Assembly (NCBI GenBank): GCA_944322885.1
Contig: CALUQH010000004.1
Span: 1-50,842, forward strand
Source: Candidatus Gastranaerophilales bacterium
GTDB taxonomy: Bacteria; Cyanobacteriota; Vampirovibrionia; Gastranaerophilales; Gastranaerophilaceae
Direction of reading: 5' to 3'
Length of the DNA: 50,842 nucleotides
The position numbers and the translations under genes are program-made. The notes beneath the pieces are model-generated. The model made no database searches and was not told the origin of the DNA. It was given only the letters and a program-made list of their open reading frames with translations. This document shows positions 1 to 50,842 of the stretch, piece by piece (position 1 is the first letter of the stretch; each line of letters opens with the position of its first letter).

Positions 1-234
1 AGAGGATTATTCTTTAGAACTTTATTTGCACAAGAAGGAATTAGATATTGCTATGGTCGGGCATACAGAATGGATTTAATTAAATCTACAAAGTTGAAAT
101 TGCCAATCCAACGAGATAATAATGGGAGTCCTATTATAGATGCTAGCCATGCATATTCGGATAAAGGATTTATTCCAGATTGGCAGTTCATGGAAGATTA
201 TATCAATTCTTTACCTTATAGCGATAGGATTTAA
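1..234 (+). CDS. Type I restriction specificity subunit (HsdS-like), C-terminal end only
   Basis: The frame is open from the first base of the window and stops at 232-234, leaving 77 residues. HsdS-type subunits choose the DNA sequence recognised by a restriction-modification complex. The visible part has an FFRTLFAQEG segment, then KLPIQRDNNGSPI, and ends PDWQFMEDYINSLPYSDRI. That ending (PDWQ-FME-YI-SLPYS) is characteristic of the C-terminus of S-subunit-like and BcgI-like specificity proteins. The start and target-recognition domains lie left of the window, so the methylase and nuclease partners cannot be seen. A serine recombinase follows 300 bp away on the other strand, a setting in which specificity genes are sometimes inverted. 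Confidence 0.7.
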   Translation, partial: RGLFFRTLFAQEGIRYCYGRAYRMDLIKSTKLKLPIQRDNNGSPIIDASHAYSDKGFIPDWQFMEDYINSLPYSDRI

Positions 235-290
235 TCTTCAATAAGGACTATATAGCTGAGTTTTAAGAGGAGAAATCTCCAGCATCTTGA

Positions 291-506
291 TTAAGTTCCT
301 TTATAATTTATAAAGAAAGCATTAAGATTATCAGCATTAGTACGTAGATATGACATTACTGGTGTAAGGTTATACAGTTCTTCTATTTCTGTTTGAGTAG
401 AACAGAAGTAATGTAATATAACAACTGTATTGTAGATATTTTCAGCCCAGTTACAGAGACTTCTGTACTCCTTGCTTGTTAAATTGTATTTGTGTTCTTT
501 GTGCAT
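291..506 (-). CDS. Small hypothetical protein of the mobile element
   Basis: This encodes 71 residues of unrecognised function. It begins MHKEHKYNLTSKEYRSLCNW and carries two cysteines and several aromatic residues, with no signal peptide or membrane segment. It lies 25 bp downstream of the serine recombinase gene on the same strand and probably shares its transcript. Its stop lies 57 bp from the convergent end of the HsdS-like fragment. It is supported mainly by its position in a compact minus-strand gene string. Confidence 0.5.
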   Translation of the reverse strand: MHKEHKYNLTSKEYRSLCNWAENIYNTVVILHYFCSTQTEIEELYNLTPVMSYLRTNADNLNAFFINYKGT

Positions 507-531
507 ATTTTAAATTCCTTTATTTTGATTG

Positions 532-1134
532 TTAATCTACTTCACTAATACGATTAAGGAAATTATACAGATTCCCTACAGATGTGTGGTATTGTTTTGC
601 TATCATTGTCTTTGGTACATTAAGGGATAATAGTTTTAGAATATCTTCTTTATGTTCATCTAACTTAGATTTACCTTTACCATGTGGTCTTCCAAGTTTA
701 GCACCAGCAACTTTACGTGCATGAAGTGCTTCACGTGTTCTTAAGCTAATTAGCTCTCTTTCAATCTGAGCAACCAGTGCAAAGATGGTGGATGTAACAG
801 TTGCAGTGATGCTGTCTTCTGAGTTACAGAAATTCTCTTTCAGTGAATACAAGATTACACCCTTCTCTTTTGTTACTTTAATAACTTCAAGAATTTGCAC
901 TATACTTCTGGCAATTCTTGATAATTCTGGAACAATTAGAATATCACCAGCTACCATATTGTTGAGTAAAGCACCTAGCTTCCTTTTCTTATAATCAATT
1001 TTCCCGGAGATGTGTTCTTCTGTAAATTCTACATTACCGAGCTTCAAACGATTGGCGAACTCTAATATATCCAGTTTGTTTTTCTCTGTGTCTTGAAGCA
1101 CTGTACTTACTCTTAAGAATGCGTGTGTAGTCAT
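532..1134 (-). CDS. Small serine recombinase (resolvase/DNA invertase family)
   Basis: This is a 200-residue site-specific recombinase of the resolvase/invertase class, the usual length for the family. The N-terminal catalytic domain begins with FLRVS, placing the nucleophile serine at residue 10 and a conserved arginine at 8. ELSRIAR at about 70-76 supplies further active-site arginines. A long helix around 114-140 (ALVAQIERELISLRTREA) and a C-terminal DNA-binding region after GAKLGRP complete the architecture. GAAGG lies about 8 nt before the ATG. It could invert or resolve DNA within the element. The adjacent restriction specificity gene is a possible target, but no inverted recombination sites can be checked because that gene is cut by the window edge. 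Confidence 0.9.
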   Translation of the reverse strand: MTTHAFLRVSTVLQDTEKNKLDILEFANRLKLGNVEFTEEHISGKIDYKKRKLGALLNNMVAGDILIVPELSRIARSIVQILEVIKVTKEKGVILYSLKENFCNSEDSITATVTSTIFALVAQIERELISLRTREALHARKVAGAKLGRPHGKGKSKLDEHKEDILKLLSLNVPKTMIAKQYHTSVGNLYNFLNRISEVD

Positions 1135-1259
1135 TATATTTACCTTCTTTCTACAATAACGTTTATTTGTCGCTTATATTGTATGGATATGTCTAATGAA
1201 ATACAGACCTTTTCATTGTATTAATGTGATTAAGATAAACGGTCGTTTTAATTGTATGA

Positions 1260-1661
1260 TTACCCTTCATACTGTACCTTGTATTCTGCAATAGTTTTCG
1301 GTGTGAAGTTAAAGTCTAAGTTGATTAAGGGAAGCTCACGAAAGATTGTATCTAAGTCTACGTAGCCACCTTCCAGATACCCCATTCCTAAATTGATGTA
1401 ACCATAGTGTTGGTGTTCCTCACTTCTGTCAATTTCAGTTACATAGATGTCTACATTACCCCAGAAGTAATGAAGGACTGGTTTAACATCTTCTTTATCA
1501 TCTGTTTCATATATTGCTGGTGCAGAATTGATTGCTTGTGCAATTTTATTAGCTACATCTTCAAAGTACTCGTGTTCTTCACCTCTGAGACTTTGCCAGA
1601 ACGCGTAACCTTGACCGTTTGGCATGAATTGAAGGATTGTCTTGATATTATCTTGATTCAT
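1260..1661 (-). CDS. DUF2958-like protein of mobile elements
   Basis: The 133-residue product matches the pattern I know from DUF2958: a P-x-L-x-Y-F segment, an IYVTEID strand, then YGYINLGMGYLEGGYVDLDTI and a final FTPKTIAEY. The molecular function of that family is unknown. It is commonly carried on plasmids and integrative elements. An AGGAG site lies about 10 nt before the start. It is the middle gene of a minus-strand string running from 1983 to 291, which is likely driven by the promoter at 2019-2047. The assignment is by motif memory only. Confidence 0.6.
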   Translation of the reverse strand: MNQDNIKTILQFMPNGQGYAFWQSLRGEEHEYFEDVANKIAQAINSAPAIYETDDKEDVKPVLHYFWGNVDIYVTEIDRSEEHQHYGYINLGMGYLEGGYVDLDTIFRELPLINLDFNFTPKTIAEYKVQYEG

Positions 1662-1692
1662 AATGGTCTGTCTCCTATTCCTTTGAGGTAGC

Positions 1693-1983
1693 TTACGCTA
1701 CCTCAAATTTCATATAACTGGAAACCTTTAGTAATGCTTTGTACAACTTAGCATATTTAGTCTTTAAAGTCTTAGTATCCACATTGTTTCTGGTAATTTC
1801 TTTTAGAGTGAAAGTAAATGCACCAGCTTGTAATTCTGTAACGTTTGCTTGATTCATAACTTCTTTAACTTCTGCTATTTTTTCATCTCTTAATTCTTTT
1901 AATTCAGCTATTTTTGAGTCTAAAGATTTGATAACTTTTGCGTTGTCTTCAAGATTGATGTTTGTTGCGATTACATTTGCCAT
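1693..1983 (-). CDS. Small phage/element-type protein with a coiled-coil segment
   Basis: This encodes 96 residues. Residues 10-45 are rich in K, E and L with a heptad-like pattern (LDSKIAELKELRDEKIAEVKEVM), suggesting a coiled coil. The C-terminal half ends KLYKALLKVSSYMKFEVA. I do not know a function. The layout resembles small conserved proteins of phage and integrative-element early regions. AAAGGAG lies 8 nt before the ATG. It is the first gene after the strong minus promoter at 2019-2047, so it is probably the most highly expressed gene of this string. Confidence 0.6.
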   Translation of the reverse strand: MANVIATNINLEDNAKVIKSLDSKIAELKELRDEKIAEVKEVMNQANVTELQAGAFTFTLKEITRNNVDTKTLKTKYAKLYKALLKVSSYMKFEVA

Positions 1984-2018
1984 AATTTTATCTCCTTTGT
2001 GTTTTTGTTTATGTATAC

Positions 2019-2047
2019 ATTGTACACTATAACATGTACTATGTCAA
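2019..2047 (-). promoter_or_regulatory. Strong sigma-70-type promoter for the leftward gene string
   Basis: On the minus strand the -35 box is TTGACA (2042-2047) and the -10 box TACAAT (2019-2024), separated by exactly 17 bp. The spacer and -10 region contain palindromic pieces (ACATGT, GTATAC, TGTACA) that could be operator sequence. The start of transcription should fall near 2012, about 29 bp before the ATG at 1983. Confidence 0.8.
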
Positions 2048-2088
2048 GTAATGAATTTACTTTATCGTTATAATTATTTACATATCCA

Positions 2089-2117
2089 TTGACAAAATAC
2101 ACGAATAAGTGTATTAT
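2089..2117 (+). promoter_or_regulatory. Sigma-70-type promoter for the HTH regulator
   Basis: TTGACA (2089-2094), a 17-bp spacer and TATTAT (2112-2117) form a near-consensus promoter divergent from the minus-strand one at 2019-2047. Transcription should begin near 2124. That makes the ATG at 2124 too close for a leader and supports the ATG at 2148 as the start of the regulator. Confidence 0.8.
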
Positions 2118-2147
2118 TAAATTATGGTAAAAATGAGGACTAGTATC

Positions 2148-2447
2148 ATGAGTGAAAACCAAGAAGAAAAAGAGGTCAGAGCTAGACGTCGTGAAGAAGA
2201 AGACATCGAACAGCTCAGAAATACAGTTAAGTCTATGATTGTTGCACGTGGTTGTACGCTAGAACAATTAGCCAATAAGCTCAATGATAAATACTGCACA
2301 AAAGAAAGCAAGGCGAATTTATCCAATAAGCTGAAACGTGGGTCACTTAGATATATAGACATGGAACGCATCTGCGACGTACTTGGATATAGTTTGGAGA
2401 TTAAATATTATAAGCCAGATAGGGATAGAGATAGGTCAATTTTCTAA
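2148..2447 (+). CDS. Helix-turn-helix regulator (DUF6471/XRE-like)
   Basis: From the ATG at 2148 the product has 99 residues. A charged N-terminus rich in E and R is followed by a compact DNA-binding domain of about 65 residues: TVKSMIVARGCTLEQLANKL, then SKANLSNKLKRG and ERICDVLGYSLEI. That order of helices resembles XRE-type repressors and the DUF6471 family. An in-frame ATG at 2124 exists but coincides with the predicted transcription start, while the later ATG has AGGA upstream. It sits in a divergent promoter pair, so it is a good candidate for controlling both arms of the element. Its target is not known. Confidence 0.75.
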   Translation: MSENQEEKEVRARRREEEDIEQLRNTVKSMIVARGCTLEQLANKLNDKYCTKESKANLSNKLKRGSLRYIDMERICDVLGYSLEIKYYKPDRDRDRSIF

Positions 2448-2468
2448 ATTGGAAATATTCTAAATATC

Positions 2469-2545
2469 ACACAGAACCTGACGAGTACGACATGAGTTTA
2501 CGTACTGCAACGCTAGGCGTATTTAGGGTGCTCTTTTTATTGTGT
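2469..2545 (+). ncRNA. Candidate structured RNA leader
   Basis: The gap between the regulator and the next gene can fold. ACACA (2469-2473) pairs with TGTGT (2541-2545) and encloses two perfect hairpins: AGTACG/CGTACT (2484-2489 with 2501-2506) and ACGC/GCGT around a 3-nt loop (2510-2520). A T5 run at 2533-2537 follows the second hairpin. It could be a cis-acting leader or attenuator of the 297-residue gene. I recognise no named RNA family with certainty. Confidence 0.4.
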
Positions 2546-2580
2546 AAGTATTATTAAATCATCAGAAAGGAAAAGATGAA

Positions 2581-3474
2581 ATGGAAAGACTATACAGATT
2601 GAATAATTATGCCCTAGCAATGTGTCTGTACCTTCTAAACGGTCACACATTAAACTTTAGTACAAATGTTCCAGAAATAGACATATTGTTGAGGGAAGAC
2701 CTTTTGCATTATTTTGATTATGTGCGTTTTAGTATCGGTGCAGAAGCCAGGTTGTTTGAAGTAGCTCACAGCCATGATTATTGTAGTGTAATAGTTGCCA
2801 GAGGACGTGAGAAAGAGTTAAAGCAATGTTTAGGTCATTATGTTAATGCGTTGCTTAAAGACGATTTGTACTGTTCAGAAAACGTGCCTTCTTGGAAACA
2901 AGACTTAAGGTCATTTATTGATAAAGCTAAGACATCTGGATTTAATCTAAAATCTTATAATGTAGCGATTGACGATATGCATGTGATACTCTATGGTGTA
3001 ATCCAAAAGGTGTTTACACTCAAAAACCTTAATATTACAACTGATGAGTATTTTGAGAATTTTGGAACAAGAACTCCAGAGGGTGATGTGGATTGTGGTG
3101 ACGGCTCTGAGTTTCATAAACAACTAAAGGTTCATTGTACCGTTGACGTGGAAACCTTTATAAGCAGGCAGAACAAGAAAAATACAAATAGTAGTGATAA
3201 ATTTACAAATCAAGAGGATTGGTTATACAAATATATTTGTGAAGCAACAGGTCATGTAAGCACTTCAATTCCGATGCAGTTTGAACTAATTGACGTTGAC
3301 CAGACAGAACCTAACACATTCCATAATTTTGATAGCCTCAAGCAAGCATATCATAGGCTTAACAAGCGTTATTTTGAGAAGTACGGAGTTAAAGGCTTTG
3401 TCAAAAAAGTTAAGAATGAAGATTTATTCCGTATCACTTTTGCTAAGAATGACAGAGGGGGGACTTTATTGTAA
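2581..3474 (+). CDS. Hypothetical protein of the mobile element
   Basis: This encodes 297 residues of unrecognised function, with no signal peptide or membrane segment. The protein is acidic to neutral and has scattered cysteines and histidines (SHDYCS near 65, DVDCGDGSEFHK near 170) but no clear metal site. The C-terminus is basic (RLNKRYFEKYGVKGFVKKVKN). AAAGGA lies about 10 nt before the ATG. An overlapping ATG at 2576 is in another frame. Its transcript probably includes the structured leader and ends at the hairpin at 3547-3581. Confidence 0.7.
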   Translation: MERLYRLNNYALAMCLYLLNGHTLNFSTNVPEIDILLREDLLHYFDYVRFSIGAEARLFEVAHSHDYCSVIVARGREKELKQCLGHYVNALLKDDLYCSENVPSWKQDLRSFIDKAKTSGFNLKSYNVAIDDMHVILYGVIQKVFTLKNLNITTDEYFENFGTRTPEGDVDCGDGSEFHKQLKVHCTVDVETFISRQNKKNTNSSDKFTNQEDWLYKYICEATGHVSTSIPMQFELIDVDQTEPNTFHNFDSLKQAYHRLNKRYFEKYGVKGFVKKVKNEDLFRITFAKNDRGGTLL

Positions 3475-3546
3475 ATAACAAAATGTTATTTTTAATTTTT
3501 GGCAAATTAAGTTCTTAAATAAAGTAAAAACAATACTTTGAGATGG

Positions 3547-3581
3547 CACACGTAACAGAGTTTGTTACGTGTGTTATTTTT
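3547..3581 (+). terminator. Intrinsic terminator
   Basis: A perfect 10-bp stem, CACACGTAAC (3547-3556) with GTTACGTGTG (3564-3573), has a 7-nt loop and is followed by TTATTTTT. It lies 72 bp after the 297-residue gene and separates it from the integrase transcript. Confidence 0.85.
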
Positions 3582-3629
3582 GACTGCTTCAATGGCTCCA
3601 GGCAATCAAAAAGATAAAGGAGACAAAGC

Positions 3630-3806
3630 ATGTCTAAGAAAATCAAAGTAGAATTTGAGCGTAGTTGTCAACCAGAAGACTTGGTTGTTAATAATGCGTT
3701 AATGACTCAGTTAATGGTTCAAATAGCTCAAGTAGGCCTCAGGAGCTGCTTTCCTGAAAGTTTTTGTAGTACAATAGAAAAGGAGAAAGAAAATGGCACG
3801 TACTAA
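3630..3806 (+). CDS. 58-residue protein overlapping the integrase start
   Basis: AAAGGAG lies 6 nt before the ATG at 3630 and a 58-codon frame follows, ending TAC TAA at 3804-3806. It overlaps the first 14 bases of the large serine integrase, so the two are probably translationally coupled. The product starts MSKKIKVEFERSC, has a hydrophobic middle (ALMTQLMVQIAQVGL) and three cysteines. No function is recognised. Small proteins next to serine integrases sometimes set recombination direction, but nothing in the sequence shows that here. Confidence 0.6.
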   Translation: MSKKIKVEFERSCQPEDLVVNNALMTQLMVQIAQVGLRSCFPESFCSTIEKEKENGTY

Positions 3807-5475
3807 AAGTAACGGTATTATTGTAGGTTACGGTAGAAAAAGTAAAGAGGACAAAGGCGTCAAATCTGTCAGTCCAGAAAACCAATACTCTCTTTGTTTG
3901 GAGTATGCCAAATCTAAAGGCTGTGAGTTTGTTTACTTTGAAGACATCAATAAAACTGGTGACAATTTAAACAGACCAGGCTTCAAAAATATGATGGCTT
4001 TTATTAAGAATAATAAAGTTAAGTGTATTGTCGTATGGCAACTCGACAGAATGACCAGAAACATGGAAGACTACTATGGAACGGTACACCCAACATTGAG
4101 GGCTTGTAATACTACCATAGCCAGTGTTAATCAACACTTTGATGATATATTTCAACTAGACCCTATGATTTTGGCTGTTTTTATGGGAATATCAGCCCAA
4201 GAATTAAAGAATACTAAGGACAGAAATAAAACTACGCTTGATTATAGAGCTAGAGCTGGTTACCTGCTCGGGAAAGCTCCTGTAGGGTATTTGAATGTTA
4301 GAGATGCTGAAAAACGTGGAGTAGTCATCCCAGACCATGAGAAAAGAGATTACATCAAGCACTGTTACGAATTGTATGCGACAGGATTATTTTCATATTA
4401 TAGAGTCAGTCAAGAGCTTGCAAAGTATGGTTTTGTTGACAGTAAGGGCAAACCTTACACAGTCAAAAGAATTGAAGATATATTAAAAAGCCCTGTGTAC
4501 ATTGGGAAGGTAATTCACAAAGACGAAATCTATGAGGGTAAACACGAACCAATCATAACAGATGAATTATTCTACAGAGTTCAACTATTGCTTGATGGTT
4601 CGGAAAACAAAAGTCCTAAAGGTAAAGTGTATTTATACTCAAACTTTATCAAATGTGCCCATTGTGGTTACAGCCTGGTTGGCATAACTAAAAGAGGTGC
4701 TCACCACAGTGGAATATACACATACTATCACTGTACAAATTATTCAAGAGCACATGTGAAGGAAAAGAATATCAGAGAAGAGTTGATTGACGAAGCCATG
4801 CAAGAAGTTATCGAAAGTTTTGACATAACTGAAAAAGAAGTCAATGCAATCAAGAAAGAGATTTATACTGCCATAGACGACCTTAAAAAGTATGAGCACA
4901 AATCTCTTGGTGAACTCAGAAAACAATATGATGATATTGTTGATAGCATTGCAGATTATTTAACAAATAAAGCAGACGGTATCAGTGACATTACTAGAGG
5001 AGAAGTCTTGCGAAAGTTAGAGGCAAAGAAAGATGCCATTGCACGTAACATCACACGTTTATCAGAAAATTCTAAAGAAACAACTAAACGTATCAGTATC
5101 TTGATAGACTTTGCAAACAGAATACCTGAACTTTATTTGAAAGCAACTCAGGAAGAAAAGAGACTCATATTAAATACGATTACAGAAGAAATCGTCTACA
5201 ATGAGGACTCTAACACCTTAACTGTAAGACTTAGACCAGTATTTGAACATCTTAGACAAGTAAAACTCGCTAAGAAACAAGAGTTTACAGCAGATATAAA
5301 TTCATTGACTGGAACCCTTGAAACTCGCTCTGCAGAAGCAAAAGAGGTACTAAGAAATCAAGCTAAAAACCTTAGCAATATTGAGGTGATTGGAACCCGC
5401 AAAAGTCGCTTGAATACTAAAATAGAGCCCCATAATGAAGACTCTAAAAAGTTAAATGTCGACGGCGGGACTTGA
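3793..5475 (+). CDS. Large serine recombinase (integrase) of the mobile element
   Basis: The 560-residue product has the standard order for large serine integrases. A catalytic resolvase domain covers about 1-150, with GYGRKS placing the nucleophile at Ser17 and QLDRMTRN supplying arginines. A recombinase domain around 170-270 contains GKAPVGYLN and SPVYIGKV. A zinc ribbon ([10 protein letters not shown] at about 287, YYHC at about 313) and a long coiled-coil region at about 345-440 follow. AAGGAG lies upstream. The final codons, VDGGT-stop, are read from the 3' end of tRNA-Leu. The gene therefore sits at the extreme edge of its element, and the junction with the host tRNA supplies its stop codon. 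Confidence 0.93.
5457..5475. other. Probable attachment-site region: integrase 3' end inside tRNA-Leu
   Basis: The integrase reading frame enters the tRNA-Leu gene at its 3' end and stops at 5475. Integration into the 3' part of a tRNA that leaves the tRNA intact is a common strategy for mobile elements. The crossover core cannot be fixed without the second copy, which would lie left of position 1. Confidence 0.55.
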
Positions 5476-5538
5476 ACCCGCACGGGTTTCCCCACACGCC
5501 CCTCAAACGTGCACGTATACCGATTCCGTCACGTCGAC
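5457..5538 (-). tRNA. tRNA-Leu(GAG)
   Basis: On the minus strand a perfect 7-bp acceptor stem pairs GTCGACG with CGTCGAC, followed by discriminator A at 5457. The T arm contains GGGTTCAAGTCCC. The anticodon stem CACGT/GCGTG surrounds the loop TTGAGGG, giving anticodon GAG. The extra arm is long, as expected for tRNA-Leu. CCA is not encoded. The gene is intact although an integrase abuts its 3' end. Confidence 0.93.
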
Positions 5539-5584
5539 ATAAATTCAACTATTTAATTTTCAAAAAGCATGAAACCATGCCTTT

Positions 5585-6562
5585 TTATTTTAACATAAAC
5601 CTGAATTTCTTTGCAACAAACTGTTTAACTTTTAATTTACAATAACTATCATTTATATCAGGACTAAAATTCATCCACCAGCCAAAAGGATATTCTGTCC
5701 GAATATGGTCAAGCAATTTTATATATTCTTTAAAATAGCCTTCCTTAATATCATCTCTGAATTTGCCTAGCCATGATGTTGCCTTTGAAAAATATCCGTT
5801 TATAAATATCCATTTATACTCTTCAAAAACGCCTTCATCTTTCAACAGTTTTTCAATAGCCGAAAATACATAAATAGGAGAATAATTCTGCTTCTTCTTA
5901 TTTGCCGTCACAGAACCTTGTCTGTTTTTACGGTAACAATACAAATTTTTTGGAAGCAACGCAATCCTTTTGGCCTTTATCATTGAATGAAAGAATAAAA
6001 GCTGGTCTTGTCCGGCTCTTATGTCCTGAAATTTTATGTTATTTTTTATCAAAAAATCCCGTCTGTACAACTTTGTCCAGGCCGTAGATGGAAATTTAAA
6101 AATTCTGTTTACTACATCTTTTGAACAAAAAATTTTATTTAAATATTTTTTAGGAAGTTTATCTGCACTATATCCGCCGAGCTTCTTCTTTCCATTATAA
6201 TAGGAATATGCTCCAAAAATAAGTATATCAGTCTGCTTAGCATCTGCTGCATCGACAATTAACTTTAAGGCACCACTAACCAACATATCATCGGAATCAA
6301 CAAAAAAAACATATTCCCCGCGTGCAATTCCTAACCCGCAGTTCCTGGCAATGCCTGACCCCTCATTTGCTTTATCTAAAATTACAATCCGTTCATCACG
6401 TTTTTTGTAATCGTTTAAAACTTCCAGAGAATTGTCAGTCGAACCGTCATTAACACATATAACTTCATAATCTTTAAAAGATTGAGTTAAAATACTGTCT
6501 AAACACTCACTTATATAATCACCTACATTGTATATCGGAATAATTATCGATAACTTTGTCAT
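5585..6562 (-). CDS. Family 2 glycosyltransferase
   Basis: A 325-residue GT-A-fold glycosyltransferase, presumably adding a sugar to a surface polysaccharide or LPS. It opens KLSIIIPIYNVGDYISECLDS and has the nucleotide-binding NDGSTDNS at 38-45 and the metal-binding VDSDDML at 88-94. RAGQDQLLF further on matches the acceptor-side region. The C-terminal 100 residues are variable, so substrate cannot be assigned. A TTG 18 bases upstream is in frame, but the ATG at 6562 lies exactly 6 nt after a TATAAT box with no ribosome-binding site, which suggests a leaderless mRNA. It is the first host gene after the tRNA. Confidence 0.88.
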   Translation of the reverse strand: MTKLSIIIPIYNVGDYISECLDSILTQSFKDYEVICVNDGSTDNSLEVLNDYKKRDERIVILDKANEGSGIARNCGLGIARGEYVFFVDSDDMLVSGALKLIVDAADAKQTDILIFGAYSYYNGKKKLGGYSADKLPKKYLNKIFCSKDVVNRIFKFPSTAWTKLYRRDFLIKNNIKFQDIRAGQDQLLFFHSMIKAKRIALLPKNLYCYRKNRQGSVTANKKKQNYSPIYVFSAIEKLLKDEGVFEEYKWIFINGYFSKATSWLGKFRDDIKEGYFKEYIKLLDHIRTEYPFGWWMNFSPDINDSYCKLKVKQFVAKKFRFMLK

Positions 6563-6568
6563 ATACAA

Positions 6569-6596
6569 ATTATATGACAAAAAATATAAGTGTCTA
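6569..6596 (-). promoter_or_regulatory. Promoter giving a leaderless glycosyltransferase mRNA
   Basis: The minus strand reads TAGACA (6591-6596), a 16-bp spacer, TATAAT (6569-6574), then six bases and the ATG. Transcription would start at or next to the A of the start codon. Confidence 0.5.
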
Positions 6597-6617
6597 TAAT
6601 GAAATATTTTTTAAAGC

Positions 6618-7061
6618 TTATCTGCCGATTTCCGTAGCTCTTTGAGCCATCGATTTTGTAATATTAATTAAAGCAAGGTTAGCCTCATAAGCCCTTTGAG
6701 CAAGAATAGCATCTGCCATATCTACCGCAGGATTGACATTGGAAGCCCTTATATATCCGTTAGCATCAGCATCAGGATGACCGGGACGATAAATTTTTTC
6801 TCCCAGAGTAGGATCTTCAACACAGCCGTTAAAAACGACACCACCTTGCAGATAAGGTAAAGTACCTACTCCAAATACATCTTCTTTCATGGAATTCATC
6901 AAACCATGAAAAGAAATATCTTCAGTTGCATTTAAAACAGGAATACGTCTGACATAATTAGGTGTATCTACATTGGCAATATTTTTTGCGTGAATATCAA
7001 GCCTTAAGCCATGTGCCCTTAAAGCATTTGATCCGATATTCATTGATTCCATTATACTCAT
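6618..7061 (-). CDS. flgC: Flagellar proximal rod protein FlgC
   Basis: The 147-residue product has the N-terminal rod signature ALRAHGLRLDIHAKNIANVDTPNYVRR and the C-terminal NPAVDMADAILAQRAYEANLALINITKSM found across flagellar axial proteins. FlgC forms part of the proximal rod that crosses the periplasm. Length is normal for the family. AAAGGG lies about 7 nt before the ATG, inside one copy of a duplicated leader sequence (7061-7107). It is the last of four rod-type genes transcribed flgF/G-like, flgG-like, flgB, flgC. fliE, which often follows, is absent here and a glycosyltransferase follows instead. Confidence 0.93.
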   Translation of the reverse strand: MSIMESMNIGSNALRAHGLRLDIHAKNIANVDTPNYVRRIPVLNATEDISFHGLMNSMKEDVFGVGTLPYLQGGVVFNGCVEDPTLGEKIYRPGHPDADANGYIRASNVNPAVDMADAILAQRAYEANLALINITKSMAQRATEIGR

Positions 7062-7225
7062 TTTTTTACCCTTTCCGACAATCGTTGTCAGTTCTTTTTA
7101 TTTTTTTGTCAGTCGCTTCGCTTTTCGTGAAATTTTTATAATCTCATAAACTATTTCCATAACCGCTCACTCCCGTTTTTTTTTACCCTTTCCGACAATT
7201 AATGTCAGTATCTTTTATATTTTTT
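7061..7225. repeat. Duplicated flgC leader sequence
   Basis: Two imperfect direct copies (7061-7107 and 7177-7225) share TTTTTACCCTTTCCGACAAT, a TGTCAGT and an AT-rich tail. The copy next to flgC supplies its ribosome-binding site and the other has no start codon behind it. Between them the minus strand has a 20-codon frame (7160-7098) beginning MEIVYEIIK and ending RLTKK, with GGGAG 9 nt upstream. It may be a leader peptide or chance. Confidence 0.5.
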
Positions 7226-7243
7226 ACCCAGCTCCTTCTTTAA

Positions 7244-7299
7244 TTCAGACTAAGCAAATTTATACAAAACCTGAGTGGCGGGTGGAGCGGCTACGCTCC
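7244..7299 (-). repeat. Hairpin repeat copy A, directly after the flgB stop
   Basis: The copy contains AAACCTGAGTGGCGGGT followed by the perfect hairpin GGAGCG-GCTA-CGCTCC (7284-7299). On the transcribed minus strand the hairpin begins at the base after the flgB TAG. Related copies lie at 7680-7721, 19194-19249 and 19156-19190. Confidence 0.75.
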
Positions 7300-7647
7300 C
7301 TATTTACCGACATTTATTACAGTTTTCATTTCTGTAATTATATTAGACATTCTTCTTGTTGCCATCGTGTAAAAAATTGAATTTTCCTGCAGCTGCATCA
7401 GTTCATTTGCAGGGTCGATTTCTTCATGCTGTTTTTCTTCAATAATACCCGACGGCCCCAGTTTTTCGGATAATTTTGTTTCTAGAGGACTGTTCATTGA
7501 ACCCAGATAGTCCGAGAAGTTAATATCACGACGTACATACCCCGGAGTATCAATATTAGCAAGATTTGAACCTAATGCTCTTTGTCTTTGGGCAATTAAA
7601 TCCATCATTAATGAAACTTTTCCCATATTATCCAGTGATGTGAACAT
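7300..7647 (-). CDS. flgB: Flagellar proximal rod protein FlgB
   Basis: The 115-residue product is short like other FlgB proteins. It contains the rod motif RQRALGSNLANIDTPGYVRRDINF near residues 22-45 and the C-terminal helix NSIFYTMATRRMSNIITEMKTVIN. FlgB is the first rod subunit on the MS ring. AAAGGATAAAA precedes the ATG. It lies 74 bp after the FlgG-like gene and 238 bp before flgC. Both gaps are filled by repeats. The stop codon TAG is joined directly to a hairpin repeat. Confidence 0.92.
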   Translation of the reverse strand: MFTSLDNMGKVSLMMDLIAQRQRALGSNLANIDTPGYVRRDINFSDYLGSMNSPLETKLSEKLGPSGIIEEKQHEEIDPANELMQLQENSIFYTMATRRMSNIITEMKTVINVGK

Positions 7648-7679
7648 TTTTATCCTTTCTTTTTACTTGGATTTTACCG

Positions 7680-7721
7680 GTTTATACAGAACCTTAGTGG
7701 CGGGTGAAGCGGCTACGCTCC
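7680..7721 (-). repeat. Hairpin repeat copy B, directly after the flgG-like stop
   Basis: The sequence contains TTTATACAGAACCTTAGTGG and CGGGTGAAGCGGCTACGCTCC. One stem base pair of the hairpin is changed relative to copy A. It ends at the base next to the TAA stop of the FlgG-like gene. Confidence 0.7.
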
Positions 7722-8435
7722 TTATTCACGAATATTTATTGCTTTGTTATACATATCATCGACAACTTTCATCATACGCATACTTGCAATCATTGATGCA
7801 TTCATACGAAGCATATCGTTAACCGAACTGTAAATATTTGTATTTGCGTTTTCCAGATTATTCTGGCAGAAACAGTCATGCTCTTTTACCAGTTCAGGTT
7901 CTCCAGAATCAGCTGTCGGAACAAGTTTATTCATTCCGTACTGTTCAAGATTTTCCTGCGATTGAAAACGAACCAGCGGTATTGTACCTATTTTTTTAGG
8001 TTTTGATGTTGCTCCGTCATAGGTAAAGACTTCACCGTTTGACTTTATTTCAAATTTATAGCAATTTGCTGGTATTTTAATGCCTTCACCTACAATCCAG
8101 TCATCAGTTGTTACAAGATAACCGTTTTTCCCTTGTTTAAAGGCACCGTCACGTGTGTAAGCTACCTGACCTTCAGGAGAAACAACCGGAATAAATCCGA
8201 CACCGTTGATTGCGACATCATAGGGATTGCTTGTAATTTGAATAGATCCCTGACTGTAATCAGATCTTACCGCTCCTGTAATATATCCGTCTTCCTTGAG
8301 CATTTCCTCAAAGTTCACGGCTTTATATCCTCTTGTATTTAAGTTCGCAAGATTATTGGCAACATAACCTAATCTTTCGAATTGGTTAGTTGCATTATTT
8401 ACACTTTTTCTAACTATACCTTGCATGCTGTACAT
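7722..8435 (-). CDS. flgG: Flagellar basal-body rod protein, FlgG-like
   Basis: The 237-residue protein has the axial-protein N-terminus NQFERLGYVANNLANLNTRGYKAVNFEEML and the mid-protein signature of FlgG/FlgF: DVAINGVGFIPV and YTRDGAFKQGKNGYLVTTD. The C-terminal heptad region NANTNIYSSVNDMLRMNASMIASMRMMKVVDDMY closes the rod subunit. FlgG forms the distal rod and FlgF caps the proximal rod. With two such genes in tandem here, assignment of F versus G is by position and best guess. It is slightly shorter than enterobacterial FlgG (about 260). GAGGAATAAATT precedes the ATG, 13 bp after the stop of the upstream paralogue. Confidence 0.85.
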   Translation of the reverse strand: MYSMQGIVRKSVNNATNQFERLGYVANNLANLNTRGYKAVNFEEMLKEDGYITGAVRSDYSQGSIQITSNPYDVAINGVGFIPVVSPEGQVAYTRDGAFKQGKNGYLVTTDDWIVGEGIKIPANCYKFEIKSNGEVFTYDGATSKPKKIGTIPLVRFQSQENLEQYGMNKLVPTADSGEPELVKEHDCFCQNNLENANTNIYSSVNDMLRMNASMIASMRMMKVVDDMYNKAINIRE

Positions 8436-8448
8436 AATTTATTCCTCA

Positions 8449-9147
8449 CTATGAAGTAGTACCTAACTGGGATATAACTTTTTGTAAATTCTGATTTTGA
8501 ATCATAAAAATCTGCCTGTTTGCTTCAAAATTTCTTATAATAGGCATCATGCCCAAAAATTCGTTTTGCAGAGATACGTTCGAAAATTCATTGTATCCCT
8601 GTTTAACCTGCGGGTCCATAACTATAACGCCGTTAGAATCAACAATACCTATATATCCTGCAGTTTCCATTTTTTTTGTATCTTTGTTGAATACGCTGAC
8701 AAGGCCTTTTGAATTTACTTTTATATCTTCAATTTTTTCAGGGACAACAGGAAGCTGTATAGGAACCCCGGCGCTTGAAAGGACTCTGTCATCTTCTAAG
8801 TTCAACAAATAGCCTTCCTTGTCAATCTTGAATCTTCCGTCACGGGTTAACTTTACCCCGTCTGCGCTTTGGATTTGAAAATAGCCTTTATTGGCGAGAG
8901 CTAAATCAAGAGGATTGTCAGACATTGCAATACGTCCGACTTTATCATCAACAGTTTGGGAAAGACCGTGAACACCCAGAAATTCCGTAAACGAAGATAC
9001 TACAGGATCTTTTCTTTGATATCCTATCTTATCAAATCCTATAATATTTTCATTATACATTCCGATGAGTTCGCTCTGGACATGCATTGCTCGGAGCGAG
9101 GTTGTAATACCCTTTTCGCTGAATCTGATTCCACCGTGAATTATCAT
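8449..9147 (-). CDS. flgF: Flagellar basal-body rod protein, FlgF-like
   Basis: From the ATG at 9147, which has AAGAGG about 6 nt upstream, the product is 232 residues. An upstream frame extends to 9171 but lacks a ribosome-binding site. The protein has a divergent N-terminal rod helix (TTSLRAMHVQSELIGMYNENIIGFDKIGYQR), the central NPLDLALANKGYFQI and LTRDGRFKIDKEGYLLN shared by FlgF and FlgG, and the C-terminal NVSLQNEFLGMMPIIRNFEANRQIF. It is a paralogue of the next gene. It is first in the rod operon and has no hook or MS-ring genes nearby. Confidence 0.82.
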   Translation of the reverse strand: MIIHGGIRFSEKGITTSLRAMHVQSELIGMYNENIIGFDKIGYQRKDPVVSSFTEFLGVHGLSQTVDDKVGRIAMSDNPLDLALANKGYFQIQSADGVKLTRDGRFKIDKEGYLLNLEDDRVLSSAGVPIQLPVVPEKIEDIKVNSKGLVSVFNKDTKKMETAGYIGIVDSNGVIVMDPQVKQGYNEFSNVSLQNEFLGMMPIIRNFEANRQIFMIQNQNLQKVISQLGTTS

Positions 9148-9271
9148 GACTACCTCTTTTTTATAATACAATCGGACAAATCTATATTTGTTTCAACAAA
9201 TATTAAAAAAATCATCTGTTTGTATTAGGTGTCATTAATTTAATGAAAATTCATATAAAGTCAATATTTAT

Positions 9272-10006
9272 TTAAGGCAGACAGTCAAAATATCCTTTTC
9301 CGGAACCGTCAGGACACGTATTTGCGATTGCATACTTAGTACATGCAAAACCGTTATCAGAAGCGTCAGAATCCCTTGAGCAATTTCCGTCGGTCCATTT
9401 ATAACCAAAATATGTATCAGATGTATTAGCACAATCTTCATCTTCCTCTGTACAATCACGCCATTGAGCGGTCATAGGTTCCAAATTACAATTATTCAGA
9501 TTCAAATGAAAAAAGAATAAATCATGACCGAAAGCATTAGGACCTTTGTTAACACCGTTTGTATCAATACTTATCATATTACCGAATGAGGCATTAGTAC
9601 AAAAAGATATAACAAGTCCATCTCCAAGTTGAGAAACATCAGTATACCATTGAAAACAATTTGGATGGATTTTTGCAGAAGTTACTTTTTTTGAATAAGT
9701 CTTAAAATCTGTATAATCCAAATGTGTAGTTTGTTGTAGTTTTACATTATTAAACTGCTCAAACAATAATTGTTTTATCTCATTACTGCTGCTTGCAGGA
9801 CAACTTATAAATTCTGATTTAACAGGAATAATAGCCTGAGAGAGAACCGAATAAGACTTTTTAAATCTTGTTTCAAGGGCCTTTCTTTGATAATTCAAAA
9901 GCAAGGACGGCATAGTCATTGCGGCGACTACTCCTATTATGCCTAGGGTAATAAGAACTTCTGCAAGAGTGAATGCATATAATTTCCCTTTAAAGTGATG
10001 TAACAT
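9272..10006 (-). CDS. Type IV prepilin-like protein 1 (short form)
   Basis: From the ATG at 10006 the product has 244 residues. It has an 11-residue basic leader and then the cleavage-and-helix motif A/FTLAEVLITLGIIGVVAAMTMP of type IV pilins and pseudopilins. The C-terminal domain is cysteine-rich (NCFQWYTD, CTNASFG, WRDCTEEDEDC, GYFDCLP), typical of large prepilin families of Gastranaerophilales-like genomes. The mature protein would sit in the inner membrane or a pilus-like fibre after prepilin-peptidase cleavage. The ATG is 6 nt after a TATACT box with no ribosome-binding site. The frame stays open upstream to a TTG at 10249 and would join an ATG at 10296 if the G run at 10260-10269 gained one base. 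Confidence 0.85.
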   Translation of the reverse strand: MLHHFKGKLYAFTLAEVLITLGIIGVVAAMTMPSLLLNYQRKALETRFKKSYSVLSQAIIPVKSEFISCPASSSNEIKQLLFEQFNNVKLQQTTHLDYTDFKTYSKKVTSAKIHPNCFQWYTDVSQLGDGLVISFCTNASFGNMISIDTNGVNKGPNAFGHDLFFFHLNLNNCNLEPMTAQWRDCTEEDEDCANTSDTYFGYKWTDGNCSRDSDASDNGFACTKYAIANTCPDGSGKGYFDCLP

Positions 10007-10012
10007 ATCACT

Positions 10013-10040
10013 AGTATAACATTTTTTATTTTCTTTGCAA
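10013..10040 (-). promoter_or_regulatory. Internal promoter for leaderless prepilin 1
   Basis: TTGCAA (10035-10040), a 16-bp spacer and TATACT (10013-10018) with an upstream TG form a good minus-strand promoter inside the long leader frame. The ATG at 10006 starts 6 nt after the -10 box. Confidence 0.55.
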
Positions 10041-10259
10041 GTATATTTTTTAAATTTTTGCTTTTGAAAAGAGAGTAGTTTATAATTGTTTTCTTTATTA
10101 CTGATAAGCGAGAGGACAAAAGTTGGTGGCAATAAATCAAAATCTTTCCTTACCTTTCCGAGTAATGAAAGAAATTTATATTTTAGTGAATTTTGTTCTC
10201 TGTAAAAAACTTTACTTCTCTGCCTCTTAACCTCTTTGCCGCACTCCAAGCCGTGAGTG

Positions 10260-10269
10260 CCCCCCCCCC
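10260..10269 (-). repeat. Homopolymer G10 tract in the prepilin 1 leader
   Basis: Ten consecutive C on the given strand, read as G on the coding strand. Tracts of this length slip readily during replication. Confidence 0.9.
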
Positions 10270-10315
10270 GAAGTTCTTGTTTTTAAACTCTTTCATATAT
10301 TTTCTCCTTTCGTTA

Positions 10316-10561
10316 TTAAGTCAATATTTCGTATAAAGTTGAAGCTTCCTGCACACTGACATTATTCTGCGGAACTTTTAATACGCGTGCGCAAACAGTT
10401 CTGTTTGCATATTCTATTTTTATTTCATCCCCTTCTTTTATTTGTTTTGAAGGCTTTGCAGGATTTCCGTTAACGTATACCCTTCCCATATCAGAAACTT
10501 CATTCGCTACAGTCCGTCTTTTTATTAATCTTGAAACCTTTAAAAATTTATCTAATCTCAT
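10316..10561 (-). CDS. S4-domain RNA-binding protein (RqcP/YabO family)
   Basis: The 81-residue product is almost entirely one S4 RNA-binding domain: MRLDKFLKVSRLIKRRTVANE, then GRVYVNGNPAKPSKQIKEGDEIKI. Length and layout match RqcP (YabO/HslR) proteins, which bind the 50S subunit during ribosome-associated quality control. That role is inferred from the family. A TATAAT at 10573-10578 lies only 11 bp before the ATG and there is no clear ribosome-binding site, so the leader is very short. The gene is divergent from the phosphoesterase, and the long prepilin 1 frame begins 19 bp after its stop. Confidence 0.85.
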   Translation of the reverse strand: MRLDKFLKVSRLIKRRTVANEVSDMGRVYVNGNPAKPSKQIKEGDEIKIEYANRTVCARVLKVPQNNVSVQEASTLYEILT

Positions 10562-10609
10562 AATTTCTATATATTATAATTTATGTTATAATTTGTCCAG
10601 AGGATATAA

Positions 10610-11422
10610 ATGAAAAAGAATATATTTTTAAGTTTACTTTTTTGCTTTTTAATTCAATGTACGGTTTTTGCAAATACTATAAAATTTGCGCAGATATCTG
10701 ATGCTCATTTTATAAAAAATGATAAATACAGAACTGAAGTTTTACAACAGGCTGTTAAGGCGATAAATCAGGAAAAGGGTATTGAATTTACAGTTTTTTC
10801 AGGAGATAACATTGATTCCCCGCACGCTGAGTATCTGCCGGAATTCATAAAAATCGCCAATAAACTTAACAAACCTTATTACATAATAATAGGAAACCAT
10901 GACGTATTTAAGAATAACGGACTTTCCAAAGAACAATATCTTCAAATAGTAAAAGATAACAATATATTTTATAAATACAAAAAACCTAATTATGTATTTA
11001 AGAAAAACGGTTTTGTATTTATCGTAGTTGACGGAGCAAAAGAGATTATCCCCGGCACAACAGGCTATTACAAAAAAGAAACCCTTGTGTGGCTTGAAAA
11101 ACAGCTGGATAAATACAAAAATAAACCTGTAGTAATTTTACAACATTTCCCGCTTGTATCAGAAATGGAAATAAAATCTCACAGTGTATATCAAAAAGAA
11201 GAATATTTAAAATTGTTGGACAAATATGATAATGTAATTTCCGTTATAGCAGGTCATCTGCACATGAACAGCGAAGTTATGCGCAACGGAGTTTATCACA
11301 TTACAACACCAACACTTTTATACAATCCGCCGTATTATAAAATTATAACAATAACCACAACAAAAGGGTTTTCTCCAATGATTTATACGGAATTAAAAGA
11401 GGTTCAAGCACCAGCTCAATAG
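10610..11422 (+). CDS. Exported metallophosphoesterase
   Basis: A 270-residue calcineurin-like phosphoesterase. Residues 1-21 form a signal peptide (KKNIFLSLLFCFLIQ, cut near VFA/NT), so it acts in the periplasm or at the surface. The dimetal motifs are in the usual order: ISDAHF with D31 and H33, SGDN at 64-67, GNHD at 95-98, LQHFP with H179, and AGHLH at 214-218. The substrate cannot be told; the family includes phosphodiesterases and acid phosphatases. An extended -10 (TGTTATAAT, 10584-10592) and AGAGGA precede the start. Confidence 0.88.
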   Translation: MKKNIFLSLLFCFLIQCTVFANTIKFAQISDAHFIKNDKYRTEVLQQAVKAINQEKGIEFTVFSGDNIDSPHAEYLPEFIKIANKLNKPYYIIIGNHDVFKNNGLSKEQYLQIVKDNNIFYKYKKPNYVFKKNGFVFIVVDGAKEIIPGTTGYYKKETLVWLEKQLDKYKNKPVVILQHFPLVSEMEIKSHSVYQKEEYLKLLDKYDNVISVIAGHLHMNSEVMRNGVYHITTPTLLYNPPYYKIITITTTKGFSPMIYTELKEVQAPAQ

Positions 11423-11490
11423 GATTGCATTTTTTATATAATAATATTATAATTGATTTAAAACTGAAATACTAAAGGAAACTAAATATA

Positions 11491-12861
11491 ATGGATGAGA
11501 CGGGTAATACTATATTTAATTTGTTTGTAATAGCATTTTTGTTATTTTCAAACGGCTTTTTTGTAGCTTCCGAATTTGCAATGGTAAAGGTTAGAAAAAC
11601 CAGAATTGAACAACTGGTTAATGAAGGGAATTACAATGCAAAAATTGCAATGGAAGCTCTAAAGGATTTAGACAAATTCATTGCAGCAGTCCAACTCGGA
11701 GTCACGATATCAAGTATTGGTTTAGGTTGGGTTGGAGAAGGCACGCTTGCACATATTATTGAACCGGTATTTTCATTCCTTCCGGGGATAGGACAAAATA
11801 TAGCAACACATACAATGTCAGTTTCCATTGCTTTTGCTCTGATTACATTTTTCCATGTTGTATTAGGCGAACTTATCCCGAAATCAATAGCTCTTGAATA
11901 CACGGAAAAAACAGCACTATGGGTTGCAAGACCCATGCAGTTTTTAACATTTATATTCAACCCGTTTATTTGGCTTTTAAACGGCTTCGGCAACTTTGTT
12001 TTAAAAGCAATGAACATACCGCATTCCCATAAGGGCTCTCTGGTCCATTCTACTGAAGAACTTGACATGCTCGTTAATGCCAGCTATGACGGCGGTGTTT
12101 TAAATGAAACAGAAAAAGACATGCTCCATAATGTATTTAAATTTTCGGACCTGACAGCTAAACAGGTTATGGTTCCTAGAACGGACATGGTTTGTATTTC
12201 TATAGATACACCTATGGAAGAACTTAATAAACTTGCCGCTGAAAATCAATATACAAGATATCCGGTTTATGAGGAAGACATTGATCATATTATAGGTTTG
12301 GTTCATGTAAAAGACCTTTATTCATTGTCAATTAAGGACGAAATTTGCCCGATATCCAAAATTCTAAGAAATGTTTTGCTTGTGCCCGAAACTATCACAA
12401 TGGACAACCTTGTACTGGAATTCAAGAAGCGCAAAGGCCAGATGGCTATTGTTGTTGATGAATTCGGAGGGACATCAGGGCTTGTAACTCTTGAAGATGT
12501 TATTGAAGAAATCTTCGGTGATGTACAGGATGAATTTGATGAAGAAGAGGAACAGCAGGAAGACATCATTGAAGTTGCACCAAATACTTATTTGGCAAAT
12601 CCTATGATGCGTCTGGATGACTTTGCCGAATTTTTCAAAATAAAAGAAGAAGATATTGATGATGATGACATTGATACAATCGGTGGTCTTGTAGTGAAAC
12701 TTTTGGGGCGTATTGCCGTGTTAAATGATACTGTCACTTTTAATAATCTGACATTTATTGTAAAAAATATTGATGGTGCACGGGTTACGAAACTTGAAAT
12801 AATAAAATCAGAAGAAGATCCTAAAGAATCCGAAAAAGAAGAAGAAAAAAACGGTCAATAA
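11491..12861 (+). CDS. CNNM/CorC-type membrane protein with DUF21 and CBS domains
   Basis: The 456-residue product has the standard layout. A DUF21 transmembrane domain covers about 1-190 (FASEFAMVKVRKTRIEQL, ISSIGLGWVGEG, ELIPKSIALEY). A CBS pair lies at about 205-335 (KQVMVPRTDMV, RYPVYEEDIDHIIGLVHVKDL, AIVVDEFGGTSGLVTLEDVIEEIFGDVQDEFDEE, in pieces). A CorC/HlyC domain ends the protein. Members of this family are linked to magnesium and cobalt efflux. The name hemolysin is historical. AAAGGA lies before the ATG. The C-terminal tail is strongly acidic. Confidence 0.9.
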   Translation: MDETGNTIFNLFVIAFLLFSNGFFVASEFAMVKVRKTRIEQLVNEGNYNAKIAMEALKDLDKFIAAVQLGVTISSIGLGWVGEGTLAHIIEPVFSFLPGIGQNIATHTMSVSIAFALITFFHVVLGELIPKSIALEYTEKTALWVARPMQFLTFIFNPFIWLLNGFGNFVLKAMNIPHSHKGSLVHSTEELDMLVNASYDGGVLNETEKDMLHNVFKFSDLTAKQVMVPRTDMVCISIDTPMEELNKLAAENQYTRYPVYEEDIDHIIGLVHVKDLYSLSIKDEICPISKILRNVLLVPETITMDNLVLEFKKRKGQMAIVVDEFGGTSGLVTLEDVIEEIFGDVQDEFDEEEEQQEDIIEVAPNTYLANPMMRLDDFAEFFKIKEEDIDDDDIDTIGGLVVKLLGRIAVLNDTVTFNNLTFIVKNIDGARVTKLEIIKSEEDPKESEKEEEKNGQ

Positions 12862-12982
12862 CGTAAGGCTAATACACACTCTTTAGAAAATCAGAAACAT
12901 TTCCACCTTTTAAATGATGTTGTAAATCCCTGATTGTATAGAATAGATATGTAAGATATTTGAACAATATTTGGGAATTTTA

Positions 12983-13810
12983 ATGAGTCAAAGTTTTGAT
13001 TTTACATCATACAATAATATAAAGAGGCTTGCGGAAGATGAACTTGAAACCCTCTGGGGTGAATATCTTAAAGACAAATCAAACAAAACAGCCCGCGATA
13101 CTTTAATTGTTCAATATATCTATCTTATCAGGTATGTTGTGGGCCGTGTTAAAGTAACTCTGCCATCCACAATTTCCATAGAAGATATAGCAGGCTATGG
13201 GGTTGAAGGTCTGATTAATGCAATAGAGAGATATTCTCCGCAAAAAAATACCCGCTTTGAGACTTACGCTCTTATCAGAATCAGGGGAGCAATATTAGAT
13301 AAAATCAGAGCACAAGACTTTTTACCAAGAAGCGTTCGAAAAAAAATTAAAGATATTAAAAATGCACAGGAACATCTCAAACAAGAACTCGGACGAATGC
13401 CAACCACATCAGAAATAGCAAAATATCTTGATATGGAACCGGATAAAGTTACTCAAATAATGTCTGAAGATACAACAATGACTTCGCTTTATGACAAAAA
13501 GGGTTCCACGGATGACAGTATTGAAATTATTGATACTATAGAAGATACAAATAAATTAAATCCGCAGGAACAGGCCGAAGAAAAAAATGTTAAACAGGAA
13601 CTTGAACGAGCCCTTCAAAGACTGCCCGAACGTGAACGGATTATAATGGTTCTTTACTATCAGGAAAATATGACACTTAAAGAAATCGGAGAAACAATAA
13701 GCATGTCCGAATCCCGTGTCTGCCAGCTTCATGCTCAAGCCATCATGAAACTTAAAAATATCTTAAGCGAAAACAGAACCTCACGCCTGCGAAAAAGCAT
13801 TATCGCCTAG
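12983..13810 (+). CDS. fliA: RNA polymerase sigma factor, FliA/WhiG type
   Basis: From the ATG at 12983 the product has 275 residues. It has the sigma-70 regions in order: region 2 (IVQYIYLIRYVVGRVKVTLP, ISIEDIAGYGVEGLINAIERY, RFETYALIRIRGAILDKIR), region 3 (ELGRMPTTSEIAKYL) and region 4 (LQRLPERERIIMVLYYQENMTLKEIGETISMSESRVCQLHAQA). The GAILDKIRAQDFLPRSVRKK stretch is typical of the FliA/WhiG/SigD group that directs flagellar and related genes. No sigma-28-type promoter was recognised before the rod genes in this window. The start has only a weak GGGAA upstream. Its last 11 bases overlap the convergent OmpA-like gene. Confidence 0.87.
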   Translation: MSQSFDFTSYNNIKRLAEDELETLWGEYLKDKSNKTARDTLIVQYIYLIRYVVGRVKVTLPSTISIEDIAGYGVEGLINAIERYSPQKNTRFETYALIRIRGAILDKIRAQDFLPRSVRKKIKDIKNAQEHLKQELGRMPTTSEIAKYLDMEPDKVTQIMSEDTTMTSLYDKKGSTDDSIEIIDTIEDTNKLNPQEQAEEKNVKQELERALQRLPERERIIMVLYYQENMTLKEIGETISMSESRVCQLHAQAIMKLKNILSENRTSRLRKSIIA

Positions 13811-14396
13811 CTTCATATTCCAGAATTACAAAATCTATTCTTTTATTCATCTTATTTGGAGTACTTTTAGAAACTGCCATGCCTGTGGGTACCCCTTGAG
13901 CAGCATCGTAAGATTTTACATTTCCTCTAAACGGCATATACTGCCCGTATCCAAGTGCAAATAATCTTTCCGGAGGGACTTTTCCGTACTTTATCATGTA
14001 TTGAACAATATTTGTGGAGCGTGCAAGAGATATTTCACAATCATTATCATAATCGGAACCGATTAAATTATTATCTTCCGTATGATTTTCAACGACGCAA
14101 TAATTTGACAGTTCATGTAAAAGTACAATTATTCTGTCCAATATACATAAAGAACTTTCTCTAATGCGAGCTTCGCCGTCACTAAAAAAATATCTTTCAT
14201 CAATGCTGACTATAAGCCCTCTCGGGACTTTTGTAAAAATAATTCCGTCTTTCAACGGTAATGCCGTTTTAAAAATAGTTTCCAGCTTATCCGTATTAGG
14301 CTGGTATGATACAGGTAAATCTTTATCATACCAATAGGTTTGACCTGTACAAAATATAATAATAAGTATTAAAAATATAGTATACAGGTATTTCAT
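13800..14396 (-). CDS. OmpA/MotB-like peptidoglycan-binding protein
   Basis: From the ATG at 14396 the product has 198 residues. It has an N-terminal hydrophobic segment (YLYTIFLILIIIFC) that is a membrane anchor or signal, then an OmpA/MotB C-terminal domain. The features are GLIVSIDERYFFSDGEARI, a central ENHTED, SLARSTNIVQYMIKYGKVPPERLFALGYGQYMP and the closing NKRIDFVI. The family binds peptidoglycan in the periplasm. MotB proteins have a longer plug and a critical aspartate in the helix; no such aspartate is visible here, so a stator role is not supported. It is convergent with and overlaps the sigma factor gene. Confidence 0.78.
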   Translation of the reverse strand: MKYLYTIFLILIIIFCTGQTYWYDKDLPVSYQPNTDKLETIFKTALPLKDGIIFTKVPRGLIVSIDERYFFSDGEARIRESSLCILDRIIVLLHELSNYCVVENHTEDNNLIGSDYDNDCEISLARSTNIVQYMIKYGKVPPERLFALGYGQYMPFRGNVKSYDAAQGVPTGMAVSKSTPNKMNKRIDFVILEYEARR

Positions 14397-14453
14397 AGAC
14401 TGCCTCATGAATATTATTTAACATATTCAAAAGGTATCCATTAGCTGACAGGG

Positions 14454-15668
14454 TTACGGCTTTAAGACAGTAAGAACATACTTGTCATTAAAGTATTTAT
14501 TCGCACAATTCAAAATATCTTCCACTGTAACTTTTTTAACTCTTTCGACGGCCTTTTCATGGAAGTCAAAGCCAAATCCCATAATACCATAATGGGCAAG
14601 CCAATTTGCCTGCTGAGAATTTGTCTCCGAAATAAATGCCCATTTCCCGAAAAGATTATTTTTTGCATTTTCTAGTTCTTCTTCAGTCACGGGAATTGTT
14701 TTAATTTTTTCAATTTCCTCTTCAAAACCTTTCAATGAAACTTCTATATTAGCAGGTTCTGTTGCTATGTAAATTGAAAAATTAGCAGAAAGTCTTGCAA
14801 CATCATAGGCACTCCTGACAACATAAGCAAGACCTTTTTTGTCTCTAAGTTCTAAAAATAAACGTGATGATAATCCGCTTGCACCAAGAATAATATTCAA
14901 CAATGCAATTGCCGGATAATCACAACTGTCCGCAGTATCCACAATCCACCCCTTTAAAATATGCGCCTGGTTCAAGTCCTGCTGAATAAGCTCTACCTCT
15001 TTTTTATCCGTCAGTACCGGCTTTCTTAATTCTGGGAGTACTTTTTTAGAAGTTTTTATATCGCCAAGCTTTTCATCAAGAGATTTTTTAACCCTGTCAA
15101 AATCCAAATCCCCGACAAATGCAGCAACTTTTTTACTATTGTCAACAATTGCATTGTAAGCATCTATTACATCCTGTTTTTTCAGATTTTTAAGATTTTC
15201 CAAAATCACAGTATTTGTGTAACCGTAATTGTGCCCTGCATAAATATTTTTATAATAACTGTCAATAATTTTTGCCCGCGGAGAGTCGAGTTCTGCTATA
15301 ATCTCACCTTCAAGTTTTGCACGTTCTTTTTCGAACTCATCAAAAGTCGTATTCTTAACTATATCACTGAATATATCAAGAGCTTTATCAAAATCTTCAT
15401 TCAAACAGACAAATTTAAACTTTACATAATCAAGTTTCATCTCGGCAGTAAATTCAATAGCATATTTATCTAATTCTTCGGATAACTGCTGAGCATTGTA
15501 TCTTTTCGTTCCTTGCAAGAATAATCTCACCATTAAAGAATAAACTCCCGGTTCAGGCAATGGATTATTTAGAGAAAAATTAAGATAAAAAGCAACTCTG
15601 GGGGTATCCGGATTTCTCTTGTATACAAATTCTATATTATTTTTTAATTCTGAAATTTCAATATTCAT
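14454..15668 (-). CDS. M16-family zinc peptidase homologue lacking the HxxEH site
   Basis: The 404-residue protein has the two-half fold of bacterial M16 proteins. The position where active members have HFLEH reads SLMVR (44-48), so all three key residues are replaced. The C-terminal half keeps SSRLFLELRDKKGLAYVVRSAY, the R/Y region that the non-catalytic partner of M16 heterodimers uses for substrate. It is therefore probably an inactive partner subunit, and an active M16 gene should exist elsewhere. AGGAG lies before the ATG. A CTAAAGTA box and a TATTAT -10 lie upstream, as at adk. Confidence 0.85.
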   Translation of the reverse strand: MNIEISELKNNIEFVYKRNPDTPRVAFYLNFSLNNPLPEPGVYSLMVRLFLQGTKRYNAQQLSEELDKYAIEFTAEMKLDYVKFKFVCLNEDFDKALDIFSDIVKNTTFDEFEKERAKLEGEIIAELDSPRAKIIDSYYKNIYAGHNYGYTNTVILENLKNLKKQDVIDAYNAIVDNSKKVAAFVGDLDFDRVKKSLDEKLGDIKTSKKVLPELRKPVLTDKKEVELIQQDLNQAHILKGWIVDTADSCDYPAIALLNIILGASGLSSRLFLELRDKKGLAYVVRSAYDVARLSANFSIYIATEPANIEVSLKGFEEEIEKIKTIPVTEEELENAKNNLFGKWAFISETNSQQANWLAHYGIMGFGFDFHEKAVERVKKVTVEDILNCANKYFNDKYVLTVLKP

Positions 15669-15697
15669 ACAACTCTCCTCTTATGCCGAATTTTAGC

Positions 15698-15734
15698 ATA
15701 ATATTAGTAAAAACACAAATTAGATATACTTTAG
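15698..15734 (-). promoter_or_regulatory. CTAAAGTA-box promoter of the M16 homologue
   Basis: The minus strand reads CTAAAGTA (15734-15727), then AATTTGTGTTTTTA inside a 23-bp spacer, then TATTAT (15698-15703). The same arrangement with a 22-bp spacer precedes adk. Confidence 0.4.
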
Positions 15735-15779
15735 TCTGATTTTTATTTTTTTGATATAATTTAGACCATGAGGTAATAT

Positions 15780-16397
15780 ATGAAAAAAGGTCTGTTTATA
15801 ACTTTTGAGGGTGCTGACGGGTGCGGAAAGACAACCCAGATGAAATTATTGGCCGAATATTTAGAACAAAAAGGGATTGATGTTGTGCTTACCCGTGAAC
15901 CCGGCGGAAAAGGATTAGGTGAAAAGGTAAGAGAAATCCTGTTAAATTATGAAGGTCCGGTATCTGACAGATGTGAATCTTTTTTGTTTCTGGCAGACAG
16001 GGCACAAAATATTGATATAATTGTTAAACCTGCTGTTGAAGAAGGCAAAATTGTTTTATGCGACAGGCATATTGATTCCACTGTAGCATATCAAGGATAC
16101 GGAAGAGGGCTTGATATTAAAAGAATTAATATGCTGAATGACATTGCGACAAACGGGCAAAAACCTGATTTAACATTTGTTTTCGATATTGATGTTGAAA
16201 CATCTATGCAGCGTATTGGCAAAGAAAAAGACAGAATGGAAAGTGCAGGAATTGATTTTCATAACCGGGTAAGGCAAGGTTACCTTGAACTTGCCAAACA
16301 AGAACCTCAAAGAATTAAAGTTCTTGATGCGACAAAATCTATTAATGAAATCCGTCAGGAAGTTATTTCTCTTATTTCAAACTTTTTTGTTAATTAA
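15780..16397 (+). CDS. tmk: Thymidylate kinase
   Basis: The 205-residue enzyme phosphorylates dTMP to dTDP in the cytoplasm for DNA synthesis. The P-loop is FEGADGCGKTT at 9-19. The dTMP-binding TREPGG follows at about 38-43, and DRHIDSTVAYQGYGRGL carries the DR(H/Y) motif. Length is typical. An extended -10 (TGATATAAT, 15752-15760) and GAGG precede the ATG. The promoter region is shared divergently with the M16 homologue. Confidence 0.96.
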   Translation: MKKGLFITFEGADGCGKTTQMKLLAEYLEQKGIDVVLTREPGGKGLGEKVREILLNYEGPVSDRCESFLFLADRAQNIDIIVKPAVEEGKIVLCDRHIDSTVAYQGYGRGLDIKRINMLNDIATNGQKPDLTFVFDIDVETSMQRIGKEKDRMESAGIDFHNRVRQGYLELAKQEPQRIKVLDATKSINEIRQEVISLISNFFVN

Positions 16398-16468
16398 TTT
16401 TAAATTACAGGCAAAAAAATTTTTTACGCGATTTATATAAGTAACTTAAAAATATAAAGGTAATTTTT

Positions 16469-16993
16469 ATGTCTGTAAACTCTCCTCAATTTGATCCTAA
16501 CATGATGTATTATTCTCCGTCAGCTTCTAAAAAAAAGAAGGTCGGAGCAACAATCTTCGGCGGTTTATTAGGAATGACCGCCTACTACCTGCCTGTTACA
16601 AAAGATGAATTTGTAAATAAAGCTTTTAAAGTTACTAGAGATGAAGCAAATTCTAAAATAGCTTCACTAACACAGGCCGTCAAAGAAATAGAAAAAAATT
16701 CCTTATCTTCAGAAAGCAAAATGATTTTACAGGAAATGGGAGTGAAAGCGGATATCAAAGAAATTACAAAAAAATGTATGGATATTGATAAAGATGTGTC
16801 GGACCCTGGTTCTGTTAAAAAGTTGAAAACATATTTTAACAACAATTTTAAAAACTTCAAAAAGAACCCTCATCTAATGGATAACAACTGTGCTGATGCT
16901 TTCAAGTCCATAAAATGGAACAAATTCAAATGGGGCATGGGAATTGGTGCAGCAATAGGACTTGCATTAAGCCTGATGTCAAGCAGAGATTAA
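16469..16993 (+). CDS. Glycine-zipper protein of unknown function
   Basis: The 174-residue protein has a short polar N-terminus (MSVNSPQFDPNMMYYSPSAS), a KKKK run, a glycine-rich hydrophobic segment (VGATIFGGLLGMTAYYL), a charged helical middle of about 100 residues, and a second glycine-rich hydrophobic segment near the end (WGMGIGAAIGLALSLMSS). The two segments could be membrane helices packing through small residues. The same plan recurs in the genes at 36694 and 37422. No family is recognised. AAAGGTAATTTTT precedes the ATG. The last 15 bases overlap the convergent gene. Confidence 0.65.
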   Translation: MSVNSPQFDPNMMYYSPSASKKKKVGATIFGGLLGMTAYYLPVTKDEFVNKAFKVTRDEANSKIASLTQAVKEIEKNSLSSESKMILQEMGVKADIKEITKKCMDIDKDVSDPGSVKKLKTYFNNNFKNFKKNPHLMDNNCADAFKSIKWNKFKWGMGIGAAIGLALSLMSSRD

Positions 16994-17605
16994 ATTTGCA
17001 GGCTGATGTACAAAATCGATTACGGCAAAATCTCTGAATATTGATATTTGCTTGATATTATCAGGATTTTTTATACTTTCTCTTGCAAGAATTGCCCCTA
17101 CAATAGCTTCCAGTTGAGACATCGGCATCATATTAGAAGGCAAATCCAATCCGTATTCAAACCTTAACATCTGCTGCAGATACTTACAGTCCGCAGGAGA
17201 GCGTTCTTTATAGCATGAATTTAAATTCATACTCTGTCTGGTTAAATACATTTCAAACCGGCTTATATCTACTCCTTTTTCATTTAAAGATTTAAAATAT
17301 TCGCAGCCTCTTGTAGAATATCTATGTGTCCATCCGTCACGGTTTGGCATTAGCGGATTTGAAGCAACAAGCTGATATGGTTTACCCAATATCCTCCATT
17401 TTCCATTCAGCATAGTCCTATCCCAAACGAGCGATACACAAATTTTTGAATATTTTAATGATGAAAAATTATCAAAAAAATACATAACATCATTCATTGT
17501 GTATAACTTATCAAGAAAGATTAATTTATTGTCTTCATCCAAAACTGCTACGCCGGAATCCATACCGGAAGACGCCGCAAGAGATAATCCTATATAATAA
17601 TCCAT
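16979..17605 (-). CDS. RNase H-fold (DUF429-like) hypothetical protein
   Basis: The 208-residue product starts YYIGLSLAASSGMDSGVAVLDE, an acidic first strand and turn like RNase H-fold proteins of the DUF429 and YqgF type. SKICVSLVWDRT forms a plausible second catalytic strand, and SQLEAIVGAILAR resembles a later conserved helix. Catalytic residues cannot be confirmed by eye, so a nuclease role is only possible. AAGGAG lies before the ATG. The gene starts 12 bp after map and completes an adk-map-this operon. Confidence 0.55.
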   Translation of the reverse strand: MDYYIGLSLAASSGMDSGVAVLDEDNKLIFLDKLYTMNDVMYFFDNFSSLKYSKICVSLVWDRTMLNGKWRILGKPYQLVASNPLMPNRDGWTHRYSTRGCEYFKSLNEKGVDISRFEMYLTRQSMNLNSCYKERSPADCKYLQQMLRFEYGLDLPSNMMPMSQLEAIVGAILARESIKNPDNIKQISIFRDFAVIDFVHQPANLISA

Positions 17606-17617
17606 ATAATATTCTCC

Positions 17618-18370
17618 TTACGACATTAGCTGCGTGATAATCAACGGCCCGTCATCAGTTGCAAGCACCGTATGCTCAAAATGTGCAGAAGGCATATTAT
17701 CAGCAGTGCTGACCGTCCATTCGTCATCCGCAACAACAACTTCGTCACAGCCTAAATTAAGCATAGGTTCTATCGCAATTGCATATCCTGACTTAATCAA
17801 TGTATGGTCGCCGACTTTGTAATTAAACAAAAACGGTTCTTCATGCATTTCATGTCCTACACCGTGCCCGCCGTATTGCCTTACAATACCGAGTTTTTCT
17901 CTGAGTGCAACAGCTTCAACAGCACCTGATATATCATCCAGAACATTATCCGGTTTCATCTGTGCTATTCCCGCAAAAAGAGATTCTTCTGTAGCTTTTA
18001 AAAGCCTTTGGCATTCTTCGTTGATTTTTCCGACAGGATAAGTCCAGGCACCATCGCCAACCATTCCTGCATAAGTAGCTCCAACGTCAATACTTATGAT
18101 ATCGCCTTCCTTAACCTTTACATCTTCATGAGGAATACCATGAACTACCTGCTCATTTATTGATGCACAAATTGACCCAGGAAAACCATGATATCCTAGA
18201 AATGTAGGAATAGCACGTTCTTTCCTGATAATATCATGTGCAATACTGTCCAATTCTTTTGTGCTTATACCTGGTTCGATAACTTCCCTCATCTTTTGAT
18301 GAACAAGAGCTACGATATGCCCTGCATGACGCATTCTTTTGATTTCATCACGTGACTTTTTGTGAATCAT
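17618..18370 (-). CDS. map: Methionine aminopeptidase, type I
   Basis: The 250-residue enzyme removes the initiator methionine from new proteins. The five metal ligands are visible in context: ISIDVGATYAGMVGDGAW (two Asp), GGHGVGHEMHEEP (His), AIEPMLNLG (Glu) and FEHTVLAT (Glu). Length matches type Ia enzymes without an N-terminal SH3 extension. The ATG overlaps the adk stop as ATGA, so the two genes are translationally coupled, a common bacterial arrangement. Confidence 0.96.
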   Translation of the reverse strand: MIHKKSRDEIKRMRHAGHIVALVHQKMREVIEPGISTKELDSIAHDIIRKERAIPTFLGYHGFPGSICASINEQVVHGIPHEDVKVKEGDIISIDVGATYAGMVGDGAWTYPVGKINEECQRLLKATEESLFAGIAQMKPDNVLDDISGAVEAVALREKLGIVRQYGGHGVGHEMHEEPFLFNYKVGDHTLIKSGYAIAIEPMLNLGCDEVVVADDEWTVSTADNMPSAHFEHTVLATDDGPLIITQLMS

Positions 18371-19026
18371 TTAATTACCTCTAATAATCTTTCCCAAACT
18401 TCGTCAATTGTACCGTTTGCATCAATTGATTTGAGAACACCTTTTTTAGTATAGTAATCAACAAGAGGTGCTGTTTCTTTATTGTATGTATCAAATCTTG
18501 ACTGGGCAACTTCTCTTGTATCATCTTTACGCTGAGTAAGTTCTGCTCCGTCTTTGTCACAATGCCCTTCAACTTTCGGCGGTTTAAATTCGAGATTATA
18601 AATTTCTCCGCAAACAGGGCAGGAACGACGGTTTACAATTCTTTCAACAAGAATACTTGTATCAATATCAAAATAAACTGCAATAAATTTTGTATCTTCG
18701 CCGTTATCTATTTCTGCATTCATTTTTTCCAATTCTTCGGCCTGTTCAACGCTTCTCGGGTAACCGTCAAGGATATATCCGTTTTTGCAGTCATCCTGAG
18801 CAAGTCTGTTTTTAATAATTCTAGAAACAAGTTCTACAGGAACAAGCTGTCCTTTATCAATATATGCTTTAGCTTCTTTCCCTGCTTCTGTTTCACCCTT
18901 AATTTCAGCTCTCAATAAAGAACCTGTATCAATATGCGGAAATTTTAAAAATTCAGCAAGTCTGTTTGTTTGAGTACCTTTACCGCAAGCCGGCGGTCCT
19001 AAAAAAATCAATTCTTTTTTTGTCAT
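18367..19026 (-). CDS. adk: Adenylate kinase with zinc-type lid
   Basis: From the ATG at 19026, which has AGAGGGA upstream, the product has 219 residues. An in-frame extension to 19071 lacks a start signal. The P-loop LGPPACGKGTQ, DTGSLLR, DGYPRS and the lid are present. The lid has CPVC followed by C-x2-D (HCDKDG), the Cys3-Asp zinc site seen in many Gram-positive and other long-lid enzymes. It interconverts ATP, ADP and AMP. A CTAAAGTA box and TATAAT lie upstream. Confidence 0.96.
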   Translation of the reverse strand: MTKKELIFLGPPACGKGTQTNRLAEFLKFPHIDTGSLLRAEIKGETEAGKEAKAYIDKGQLVPVELVSRIIKNRLAQDDCKNGYILDGYPRSVEQAEELEKMNAEIDNGEDTKFIAVYFDIDTSILVERIVNRRSCPVCGEIYNLEFKPPKVEGHCDKDGAELTQRKDDTREVAQSRFDTYNKETAPLVDYYTKKGVLKSIDANGTIDEVWERLLEVIK

Positions 19027-19101
19027 AATAAATCCCTCTTTCGTCTTATCTATGACTCTATAATACATCAAGAATATTTTTTATTCAATTAAATAACCAA
19101 T

Positions 19102-19137
19102 ATTATAGCGACTAAAAACAAATTAATCGTACTTTAG
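19102..19137 (-). promoter_or_regulatory. CTAAAGTA-box promoter of adk
   Basis: The minus strand reads CTAAAGTA (19137-19130), AATTTGTTTTTA inside a 22-bp spacer, then TATAAT (19102-19107). The -35 hexamer is weak, so the box may bind an activator. Confidence 0.45.
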
Positions 19138-19155
19138 CCTAAACGGAAGCTATTC

Positions 19156-19248
19156 ATACGGTGGCGGATGAAGCGACTACGTTCTTTATTTAGTTCAGAT
19201 TAAACAAATTTATGCAAAACCTGACTGGCGGGTGGAGCGGCTACGCTC

Positions 19249-19249
<1 letters not shown>
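19156..19249 (-). repeat. Hairpin repeat copies D (degenerate) and C, after gyrB
   Basis: Copy C (19194-19249) has TTCAGATTAAACAAATTTA, AAACCTGACTGGCGGGT and the perfect GGAGCG-GCTA-CGCTCC hairpin. Its last base is the first base of the gyrB stop codon on the plus strand. Copy D (19156-19190) is a decayed tandem unit. On the minus strand the hairpin follows the stop but has no T run behind it. Confidence 0.7.
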
Positions 19250-21807
<2,558 letters not shown>

Positions 21808-21969
21808 TTAAATTAGTCTAATTCCCTTGACTTTATTGTAACACAAACACATTTTTTTTACGAATTTATGACAAAAAGTTAACTTTAAACTCATTAATAG
21901 CCTAAAGGCGAATTTTAGAAATAACAATTTTGCTTATACTCGATTGTGTAAATTTAAAAGGAGTATTTT

Positions 21970-22263
21970 ATGGCAAAAAATCTAATGAAATCAATCGGGA
22001 AAATCATTGAAGAAAGCGGGTCTGATAAAATCACTATTTTTACGGGGCATTTAAAAATTGACGGGAATCTTTTTCAGCCGGAAGGCAGATGCGAGGAATG
22101 TCATGACGATTTTATTACTCTGGAAAATGCTCTGGTATGCAGATTAAATGATTACTGTACATGCGATGATGATAACTGTGAATGTAATGACTATATATGT
22201 TTTAAATATGACTGGTTAAATATCTCAATATCAGATATTGTCGCATTTAGTATCATAAAATAA
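21970..22263 (+). CDS. Small cysteine-rich hypothetical protein
   Basis: The 97-residue protein has six cysteines (CEEC, C, C, C-D3-NCEC, C in the central part), giving possible CxxC metal ligands (GRCEECHDDF at about 38-47). The N-terminus resembles a short amphipathic helix (KNLMKSIGKIIEESG). No family is recognised. AAAAGGAG lies before the ATG and an intrinsic terminator follows 8 bp after the stop, so it is a self-contained transcription unit between gyrB and the HD-GYP gene. Confidence 0.65.
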   Translation: MAKNLMKSIGKIIEESGSDKITIFTGHLKIDGNLFQPEGRCEECHDDFITLENALVCRLNDYCTCDDDNCECNDYICFKYDWLNISISDIVAFSIIK

Positions 22264-22270
22264 AAAATGG

Positions 22271-22305
22271 AAGAGCCGCCCATATAACCGACGGCTCTTT
22301 TTATA
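22271..22305. terminator. Bidirectional intrinsic terminator
   Basis: AAGAGCCG (22271-22278) pairs with CGGCTCTT (22292-22299), followed by TTTTTATAT on the plus strand. The minus strand also ends in a T-rich run. It serves the cysteine-rich gene and the convergent HD-GYP gene. Confidence 0.85.
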
Positions 22306-22319
22306 TATAAAATAGATGT

Positions 22320-23576
22320 TTATCCCGCAACTTTTTCCAGTGCCTGAACAACCACCGGATCCCATTTAGCCCCCGCTTCCGATTTCATAATTTCCAGAGC
22401 TTTTTCAACAGGCATAGCCTTTCTGTAAGGTCTGTCAGATGTCATGGCGCAGTATGCATCGGCTGCGGCAATAATTCTTGAACCGAATGGAATAGATTGT
22501 CCTTTTAAACCTTCAGGTTCTCCCGAGCCGTCATATCTTTCTTTTTGATAAGTTATATATGGTACAACTTCGGATAAGAAGTTGATATTCATTAAAAGAT
22601 GAACTCCGACATTTGAATGTTCCTGAATTTTTTTCAATTCTTCCGCAGAAAGTTTTCCGGCCGTGGTAAACATTTTTTCCGGAAGCGCAATCTTGCCTAT
22701 ATTTTGAAGCAGTCCTGCATAATATATCAAATCGGTAGTTTTTTCGTTCAAACCGAGTTCTTTGCAAATTTTTCTTGCAAGGTTTGCGGTATTTTTAGAA
22801 TGAGAAACTTTGTATCCGCCTTTTGTATCAACTGCATTTGCAAGATTTTGAACAAAGATTTGCTGATAATCGCATAAATCACCTATCAACGCGGTAAGTT
22901 CAGCTCTTATATGCTGCAGATCGCCGGCAGCAGAATGTTCATCAGCAATAAGTTTGTTAGCTTCATCAATTGTTTTTTGCAGGGTTATTGACGTTGCAAA
23001 AAGTACCGCAATACTTTCAACAAGTTCTATATAATTTTCGTTAACAGCCTTTTCAGGATTATTCTCAATAACAATCACACCGAGAGAATTAATATTACAA
23101 TGCATAGGAACAGCAATAACTTTTTCAAACACCGTTTCTCTTGTTAAGAATGCTTTTCCCGCAGGTGAATTTTCATCAATATTACATTCTTCTACAGCAT
23201 TGGATGTTGTTCCGGCAAGCTCCAATTTGCCGTCCTTTTCCAAATAAATATGACATGCATCCACTTCCAGCATTTGTTGAACTGATTGTGCAATAGATGT
23301 AAAAATAGCCTGTTTTTCATTAGTGTCAAAACTTAATACACACAAAGTATTTTTCATTGAATATATTGAAATCAATTCTTTTAGCTGATTAATTAAACCG
23401 GCTTTTTTATCTTTAACGTTAGAAGCAATTTTTTTTGCCAGATCTTCGGAAATAAGATTTTCGGCAATAAAATCGCCCAAGTTAAGAGCAAAAATTTCTT
23501 CAATAGGATCCTTGTCTATCAAGTATTCAGACTGGGAAAAAAGTGAAACTCCATTAATTTTCTCTTCTTTTTTCAT
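22320..23576 (-). CDS. GAF plus HD-GYP domain protein with degenerate active site
   Basis: From the ATG at 23576 (AAGGA 8 nt upstream) the protein has 418 residues. A GAF-like sensor domain covers about 80-200 and an HD-GYP domain about 250-415. Active HD-GYP enzymes hydrolyse cyclic di-GMP. Here the HD dyad is QN (291-292, LLQNIGKI), the HH pair is YQ (343-344), the GYP tripeptide is GEP, and a later metal Asp is Cys (AADAYCAM). RPYRKAMP and other fold residues are kept. It is therefore probably a non-catalytic receptor or scaffold. Two CTAAAGTA boxes lie upstream. Confidence 0.85.
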   Translation of the reverse strand: MKKEEKINGVSLFSQSEYLIDKDPIEEIFALNLGDFIAENLISEDLAKKIASNVKDKKAGLINQLKELISIYSMKNTLCVLSFDTNEKQAIFTSIAQSVQQMLEVDACHIYLEKDGKLELAGTTSNAVEECNIDENSPAGKAFLTRETVFEKVIAVPMHCNINSLGVIVIENNPEKAVNENYIELVESIAVLFATSITLQKTIDEANKLIADEHSAAGDLQHIRAELTALIGDLCDYQQIFVQNLANAVDTKGGYKVSHSKNTANLARKICKELGLNEKTTDLIYYAGLLQNIGKIALPEKMFTTAGKLSAEELKKIQEHSNVGVHLLMNINFLSEVVPYITYQKERYDGSGEPEGLKGQSIPFGSRIIAAADAYCAMTSDRPYRKAMPVEKALEIMKSEAGAKWDPVVVQALEKVAG

Positions 23577-23659
23577 TAAAATTTTCCTTACTATACATGC
23601 CTTCATAAATACATACGGCACAAATTTGAAAAAACTTTAATGAATTTTACAAAAATTCA

Positions 23660-23689
23660 TACTTTAGTATGGGAAAGTTCATACTTTAG
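23660..23689 (-). promoter_or_regulatory. Tandem CTAAAGTA boxes upstream of the HD-GYP gene
   Basis: TTCATACTTTAGT occurs twice with TACTTTAG at 23660-23667 and 23682-23689, a 22-bp period that places both on the same face of the helix. The same core precedes adk and the M16 homologue. Confidence 0.45.
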
Positions 23690-24079
23690 TTAAATATTTT
23701 TATCTTCCAATCCAAAAAATTCTTTTAACAACTTTTCTTGCTGTAAATTTATATTAATTTGAAGCATTTTCCCTTGACCAATATCTATTTCAAATATTTT
23801 GATGAAAATACTTCCATACAATTTAAGATTTTTAAATGCTCTGTCTAAAAAATACTCTTTCCTGCCATCTAAAAGAATTATAAAATCAGAATAAATATAC
23901 AATCCAATAGATGTTCCACGCATAGGAACAGAATTCCAGCATTTTTTGTTTGAAAAATATTTTACCGGTTTACCATACTTCTTGATTATTTTACCATTCG
24001 GTTTTGTAGAAATAAGCTGGATTGAAACCAATACAATAAAACAAATAAACGGAACAGTACAGAGTATTATATTCTCCAT
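23690..24079 (-). CDS. Small membrane-anchored hypothetical protein
   Basis: The 129-residue product begins with one strong hydrophobic helix (ILCTVPFICFIVLVSIQLI, residues 4-22) and continues as a basic soluble domain with alternating strands (YIYSDFIILLDGRKEYFLD). No family is recognised. It starts 3 bp after the FtsL-like gene stop, so it belongs to the rsmH operon. Its own ribosome-binding site is weak. Confidence 0.6.
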   Translation of the reverse strand: MENIILCTVPFICFIVLVSIQLISTKPNGKIIKKYGKPVKYFSNKKCWNSVPMRGTSIGLYIYSDFIILLDGRKEYFLDRAFKNLKLYGSIFIKIFEIDIGQGKMLQININLQQEKLLKEFFGLEDKNI

Positions 24080-24082
24080 AAA

Positions 24083-24553
24083 CTAATATCCGATAGCCCA
24101 ATTAAAAGATGCAGATTTGACCGGCTTGTTATCAACGGCAACAGGAGATGGAACAGCCTGAACTTCAATAACTTTTGCGGCTTTTTGGAGCATATTGTAT
24201 TCCATCATTTTGCTGTCTACATTATTGAATGATTTCAATCTGTCAAGCTGGTTTTGAAGTTCGGCATTTTCATCATTCAAAGTAGTAATCTGACGGCTTA
24301 ACTTGTTCAAAGTAAGTTCATTAGACATAGAAAAGTAATAGCTTACAAATGCAACAAGCACTGCAATACCCAATAAACCGCATAAAGTTTTATTTACTTT
24401 TCTTATAGCCATAGCTTTTTGTGAAATCTCCTTCTGGAAATAACCTTCTATAACCTGATTATCTTCTGTTATCGGATTATTTACGTATGATTGATTTGAA
24501 TAACTTTCCTGCTGAATTGATACTTCTAATGTTCTTACTCTTGCTGTATTCAA
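24083..24553 (-). CDS. FtsL-like cell-division protein
   Basis: The 156-residue product has a cytoplasmic N-terminal tail of about 55 residues, one transmembrane helix (CGLLGIAVLVAFVSYYF) and a periplasmic coiled coil (LNKLSRQITTLNDENAELQNQLDRL). Sequence is poorly conserved in FtsL proteins, but this topology immediately downstream of rsmH is the standard FtsL position in division-cell-wall clusters. FtsL acts with FtsB and FtsQ to activate septal peptidoglycan synthesis. The next usual gene, ftsI, is missing. A DivIC/FtsB-like partner is encoded at 28444. Confidence 0.65.
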   Translation of the reverse strand: MNTARVRTLEVSIQQESYSNQSYVNNPITEDNQVIEGYFQKEISQKAMAIRKVNKTLCGLLGIAVLVAFVSYYFSMSNELTLNKLSRQITTLNDENAELQNQLDRLKSFNNVDSKMMEYNMLQKAAKVIEVQAVPSPVAVDNKPVKSASFNWAIGY

Positions 24554-24585
24554 GTTTCTACCCCAACTGAATTATCTTACTCCCT

Positions 24586-25521
24586 CTAATTTCTGATACA
24601 TCTTGCCACTCTTAACTTAGCACTTCTTGAAGGAGGGTTTATTGATATCTCCTCATCACTCGCCGTTATCGGTTTTTTATTTACCAGTTCTAAAATCGGA
24701 GGCGGACATTTACAAATCATCTGGGTTTTATCGCAATGGCACCTCTGCGAGTGATATTTGAACAAGTTTTTCACTAACCTATCCTCTAACGAGTGAAAAC
24801 TTATTACACTTATTATAGCACCAAAGTCGAGTAAATCCAACACATCATTCAGAGTATTTTTTACATTTGTTAACTCATGATTAACTTCAATCCTTATTGC
24901 CTGAAACACACGTGTAGCAGGATGAATGGATGATTTAATATGAGGAGTGCAGTTAACGATTAAATCAGCTAATTCCGTTGTAGTTTCTATCTTTTTAACC
25001 TTTCTTTGTTCAACAATTTTTTTTGCTATTCTTTTTGAAAATCTTTCCTCTCCGTACTCCGAAAAAATTCTGACCAAATCAGCTTCACTGTAAGTATTTA
25101 CAACATCATAGGCAGAAAATTCGGCATCTTGATTAAATCTCATATCCAGAGGCGCTTCTTTAGAAAACGAAAAACCGCGTTCTCCTTTGTGAAACTGATG
25201 ATAGGATGCCCCTAAATCAAACAAAACACCGCCTGTAATTTTTTCAATCCCGAGATTATGTAAAACTTTTTTAATATTTGTATAAGAGTCTTTCACAATT
25301 GTTAAGTTTTTGTAATCTTTAAGACGTTCGGAAGAAGCTTTTATTGCGTCGTCATCAACATCAAATGCAATTAAGCGCCCGTCTGGCTGAATGCGGCTCA
25401 ATATAAGTCCGCTGTGTCCGCCGCCGCCGAGGGTACAGTCGACATAAATCTTGCCGTTTTGACATTCCAGAGCGTCTACAGCCTCATTTTTCATCACCGT
25501 ATAATGAGTAAATTCGTCCAT
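24586..25521 (-). CDS. rsmH: 16S rRNA (cytosine-1402-N4)-methyltransferase
   Basis: The 311-residue enzyme (formerly MraW) methylates C1402 in the ribosomal P site. The SAM-binding segment is YVDCTLGGGGHSGLILSRI, followed by LIAFDVDDDAI. DLGASYHQFHKGERGFSF and the C-terminal SVISFHSLEDRLVKNLF and PSRSAKLRVARCIRN are family hallmarks. A four-cysteine stretch (CHCDKTQMICKC) lies near the end. In most genomes mraZ precedes it; here a small unrelated gene does. Confidence 0.96.
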   Translation of the reverse strand: MDEFTHYTVMKNEAVDALECQNGKIYVDCTLGGGGHSGLILSRIQPDGRLIAFDVDDDAIKASSERLKDYKNLTIVKDSYTNIKKVLHNLGIEKITGGVLFDLGASYHQFHKGERGFSFSKEAPLDMRFNQDAEFSAYDVVNTYSEADLVRIFSEYGEERFSKRIAKKIVEQRKVKKIETTTELADLIVNCTPHIKSSIHPATRVFQAIRIEVNHELTNVKNTLNDVLDLLDFGAIISVISFHSLEDRLVKNLFKYHSQRCHCDKTQMICKCPPPILELVNKKPITASDEEISINPPSRSAKLRVARCIRN

Positions 25522-25542
25522 AAAAGAATTGTAGCACGAAAA

Positions 25543-25770
25543 TTATTCGGCAATCTGATTTAATCCGTAATGATCATAAATATCAATAAAATTATCATAA
25601 GGCAGACGCTGTATATTTGTAACATCTTCCTTATCCGCAATATTTATCATCATTCCGCTCTGTTCAAGAATACGCGGAAATATCGCGTTAAACAAAACTA
25701 TCATAAAAATATACTTTTTTATCTCATCTGATGTAATAAAAATTTCAACCATACATAATCCCCAAGCCAT
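25543..25770 (-). CDS. Small hypothetical protein upstream of rsmH
   Basis: From the ATG at 25770 the product has 75 residues. It has a hydrophobic stretch (YIFMIVLFNAIFPRIL) that may be one membrane helix and an acidic C-terminus (YDNFIDIYDHYGLNQIAE). It shows no MraZ features although it holds that position. There is no convincing ribosome-binding site, and a downstream ATG in frame is an alternative start. It could be a remnant. Confidence 0.45.
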   Translation of the reverse strand: MAWGLCMVEIFITSDEIKKYIFMIVLFNAIFPRILEQSGMMINIADKEDVTNIQRLPYDNFIDIYDHYGLNQIAE

Positions 25771-25860
25771 TAGTAACAATACATATATAAATAATTTACG
25801 GTAAAGATTAAATTTTTCTTTAATAATTTTATTTTTATATAAACATTTATTAAAAAATAA

Positions 25861-25893
25861 AAATTAGTCCGACTTTTTGTGCCGGACTAATTT
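25861..25893 (-). terminator. Intrinsic terminator of gltX
   Basis: AAATTAGTCCG pairs with CGGACTAATTT (11 bp). On the minus strand it is followed by TTTTATTTTTT. It lies 14 bp after the gltX stop. Confidence 0.85.
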
Positions 25894-25906
25894 ACTATTT
25901 ATTTTA

Positions 25907-27376
25907 TTAAACCGCCTGCTTCATTGCAGCTTTTACTCTGTGGAATGTCTTTTCTTTACCGATAATAGCGAGAATTGCTGTCATATCAGCCCCGCAGAGT
26001 CTGCCTGTTACAGCAGCTCTTATTGCCCACATTGTAACTTTTGGTTTAATACCTTTTTCTTTATAGTAAGCTCTGAATGCTTCTAGTTTTTCGTGGAGAT
26101 TTTCTTCTGTCCAATCCCAATCTTTTGCCTGTTCCATAAATGTTTTTAAAACATCCTGAGAAACGTCGGAATCAATAGTTTCTCTTGCTTTATCATCTAT
26201 TTCAACATCTTCGCCGAAGAAATAAGGAACGGCATCGGTTATATCTGATAAAAGAGTCAAAGGTTCGTATGTAATCTCAACCATACGTGTATATTGAGCA
26301 TCCGTTAACTCATTCAAATCATATTTTGTTAAATACGGTTTCAATCTTTCCTTCAATTCAGGGATAGAAAGCATTTTAATATAATGGCTGTTCATCCAGT
26401 TTAATTTGTCGTATTCAAAGATTGAATTTGATGATGAAATTTCATTAATCCTGAAATCCTGTGCAATTTCATCAAGAGATTTAATTTCCTGACCGTCAGA
26501 GGGTGACCAGCCCAGAAGCGCAACAAAGTTGATTAAAGCGTCTGTTAAATAGCCTTTTTCAACGAATTCAGAAACCGCAGTTGCACCATGGCGTTTTGAA
26601 AGTTTACTTCTGTCAGGAGCCAAAATCATACCAAGATGTCCAAATTTCGGAACTTCTGCACCAAGAGCTTCAAATATCAAAATCTGCTTGAAGGTATTTG
26701 AAATATGGTCTTCCCCTCTGATTACATGCGAAATTTTCATAAGCATATCATCAATTACAACAGCAAAGTTATATGTCGGAGTTCCGTTAGATTTCATAAT
26801 GACAAAATCTCCGAGAAGATTTGTGTCAACGTGCAATTCTCCCTTAACCATATCGTCAAAAGTTAACATTGAAGAATTGTGGAAAGCTTGCTGCGCTTTA
26901 GCAATATTAAATCTTATAGCAGGTTTTCTGCCTTCTGCTTTTAATTTTGCTTTTTCTTCTTCCGTAAGATTTAAACATTTTTTAGTATATACATACGGTT
27001 TTTTATTTGCTGCGGCTTCTTTTTTCTCTGCTTCAAGTTCTTCAGGCGTGCAGTAGCATTCGTATGCAAAACCTTTATCAAGAAGAATTTGAACGTATTT
27101 CGGGTAAATATCAAATCTTTCAGACTGAGTATAAGGGCCGTAAGGACCGCCTACATCAGGGCCTTCATCCCAGTTCAATCCTAAAGCCTTCAAACTGTCA
27201 AAGATATTATCAATATAAGCCTGGCTTGTACGCTCAGCATCTGTATCTTCAATTCTTAAAATAAATTTTCCGTGATTTTTTTTAGCGAATAAATAGTTGA
27301 ATAAAGCAGTTCTGGCTGTACCGATGTGTAGATTTCCGCTCGGTGACGGAGCAATTCTGACTCTTACGTCTGTCAT
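25907..27376 (-). CDS. gltX: Glutamyl-tRNA synthetase
   Basis: The 489-residue class I synthetase charges tRNA-Glu and, where GatCAB is present, probably also tRNA-Gln. The HIGH signature is APSPSGNLHIGTARTA and the KMSKS counterpart is DRSKLSKRHGA near 252-262. VIRGEDHISNT and GGPYGPYTQSERFDIY are further family blocks. Presence of gatB at 40956 supports indirect Gln-tRNA formation. AGAAAGAAGGAA precedes the ATG. Confidence 0.97.
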   Translation of the reverse strand: MTDVRVRIAPSPSGNLHIGTARTALFNYLFAKKNHGKFILRIEDTDAERTSQAYIDNIFDSLKALGLNWDEGPDVGGPYGPYTQSERFDIYPKYVQILLDKGFAYECYCTPEELEAEKKEAAANKKPYVYTKKCLNLTEEEKAKLKAEGRKPAIRFNIAKAQQAFHNSSMLTFDDMVKGELHVDTNLLGDFVIMKSNGTPTYNFAVVIDDMLMKISHVIRGEDHISNTFKQILIFEALGAEVPKFGHLGMILAPDRSKLSKRHGATAVSEFVEKGYLTDALINFVALLGWSPSDGQEIKSLDEIAQDFRINEISSSNSIFEYDKLNWMNSHYIKMLSIPELKERLKPYLTKYDLNELTDAQYTRMVEITYEPLTLLSDITDAVPYFFGEDVEIDDKARETIDSDVSQDVLKTFMEQAKDWDWTEENLHEKLEAFRAYYKEKGIKPKVTMWAIRAAVTGRLCGADMTAILAIIGKEKTFHRVKAAMKQAV

Positions 27377-27500
27377 TTTTTTTCCTTCTTTCTTATTTAT
27401 AAATCAGCATAAAAAAGATACCACGAGCAAAATTTGATTTCAAGCGAAATACTTTTTTTAAGGGATTTGACTAAGTTTAGTTTAAGTTTAAAATGTATAT

Positions 27501-28382
27501 ATGAAAAAGATATTGCTACTTCTGTTGATTTCAGGCTTGATACAAATACCGGCTTTTTCCTTAAACAAAAGGATGGAGCCTAAAACTAACACGGACAACC
27601 CACTGCCGAATATCTTTATATATGCAATACCGGACGATGATACCCAGCAAAACTCAAAAGGAGTAAAAAAAGAAATTAAAACAAATGAAAAAAAAGTTAA
27701 TAACAAAAAACAAAATGATGAATCGGAAGAAGAAGTCACTCTTGAGATCAATGACGATACCACTATCGGAGCTACAACATTAAAAGGTTATGCACAATAC
27801 ATTGAAGACGCTGAAGAAATCTATCTGAAAGATGATGATGATAACTTTGTTTTAAACATAAAGGTTCCGCAAAAAATTGCAGCATCGCAAGGATTAAATC
27901 TTACCCAAACACCATCAAAACAAATTGCCAGATCAAAAGAGTGGGAATACAATATTGCCCCGAAGTCAATTAACACATCAGAAGCTAAAGGCAATTTTAC
28001 ATTCGGAGCTTTATACGGCAATGAAGTTGATAACATTGCAATGCTTGAATCAGAAGCAGGACTTTTTACCAGATATGAAAAAAGCAGATTTGCACTGAGT
28101 TCTACATACAAAAAAAACTTAAATACGACATATAACCAGTTCTATGACACTATTTCAATTGCGCCCGAATTTAAGCTTAATAACTATATGTCAATAAAAA
28201 ATGAATACAAAGCAGATATTACAAGAAACAGAAGATCGGGAGCACTTATATTTTCTCTAAATCCGTTCGGGAAAAAAGATTCAGACAGATTAAGACTTGA
28301 ACTCGGCGCAAAACAGACAATATATTCAGACAATACGGAACCAAAAACAGAATTCAGTTTTTCTACAAAATTAAAATTGTAA
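27501..28382 (+). CDS. Exported protein with probable beta-barrel C-terminal half
   Basis: The 293-residue product has a signal peptide (KKILLLLLISGLIQIPAFS, cut near residue 20). A low-complexity K/E/D-rich linker follows to about residue 85. The C-terminal half has alternating polar and hydrophobic strands (GNFTFGALYG, SRFALSSTYKKNL, SDRLRLELGAKQTIY) and ends FSFSTKLKL, like an outer-membrane strand. No known family is recognised. It is the first gene of a rightward group with the DivIC-like, TPR and HExxH genes. Confidence 0.6.
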   Translation: MKKILLLLLISGLIQIPAFSLNKRMEPKTNTDNPLPNIFIYAIPDDDTQQNSKGVKKEIKTNEKKVNNKKQNDESEEEVTLEINDDTTIGATTLKGYAQYIEDAEEIYLKDDDDNFVLNIKVPQKIAASQGLNLTQTPSKQIARSKEWEYNIAPKSINTSEAKGNFTFGALYGNEVDNIAMLESEAGLFTRYEKSRFALSSTYKKNLNTTYNQFYDTISIAPEFKLNNYMSIKNEYKADITRNRRSGALIFSLNPFGKKDSDRLRLELGAKQTIYSDNTEPKTEFSFSTKLKL

Positions 28383-28398
28383 ATTTATACTAATATTA

Positions 28399-28427
28399 TT
28401 GTTTAAATGATTTATTTAGTTTATAAT
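28399..28427 (+). promoter_or_regulatory. Promoter before the DivIC-like gene
   Basis: TTGTTT (28399-28404), a 17-bp spacer and TATAAT (28422-28427) lie 16 bp before the ATG at 28444, with TGAGG as ribosome-binding site between. Confidence 0.55.
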
Positions 28428-28443
28428 TTGTATGTGAGGTTTT

Positions 28444-28842
28444 ATGGCTGAAAATCAAGACCGGACAAATACTGTGGAAGAAATTAATAAAGATGTACCA
28501 AAACGGATAAAAGCTAAAACAGGCTTTTACTATTCTTTTTTGACGCTTGTTTTATTATTTTGTCTTATCCAGATAGGGTTCGGAGCCATATTAAATATTT
28601 CAAAAACTATTTCTTACAGATCAAAAATTTCAACATTATCAAAAATTCGGGATAATGCGGAAAATCACAATCAAGAGCTTAAACAGGATATCAAATTGTT
28701 TTCATCAACCTCAAGTCTGGAAGGAATTGCAAGAAACAATCTCAAAATGGCGGGAGAAGATGAAGTCCTTGTTTTGATAAATAATTCTCAGGTTCAAAAT
28801 TCAGACAAAAAGAAAAAACAAAAAAAACATAAGAAGAAATAA
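28444..28842 (+). CDS. DivIC/FtsB-like septum formation protein
   Basis: The 132-residue product has a cytoplasmic tail, one transmembrane helix (FLTLVLLFCLIQIGFGAIL), a periplasmic coiled coil (SKISTLSKIRDNAENHNQELKQDIKL) and the family's short C-terminal region LEGIARNNLKMAGEDEVLVLI. This is the layout of the septum formation initiator family. It ends in a lysine-rich tail. It probably pairs with the FtsL-like protein at 24083. A TPR protein starts 13 bp after the stop. Confidence 0.8.
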   Translation: MAENQDRTNTVEEINKDVPKRIKAKTGFYYSFLTLVLLFCLIQIGFGAILNISKTISYRSKISTLSKIRDNAENHNQELKQDIKLFSSTSSLEGIARNNLKMAGEDEVLVLINNSQVQNSDKKKKQKKHKKK

Positions 28843-28855
28843 ATACGGAGCATAA

Positions 28856-30436
28856 ATGCAGAACACTGAAGTTATAGAATACATTAAACAGGCATTTGAA
28901 TTAAAATCACAACAATGCTATAAGCAGGCCATTGAAATGCTTTATAAAGCTTTGGAAATAGAAAATGACAATATAGAAATTTTATTTCAACTCGGTGAAT
29001 TATATTTTATGCTCAAGAATTTTCAGCGCGCATCACACTACCTTGAGAAAGTTCTTTCAAAAAATGAGAAACACATTGAAGCTCTAAAAATTTTAGAAAA
29101 AATTTATTCATACTCTCATGATGGGGATAAAGCTTATAAAACAGCCGAAACAATTTACGGACTAACAAAGCAGACGGACGACCTTCTAGAATTAATTAAT
29201 ATCCTTTCAAGAATCGGAGATTTAAACAAAATTGAAGAACTTCAAAAAACATTAAAGCCTGATGATAGAATTTATTTTGCCCTTGCAAAAGCTTTTTATG
29301 ACAACGGGCAATCAGTAAAAGCAAAAGAAAAACTTGAGCCGGCGCTGAATTTAAATCCGCAAAATGAAGATGCACTTATTCTTCTGGGAAAAATATATTT
29401 TGACGAAGATGAATTTGAGAAATCTAAAAGAATATTTAATACATTCCCTAAAACATCCGAAAATCCTGAAGTATTAAATTTTCTCGGGTTGTTTGCTCTT
29501 GAAGATATGAATTTTACAGATGCGATTAAATATTTCTCAAAAGCATCAAATATTGACAAGGAAAATCCGAAATACTTTTATAACCTTGGGAATGCATACT
29601 TTTATAACGGCTGGTTTGAAGAAGCGTCAAAAGCTTATTTAAAATCCATCTGTATGTCTCCGCAAGAAGCAGGATTCAGGTATTCTCTTGCGTATCTCTA
29701 CTTTGAACAGCATAAACTTGAAAAGGCCCAAAGAGAAGTTGATTATATTCTTCAAAATACTCCCGATTACGGACTTGCACATGTATTGAATGCACTTTTG
29801 AAATTTGAACGTAAAGATTTCCTCGGGGCAAAAATTGAGCTTGAAAATAATTTAAAAAACGGGAATGATGACAATTTTACCCTCGTATCGCTGGCCAAAG
29901 TATACAGAGAGCTGGCTATGTTTGAAAAAGCAGAAAATTTAATGGAAAAAGTGCTTGAAAAAAATCCGGAAAGTTTAAATTATCAATGCCAGCTTGCAGA
30001 AATCTACATTGCAGAAAAAAAATACAATGAAGCGTTAGATATTTTGCACAAAGTTATAGAAACAAATGAAAATTATATTGAAGCTTACACTCTTTCGGCC
30101 AAAACCGCATATAAAATGCAAGATTTTGACAAAACAAAATATTATGCACAAAAAATAATCAGCCTTGACATGAATTATGCTGAAGGGTATTTTTATCTGG
30201 CTCTTGTAAGGTTTGAAGAAAAAGACTTTGACGAGGCTATAGAATGTATGAAACGCGCTATTATGTATGATGTAAACAATGCGGAATATTATGCAAAAAT
30301 GAGCGCAATCTATAAAGAAAAACAAGATTACAGAACAGCGCTTGAATATATCAAAGAAGCTGAAAACATCTCGGGAAATACCGAATATAAAATAATATAC
30401 AGCGACCTTGCCTCACTTATCAGAAAAAATAAATAA
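28856..30436 (+). CDS. Tetratricopeptide-repeat protein
   Basis: The 526-residue protein is almost wholly made of TPR units, about a dozen. Examples are CYKQAIEMLYKALEIENDN, NFQRASHYLEKVLSKNEKH, NFTDAIKYFSKASNIDKEN, KYNEALDILHKVIETNENY and DFDEAIECMKRAIMYDVNN. It has no signal peptide, so it is probably a cytoplasmic scaffold. Partners are not known. It lies between the DivIC-like and HExxH genes, with a 13-bp gap upstream. Confidence 0.88.
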   Translation: MQNTEVIEYIKQAFELKSQQCYKQAIEMLYKALEIENDNIEILFQLGELYFMLKNFQRASHYLEKVLSKNEKHIEALKILEKIYSYSHDGDKAYKTAETIYGLTKQTDDLLELINILSRIGDLNKIEELQKTLKPDDRIYFALAKAFYDNGQSVKAKEKLEPALNLNPQNEDALILLGKIYFDEDEFEKSKRIFNTFPKTSENPEVLNFLGLFALEDMNFTDAIKYFSKASNIDKENPKYFYNLGNAYFYNGWFEEASKAYLKSICMSPQEAGFRYSLAYLYFEQHKLEKAQREVDYILQNTPDYGLAHVLNALLKFERKDFLGAKIELENNLKNGNDDNFTLVSLAKVYRELAMFEKAENLMEKVLEKNPESLNYQCQLAEIYIAEKKYNEALDILHKVIETNENYIEAYTLSAKTAYKMQDFDKTKYYAQKIISLDMNYAEGYFYLALVRFEEKDFDEAIECMKRAIMYDVNNAEYYAKMSAIYKEKQDYRTALEYIKEAENISGNTEYKIIYSDLASLIRKNK

Positions 30437-30530
30437 AATATTTGACGGCAAAAAAAATATAATTATAATACTTAGTATCTGCTACATTTGTAGTTTTAAT
30501 ACAATTTATTATACGGGGAGAAGAAGATTA

Positions 30531-31220
30531 GTGGACAGAAAAAGATTAAAAAACGGAATATTTATAGCGGCCCTTGTGCTTATATGCCAGCTTCCGGCAT
30601 TTTCGGCAAAAAAGAACGAAGAGCTTATTGAAATGCCTAAAACTTATCCTGCCAAATACACGGCCGAATATATCAAAGAGATTAAACCTCTTTATAAACC
30701 TACAGGGAAAGAAGAAATTATTTATGTCGCACTTGACATGCTGAGAGGCACAAACGGAGAATTTTCAAGAAACGCAATTTTAGGAAATAACCTCTCAGGG
30801 AGAGCCGTTAAAATAGAATTCAGGGATTTAGGAACAATAAATCCGGATTATGCAAATTTTGATGCACTTGGATGGAAAAAGAACAAACAGCTGTTTATCT
30901 TTATAAATCCCCGCCATAAGGATGCACCTCCGGGCGCACTGGCGGCACTATTGTCTCACGAAGCACTCCATCAGGATGAATATAATTCGCTTGCGGAAGA
31001 AACTTATGCATGGACAATGGAAGCTTCGGTATGGCATGAGATTGTAAAATTGTATCCGGAAAGTAATGATGAACTTCATCCGCTTGTTGTAAGAGAAAAT
31101 ACTCTTAATAAACTATTTGAACGCGGCGGATATTCAAACAAATATATCAAAAAGACAGTGATGTCTAACGAAGGATACAAAAATCTTCCTGCAACTTCTC
31201 CCGGCTTTGAAGATCTGTAA
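30531..31220 (+). CDS. Exported HExxH metallopeptidase-like protein
   Basis: I choose the GTG at 30531 because GGGGAGAAG lies 8 nt upstream and translation then begins with a clean signal peptide (DRKRLKNGIFIAALVLICQ, cut after AFS). The frame is open further left into the TPR gene. The 229-residue product contains LSHEALHQDEYNSLAEETYAW: an HExxH zinc motif with a downstream Glu 11-12 residues later, the pattern of minigluzincin peptidases. Substrate unknown. A strong hairpin terminator follows. Confidence 0.68.
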   Translation: MDRKRLKNGIFIAALVLICQLPAFSAKKNEELIEMPKTYPAKYTAEYIKEIKPLYKPTGKEEIIYVALDMLRGTNGEFSRNAILGNNLSGRAVKIEFRDLGTINPDYANFDALGWKKNKQLFIFINPRHKDAPPGALAALLSHEALHQDEYNSLAEETYAWTMEASVWHEIVKLYPESNDELHPLVVRENTLNKLFERGGYSNKYIKKTVMSNEGYKNLPATSPGFEDL

Positions 31221-31240
31221 TATTATTCTGCAAAATTATA

Positions 31241-31285
31241 AAAATGATTATCCCTATAATTTTTTACCAGGGATAATCATTTTTT
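31241..31285. terminator. Bidirectional terminator overlapping the prepilin 2 C-terminal codons
   Basis: AAAATGATTATCCCT (31241-31255) pairs with AGGGATAATCATTTT, followed by TT and an AT-rich stretch. The right arm is also the coding sequence for the last residues KNDYPW and the stop of prepilin 2 on the other strand. Confidence 0.85.
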
Positions 31286-32159
31286 ATCTGCCAGCCATCA
31301 AGCATGATAACAGCACTGCAGGCATCACCTGGGCCATAATAATCAGGTCCTGGAGACTCTTTATAACAACCTCCGGTACGTATAGGTCCATGTAATAATC
31401 TTTCTCTATCTAACTGCCCATCTCCTGTATAAGGTATTGTTCCGGCAAGACCAAACGGCTTAAATGATGTATCTTTTGAACTGTCAAGAACAAAAGTAAA
31501 AACATCTTTTCCGCTAAATGCAAAAGGTTTCGGATTTTTTACATATACACGAACGCGTGTCACATTTTCATAAGCCCCTCCATAACGTATAAACCCATAA
31601 GCTAAAGGAACACCGCCGGTAACAACCATATAATGCGGAACCTGCGCATTAGCGTTATTCAAAGACACATCATAGCCTAAACGATGTATACCGGAAAAAC
31701 CAAAACATTTACTACCAGCCTGACATTTCCCTGAATTAATTACTTTTACATAAGGTTCAAAATACGTCTGAACCCACTTATCTAATTCATCTGCTTTGCG
31801 ATAACGCCAATCTGAAATCATACCGTGTTCGGCTTCTGCCATTTTTAGAACTTGATTTAACTCAGAATAAGTCTTTCTGACAGATTCTTCCACAATCTTT
31901 TTACGATGATTAATTATCATACCGGGCATAGTCAAAGCAGCAACAACTCCGAGTACACCAAGAGTAACTAAAACCTCTGCAAGAGTAAAGGCTACTTTTT
32001 TATTACATAAATAATCTAATAAGGGAAAATATTTAATTTTCGGTGAACTATGTTCACAATAAAAAACTTTGCATCTTGACCTATTAGACTCTTTTCGCAG
32101 GAGAAAACTTAGAGCGCCCCCCCCCCGAAGCTATTGCTTAATTCTTTTAGTATTTCCAT
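31264..32159 (-). CDS. Type IV prepilin-like protein 2, out of frame as read (G10 tract)
   Basis: The pilin part contains VAFTLAEVLVTLGVLGVVAALTMPGM, then a variable domain with cysteines ending ACSAVIMLDGWQIKNDYPW. No ATG, GTG or TTG lies in frame near the cleavage site. The natural start is the ATG at 32159, with AAGGGAG 7 nt upstream and a good promoter. It reads MEILKELSNSF, then G10, and meets a stop five codons later. With an eleventh G the frame gives FGGGGALSFLLRKESNRSRCKVFY and runs into the pilin: 298 residues with a 57-residue leader. The leader is related to that of prepilin 1. As written, expression needs slippage or a changed tract. Confidence 0.75.
32117..32126 (-). repeat. Homopolymer G10 tract in the prepilin 2 leader
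   Basis: Ten C on the given strand, read as G on the coding strand, codons 12-15 of the upstream frame. The flanks (AGCTTC before, then CGCTCTAAG) resemble those of the tract at 39929 in the opposite orientation. Confidence 0.9.
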
Positions 32160-32190
32160 AAATTAACTCCCTTTCCAATTTACATTACTT

Positions 32191-32218
32191 ATTATAACAT
32201 AGTTTTGAAATTGTGCAA
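32191..32218 (-). promoter_or_regulatory. Promoter of prepilin 2
   Basis: The minus strand reads TTGCAC (32213-32218), 16 bp, then TATAAT (32191-32196) with TG one base upstream. It lies 31 bp before the ATG at 32159. Confidence 0.7.
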
Positions 32219-32293
32219 TATTACATATTTTTTCTAACTTAACTAAATAATAAGTATATTGATTATAAAAAATGCTTGATGTTAAATATTCGT

Positions 32294-33526
32294 ATGAAAA
32301 CACGTCGGGCATTTTTATTTATAACCTTAATAATAACCCTTATCGGACTTAATGCATTTTTTATGTTTACCAACAGAGTTGAGATAAATGACATGCCCGA
32401 AATGGTTGATCATAGCCATATTTCATCTCAAAAGCTGTTCGACAGCACATGGAAAATAATTCGGGATAACTACTATGATGCAAATCTCAACGAACAATCA
32501 TGGTCGCGCTGGAAAGAACACTATCACGGCAAAATTAAAACCGATGAGGATGCAAAGGTTGCTATAGACACAATGCTTGCAAGCCTTGATGATCCATATT
32601 CAAGGTATATGTCAAAAAATGAATATATCGAACAAAATAATTCCATTAATTCAAAAATCACCGGTATTGGTGTAAATATAACTTCAATTTCAGGGAAAAT
32701 TCATATAGTTAATGTTATGGAAGGGACGCCTGCACAGTTTGCAAATCTGCTTCCTAAAGATATAATCATAGCTATTGACGGCAAAGAAGTAAACGGCTTA
32801 TCACTTTCCGAAGTCGCAAATCTTGTCAGAGGTCCGGAAAACAGTTTTGTTAATATAACAATTTTGCGTAATAACGACAAACTTGTAAAAAAAGTAATGA
32901 GAAAAGAGATTAAAATAAAAACCGTTAAAAGCTCTGTTATAGATAAAAATATCGGCTATATTCAAATCTCAAGTTTTATCGGCTCAACAACCCCGAATGA
33001 ATTTTTGGAAGCATTAGAAAAAACAAAAGACACAGAAGGGCTTATTCTTGATTTACGCGGAAACACGGGCGGTCTGCTTCCAAATGCGGTATTTATCGCA
33101 AATTTGTTTATTTCTAAAGGGAATATAGTAAGTATAGTCGGCAGAAACGGCTATAAATACGATATTAATGCACAGGATACGGAATTTTCAATAAAAAAAC
33201 CTACAGTAGTTCTTGTTGACGGGAATTCCGCAAGTGCAAGCGAAATTCTGTCAGGCGCGCTGAAAGATTATAATAAGGCTAAATTACTGGGTACAACTAC
33301 TTACGGTAAAGGCATGGTTCAAAAAATTATTCCAATGCCTAACGAAACGGGTTTAAATTTGACCATAGCAAAATATTTAACCCCGAAAGGTACGGATATA
33401 AATAAAAAGGGGATTACGCCGGACATCAAAGTTGAATTCAGTCTGAAAGATGTTAAAACAAATAATGATGCTCAGCTACAGGCTGCAAAAAATGTCCTTT
33501 CCAAAATGTTACTTAGCAAAAAATAA
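32294..33526 (+). CDS. C-terminal processing protease (S41 family, CtpA-like)
   Basis: From the ATG at 32294 the product has 410 residues. An ATG at 32279 is also possible; neither has a ribosome-binding site. An N-terminal anchor (RRAFLFITLIITLIGLNAFF) is followed by a PDZ domain at about 105-190 (GIGVNITSISGKIHIVNVMEGTPAQFANL in pieces, GPENSFVNITILR) and the tail-specific protease domain. LRGNTGG, then DGNSASASEILSGAL with the catalytic Ser, and TYGKGMVQ with the catalytic Lys, are intact. It cleaves proteins at their C-termini in the periplasm. Confidence 0.93.
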   Translation: MKTRRAFLFITLIITLIGLNAFFMFTNRVEINDMPEMVDHSHISSQKLFDSTWKIIRDNYYDANLNEQSWSRWKEHYHGKIKTDEDAKVAIDTMLASLDDPYSRYMSKNEYIEQNNSINSKITGIGVNITSISGKIHIVNVMEGTPAQFANLLPKDIIIAIDGKEVNGLSLSEVANLVRGPENSFVNITILRNNDKLVKKVMRKEIKIKTVKSSVIDKNIGYIQISSFIGSTTPNEFLEALEKTKDTEGLILDLRGNTGGLLPNAVFIANLFISKGNIVSIVGRNGYKYDINAQDTEFSIKKPTVVLVDGNSASASEILSGALKDYNKAKLLGTTTYGKGMVQKIIPMPNETGLNLTIAKYLTPKGTDINKKGITPDIKVEFSLKDVKTNNDAQLQAAKNVLSKMLLSKK

Positions 33527-33527
33527 C

Positions 33528-33746
33528 TCACCTTTTAAAAATATTTATATCTTTAAGGTCTTTTTTATTTACCACAAGCCCGCATTTTGAACATGCAAGA
33601 ATGTCGCCCGTACTGTCAACAGGTAAAAAAATATGTTCACAATAGTCGGACTCTTCAAGCTCTTCCCGCATTAAAGGATCAAAAGATGATTTTTGGGGTT
33701 TCTTTTTCCTTTTAAATAATTTTACAAAAAATTCAATAAGATACAT
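33528..33746 (-). CDS. Small zinc-ribbon-like hypothetical protein
   Basis: The 72-residue product starts with a short hydrophobic-basic helix (YLIEFFVKLFKRKKK) and ends with CEH...CSKCGLVVNKKD, giving C-x2-C plus an upstream Cys/His pair that could bind zinc. No family is recognised. It starts 2 bp after cdd and shares its transcript. Its stop lies 1 bp from the end of the convergent S41 gene. Confidence 0.6.
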   Translation of the reverse strand: MYLIEFFVKLFKRKKKPQKSSFDPLMREELEESDYCEHIFLPVDSTGDILACSKCGLVVNKKDLKDINIFKR

Positions 33747-33748
33747 TT

Positions 33749-34132
33749 TTACAATTCAAAACATTCGGGCAAAAGCTCGTTTAGAGTATAAACTTTTATT
33801 CCGCCATCAGTTTTGGTTATAACATTCAAACCTTCATCGGACTTAAATTCATCCAAAACCTGCCTGCATGCGCCGCAAGGCGTACAATTTGTCATATTTG
33901 GAGAAAACACTGCAATTGCTTTTATTTTCTTTTCTCCGTTAGCAATTGCCGTACCAACGGCATTTCTTTCCGCACAAATTGTCAGACCAAAACTGGAATT
34001 TTCGAAATTACACCCTGTATAAATATTACCGCTTTCGCATAACACACATGCGCCTACAGGAAATTTTGAATAAGGAACATAGGCATTTTTTGATACCTGT
34101 TCTGCTAATTGTAACATTTTCTCATAATCCAT
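33749..34132 (-). CDS. cdd: Cytidine deaminase
   Basis: The 127-residue enzyme deaminates cytidine and deoxycytidine to uridine for pyrimidine salvage. It has YVPYSKFPVGACV, the substrate motif TGCNFENSSFGLTICAERNA with the catalytic CAE, and TPCGACRQVL with the other two zinc cysteines. This is the homotetrameric short form. No clear ribosome-binding site precedes the ATG. Confidence 0.96.
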   Translation of the reverse strand: MDYEKMLQLAEQVSKNAYVPYSKFPVGACVLCESGNIYTGCNFENSSFGLTICAERNAVGTAIANGEKKIKAIAVFSPNMTNCTPCGACRQVLDEFKSDEGLNVITKTDGGIKVYTLNELLPECFEL

Positions 34133-34187
34133 ATTTGTACTTTAATTCATTTATATAAAATTGTAATCCATTAATTATATGAAATTG

Positions 34188-34196
34188 TGATATAAT
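34188..34196 (+). promoter_or_regulatory. Extended -10 promoter giving a leaderless mRNA
   Basis: TGATATAAT (34188-34196) is followed by six bases and the ATG at 34203. No ribosome-binding site is present and no clear -35. Confidence 0.5.
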
Positions 34197-34202
34197 TTTG
34201 TC

Positions 34203-35003
34203 ATGAAAATTCTGGTTAAGCTGATTGTAATATTTTCACTTTTAATATCATCAGTACAGGCTGTAACATTTGATGTTCTTGTCCTGCCTGCAGACTTGCT
34301 GAACTCAAAGGAAAATTATTACGGGTTTGACGAAGTATCGGAAATTGTTGCATCAGATATTATTAATGATTTCAATTTATCAAACGGAAAAATTAAATCT
34401 CCTGACTTGTATGAAGTAAGAGCTAAAATTAGTCAAGACAGTACTCTTAAAACATCGATTTCAAATACATTGAAAAAATATAATACCGACAATTCAGTAG
34501 ACTATAAAGCATTAAAAGATATAGGAAAAGATTTTTCATGTAAATCCGTTCTTTTAATATCAAGTTCCGTAACAACAAATAAAAATTCTTTAAAACGCGG
34601 TATATGGGAAGTTCTTGAAATATCTACAGCATTTAATGCAGAATACCCGTACCGATTGGAAACATCATTGGTCTTAATTGATACCCTAAATGATATTGTA
34701 ATGTGGAGCAACCATTATTCAACCAAAATCGGAGCTAATGATAATTCTTTTGAAGCAAAGAATTATGCTCAGGCTAATGAAATTTTGAATAAAATAAGGT
34801 TATATTCAAAAAATATTGTCGCGAAAAGTGCCTCTCAAAATATTATCTTAAGATTTTTTCCTAAATCCGTACGCACAATTGACAAAAGCAATTTAGATAA
34901 TTCTAACGGCGGAGCATTAAAATTTGACAGGAATTTACCTCAAGCTCCCCTGGAACCTTCTGAGAATAATCAATTTTACGGAGATATGATTTACGGAATT
35001 TAA
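34203..35003 (+). CDS. Exported hypothetical protein
   Basis: The 266-residue product has a signal peptide (KILVKLIVIFSLLISSVQA, cut near residue 20). The body begins VTFDVLVLPADLLNSKENYYGFDEVSEIVASDI, loosely like CsgG/TolB-type periplasmic proteins whose first strand is followed by a helix, but this is not a firm match. The C-terminal 50 residues are low-complexity. Its mRNA appears leaderless. Four bases overlap the convergent small gene. Confidence 0.65.
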   Translation: MKILVKLIVIFSLLISSVQAVTFDVLVLPADLLNSKENYYGFDEVSEIVASDIINDFNLSNGKIKSPDLYEVRAKISQDSTLKTSISNTLKKYNTDNSVDYKALKDIGKDFSCKSVLLISSSVTTNKNSLKRGIWEVLEISTAFNAEYPYRLETSLVLIDTLNDIVMWSNHYSTKIGANDNSFEAKNYAQANEILNKIRLYSKNIVAKSASQNIILRFFPKSVRTIDKSNLDNSNGGALKFDRNLPQAPLEPSENNQFYGDMIYGI

Positions 35004-35293
35004 CGAAATCGATTATTTATAGGGGCTTTATTTTTACTTGTACTGTTAAGCGGATTTTTAAAATTTTCTTCACTATCCGGACTTAAATTATTTCCAAATG
35101 TTTTTGTATTATTCTGCTTTTGCATATCATCTTTTTCGGCTCTGCCTCCCGTTTTCTGAACCATAGGTTTCATCTCAACCTGTGCGGGAGTTTTCACTGC
35201 CACGGAATCAAGTTCCTGTAATCTGTCTTTTGCATCCCAAAATGCTATAAAAGAAACTATAAATATTGACAAAAAAATTAAAGATTTTTTCAT
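35000..35293 (-). CDS. Small anchored or exported hypothetical protein
   Basis: This encodes 97 residues: a signal or anchor (KKSLIFLSIFIVSFIAFW) and then a hydrophilic low-complexity tail rich in N, K, P and Q. No conserved motif is visible. It could be a small periplasmic or envelope protein. It is convergent with the preceding exported protein. Confidence 0.5.
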   Translation of the reverse strand: MKKSLIFLSIFIVSFIAFWDAKDRLQELDSVAVKTPAQVEMKPMVQKTGGRAEKDDMQKQNNTKTFGNNLSPDSEENFKNPLNSTSKNKAPINNRFR

Positions 35294-35444
35294 AACTTTA
35301 CCCTTTTTTAAAATTCAGATACAGTTTAACTTATATACATAAATTAATAAATTAAACAGTTATATAAATTTACGGGCTTGCACAAAAGGGCTTAGAATGA
35401 TAAAATATTCTTGTAATACAGAGTTTAATAAAGAGGAAAATTTA

Positions 35445-35618
35445 ATGGCTAGATTAATAAGACCGAGTTTGGCAATCAGATGTGTGCAATCAGGATGTAA
35501 AACATTGTTTGAAGTAGCTAAAGTAGAAGACGGTAAACAACAGGAAGTTGTATGTCCGGGCTGCGGGGAACACTATGTTTATCCTATCTATGATGATGAA
35601 GAAGATAAAAATTCATAG
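35445..35618 (+). CDS. Small zinc-ribbon protein
   Basis: The ATG at 35445 has AAAGAGG about 8 nt upstream; the in-frame extension to 35397 lacks one. The 57-residue product has four cysteines: RCVQSGCKTLF and VVCPGCGEHYVYP, a C-x4-C/C-x2-C arrangement that suggests a zinc knuckle. It ends in an acidic tail (YDDEEDKNS). Function unknown. A radical SAM gene follows 9 bp later and is likely co-transcribed. Confidence 0.65.
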   Translation: MARLIRPSLAIRCVQSGCKTLFEVAKVEDGKQQEVVCPGCGEHYVYPIYDDEEDKNS

Positions 35619-35627
35619 TTATAGCTT

Positions 35628-36554
35628 ATGTTTAATAATACTGATAAGCGCTACAATCAGTACAGCGCTCATTTAAAAAAGAAATTCGGCGTTAAGGTCT
35701 ATAAAATAACACTTGATGCCGGTTTTTCGTGTCCTAACAGGGACGGAACAATTTCCACAGGTGGATGTATATTCTGTGATGAAGGCGGGAGTTTTTCTCA
35801 GGCGCATTCAAATCTTTTGCCTATAGAAGGTCAGGTTGAAGAAGGAATAAAAACATTATCTAAAAGGTTTAAAGCTCAAAAATTTATGTCTTATTTTCAG
35901 GCATATTCAAATACTTACAAACCCGTTTCTGAACTTGAAAAAATATATAATTGCGCACTTAATCACCCTGATATTGTAGGTCTTTCAATAGGAACAAGAC
36001 CTGACTGCATTGATGATGAAAAAATAAAACTGATTTCATCGTATAAAGATGATTACTACACCTGGATTGAATACGGTCTGCAGTCAATCCACGATAAAAC
36101 GTTAAAAAGGATTAACCGCGGGCATAATTTTGACTGTTTTTTAAAAGCTTATGAAAAAACAAAGGAGGCAGGCATAAGTGTTTGTGTTCATGTTATTTTC
36201 GGGCTCTGGGAAACTCATGACGAAATTATGCAGACAGCACAAAAACTTGCGCAACTCAAAGTTGACGGAGTAAAAATACACATGCTCTGCGCTCTTGAAA
36301 ACACCAAACTGGCACAAATTTATAAAGAAGGCGGCATTGATTTTATGGATGAGGATAAATATGTAAAAACTGTGTGCGATTTTCTTGAGTATCTTCCTGA
36401 AACCACCACTATCCACAGGCTTGCCGGTAACGGATTAAGTACGGAATTAATCGCCCCAAAATGGCTCGGCAAAAAGTTTGACTGCCTGAACAAAATCGAC
36501 AGAGAATTCATTAACAGAAATTCATATCAGGGAAGTAAATTTATTTACAAATAA
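35628..36554 (+). CDS. Radical SAM protein, YhcC (TIGR01212) family
   Basis: The 308-residue protein begins YNQYSAHLKKKFGVKVYKI and then SCPNRDGTISTGGCIFCDEGG, carrying the iron-sulfur cysteines of the YhcC/TIGR01212 radical SAM group. ETTTIHRLAGNG and SIGTRPDCID are further family blocks. The family reductively cleaves SAM, and recent work in related proteins points to tRNA-associated modification, but the reaction here is not established. The ATG has no clear ribosome-binding site and may be coupled to the zinc-ribbon gene. Confidence 0.88.
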   Translation: MFNNTDKRYNQYSAHLKKKFGVKVYKITLDAGFSCPNRDGTISTGGCIFCDEGGSFSQAHSNLLPIEGQVEEGIKTLSKRFKAQKFMSYFQAYSNTYKPVSELEKIYNCALNHPDIVGLSIGTRPDCIDDEKIKLISSYKDDYYTWIEYGLQSIHDKTLKRINRGHNFDCFLKAYEKTKEAGISVCVHVIFGLWETHDEIMQTAQKLAQLKVDGVKIHMLCALENTKLAQIYKEGGIDFMDEDKYVKTVCDFLEYLPETTTIHRLAGNGLSTELIAPKWLGKKFDCLNKIDREFINRNSYQGSKFIYK

Positions 36555-36693
36555 AAAATTATATGAGATAATAATTCAGCAAAACATACCGATTAAATTT
36601 GTAACGATTTATTACAAAGCAATAATAATTCCAGCAAAAATTTTTTTTCAGCTGTGTTAGGTTATGTGGAAAATTATCTGAACGGAGATAAAT

Positions 36694-37419
36694 ATGTTAT
36701 CAATACAACCAAGATTCTCAAGTAATTACAAACCTGCATTCAAATCTAATGAACAAAATGAAGATTATTCATCAATCAGTCTGGCTGATATGGATGAAGA
36801 TACTTATGAATCAATGAGCGATGACTTGCGCGAACAAAAACAAGACTTTTTAGATATCGCGAATAATGAAGAATTTAAACTTCCAAAGCCCGCTAAAAAA
36901 GTACTTGAAGGCGGAGCAGTGGTTACAACCGGTCTTTTAGGCGGTATGGCAACAGGCTGGGGAACTAAAAAATCATTACAGGCTTTCTCAAAACTTGCGA
37001 AATCAACACCCGTAAAAAACTTTGTGCAATACGTCAAAGACACAGGTAAATTTATAAAAAAAGCTTGTTCAACAGTCAAAAAACAATTCTTTGCTTCTGA
37101 TGTTTACAAAAAACCGGCAAATGCAATTAAAGAACAGTACAATAAATTTGCAGAAACAAAAATAGGGGCACCTATAGCAAAATTCTTTAAAAACGTAAAA
37201 GACGGAATCAGCACAATTTACAAAGATGTTAAAACCGGCATAAGAAAAATACGTGAAAAAATTAAAGGTGTGGATAAAGCAAGGTATGAAAAAGCAGTTG
37301 TAAATACCGTTGGCACATCAGGCGGTGTTGCATCAGGCGTAACGGCATTAAAAGAAACCCAAGAAAAAAATAAAGCAGAAGGGCTTAAAAACATAACTTT
37401 TGATGACGGAGAAGAATAA
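36694..37419 (+). CDS. Glycine-zipper, basic helical protein (pair member 1)
   Basis: The 241-residue protein has a short N-terminal peptide with PRFSSNYKPAFKSN, an acidic stretch, a glycine-rich hydrophobic segment (GGAVVTTGLLGGMATGWG), four or more lysine-rich amphipathic helices (KFIKKACSTVKKQFF, GISTIYKDVKTGIRKIREK) and a second glycine segment (GTSGGVASGVTAL). CGGAGATAAAT precedes the ATG. The next gene, 2 bp downstream, has the same plan. No family known to me matches. Confidence 0.65.
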   Translation: MLSIQPRFSSNYKPAFKSNEQNEDYSSISLADMDEDTYESMSDDLREQKQDFLDIANNEEFKLPKPAKKVLEGGAVVTTGLLGGMATGWGTKKSLQAFSKLAKSTPVKNFVQYVKDTGKFIKKACSTVKKQFFASDVYKKPANAIKEQYNKFAETKIGAPIAKFFKNVKDGISTIYKDVKTGIRKIREKIKGVDKARYEKAVVNTVGTSGGVASGVTALKETQEKNKAEGLKNITFDDGEE

Positions 37420-37421
37420 CT

Positions 37422-37910
37422 ATGCGTGTTTCTTTTAACAACCAAATAACATATACTTCTAATCACAATACAAAAAATGAAGAAAAAAGGGATGCCGAAA
37501 AAAAGGTTGTAACAGGCGGGGGAGCTGTTGCTGCGACAACAGCTGCTGCCAGGAGTAAAGCTGCAAAATCAGGCTTTGATATGTTCAACTCTGCAAAAAA
37601 AGTTTCACAGGGGATGAAAGGCGTAACCGAAGCAACCAAGACAGCGACAAATGTTGCTAAACAAACAAAGGGATTATGGGCTAAAGTTGCAGAGAATGCC
37701 AGATGGGCCAAAAACTCAATATTAACCTGGGGTTCAAAATTTAAAAATACCAGATTTATTAAACCGCTTATAAAAAGTCCGATATTCAGAGGTGCGGCAG
37801 GTGCGCTAGGTTATGGGTTTGGTTTTGTTACCCTGATATCCGGCCTCTCTGACATAACAAAAGTGACAACAGAAGCTGTTGAAGGCAAACTTTTACATAA
37901 CGATGATTAA
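37422..37910 (+). CDS. Glycine-zipper, basic helical protein (pair member 2)
   Basis: The 162-residue protein starts RVSFNNQITYTSNHN, then a Gly/Ala-rich segment (VVTGGGAVAATTAAARSKAA), lysine-rich helices and a second hydrophobic Gly/Ala segment (FRGAAGALGYGFGFVTLISGL). It is encoded 2 bp after the previous gene, so the two are probably made together in similar amounts. A membrane-active, structural or secreted role is possible, but nothing proves one. Confidence 0.65.
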   Translation: MRVSFNNQITYTSNHNTKNEEKRDAEKKVVTGGGAVAATTAAARSKAAKSGFDMFNSAKKVSQGMKGVTEATKTATNVAKQTKGLWAKVAENARWAKNSILTWGSKFKNTRFIKPLIKSPIFRGAAGALGYGFGFVTLISGLSDITKVTTEAVEGKLLHNDD

Positions 37911-37925
37911 TATAGATTGTTAAAT

Positions 37926-37967
37926 AAATAAAATCGTGCTAAGCTAAGCTTATGCACGATTTTATTT
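37926..37967 (+). promoter_or_regulatory. Long perfect hairpin spanning the folP start codon
   Basis: AAATAAAATCGTGC (37926-37939) pairs perfectly with GCACGATTTTATTT (37954-37967) across a 14-nt loop that is itself partly palindromic (AAGCTAAGCTT). The folP ATG (37952-37954) straddles loop and stem. It may terminate the upstream transcript or hide the folP start. Confidence 0.75.
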
Positions 37968-39085
37968 TGAGAGAGTTACAAAATACAGATATAGAAAAAG
38001 AACTGTTAAATATCGGGTTTGACAGGTCATACGCAAATAGAGGCTCTGATAAGTTCCGATACAAAAATATAAAAATATATTCTCTAACCCCTGCTCAAGC
38101 AAATATATTAAAACAAACGGCAATCTCTTCAGGAGCCGAATGCGCAACCCATAGAGAAGTTATTACCGGTAATATTGAAAAATCAAACTGTATTTTAGGC
38201 GGAAGTACATCAGAAATTCTTAAGATATGCGAAAAGTTAAAATTCCAGCCGTTTGGTCTGAAAATATTAGGAGAAAAACTTATAGAATATGTATCATCTC
38301 AAAAAAAGAATAAATGTAAAATTGTCGGGATATTAAATCTTACGGACAATTCTTTCTCAGACGGCGGAATGTACAATGACTTTGAAAAAGCAAAAGAACA
38401 TCTTCTTGAAATGATAAAGGACGGAGCCGATATTATTGATATCGGAGCAGAGTCCACAAAACCGTATTCGACTCCTGTGAATGCGGAAGATCAATTAAAA
38501 AAACTTCTGCCTGTTGTTGATTTTGCAAAAGATAAAATAAAAATCAGTATAGATACAAGAAGTGCGCTTGTCGCTGAAGAATGCATAAATGCAGGTGCCG
38601 ATATAATAAATGATGTTTCAGGATTCGATTATGACGAAAAAATGGCAGATGTTATCTCGAAGTATAATGTCCCGATTATAATCCAGCATTCTAAAGGGAC
38701 GCCTGAAAATATGCAGGATTGCCCGCAGTACAATGATGTTATTGAAGAAATTTTTCTGGCTCTTAAGAAAAAAATTGATTTTGCACTTTCCAAAGGGATA
38801 GAAAACATTATAGTTGACCCGGGTATAGGTTTTGGAAAAAACAGAGAAGACAATTTTGAAATAATTAAACGAATTAAAGAATTCAAATCGTTAGGATATC
38901 CCGTTATGATAGGCCTCTCAAGAAAAAGTTTACTTAATATGAAAGATGCCGATAATTTTTCAAAAGACATTTATACAACAGCCCTAAACTCAATAGCAAT
39001 TGAAAATGGTGCTGATTATATACGCGTCCATAATGTAAAAATGCACAAAAGACTTGTTGAACTGCTTGAAAATTTTGCGATATAG
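37952..39085 (+). CDS. folP: Dihydropteroate synthase with N-terminal extension
   Basis: The 377-residue enzyme joins p-aminobenzoate and hydroxymethyl-dihydropterin diphosphate in folate synthesis. The catalytic TIM barrel begins near 122 with IVGILNLTDNSFSDGG, then DIGAESTKP, SIDTRSALVAEE, NDVSGF, IIVDPGIGFGK, GLSRKS and a final IRVHNVKMH. The first 115 residues form an extra domain (SLTPAQANILKQTAISSGAECATHREVITG in pieces, QPFGLKILGE) seen in some clostridial and archaeal-type enzymes. The start codon lies within a long hairpin and has no ribosome-binding site. Confidence 0.92.
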   Translation: MHDFILRELQNTDIEKELLNIGFDRSYANRGSDKFRYKNIKIYSLTPAQANILKQTAISSGAECATHREVITGNIEKSNCILGGSTSEILKICEKLKFQPFGLKILGEKLIEYVSSQKKNKCKIVGILNLTDNSFSDGGMYNDFEKAKEHLLEMIKDGADIIDIGAESTKPYSTPVNAEDQLKKLLPVVDFAKDKIKISIDTRSALVAEECINAGADIINDVSGFDYDEKMADVISKYNVPIIIQHSKGTPENMQDCPQYNDVIEEIFLALKKKIDFALSKGIENIIVDPGIGFGKNREDNFEIIKRIKEFKSLGYPVMIGLSRKSLLNMKDADNFSKDIYTTALNSIAIENGADYIRVHNVKMHKRLVELLENFAI

Positions 39086-39131
39086 GTTATAATAAATATA
39101 TATATTATAATATTATAATTAGGAGTCTGTT

Positions 39132-39899
39132 TTGCAAAAAAATGCCTTTAACTTTTCGGAAGTTATGATAGCTATCGGAATAATAGGAGTTGTCGCAGCT
39201 CTTACTATGCCCGGAATTGTTGCACACTACCACCAAAAAGAATATGTCACGCAACTCCAAAAATCATTAAGCCAATTTGAACAGGCTATGCAAATTATAA
39301 TGTTCAGACATGAATGTACTGATATTATATGTACCGGAGCATTTAACGGGACATCCTCTGATGCTCAATGGAATAAAAATTTTGAAGAAGAAATAACAAA
39401 ATCAATAAAAATTATAAAAACAGCAAAAAACGGTATTGCAATGGAGCCGCAATTAGAATCAGCTCCATTGAAACCTGAAAAGACGAAACTGAGTATTCAA
39501 GCAGACTGGCGTTCAACAGAGGGTTTTAAATTCTTGCCTCCTGACGGCGTACTATACCTTGTAATTCCAAAAAATTGTGAAAGTGTGCCTTTCCCGAATT
39601 TAAGCACAATAAAAAATATTTGTGCGGAAGTTACCATAGATGTAAACAGTTTACGCCGCCCAAATCAATACGGCAGAGATATACACAAATTCATAGTCGC
39701 ACAGAACGGACATTTATACCCTATGTACGGACGTGAATATTCCAATGCAACTACCGGCAGCGCATCCGGCAGCAGCTACTGGCGTACAAATCCTGAATTA
39801 TGTGCCGGAGAAGGTCTTTTGCATCAAGCTCCGGATAATGTCAGCGGTGATGGCTGCGCTGCAAGAATTATGGAAGACGGTTGGAGGATGACTTATTAA
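39132..39899 (+). CDS. Type IV prepilin-like protein with TTG start
   Basis: TAGGAG lies 6 nt before the TTG at 39132, so I accept TTG as start. The 255-residue product has a very short leader (MQKNA) cut before FNFSEVMIAIGIIGVVAALTMPG, the hydrophobic helix, and a C-terminal domain with cysteines (HECTDIIC, NCESVPF, IKNICAEV, ELCAGEG, DGCAARIMEDGWRMTY). The DGW near the end also occurs in prepilin 2. Unlike its neighbours it has no long leader or homopolymer. The next prepilin unit begins 5 nt after its stop. Confidence 0.85.
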   Translation: MQKNAFNFSEVMIAIGIIGVVAALTMPGIVAHYHQKEYVTQLQKSLSQFEQAMQIIMFRHECTDIICTGAFNGTSSDAQWNKNFEEEITKSIKIIKTAKNGIAMEPQLESAPLKPEKTKLSIQADWRSTEGFKFLPPDGVLYLVIPKNCESVPFPNLSTIKNICAEVTIDVNSLRRPNQYGRDIHKFIVAQNGHLYPMYGREYSNATTGSASGSSYWRTNPELCAGEGLLHQAPDNVSGDGCAARIMEDGWRMTY

Positions 39900-39928
39900 G
39901 ATTATGATATCAAAAAAGCTTAGAATTG

Positions 39929-39938
39929 CCCCCCCCCC
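39929..39938 (+). repeat. Homopolymer C10 tract between two prepilin genes
   Basis: Ten C. On the opposite strand its flanks (TTC before, then CAATTCTAAG) resemble those of the prepilin 2 tract, so the tract element occurs here in reverse orientation relative to the pilin. Confidence 0.9.
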
Positions 39939-39956
39939 GAAACCCTGACAAGCAGA

Positions 39957-39971
39957 AGGCAAGAGGTCAAG
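39957..39971. repeat. 15-bp sequence shared with the rpmG-tRNA spacer
   Basis: AGGCAAGAGGTCAAG occurs here and, inverted, at 48506-48520. Both copies are preceded at short distance by CAGAAG. Confidence 0.6.
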
Positions 39972-40023
39972 AAGGGAGGAGGGCAGGCCTGTATCGACGA
40001 GCAAAGCCTGCTTAAAAATAAAT

Positions 40024-40097
40024 ACCTTCCCTTATTAGGGAAGGTTAGGATGGGTTTCAAACAATACCCACCCCAGCCCTCCCTAATCAGGGAGGGG
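40024..40097. repeat. REP-like double palindrome translated in the prepilin 3 leader
   Basis: CCTTCCCT-TATT-AGGGAAGG (about 40025-40044) and CCCTCCCT-AATC-AGGGAGGG (about 40078-40097) flank GATGGGT...ACCCACCCC. A similar palindrome lies at 50540-50573. Here the element is inside the open leader frame and encodes LPLLGKVRMGF...PPQPSLIREGK. Confidence 0.75.
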
Positions 40098-40841
40098 AAG
40101 AATAATTACCTGAAACGAACTTATTCACTTAAGAAAAAGACCGCGTTTACACTGGCAGAAGTTTTAATCACTCTCGGAATTATTGGTGTTGTTGCAGCAA
40201 TGACTATACCTACGATTATCGGGAATTATAAAAAACAGGAAATTACATCAAAACTAAAAAAATTTTCATCAACAATGCAGAATGCTCTAAACATGGCAAC
40301 TACAGAATATGGAGATATTTCAACTTGGCAAAATCCGACAACACAAGGAGATGAAGAAGAAACCAATAAATTTTTTACAACATATATATTACCATTTTTA
40401 TCAGGTGTAAAAAATTGTAGTGCCGGAGTAAGCGATAGAGAATGCAGTAATTTAAGACAAGGTTTTGCCCCTGATGCCCCAAATAGAACTAATGCTTCTC
40501 TGTTTGTTTTCAACGATGGAAGCTGTTTTTCTCTTTATACGGGAGGGGCAGATACTCTACACGCAAACATACATTTTCTATATGATTATAACTGCAAAGG
40601 CAAACCTAATGAATACGATAAGGATAAATTTTCATTTATTCTCCTCATAGATTCGCTAAATAATTCTACTTTAAGGAACAGATTTAGGGCGGGTAGTGCA
40701 TCAACACATGAACTTACAAACCGGGACGATTTACTGGATGCCTGTAATAAACATACACAGACACATTATAGAGGCGGCTGCTCTGCATTAATTCAGTTCG
40801 ACGGCCGGGAAATTAAAGATGACTATCCGTGGATACATTAA
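40050..40841 (+). CDS. Type IV prepilin-like protein 3
   Basis: From the ATG at 40050 the product has 263 residues: a 32-residue basic leader (MGFKQYPPQPSLIREGK..., LKKKTA) and then FTLAEVLITLGIIGVVAAMTIPTI. The pilin domain has paired cysteines (KNCSAGVSDREC, GSCFSLYTG, GGCSALIQFDG) and ends EIKDDYPWIH, like the end of prepilin 2. The leader contains a REP-like palindrome read as protein. The frame is open further upstream to 39924 and would join the ATG at 39904 if the C10 tract were C11. GGAAGG lies 8-9 nt before the ATG. Confidence 0.87.
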   Translation: MGFKQYPPQPSLIREGKNNYLKRTYSLKKKTAFTLAEVLITLGIIGVVAAMTIPTIIGNYKKQEITSKLKKFSSTMQNALNMATTEYGDISTWQNPTTQGDEEETNKFFTTYILPFLSGVKNCSAGVSDRECSNLRQGFAPDAPNRTNASLFVFNDGSCFSLYTGGADTLHANIHFLYDYNCKGKPNEYDKDKFSFILLIDSLNNSTLRNRFRAGSASTHELTNRDDLLDACNKHTQTHYRGGCSALIQFDGREIKDDYPWIH

Positions 40842-40955
40842 AACCTCTTTACTACAAATCTTTATTTATGGTAAAATAAAATGGTACCGGAAAATCAGGG
40901 ACTAATGCTTTAATAAATATCTTTACAGCATTAAAAAGTACTACAAGGAGATAAA

Positions 40956-42398
40956 ATGGAAGATTTAAGAGATAAATACGAAGTTGTTATAGGTTTGGAA
41001 GTTCATGCACAGTTAAAAACCAAATCAAAAATATTTGCACCCGACGGCTGCGAATTCGGGAAAGAGCCTAATTCGGAAACAAGCCCGATTACTTTAGGGA
41101 TGCCGGGAGTTTTGCCTGTTTTAAATAAAGAAGCAGTTAATATGGGAATTTTAACGGGACTTGCATTGAATTGCGAAATTCCGGAAAGATGCAAATTTGA
41201 CAGAAAACAGTATTTTTATCCTGATCTTCCGAAAGGTTATCAGATATCTCAATATGATGAACCGATTTGTGTTAACGGATATCTGAATGTAAAAGGCAAA
41301 AGAATAGGTATCACTCGTGCACATTTGGAAGAAGATGCAGGAAAACTTGTTCACGCAGGAGCCGACGGTCTTGCAGGTTCTTCTTATTCTCTTGTAGACT
41401 TAAACAGAGCCGGCACTCCGCTTCTTGAAATAGTATCAGAACCCGATATGAGAAGCTCAGAAGAAGCAAGAAACTATATGGAAGAATTGAGAAATATTGT
41501 CCGTTACATAGGAGTTTGCGACGGCAACCTTGAAGAAGGCTCAATGAGATGTGATGCAAATATATCTATTATGCCTAAAGGTTCAAAAGAGTTCGGAACC
41601 CGCGCTGAAATAAAAAATGTAAACAGTTTTTCTGCCCTTCAAAGAGCAATTGAATACGAGATTGACAGACAGATAGAAATTGTTGAAGAAGGCGGGAAAG
41701 TTGTTCAAGAAACAAGATTGTGGGACGATAATGCAAGAGAAACCAAATCAATGAGAGGTAAAGAAGACGCCCACGATTACAGATATTTCCCTGAACCGGA
41801 TTTAATGCCTCTAAAAATTTCAAGAGAATGGGTTGAAGAAATAAAAGCTAAAATGCCCGAACTGCCTCAGGCAAAACGCGAACGCTACATGAGCCTTGGC
41901 TTGAGTGAATACGATGCATCTGTTATTGTTGAACAGATGGGACTTGCTCTATTCTTTGATGAAGTTTTAAAACTCGGTGCTTCTCCTAAAATTGCCGTAA
42001 ACTTTATTATGGGTGAAATTGCAGCTTACCTGAAAGAAACTAAGCTTGAAATTGAAGAAACAAAACTTACTCCGGAAAACCTTGTTGAATTAATTTCTCT
42101 TATTGAGAAAAATACAATTTCAAATAACATAGGCAAGCAAATCATAGTTGATATGATGAAAGACGGCACTAAAGCTTCTGAAATTGTTGAAAAAAGAGGT
42201 CTTAGCCAGATTTCCGATACCGGCGCTATTAAAGAAATTGCGCAAAAAGTATGTGACGCAAATCCGGATCAGGTTACAGCTTACAAAAACGGAAAAGTTC
42301 AGCTTCTCGGATTCTTTGTAGGACAGGTTATGAAAGAAACAAAAGGCAGAGCAAATCCGAAAGCTGTTAACGAAATCTTAAAAGAAATATTAGGTTAA
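40956..42398 (+). CDS. gatB: Aspartyl/glutamyl-tRNA amidotransferase subunit B
   Basis: The 480-residue subunit binds misacylated Glu-tRNA(Gln) or Asp-tRNA(Asn) for amidation by GatCAB. Family blocks include VIGLEVHAQLKTKSKIF, ALNCEIPERCKFDRKQYFYPDLPKGYQISQYD, HLEEDAGKLVH, DLNRAGTPLLEIVSEPDMRS and HDYRYFPEPDL (given in pieces). The C-terminal YqeY-like tail domain ends GFFVGQVMKETKGRANPKAVNEILKE in pieces. AAGGAG precedes the ATG. gatA and gatC are not in the window. Confidence 0.97.
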   Translation: MEDLRDKYEVVIGLEVHAQLKTKSKIFAPDGCEFGKEPNSETSPITLGMPGVLPVLNKEAVNMGILTGLALNCEIPERCKFDRKQYFYPDLPKGYQISQYDEPICVNGYLNVKGKRIGITRAHLEEDAGKLVHAGADGLAGSSYSLVDLNRAGTPLLEIVSEPDMRSSEEARNYMEELRNIVRYIGVCDGNLEEGSMRCDANISIMPKGSKEFGTRAEIKNVNSFSALQRAIEYEIDRQIEIVEEGGKVVQETRLWDDNARETKSMRGKEDAHDYRYFPEPDLMPLKISREWVEEIKAKMPELPQAKRERYMSLGLSEYDASVIVEQMGLALFFDEVLKLGASPKIAVNFIMGEIAAYLKETKLEIEETKLTPENLVELISLIEKNTISNNIGKQIIVDMMKDGTKASEIVEKRGLSQISDTGAIKEIAQKVCDANPDQVTAYKNGKVQLLGFFVGQVMKETKGRANPKAVNEILKEILG

Positions 42399-42413
42399 TA
42401 AAAAGGTATATTA

Positions 42414-43472
42414 ATGTTTTTACAAAATAATAAACCGACATGTATGGAAACAGAAATTTTTGAGCAGGATGAAGTGCTTAAAAATTTGTTACGCACGCAT
42501 GTGAATGATAACAACTATATACTTTTTGATATTCCGACAGATATTTCCAAAATCGTACTTGTAGCAAGCGGTTCTTCATACCATTGCGCAAGATATGCGG
42601 CAGACCTGTTCGGTAATATTGCAGGTATTGAAGCACGTGCAATATATTCAAGCGAATTTTTACTGAAATCAACTGTACCGCATGACAACGATATTTTGTA
42701 TGTCTTTATAACACAGTCAGGAGAAACCTCTGATACGAATTCGGCCTTAAAAAAAGCAAAAGAACTCAATATGAGAACACTTGCAATTACTAACAAAAAA
42801 GGTTCAACCATTTGGGAAGCTGCAGATTTCAAAATAGACTGCCATGCAGGGGAAGAAAAAAGTATTGCAGCAACCAAATCTCTGACAGCCCAGATGCTTT
42901 GTTGCACGCTGCTTGTTCTTAAATATGCCGCACATAAAGGCATTGATATTTCAAACTATATTAATGAATTAAAAACTCTACCATCTTTTATTGAAAAAAC
43001 ATATCTGCTTCATCCGCAGATAAAAGAAATGGCAAAACAGCTTAGTAAATTCAAAAATATAGTAATCACTGCAGACGGCATATCTTATGCAATTGCAAAA
43101 GAAGCCTCGCTAAAAATTAAGGAAACATCATATATCAATGTTTATTCAAATATTCTGGGTGAATTTATGCACGGCCATGTTGCAATTTTGAACAACAAAC
43201 CTGCTATGATTCACGTATCAATAAATGAACTGTCATACACTGCAATAAAGAATTTAAATAAAATAGAAGAAGATTACAACCCTCCGTTATTCGTAATCGG
43301 CTGTACAAACGAAAAAATAAAAACAAAATTCCATATAGATATAAACTGCGAAAGCGAGATTGTAAAGTCCTTCTGCATAGTAGTAATCAGCCAGCTTCTG
43401 GCCTTAGAAATTGCGCTTTCTCTTGGACGTAATGTTGATAAACCGCACGGATTAGACAAAGTTGTAAAATAA
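42414..43472 (+). CDS. SIS-domain sugar isomerase-like protein (GlmS C-terminal-like)
   Basis: The 352-residue protein has two SIS domains like the isomerase half of GlmS but lacks the N-terminal glutaminase domain. Key blocks are VLVASGSSYHCARYAADLF, FITQSGETSDT, EEKSIAATKSLTAQM, ASLKIKETSYINVYSN and the GlmS-like end RNVDKPHGLDKVVK. Such proteins include glucosamine-6-phosphate deaminase-like and AgaS-like enzymes. The substrate is probably an amino-sugar phosphate. AAAGG lies before the ATG, 15 bp after gatB. Confidence 0.85.
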   Translation: MFLQNNKPTCMETEIFEQDEVLKNLLRTHVNDNNYILFDIPTDISKIVLVASGSSYHCARYAADLFGNIAGIEARAIYSSEFLLKSTVPHDNDILYVFITQSGETSDTNSALKKAKELNMRTLAITNKKGSTIWEAADFKIDCHAGEEKSIAATKSLTAQMLCCTLLVLKYAAHKGIDISNYINELKTLPSFIEKTYLLHPQIKEMAKQLSKFKNIVITADGISYAIAKEASLKIKETSYINVYSNILGEFMHGHVAILNNKPAMIHVSINELSYTAIKNLNKIEEDYNPPLFVIGCTNEKIKTKFHIDINCESEIVKSFCIVVISQLLALEIALSLGRNVDKPHGLDKVVK

Positions 43473-43500
43473 AAGGGAAATGAAACAGAATATATAATAA

Positions 43501-43536
43501 AAAACAGCCTGCAGTTTATAATGCAGTCTGTTTTTT
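43501..43536. terminator. Bidirectional intrinsic terminator
   Basis: AAAACAGCCTGCA pairs with TGCAGTCTGTTTT with one mismatch, followed by TT and T-rich sequence. It lies between the convergent SIS-protein and pheS genes. Confidence 0.8.
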
Positions 43537-43555
43537 ATTGTACTTGATATTAATT

Positions 43556-44590
43556 TTAAAACTGTTTCAAAAATCTTTCGTCATTGTTGAAGAAAAGTCT
43601 TATATCATCAACAGCGTATTTCAGCATTGCAAGTCTTTCAACTCCCATGCCAAAGGCAAATCCCGAATATACATCAGGATCAATTCCAACGCCCTTTAAG
43701 ACATTCGGATCAACCATTCCGCATCCGAGAATTTCAAGCCAACCGGTTCCGGAACATGTTCTGCAGCCTTTCCCTTCACACATAATACATTGAACATCAA
43801 CCTCAGCAGACGGTTCCGTGAACGGGAAGAAACTGCTCCTGAAACGTGTAGGACGGCTTGCTCCAAAATATATTCTGATAAATTCGTTCAAAACACCTTT
43901 CAAATCTCCGAAAGTAATATCTTTATCAACATAAAGACCTTCAATCTGGTGGAATAAATTATTCTTACGCGCATTTATGTTTTCATTTCTGTAAACCCTG
44001 CCCGGAGATACAACTCTTATCGGCGGATTTTTGCCTTCCATAGCATGAATTTGTGCACCGGAAGTCTGGCTTCTTAATACAACATTTTTAGCAATTTCAG
44101 TGTAAAAAGTATCCTGAACATCACGTGCAGGGTGGTCTTTTGGAACATTTAAAGCATCAAAATTATAATACTCTGTTTCGACTTCCGGAGATTGTTCCTG
44201 AGGGACAACTGAAAAACCTAAACCTTGAAATATTGAAACAATTTCATTTGTTGTTGATGTTAAAAGATGAATTTTACCGGTAGGAGTATATTTCCCGGGG
44301 AGCGTAATGTCAATTCTTTCAGTTAAAAGTTTCGCATTAAGTTCTTTTCTGTAAAATTCAGCATGCTTTTCCTTTAAAGCATTTTCAAGCTTCTGGGTAA
44401 TTTCATTAGCAAGCGAACCAATAACCCTTTTATCTTCATCAGATAGATTTTTAAGATTTTTCTTTATTTCGTTAAACTCACCTTTACGGCTTAAATATTT
44501 TGCTCTTATTTCATCAATATCAGCAATTGAAGATGCATTTGACAAATCATCCGTTGCACATTTATATATTTTTTCCAGTTGTTCTTTCAT
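43556..44590 (-). CDS. pheS: Phenylalanyl-tRNA synthetase alpha subunit
   Basis: From the ATG at 44590 (AGAGG 8 nt upstream) the product has 344 residues. An N-terminal coiled coil (SRKGEFNEIKKNLKNL) binds tRNA. The class II core follows: HPARDVQDTFY, LRSQTSGAQIHAM, GRVYRNENINARKNNLFHQIEG in pieces, FTEPSAEVDV and FGMGVERLAML. A CIMCEGKGCRTCSGTGWLEI stretch is a cysteine-rich insertion before motif 3 seen in many PheS. pheT is not adjacent. Confidence 0.96.
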   Translation of the reverse strand: MKEQLEKIYKCATDDLSNASSIADIDEIRAKYLSRKGEFNEIKKNLKNLSDEDKRVIGSLANEITQKLENALKEKHAEFYRKELNAKLLTERIDITLPGKYTPTGKIHLLTSTTNEIVSIFQGLGFSVVPQEQSPEVETEYYNFDALNVPKDHPARDVQDTFYTEIAKNVVLRSQTSGAQIHAMEGKNPPIRVVSPGRVYRNENINARKNNLFHQIEGLYVDKDITFGDLKGVLNEFIRIYFGASRPTRFRSSFFPFTEPSAEVDVQCIMCEGKGCRTCSGTGWLEILGCGMVDPNVLKGVGIDPDVYSGFAFGMGVERLAMLKYAVDDIRLFFNNDERFLKQF

Positions 44591-44629
44591 TTTTTTAACC
44601 TCTATATCAAAAAAATTTTTCAATTCTTC

Positions 44630-45247
44630 TTATATTATTTCATTATATTTTTTTTCGTAACCGATTGTAGTCATCGGGCCGTGTCCGGGAAATACTTTTA
44701 TATTATCATCGAGCTTGAACAGTTTATTTTTTATACTATCAGATAGTTTTTCAAAATTTCCGCCCCACAGGTCGGTTCTTCCGACACTATCTCTAAATAA
44801 AGTATCTCCCGAAAACAAATTATCGTCAACGAGGTAGCACACACCGCCTTCTGTATGCCCCGGAGTCGATATAACTTTAATGTTCATATTCCCGATTTGA
44901 ATTGTATCATTGTCATCTACGTATTTTTCATATACCGGCGGGGTAGATTCAGGTATATTAAACATTCTTGTAAACTCATTAATTTTATCAGACAAAACCA
45001 GGTCATTTTTATTAATTACCGCTTGAGCCCCTAATGCATTTTTTAAGTCATTTAACCCCATAATATGGTCAAAATGCCCGTGAGTAAGCAGAATATATTT
45101 AACATCTGCGCCAAGATTCTTTACTGTATCCGTAATATCTGAAGTCAGCGCTGTTGCATCAATTAAAACAGCCTGCTTTGTATCATCATCTACAAGCAGA
45201 TATATATTATTTTCTAAAGGTCCTGCAATAAACTGTTTTATAATCAT
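44630..45247 (-). CDS. Metallo-beta-lactamase-fold hydrolase (glyoxalase II-like)
   Basis: The 205-residue protein has the metal motif THGHFDHIMG (HxHxDH), a second-site TPGHTEGGVCYLVDD, FSGDTLFRDSVGRTDLWGG and KVFPGHGPMTTIGYEK. This layout is typical of glyoxalase II-like thioester hydrolases of 200-210 residues. The true substrate is not shown by sequence. Its ATG overlaps the kdsA stop by 4 bases (translational coupling). Confidence 0.88.
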   Translation of the reverse strand: MIIKQFIAGPLENNIYLLVDDDTKQAVLIDATALTSDITDTVKNLGADVKYILLTHGHFDHIMGLNDLKNALGAQAVINKNDLVLSDKINEFTRMFNIPESTPPVYEKYVDDNDTIQIGNMNIKVISTPGHTEGGVCYLVDDNLFSGDTLFRDSVGRTDLWGGNFEKLSDSIKNKLFKLDDNIKVFPGHGPMTTIGYEKKYNEII

Positions 45248-46065
45248 TTACGCACCAATTTAAAAATTTCATTACAAATATTAAAAAGTTCTTCCGCATT
45301 ATCAAGTGCAACCATGTTGGGGCCATCGCATTTTGCACAATCCGGCTCAGGATGAACCTCAAAAAATAAAACATTAGCACCTGCAGCTACTGCCGCTTTA
45401 GCAAGAGTCGGAACAAATCTTCTGTCGCCGCCTGAGCATGCGCCCTGAGCACCAGGGAGCTGCACACTGTGTGTTGCATCAAAAACAACAGGATATCCGA
45501 ATGTCTGCATTATAGGAATTGCCCTGAAATCAACAACTAAATTGTTATACCCGAAAGAACAACCTCTATCCGTAAGCAAAATTTTATCATTACCGCTGTC
45601 TTCAACTTTTTTAACCAGTGTTCCCATCTGCTCGGGGGCAAGAAATTGTCCTTTTTTAATATTAACTATTTTACCCGTTTTAGCAGCTGCGACAAGCAAA
45701 TCAGTCTGCCTGCATAAAAATGCGGGAATTTGTAATATATCCGCAACCTTACTTACAGGTTCAGCCTGGTCAGGTGTATGAATATCCGTTACTATCGGAA
45801 CACCAAATTTTTCCTTAACGGACTTAAGCATTTCAAGCCCTTTTTCAAGCCCCGGACCGCGATATGAATTTATTGACGATCTGTTAGCCTTATCAAACGA
45901 GGATTTAAACACATAATTTATACCCAATTTATCAGTAATTTCTTTTAATCTTTTAGCCGTAACATCAAGAATCTCCTGACTTTCGGCAGCGCAGGGGCCT
46001 GCAAGAATTGTAAGTTTATCCCCGCCTATTTCAAAGTCTCTCAGTTTAATTTTTTTAATTTCCAT
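45244..46065 (-). CDS. kdsA: 3-deoxy-8-phosphooctulonate synthase (KDO-8-phosphate synthase)
   Basis: The 273-residue enzyme condenses arabinose-5-phosphate with PEP to make KDO-8-phosphate for LPS inner core. Motifs include LTILAGPCAAESQE, KSSFDKANRSS, GPGLEKGLEML, PAFLCRQTDLLVAAA, LTDRGCSFGYNNLVVDFRA in pieces, FDATHSVQLPGAQG and FFEVHPEPDCAKCDGPN. Its presence implies a KDO-containing outer membrane. Confidence 0.96.
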   Translation of the reverse strand: MEIKKIKLRDFEIGGDKLTILAGPCAAESQEILDVTAKRLKEITDKLGINYVFKSSFDKANRSSINSYRGPGLEKGLEMLKSVKEKFGVPIVTDIHTPDQAEPVSKVADILQIPAFLCRQTDLLVAAAKTGKIVNIKKGQFLAPEQMGTLVKKVEDSGNDKILLTDRGCSFGYNNLVVDFRAIPIMQTFGYPVVFDATHSVQLPGAQGACSGGDRRFVPTLAKAAVAAGANVLFFEVHPEPDCAKCDGPNMVALDNAEELFNICNEIFKLVRK

Positions 46066-46119
46066 AACTTAATTATATGTAAAATATAACTGAAATACAA
46101 GCTTTAAATAATATTAGAA

Positions 46120-46150
46120 GAAAAGAGCATCTATTGAAGATGCTCTTTTC
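46120..46150 (-). terminator. Intrinsic terminator of the rplA operon
   Basis: GAAAAGAGCATCT (46120-46132) pairs perfectly with AGATGCTCTTTTC (46138-46150) across a 5-nt loop. It lies 28 bp after the rplA stop, with TTTTCTTCT at the end on the minus strand. Confidence 0.85.
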
Positions 46151-46178
46151 AATTGTTTAAATTTATTAACTTTGAATA

Positions 46179-46904
46179 TTAAGAAATTAATTCCTTAACT
46201 TCTGCAGCAATGTTTTTCGGATCTAACTTGATACCGGGGCCCATTGTAGTTGATAAGTAAACAGATTTTACAAATGTACCTTTTGCAGAAGATGGTTTTG
46301 ATCTTAATACTGCATCAGCTAAAGTTGCAAAGTTTTTCAATAAATCTTCTTCGCTGAATTCAATTTTACCTACAGGACAGTGAATCATCCCCTGTTTGTC
46401 AGCTCTGTATTCCACTTTACCTGCTTTAGCATCCTTAACAGCTTTAGCTACATCCATTGTAACAGTTCCTGTTTTCGGGTTAGGCATCAAACCTTTAGGG
46501 CCTAAAACACGTCCTAATTTACCTAACATACCCATACAATCAGGTGTTGCAATCAATGTATCAAAGTCAAACCAGCCGCCAGAAATTTTATCAATAATTT
46601 CTTCAGCGCCTGCATAATCAGCACCGGCATCTTTAGCTTCTGTAGCTTTAGCACCTTTTGCAATTACACAAACTTTAACTGTTTTACCCAAACCTGCGGG
46701 CAATACAACAGTTGATCTGATTTGCTGATCAGCCTGACGGACGTCAATACCTAATCTCATGTGGCATTCAACTGTTTCGTTGAATTTAGAAACTTCTTTT
46801 GAAATTTCTTTTAATTTCTTAATTGTATCAACTGCAGTAGCCGGTTGAACAAATCCTTCCAGCATTTCCTGCATTTTTTTCTGTTTTTTAGTTAATTTAC
46901 TCAT
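46179..46904 (-). CDS. rplA: Ribosomal protein L1
   Basis: The 241-residue 50S stalk protein has [28 protein letters not shown] in pieces, [42 protein letters not shown] in pieces and [19 protein letters not shown]1 also binds its own mRNA as a repressor in many bacteria. It is last in the secE-nusG-rplK-rplA string. rplJ and rplL do not follow. Confidence 0.97.
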
Positions 46905-46921
46905 TATTTTTAATTCCTTTC

Positions 46922-46950
46922 GTGGTAATAACGGACTTACGTCCTTCCAT
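46922..46950 (-). promoter_or_regulatory. L1-operator-like leader before rplA
   Basis: Directly after the rplK stop the minus strand reads TGGAAGGAC-GTAA-GTCC, a 4-bp stem with a GNRA-type loop, then GTTATTACCAC and AAAGG. The same order of elements precedes rplK (47394-47439). Confidence 0.45.
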
Positions 46951-47379
46951 CTAACCTTCTTTTACTGTAACACCCATAGCTCTGCAAGAACCTTTAATCA
47001 TGTTCACAGCGGCTTCCATAGATGTTGCGTTCAAGTCATTCATTTTTATTTTAGCGATTTCTTCAAGCTGAGCTTGTGTAATTTCGCCAACTTTATCCTT
47101 ATTAGGAACAGCTGAACCCTTAGGAAGGTTTAATGCTTTCTTAATAAGAACAGGTGCCGGAGGTGATTTTACGATGAAAGAAAAACTTCTGTCTTCGTAA
47201 ACATCAATTACAACCGGAATAATATATCCAGCTTGAGATTCTGTTTTAGCATTGAATTGCTTGCAGAAATCCATGATATTTACACCGTGCTGACCTAAAG
47301 CCGGGCCTACCGGCGGTGACGGATTTGCTTTTCCTGCTTCAATTTGAAGCTTGATTTTTCCTACTACTTTTTTTGCCAT
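46951..47379 (-). CDS. rplK: Ribosomal protein L11
   Basis: From the ATG at 47379, with AAGGAG 6 nt upstream, the product has 142 residues, the normal length. It has [34 protein letters not shown] in pieces, [17 protein letters not shown], and the C-terminal rRNA-binding [14 protein letters not shown]11 forms the GTPase-associated centre base. An in-frame extension to 47415 has no start signal and overlaps the leader element. Confidence 0.97.
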
Positions 47380-47393
47380 TTTGTTCTCCTTTT

Positions 47394-47439
47394 GTGGTAC
47401 TAACGGTCTCCGCATTTGCTATATGGAGGGTCCTTCCAC
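47394..47439 (-). promoter_or_regulatory. L1-operator-like leader before rplK
   Basis: The minus strand reads GTGGAAGGACC, CTCC...GGAG as an inner stem, ACCGTTAGTACCAC, then AAAAGGAG. The GUGG-AAG ... UACCAC pairing resembles the L1 site of 23S rRNA. A shorter version precedes rplA. Confidence 0.5.
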
Positions 47440-47460
47440 ATTCTTTGTACTATTTATTTA

Positions 47461-48099
47461 TTATAATTTGTTAATTTGTTTGTATTCAAGTTCAACCGGA
47501 GTTTCACGTCCAAAGATTGAAACATTTGCACGAAGTTTTGATTTATCAGGATAAACTTCGATAATATCTGCGATAAAGTCTGCGAATGGTCCTGATGTAA
47601 TTCTGACCTTGTCGCCTGCTTTAACATCAAGTTCAATTTTTTGTTGAGTAGATGATGAACGGTTAATAATCTTCTTAATTTCGCTATCTCTAGCAGGTAT
47701 CGGTTTTTTGGCAGAACCAACAAATTTGGTAACGCCTGAAGTGTGTCTTACAACATACCAGCTGTCTTCGTCCATTATCATTTCAACAAGAACATATCCG
47801 GGGAAGATTTTTTCTTCACGTTCTTGTTTTTTACCGCCCTTCATCTGGGTAACAGTCTTTTGAGGAACTTCAATTCTGAATATTTTATCGCCCATGTTCA
47901 TATATTCGATACGTTTTTCAAGGTTTACCTTTACTTTATTTTCATACCCTGAATATGTATGAACAATGTACCAGCGTTTTTGATTTTTCTTAGCTTCTTT
48001 TTTTTCAGCTTCTGCTTCTTCTTGCGCTTTAGCTTCTAAAGCTTCCTGAGCTTTATCTTCATTAAGCTGTTCTTCCATTGATTTTTCTTTTTTAGTCAT
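47461..48099 (-). CDS. nusG: Transcription termination/antitermination factor NusG
   Basis: The 212-residue protein has an acidic-basic low-complexity N-terminal tail of about 40 residues, then the NGN domain (RWYIVHTYSGYENKVKVNLEKRI, FPGYVLVEMIMDEDSWYVVRHTSGVTKFVG in pieces) and the KOW domain (AGDKVRITSGPFADFIADI). NusG couples RNA polymerase to Rho or ribosomes. The extended tail is unlike enterobacterial NusG (181 residues). Confidence 0.96.
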   Translation of the reverse strand: MTKKEKSMEEQLNEDKAQEALEAKAQEEAEAEKKEAKKNQKRWYIVHTYSGYENKVKVNLEKRIEYMNMGDKIFRIEVPQKTVTQMKGGKKQEREEKIFPGYVLVEMIMDEDSWYVVRHTSGVTKFVGSAKKPIPARDSEIKKIINRSSSTQQKIELDVKAGDKVRITSGPFADFIADIIEVYPDKSKLRANVSIFGRETPVELEYKQINKL

Positions 48100-48127
48100 A
48101 AGCCACCTTTATGTTTTGTAAACCGGA

Positions 48128-48352
48128 CTATTTAATTAATCCTAGCAAACCTTTAAAAATTACATCCATCAAATATACTGCAACAGTGAAAACAAATACG
48201 ATAACAATAACAAAAACAGTTTCCGTAACAACCTGACGTTTTTCAGGCCAGCTTATTTTGCCCCATTCGGTTCTTACGCCTCTGAAGTAAGTTTTTACTG
48301 AATTTGTTGTACTTTCTAACCATGCCGGTGTTGAATTTTCTGAACCTATCAT
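48128..48352 (-). CDS. secE: Preprotein translocase subunit SecE
   Basis: The 74-residue protein has an amphipathic helix (YFRGVRTEWGKISWPEKRQVV) and one C-terminal transmembrane helix (TVFVIVIVFVFTVAVYLMDVIF). It clamps SecY in the inner membrane. It is followed by nusG, the near-universal order. AGGGA lies before the ATG. Confidence 0.95.
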   Translation of the reverse strand: MIGSENSTPAWLESTTNSVKTYFRGVRTEWGKISWPEKRQVVTETVFVIVIVFVFTVAVYLMDVIFKGLLGLIK

Positions 48353-48380
48353 ATTTTTGTTCCCTTATAACTTTATAAAT

Positions 48381-48453
48381 CGCGCCCTGAAGGACTCGAA
48401 CCCTCGACATCCGGTTTTGGAGACCGACGTTCTACCAACTGAACTAAGGACGC
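48381..48453 (-). tRNA. tRNA-Trp(CCA)
   Basis: On the minus strand GCGTCCT pairs with AGGGCGC, with discriminator G at 48381. The anticodon loop CTCCAAA gives CCA, and the T arm has GGGTTCGAGTCC. CCA is not encoded. It lies between rpmG and secE and is probably processed from the operon transcript. Confidence 0.95.
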
Positions 48454-48468
48454 AAGTCGGAAGTTCGG

Positions 48469-48542
48469 CTAACAGAAGACAAGAAGACAGGCAATTACGG
48501 AATAACTTGACCTCTTGCCTCCTGACATCCGGACTTCTGTTA
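48469..48542. repeat. Inverted-repeat element between rpmG and tRNA-Trp
   Basis: TAACAGAAG (48470-48478) and CTTCTGTTA (48534-48542) bound the spacer. An inner pair AGGCAA/TTGCCT lies inside. The outer right arm contains the rpmG stop codon. The interior includes the 15-bp sequence shared with the prepilin 3 leader. It may be a small inserted repeat or an RNA-processing hairpin. Confidence 0.55.
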
Positions 48543-48707
48543 TTTTGTTTCCTTGTGGTTGGTGTGTTTTTTGCAAGTCGGGCAGTATTTGCTCAACTCA
48601 AGTCTTTCTTTAATGTTTTTTTTGTTTTTTGTTGTTGTGTAGTTTCTTTCTTTACAATCTTCACAAGCAAGAACTACCATTCTGTCGTTTTTTCCTTTGA
48701 TACCCAT
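48540..48707 (-). CDS. rpmG: Ribosomal protein L33
   Basis: The 55-residue product reads [23 protein letters not shown], then [29 protein letters not shown] in pieces. The two CxxC pairs (CEDC, CPTC) mark the zinc-binding C+ form. GGAAATAAAAACA precedes the ATG. It opens the rpmG-tRNA-Trp-secE-nusG-rplK-rplA string. Confidence 0.95.
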
Positions 48708-48777
48708 TGTTTTTATTTCCTTTTCAATTGATTAATTATTCATCTTACAGACCGCTTTTTACCGCCCGTTCCGCTTT

Positions 48778-48807
48778 AAAAAAGAATGTGATATCACTCA
48801 CATTCTA
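48778..48807 (-). promoter_or_regulatory. CRP-like palindrome or attenuator hairpin before rpmG
   Basis: AGAATGTGA-TATCAC-TCACATTCT (48784-48807) is a perfect 9-bp inverted repeat containing TGTGA-N6-TCACA, the CRP/FNR-type consensus. On the minus strand it is followed by T6 (48778-48783), so it could also be a terminator. It lies about 15-40 nt after the predicted rpmG transcription start. Confidence 0.6.
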
Positions 48808-48828
48808 ATTAAATCGGCTTATGTTAAC

Positions 48829-48856
48829 ATAATAAAACAAACAAAATAAATTGCAA
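48829..48856 (-). promoter_or_regulatory. Promoter of the rpmG-to-rplA operon
   Basis: The minus strand reads TTGCAA (48851-48856), 16 bp, TATTAT (48829-48834). Transcription should start near 48822, leaving a leader of about 115 nt that contains the palindrome at 48784-48807. Confidence 0.55.
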
Positions 48857-48895
48857 ACGTTTTGTTAACAAACAATAAGCTAATATAACAAAAAC

Positions 48896-48925
48896 AACCG
48901 GCTAATATAACCGATTGTTTTTTTG
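48896..48925. terminator. Terminator after the DivIVA-like gene
   Basis: ACAACCGG and CCGATTGT pair (one G-T) across GCTAATATAA, with T runs on both strands. It lies 16 bp after the stop at 48941. Confidence 0.7.
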
Positions 48926-48940
48926 ATTAAAACCTGTTTT

Positions 48941-49555
48941 TTAATTAATTGTAAAATCCGAACTCGAAGAAACTCTTTCGGAGGAATAAGGTGACGGCAT
49001 ATCATAGCCTCTAAAAGATTCCGAACGAAGTTTTTCCATATAAACCTGACCGTTTTTTACAATTTGCTGCTGCTGTGTAAGATTTTTTTCAAGATTTGTC
49101 AAAACCTGTTCAGCATAAAGTTCCGCACCTTCTTTTGTTTTCATCGCATCTTCCGTTGCTTGAGCTCTGATATTATCAGCTTCTTCCAATGCTTTGCGTT
49201 TAATTTCTTCGCATTCTTCCTGAACCTGAGTTCTTATTCTTATTCCTTCTCTTTCCAGAGCTTTTATAAAATCAGCCTCTGACAATTTTCTATCTGCTTC
49301 CATCTGAGCATCTTTAACAATTTTTTCAGCTTTCTGCTGAGCTTCCAGCTGTAATTCATCTCTGCGTCTTAAAAATGCTCTTGCCTCCTGAACTTCTACA
49401 GGCAATGAAGCATAAATTCTATCAATTAATGTTTCAATTTCTTTGGTTTTTACAACAGTGAATTTTCTAGGAACGATAGGAAAACCTTCCTCCAAAGAAA
49501 TTTCCAACATTTTCAATAAGTCATATACACCGTTATTTTGCTGCATTGTTGTCAC
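48941..49555 (-). CDS. DivIVA/AtpF-like long coiled-coil protein
   Basis: The start is probably the GTG at 49555, with AAAGG 7 nt upstream; an ATG at 49546 is the alternative. The product of about 204 residues has an N-terminal LLKMLEISLEEGFP helix, a conserved IDRIYASLPVEVQEARAFLRRRDEL segment, and then a continuous charged helix of 100 residues (KAEKIVKDAQMEADRKLSEAD and onward) like DivIVA, GpsB or ATPase b-subunit stalks. It ends in a Ser-rich tail. The IDRIY-LPVE segment recurs in the next gene upstream. A role in cell shape or division is possible. Confidence 0.7.
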   Translation of the reverse strand: MTTMQQNNGVYDLLKMLEISLEEGFPIVPRKFTVVKTKEIETLIDRIYASLPVEVQEARAFLRRRDELQLEAQQKAEKIVKDAQMEADRKLSEADFIKALEREGIRIRTQVQEECEEIKRKALEEADNIRAQATEDAMKTKEGAELYAEQVLTNLEKNLTQQQQIVKNGQVYMEKLRSESFRGYDMPSPYSSERVSSSSDFTIN

Positions 49556-49665
49556 ACATATACCTTTCACTTAAATATAATTATATTCTACATAAGCGTA
49601 TTTTAATTGTCAAATATATTTTTAACTTTAAATTTATATATGTTAACTTTTGTACAAGTAATTCA

Positions 49666-49992
49666 TTATGCGCCTGAGGAGATATTTCCCGCAATTTTTT
49701 TAAGTAATTGTTCGGTTTTATTAATATTCAGAATATAAAAATTAAATATCTTTAAACTATCATCCAAATATATTTCAAAATTTTTCAATTCATTGTACAA
49801 ACCTTCACCGAATCCAGGTTTATTGCCCAAAGCCTTAGCTTCCATAATTTCAACCGGCACTGATGAATATATTTTATCAATACGTTCTTCTATTTCATAT
49901 TTTTTGACAAATACATAACATGCCAATCTTTTATTTGAATGTACTATATTATTAATTTGATTTATATAATCTATCGATTTTAATTCAGACAT
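49666..49992 (-). CDS. Small paralogue sharing the IDxIYxSxPVE segment
   Basis: The second ATG (49992) has AAGGA 8 nt upstream and is preferred over 49998. The 108-residue product has EERIDKIYSSVPVEIMEAKALGNKPG in pieces, closely matching ETLIDRIYASLPVEVQEARAF of the neighbouring DivIVA-like protein, but lacks the long coiled coil. It may be a truncated duplicate or a partner that uses the same interface. Its start overlaps the coaD stop. Confidence 0.6.
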   Translation of the reverse strand: MSELKSIDYINQINNIVHSNKRLACYVFVKKYEIEERIDKIYSSVPVEIMEAKALGNKPGFGEGLYNELKNFEIYLDDSLKIFNFYILNINKTEQLLKKIAGNISSGA

Positions 49993-50467
49993 TTTCATAT
50001 TCCTTATCTAAATAATTAAATACAGGCTCGGGAACAAATTTAGAAATATCCCCCTTATTCAAAAAAATTTCTTTAATCGTACTAGAAGAAATAAAGTTGT
50101 ATTTTGGTTTTGTGGTTAAAAATACCGTTTTTACCTCATCTGCAAGAGCGCTGTTAGCCTGAGAAAGCTGCATTTCATACTCAAAATCAGATACAGCACG
50201 CAAACCTCTTATCAAAACGGTTGCACCTTTTTGACGGGCATAGTTGATTGTAAGCCCTTCAAAAAAATCCACTTCTACATTATCTAAATCTTTTACACTT
50301 TCTTTTATAAGTTTTACTCTTACATCAACAGGCAGAAAACCGTGTTTTTCAGAATTTCTTGCAACAGCAATAATAACTTTATCAAAAATTCCGGCTGCTG
50401 TTTTTAATATATCCAAATGTCCTTTTGTAATCGGGTCAAAACTACCCGGATAAATCGCTATTTTCAT
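49985..50467 (-). CDS. coaD: Phosphopantetheine adenylyltransferase
   Basis: The 160-residue enzyme makes dephospho-CoA from 4'-phosphopantetheine and ATP. It has the nucleotidyltransferase motif YPGSFDPITKGHLDIL, LIRGLRAVSDFEYEMQLSQAN and FISSSTIKEIF. Length is typical. It overlaps the following small gene by 8 bases. Confidence 0.97.
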   Translation of the reverse strand: MKIAIYPGSFDPITKGHLDILKTAAGIFDKVIIAVARNSEKHGFLPVDVRVKLIKESVKDLDNVEVDFFEGLTINYARQKGATVLIRGLRAVSDFEYEMQLSQANSALADEVKTVFLTTKPKYNFISSSTIKEIFLNKGDISKFVPEPVFNYLDKEYENV

Positions 50468-50539
50468 ATCATAAATCCTTTTTTATTCTTTTATTATAAA
50501 ACAAAAATAGCATAATAAATATTATAGGAAATATAATTT

Positions 50540-50573
50540 ACCCTCTCCTTGGAGAGGGATTAAGGGAGAGGGT
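50540..50573. repeat. REP-like palindrome
   Basis: CCCTCTCC-TT-GGAGAGGG is a hairpin, and CCCTCTCC can alternatively pair with GGGAGAGGG further on. It is similar in design to the palindromes at 40024-40097. Confidence 0.7.
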
Positions 50574-50583
50574 TTATTTTATA

Positions 50584-50842
50584 TGCGGGAACTCTGCGTC
50601 CCCGCACCCCGCACCCAATGTTCTTTTTCTTTGTTGCGATGCAAAGAAAAAGAACATTGGATAAGAAAAAGAAACACGCAAATAGTTTAATCTGCACTAA
50701 ATTCAACCCGTGCGGATGAACTCGCTATATCTTTCCGTCATTCCGAACTCGTTTCGGAATCTCTTTACCGCTCAAACAGCATCCGCTTTGACGATGTTTC
50801 ATTAAGTGCAGATTATTATATTTTACGTGCGCTTTAGCGCAC
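50584..50842. repeat. Repeat-dense right end without genes
   Basis: No gene is seen after coaD. The sequence holds TGCGGG/CCCGCA (50584-50606); a perfect 19-bp inverted repeat with arms at 50615-50633 and 50642-50660 (starting CCAATGTTC, ending GAACATTGG); an element bounded by TAATCTGCACT (50688-50698) and AGTGCAGATTA (50805-50815) that encloses ATTCCGAA-CTCGT-TTCGGAAT (50740-50760); and GTGCGCT-TT-AGCGCAC (50827-50842). This looks like several dispersed palindromic elements side by side. Confidence 0.75.

Follow-up and report, generated by a model that had tools for sequence, protein, structure and literature searches.

Type IV prepilin frames lie one base out of register behind ten-base G or C tracts in a genus of Gastranaerophilales

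In Bifidobacterium breve, pili are kept OFF by an intragenic G tract and are turned ON by slippage during replication (PMC9187656). The genes concerned, bbr_0113 and bbr_1889, belong to sortase pili, and their tracts are of mixed length, with 37% G11 and 59% G12 in culture (PMC9187656). In meningococcus there is a bias toward insertion at or below G10 (PMC4085013), and elongation slippage in bacteria, as Wagner (1990) is cited in PMC3711429, is known mostly at A/T runs. Our literature search on Gastranaerophilales pilins, phase variation, and prepilin frameshifts, with most subscription journals outside its reach, returned nothing specific and no description of the system presented here.

The window, that is, the whole stretch of 50,842 nucleotides of Candidatus Gastranaerophilales DNA that we analysed, contains three prepilin loci with a ten-base tract. 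At locus 3, the earlier note had reported a C10 tract on the coding strand and an ATG that joins the pilin only with an eleventh base, and we confirm the C10 at 39929-39938 on the plus strand (G10 on the minus strand). With ten bases in the tract, the leader ORF (39904-39948, plus strand; ATG at 39904-39906, stop at 39946-39948) reads MISKKLRIAPPPKP and then stops, and the prepilin frame (39939-40841, plus strand) is reached from the leader only with +1. If the tract is 11 C, ATG 39904 joins the prepilin frame (312 aa), and the leader would continue via an extension into KKKTAFTLAEVLITLGIIGV, the type IV prepilin motif (PF07963). The offset at this locus thus stands, but the strict need for an eleventh base does not, as an in-frame ATG at 40050 sits 3′ of the tract. 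Read on the G strand, the tract lies in the common DNA pattern TTTC-G10-CAATTCTAAGCTTTTTT (39913-39942, minus strand). ATG 39904 has no well-placed Shine-Dalgarno, the nearby GGAGG ending 16 nt upstream, and 4 nt before this ATG is the stop of a prepilin-like ORF without a tract (39132-39899, plus strand; TTG start, MQKNAFNFSEVMIAIGIIGVV), which is likely cotranscribed with locus 3 and may be translationally coupled to it. The extension between tract and prepilin also contains inverted-repeat DNA, CTTCCCTTATTAGGGAAG and CCCTCCCTAATCAGGGAGGG, at 40024-40100, and the joined frame translates it (as LPLLGKVR..PSLIREG). Extensions of this sort are present at many prepilin loci and resemble a coding repeat element.

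The other two loci of the window carry G10 on a minus coding strand, and all three share the ten-base tract and the same +1 offset, as the earlier note had claimed. At locus 1, the tract is at 10260-10269 and the ATG, with AAAGGAG upstream, at 10294-10296; the prepilin frame (9272-10259) needs +1 from ATG 10296 and has a later in-frame ATG. At locus 2, the tract is at 32117-32126, the ATG, with AAAGGGAG upstream, at 32157-32159, and the prepilin frame at 31264-32116; because no start codon is present between the tract and FTLAEV, +1 is obligatory here. The later in-frame ATGs at loci 1 and 3 lie 11 and 32 codons, respectively, before the FTLAE motif, so at these two loci the +1 requirement is likely but not obligatory. 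PF07963 scores above its cut-off at 40131-40205, 31930-31992, and 9914-9976, which places the N-terminal methylation motif in all three loci. All nine overlapping G8 matches in the window belong to the three tracts, against a shuffled mean of 0.18 (none of 100 shuffles reached nine). Because they have related leaders and tract flanks, the three loci do not count as independent events; their coherence draws its weight from the compensated reading phases, the use of both coding strands, and the genus-wide length presented below.

A genome-wide search for C/G runs with a test of their frames, as the earlier note had proposed, revealed a pattern far larger than three loci. The source genome (1.86 Mb in 40 contigs) contains 70 C/G runs of at least 8 bases, 4, 3, 58, and 5 of them having lengths of 8, 9, 10, and 11, and in 59 of the 70 cases the run separates a start codon from a type IV prepilin ORF. 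PF07963 has 91 matches in this genome at E up to 0.1. Among the tract-less prepilins examined, most begin with a short leader of the usual kind, for example MKKSLGFTLAEV, and have a Shine-Dalgarno; the same holds for the ORF upstream of locus 3. Three further loci of the source genome (L011, L041, and L068) consist of a leader-like start and a tract with a broken or absent prepilin and still have exactly ten bases, which hints that the length is held even without a prepilin.

We then have the frame itself, counted in bases from the ATG to the prepilin in three genomes: the source, a relative with 0.7-Mb contigs (G007, from which 54 tracts were analysed), and G017. Starts were chosen by rule: among ATGs with a Shine-Dalgarno-like match, the one nearest to 28 nt upstream was taken. 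Of the 143 starts, 141 have such a match, the ATG of locus 3 being an exception. Ten-base prepilin loci need +1 in 45 of 50 cases in the source, 47 of 48 in G007, and 51 of 55 in G017, a total of 143 of 153, in all three reading phases and with either G10 or C10, so the shared offset extends beyond the window and the random frames that the earlier note had named as its refutation did not appear. The downstream phase compensates the tract phase at 97 of 104 G tracts (38 expected) and 46 of 49 C tracts (20 expected) when downstream phases are permuted, a comparison that does not give a true probability, as the loci are related by duplication. In the length-10 frame, a stop is reached at a median of 7 nt past the tract (27 nt in the third frame), and 61 of the 143 comparable loci in the three genomes have no ATG, GTG, or TTG between the tract and the mature pilin. 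The loci that are ON number 7 in the source, 1 in G007, and 2 in G017, and tracts of 8 bases are in frame in both prepilins that have them. In samples of 30 loci per length from the genus, ten-base prepilins need +1 in 20 of 20 cases, 11-base ones are in frame in 15 of 19, and 9-base ones are out of frame in 26 of 26, with 9-base prepilins about as frequent as in-frame 11-base ones. This is the arrangement of a contingency locus: a gene for a surface structure has a repeat tract in its 5′ portion, and the length of that tract sets the frame. Common descent of a single flank, considered as the full cause of the shared offset, is made less likely by the differing, compensated phases, yet may still hold, since a tract can slide via edge substitutions with the sum unchanged. 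A non-prepilin gene in two species (L095 and L104), MotB/OmpA-like by eye (NNIFWTTMADLLL), has an N-terminal tract with the same +1 offset.

Ten-base tracts also occur inside non-prepilin ORFs, which we named from their translations (glycosyltransferases, an iron-sulphur protein, an aminotransferase-like protein, and others). These are in frame in 10 of 10 clear cases, and several sampled non-prepilin tracts of 9 or 11 are out of frame. The in-frame ten-base tracts mean that the called length is right and that the prepilins are truly one base short.

Across 24 genomes of the genus, C-G10-C, C-G11-C, and C-G9-C occur 999, 68, and 63 times, so that length 10 makes up 88% of C-flanked tracts of 9-11, and C-flanked G9, G10, and G11 tracts are absent from 15 genomes of other families of the order. 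The sample holds one genome per species, mostly MAGs, and the counts per genome are lower bounds because some assemblies break at tracts. In the three genomes above, 83-91% of tracts have exactly ten bases, and lengths of 9, 11, 12, and 16 are also seen. Programmed slippage, too, displays an offset and a slippery run that are both conserved from species to species. A motif scan of GTDB contigs returned Candidatus Gastranaerophilales and Melainabacteria MAGs, some uncultured-bacterium records, and one Helicobacter. That Helicobacter genome, which served as a control, has 26 tracts spread evenly over lengths 8-13 in mixed frames, which is the picture expected from ordinary poly-G phase variation. 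Within the genus, G002 has 104 PF07963 matches and only about five C-flanked tracts, and G013 has 17 matches and no such tract. MutS1 is above cut-off in 23 of the 24 genomes, and MutL is present in 23 of 24; G013 is the sole genome of the genus without a MutS1 match and also the sole one without C-G10-C, a single case in a genome that is 92% complete. At G017 contig ends (L391/L392, L402/L405, and L394/L399/L400), 141 identical bases are common across the tract, and L394 and L399 are almost identical in leader and body but have tracts of 9 and 10 bases, respectively; these shared ends may stem from paralogy or from tracts that differ in length within the population.

Along each contig, the G run keeps to one strand with few switches, regardless of gene direction. 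GC skew marks the replication strand, and the G run is on the strand of positive GC skew in 64 of 71 cases (windows of at least 9 kb), with 41 genes co-oriented and 20 anti-oriented. This polarity suggests a replication-linked process or an orientation that allows faithful copying of the tract. The flank pattern TC-G10-CAATTTTAAGCT, with CAATTTTAAGCT-like sequence after the run, is common to both gene orientations; CA also follows many Helicobacter tracts, which cautions against reading much into the first two flank bases. Leaders and prepilin bodies combine differently between loci (L188, L207, L210, and L217). At L188 (1501 and 2369), two bodies that are 92% alike follow unrelated leaders, and L207 and L217 have a common leader (87%) and a different body start.

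We tentatively favor a slippage switch, OFF by default, that serves a large prepilin repertoire with a ten-base set point, and we place our confidence in it slightly below the midpoint. The short leader has an ATG and a ribosome-binding site of its own, and the G10 or C10 tract follows about 27 bases later. At length 10, translation would enter the wrong frame and stop at once, and one added base would join leader to prepilin and so give the prepilin its signal segment. The +1 would most likely arise as a rare expansion to 11 in replication, that is, by phase variation, such that most cells keep most pilins silent while a few cells express some, and the same ten-base set point would keep tract-bearing glycan-type genes ON. 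The anatomy, the frames, the length distribution, the conservation across the genus, and the strand polarity are direct observations, to which this reading would add expansion at a useful rate and a length of 10 held by mutation bias together with selection. Glycosyltransferase and similar genes are classic phase-variable targets, and tracts inside such genes, in frame at 10, count for the slippage switch, as does the +1 offset at 143 of 153 loci with its compensated phases and immediate stop. The B. breve switch is a close precedent for it, and the insertion bias of meningococcus also speaks in its favor. Because polarity tracks GC skew and not gene direction, and G10 and C10 transcripts are alike, a DNA-level process is indicated; a DNA slippage switch accounts for which genes carry tracts, for the glycan-type genes being in frame, and for the polarity. 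Counting against it are a length far tighter than the 8-13 of Helicobacter, 9-base prepilins that are not rarer than in-frame 11-base ones, contrary to an active 10-11 switch, the small number of ON loci, and the rarity of a +2 offset that would be equally OFF. The presence of MutS1 and MutL also counts against it, since switching and tract mutation should then be slow; this favors, if anything, selection for a length of exactly 10.

Alternatively, the tract may be a site of programmed recoding at which RNA polymerase or the ribosome slips, with one base added or a -1 ribosomal step, to yield a fixed share of full-length prepilin. We take this to be a close rival, if not the probable reading. 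It better explains why silent prepilins have 10 bases and not 9 or 12 and why in-frame loci are so scarce, and it agrees with the strict +1 offset in all phases throughout the genus, the frame 0 stop right past the tract, the intact MutS1 and MutL, and the in-frame 8-base tracts, which are too short for much slipping. However, G10 and C10 would have to be equally effective in RNA, yet polarity follows replication; the in-frame ten-base tracts of glycosyltransferase-type genes are left unexplained; and the three loci with a broken or absent prepilin keep their ten bases. We found no stimulatory folded RNA 3′ of the tract (mean fold z of 0.11, n = 143 loci) and on that ground reject a ribosomal frameshift with an RNA stimulator. 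Extended to the genus, the proposition would be that most type IV prepilins (about 50-100 genes per genome in tract-rich species) are expressed only by programmed slippage at an invariant ten-base signal, one base short by design, whose polarity is set by the replication strand and not by the gene, and this we consider possible though not probable.

It is unlikely that the ten-base element is primarily a DNA site, such as a replication-oriented recombination hot spot that exchanges leaders and pilin bodies, with the offset secondary. The flank shared by both gene orientations, the replication-strand polarity, the variable pairing of leaders and bodies, and the 141-base identical contig ends of G017 fit such a site, but the offset and early stop are too consistent for a secondary effect, ordinary homologous recombination among paralogues could give the exchange, and plain repeats also yield shared contig ends. 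Systematic under-calling of 11-mers, one of the three causes offered by the earlier note, is rejected, the other two, a shared OFF state and slippage as normal expression, both staying plausible, and an artefact of sequencing or assembly in which real 11-mers are called as 10 is very improbable: poly-G is difficult for Illumina chemistry (PMC9187656) and G017 contigs end at tracts unusually often, but internal non-prepilin ORFs are in frame at 10 without exception, the same assemblies contain called 11-, 12-, and 16-mers, 23 of 24 same-genus assemblies agree, and 10 is the commonest length in almost every tract-rich genome of the genus, with contig names that come from more than one assembler. 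A chance coincidence of three loci is ruled out by the genome and genus counts.

If the DNA slippage switch is true, this would be among the largest coordinated phase-variable pilin repertoires known to us, and the default length would separate default-OFF pilins from default-ON glycan-type genes; if programmed slippage is true, one recoding signal would serve dozens of genes per genome. Under either reading, gene finders will truncate or mis-start tract-bearing prepilins, and the replication-strand polarity offers a direct handle on how homopolymer tracts stay at one length.

The prepilins themselves are typical in their FTLAEVLITLG motif (PF07963) and intact bodies, and unlike usual type IV prepilins in that a tract splits off the leader and, in many cases, a long extension precedes the processing site. 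As in bacterial programmed transcriptional slippage and -1 frameshifting, there is a slippery run, a conserved offset, and an early frame 0 stop, but here the run is G10 or C10, dozens of genes are involved, and the downstream structure is absent. As in the poly-G contingency loci of Helicobacter, Campylobacter, and Neisseria, G/C tracts lie in surface genes and their length sets the frame, whereas those loci, like our Helicobacter control, have spread lengths and mixed frames, and here 83-91% are exactly 10 with one dominant offset. The B. breve switch is similar in that a gut commensal carries a G tract between a leader ORF and a wrong-frame pilin ORF, the reference genome is OFF, and an indel is needed for ON. 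Unlike the two B. breve loci with mixed lengths and sortase pili, there are here about 60 loci of one length on both strands, and the ORFs 3′ of the tracts are type IV prepilins, whereas the B. breve type has a sortase-dependent (LPXTG) pilin encoded with its sortase. The kind is already known from Bifidobacterium pili; the scale here is far larger.
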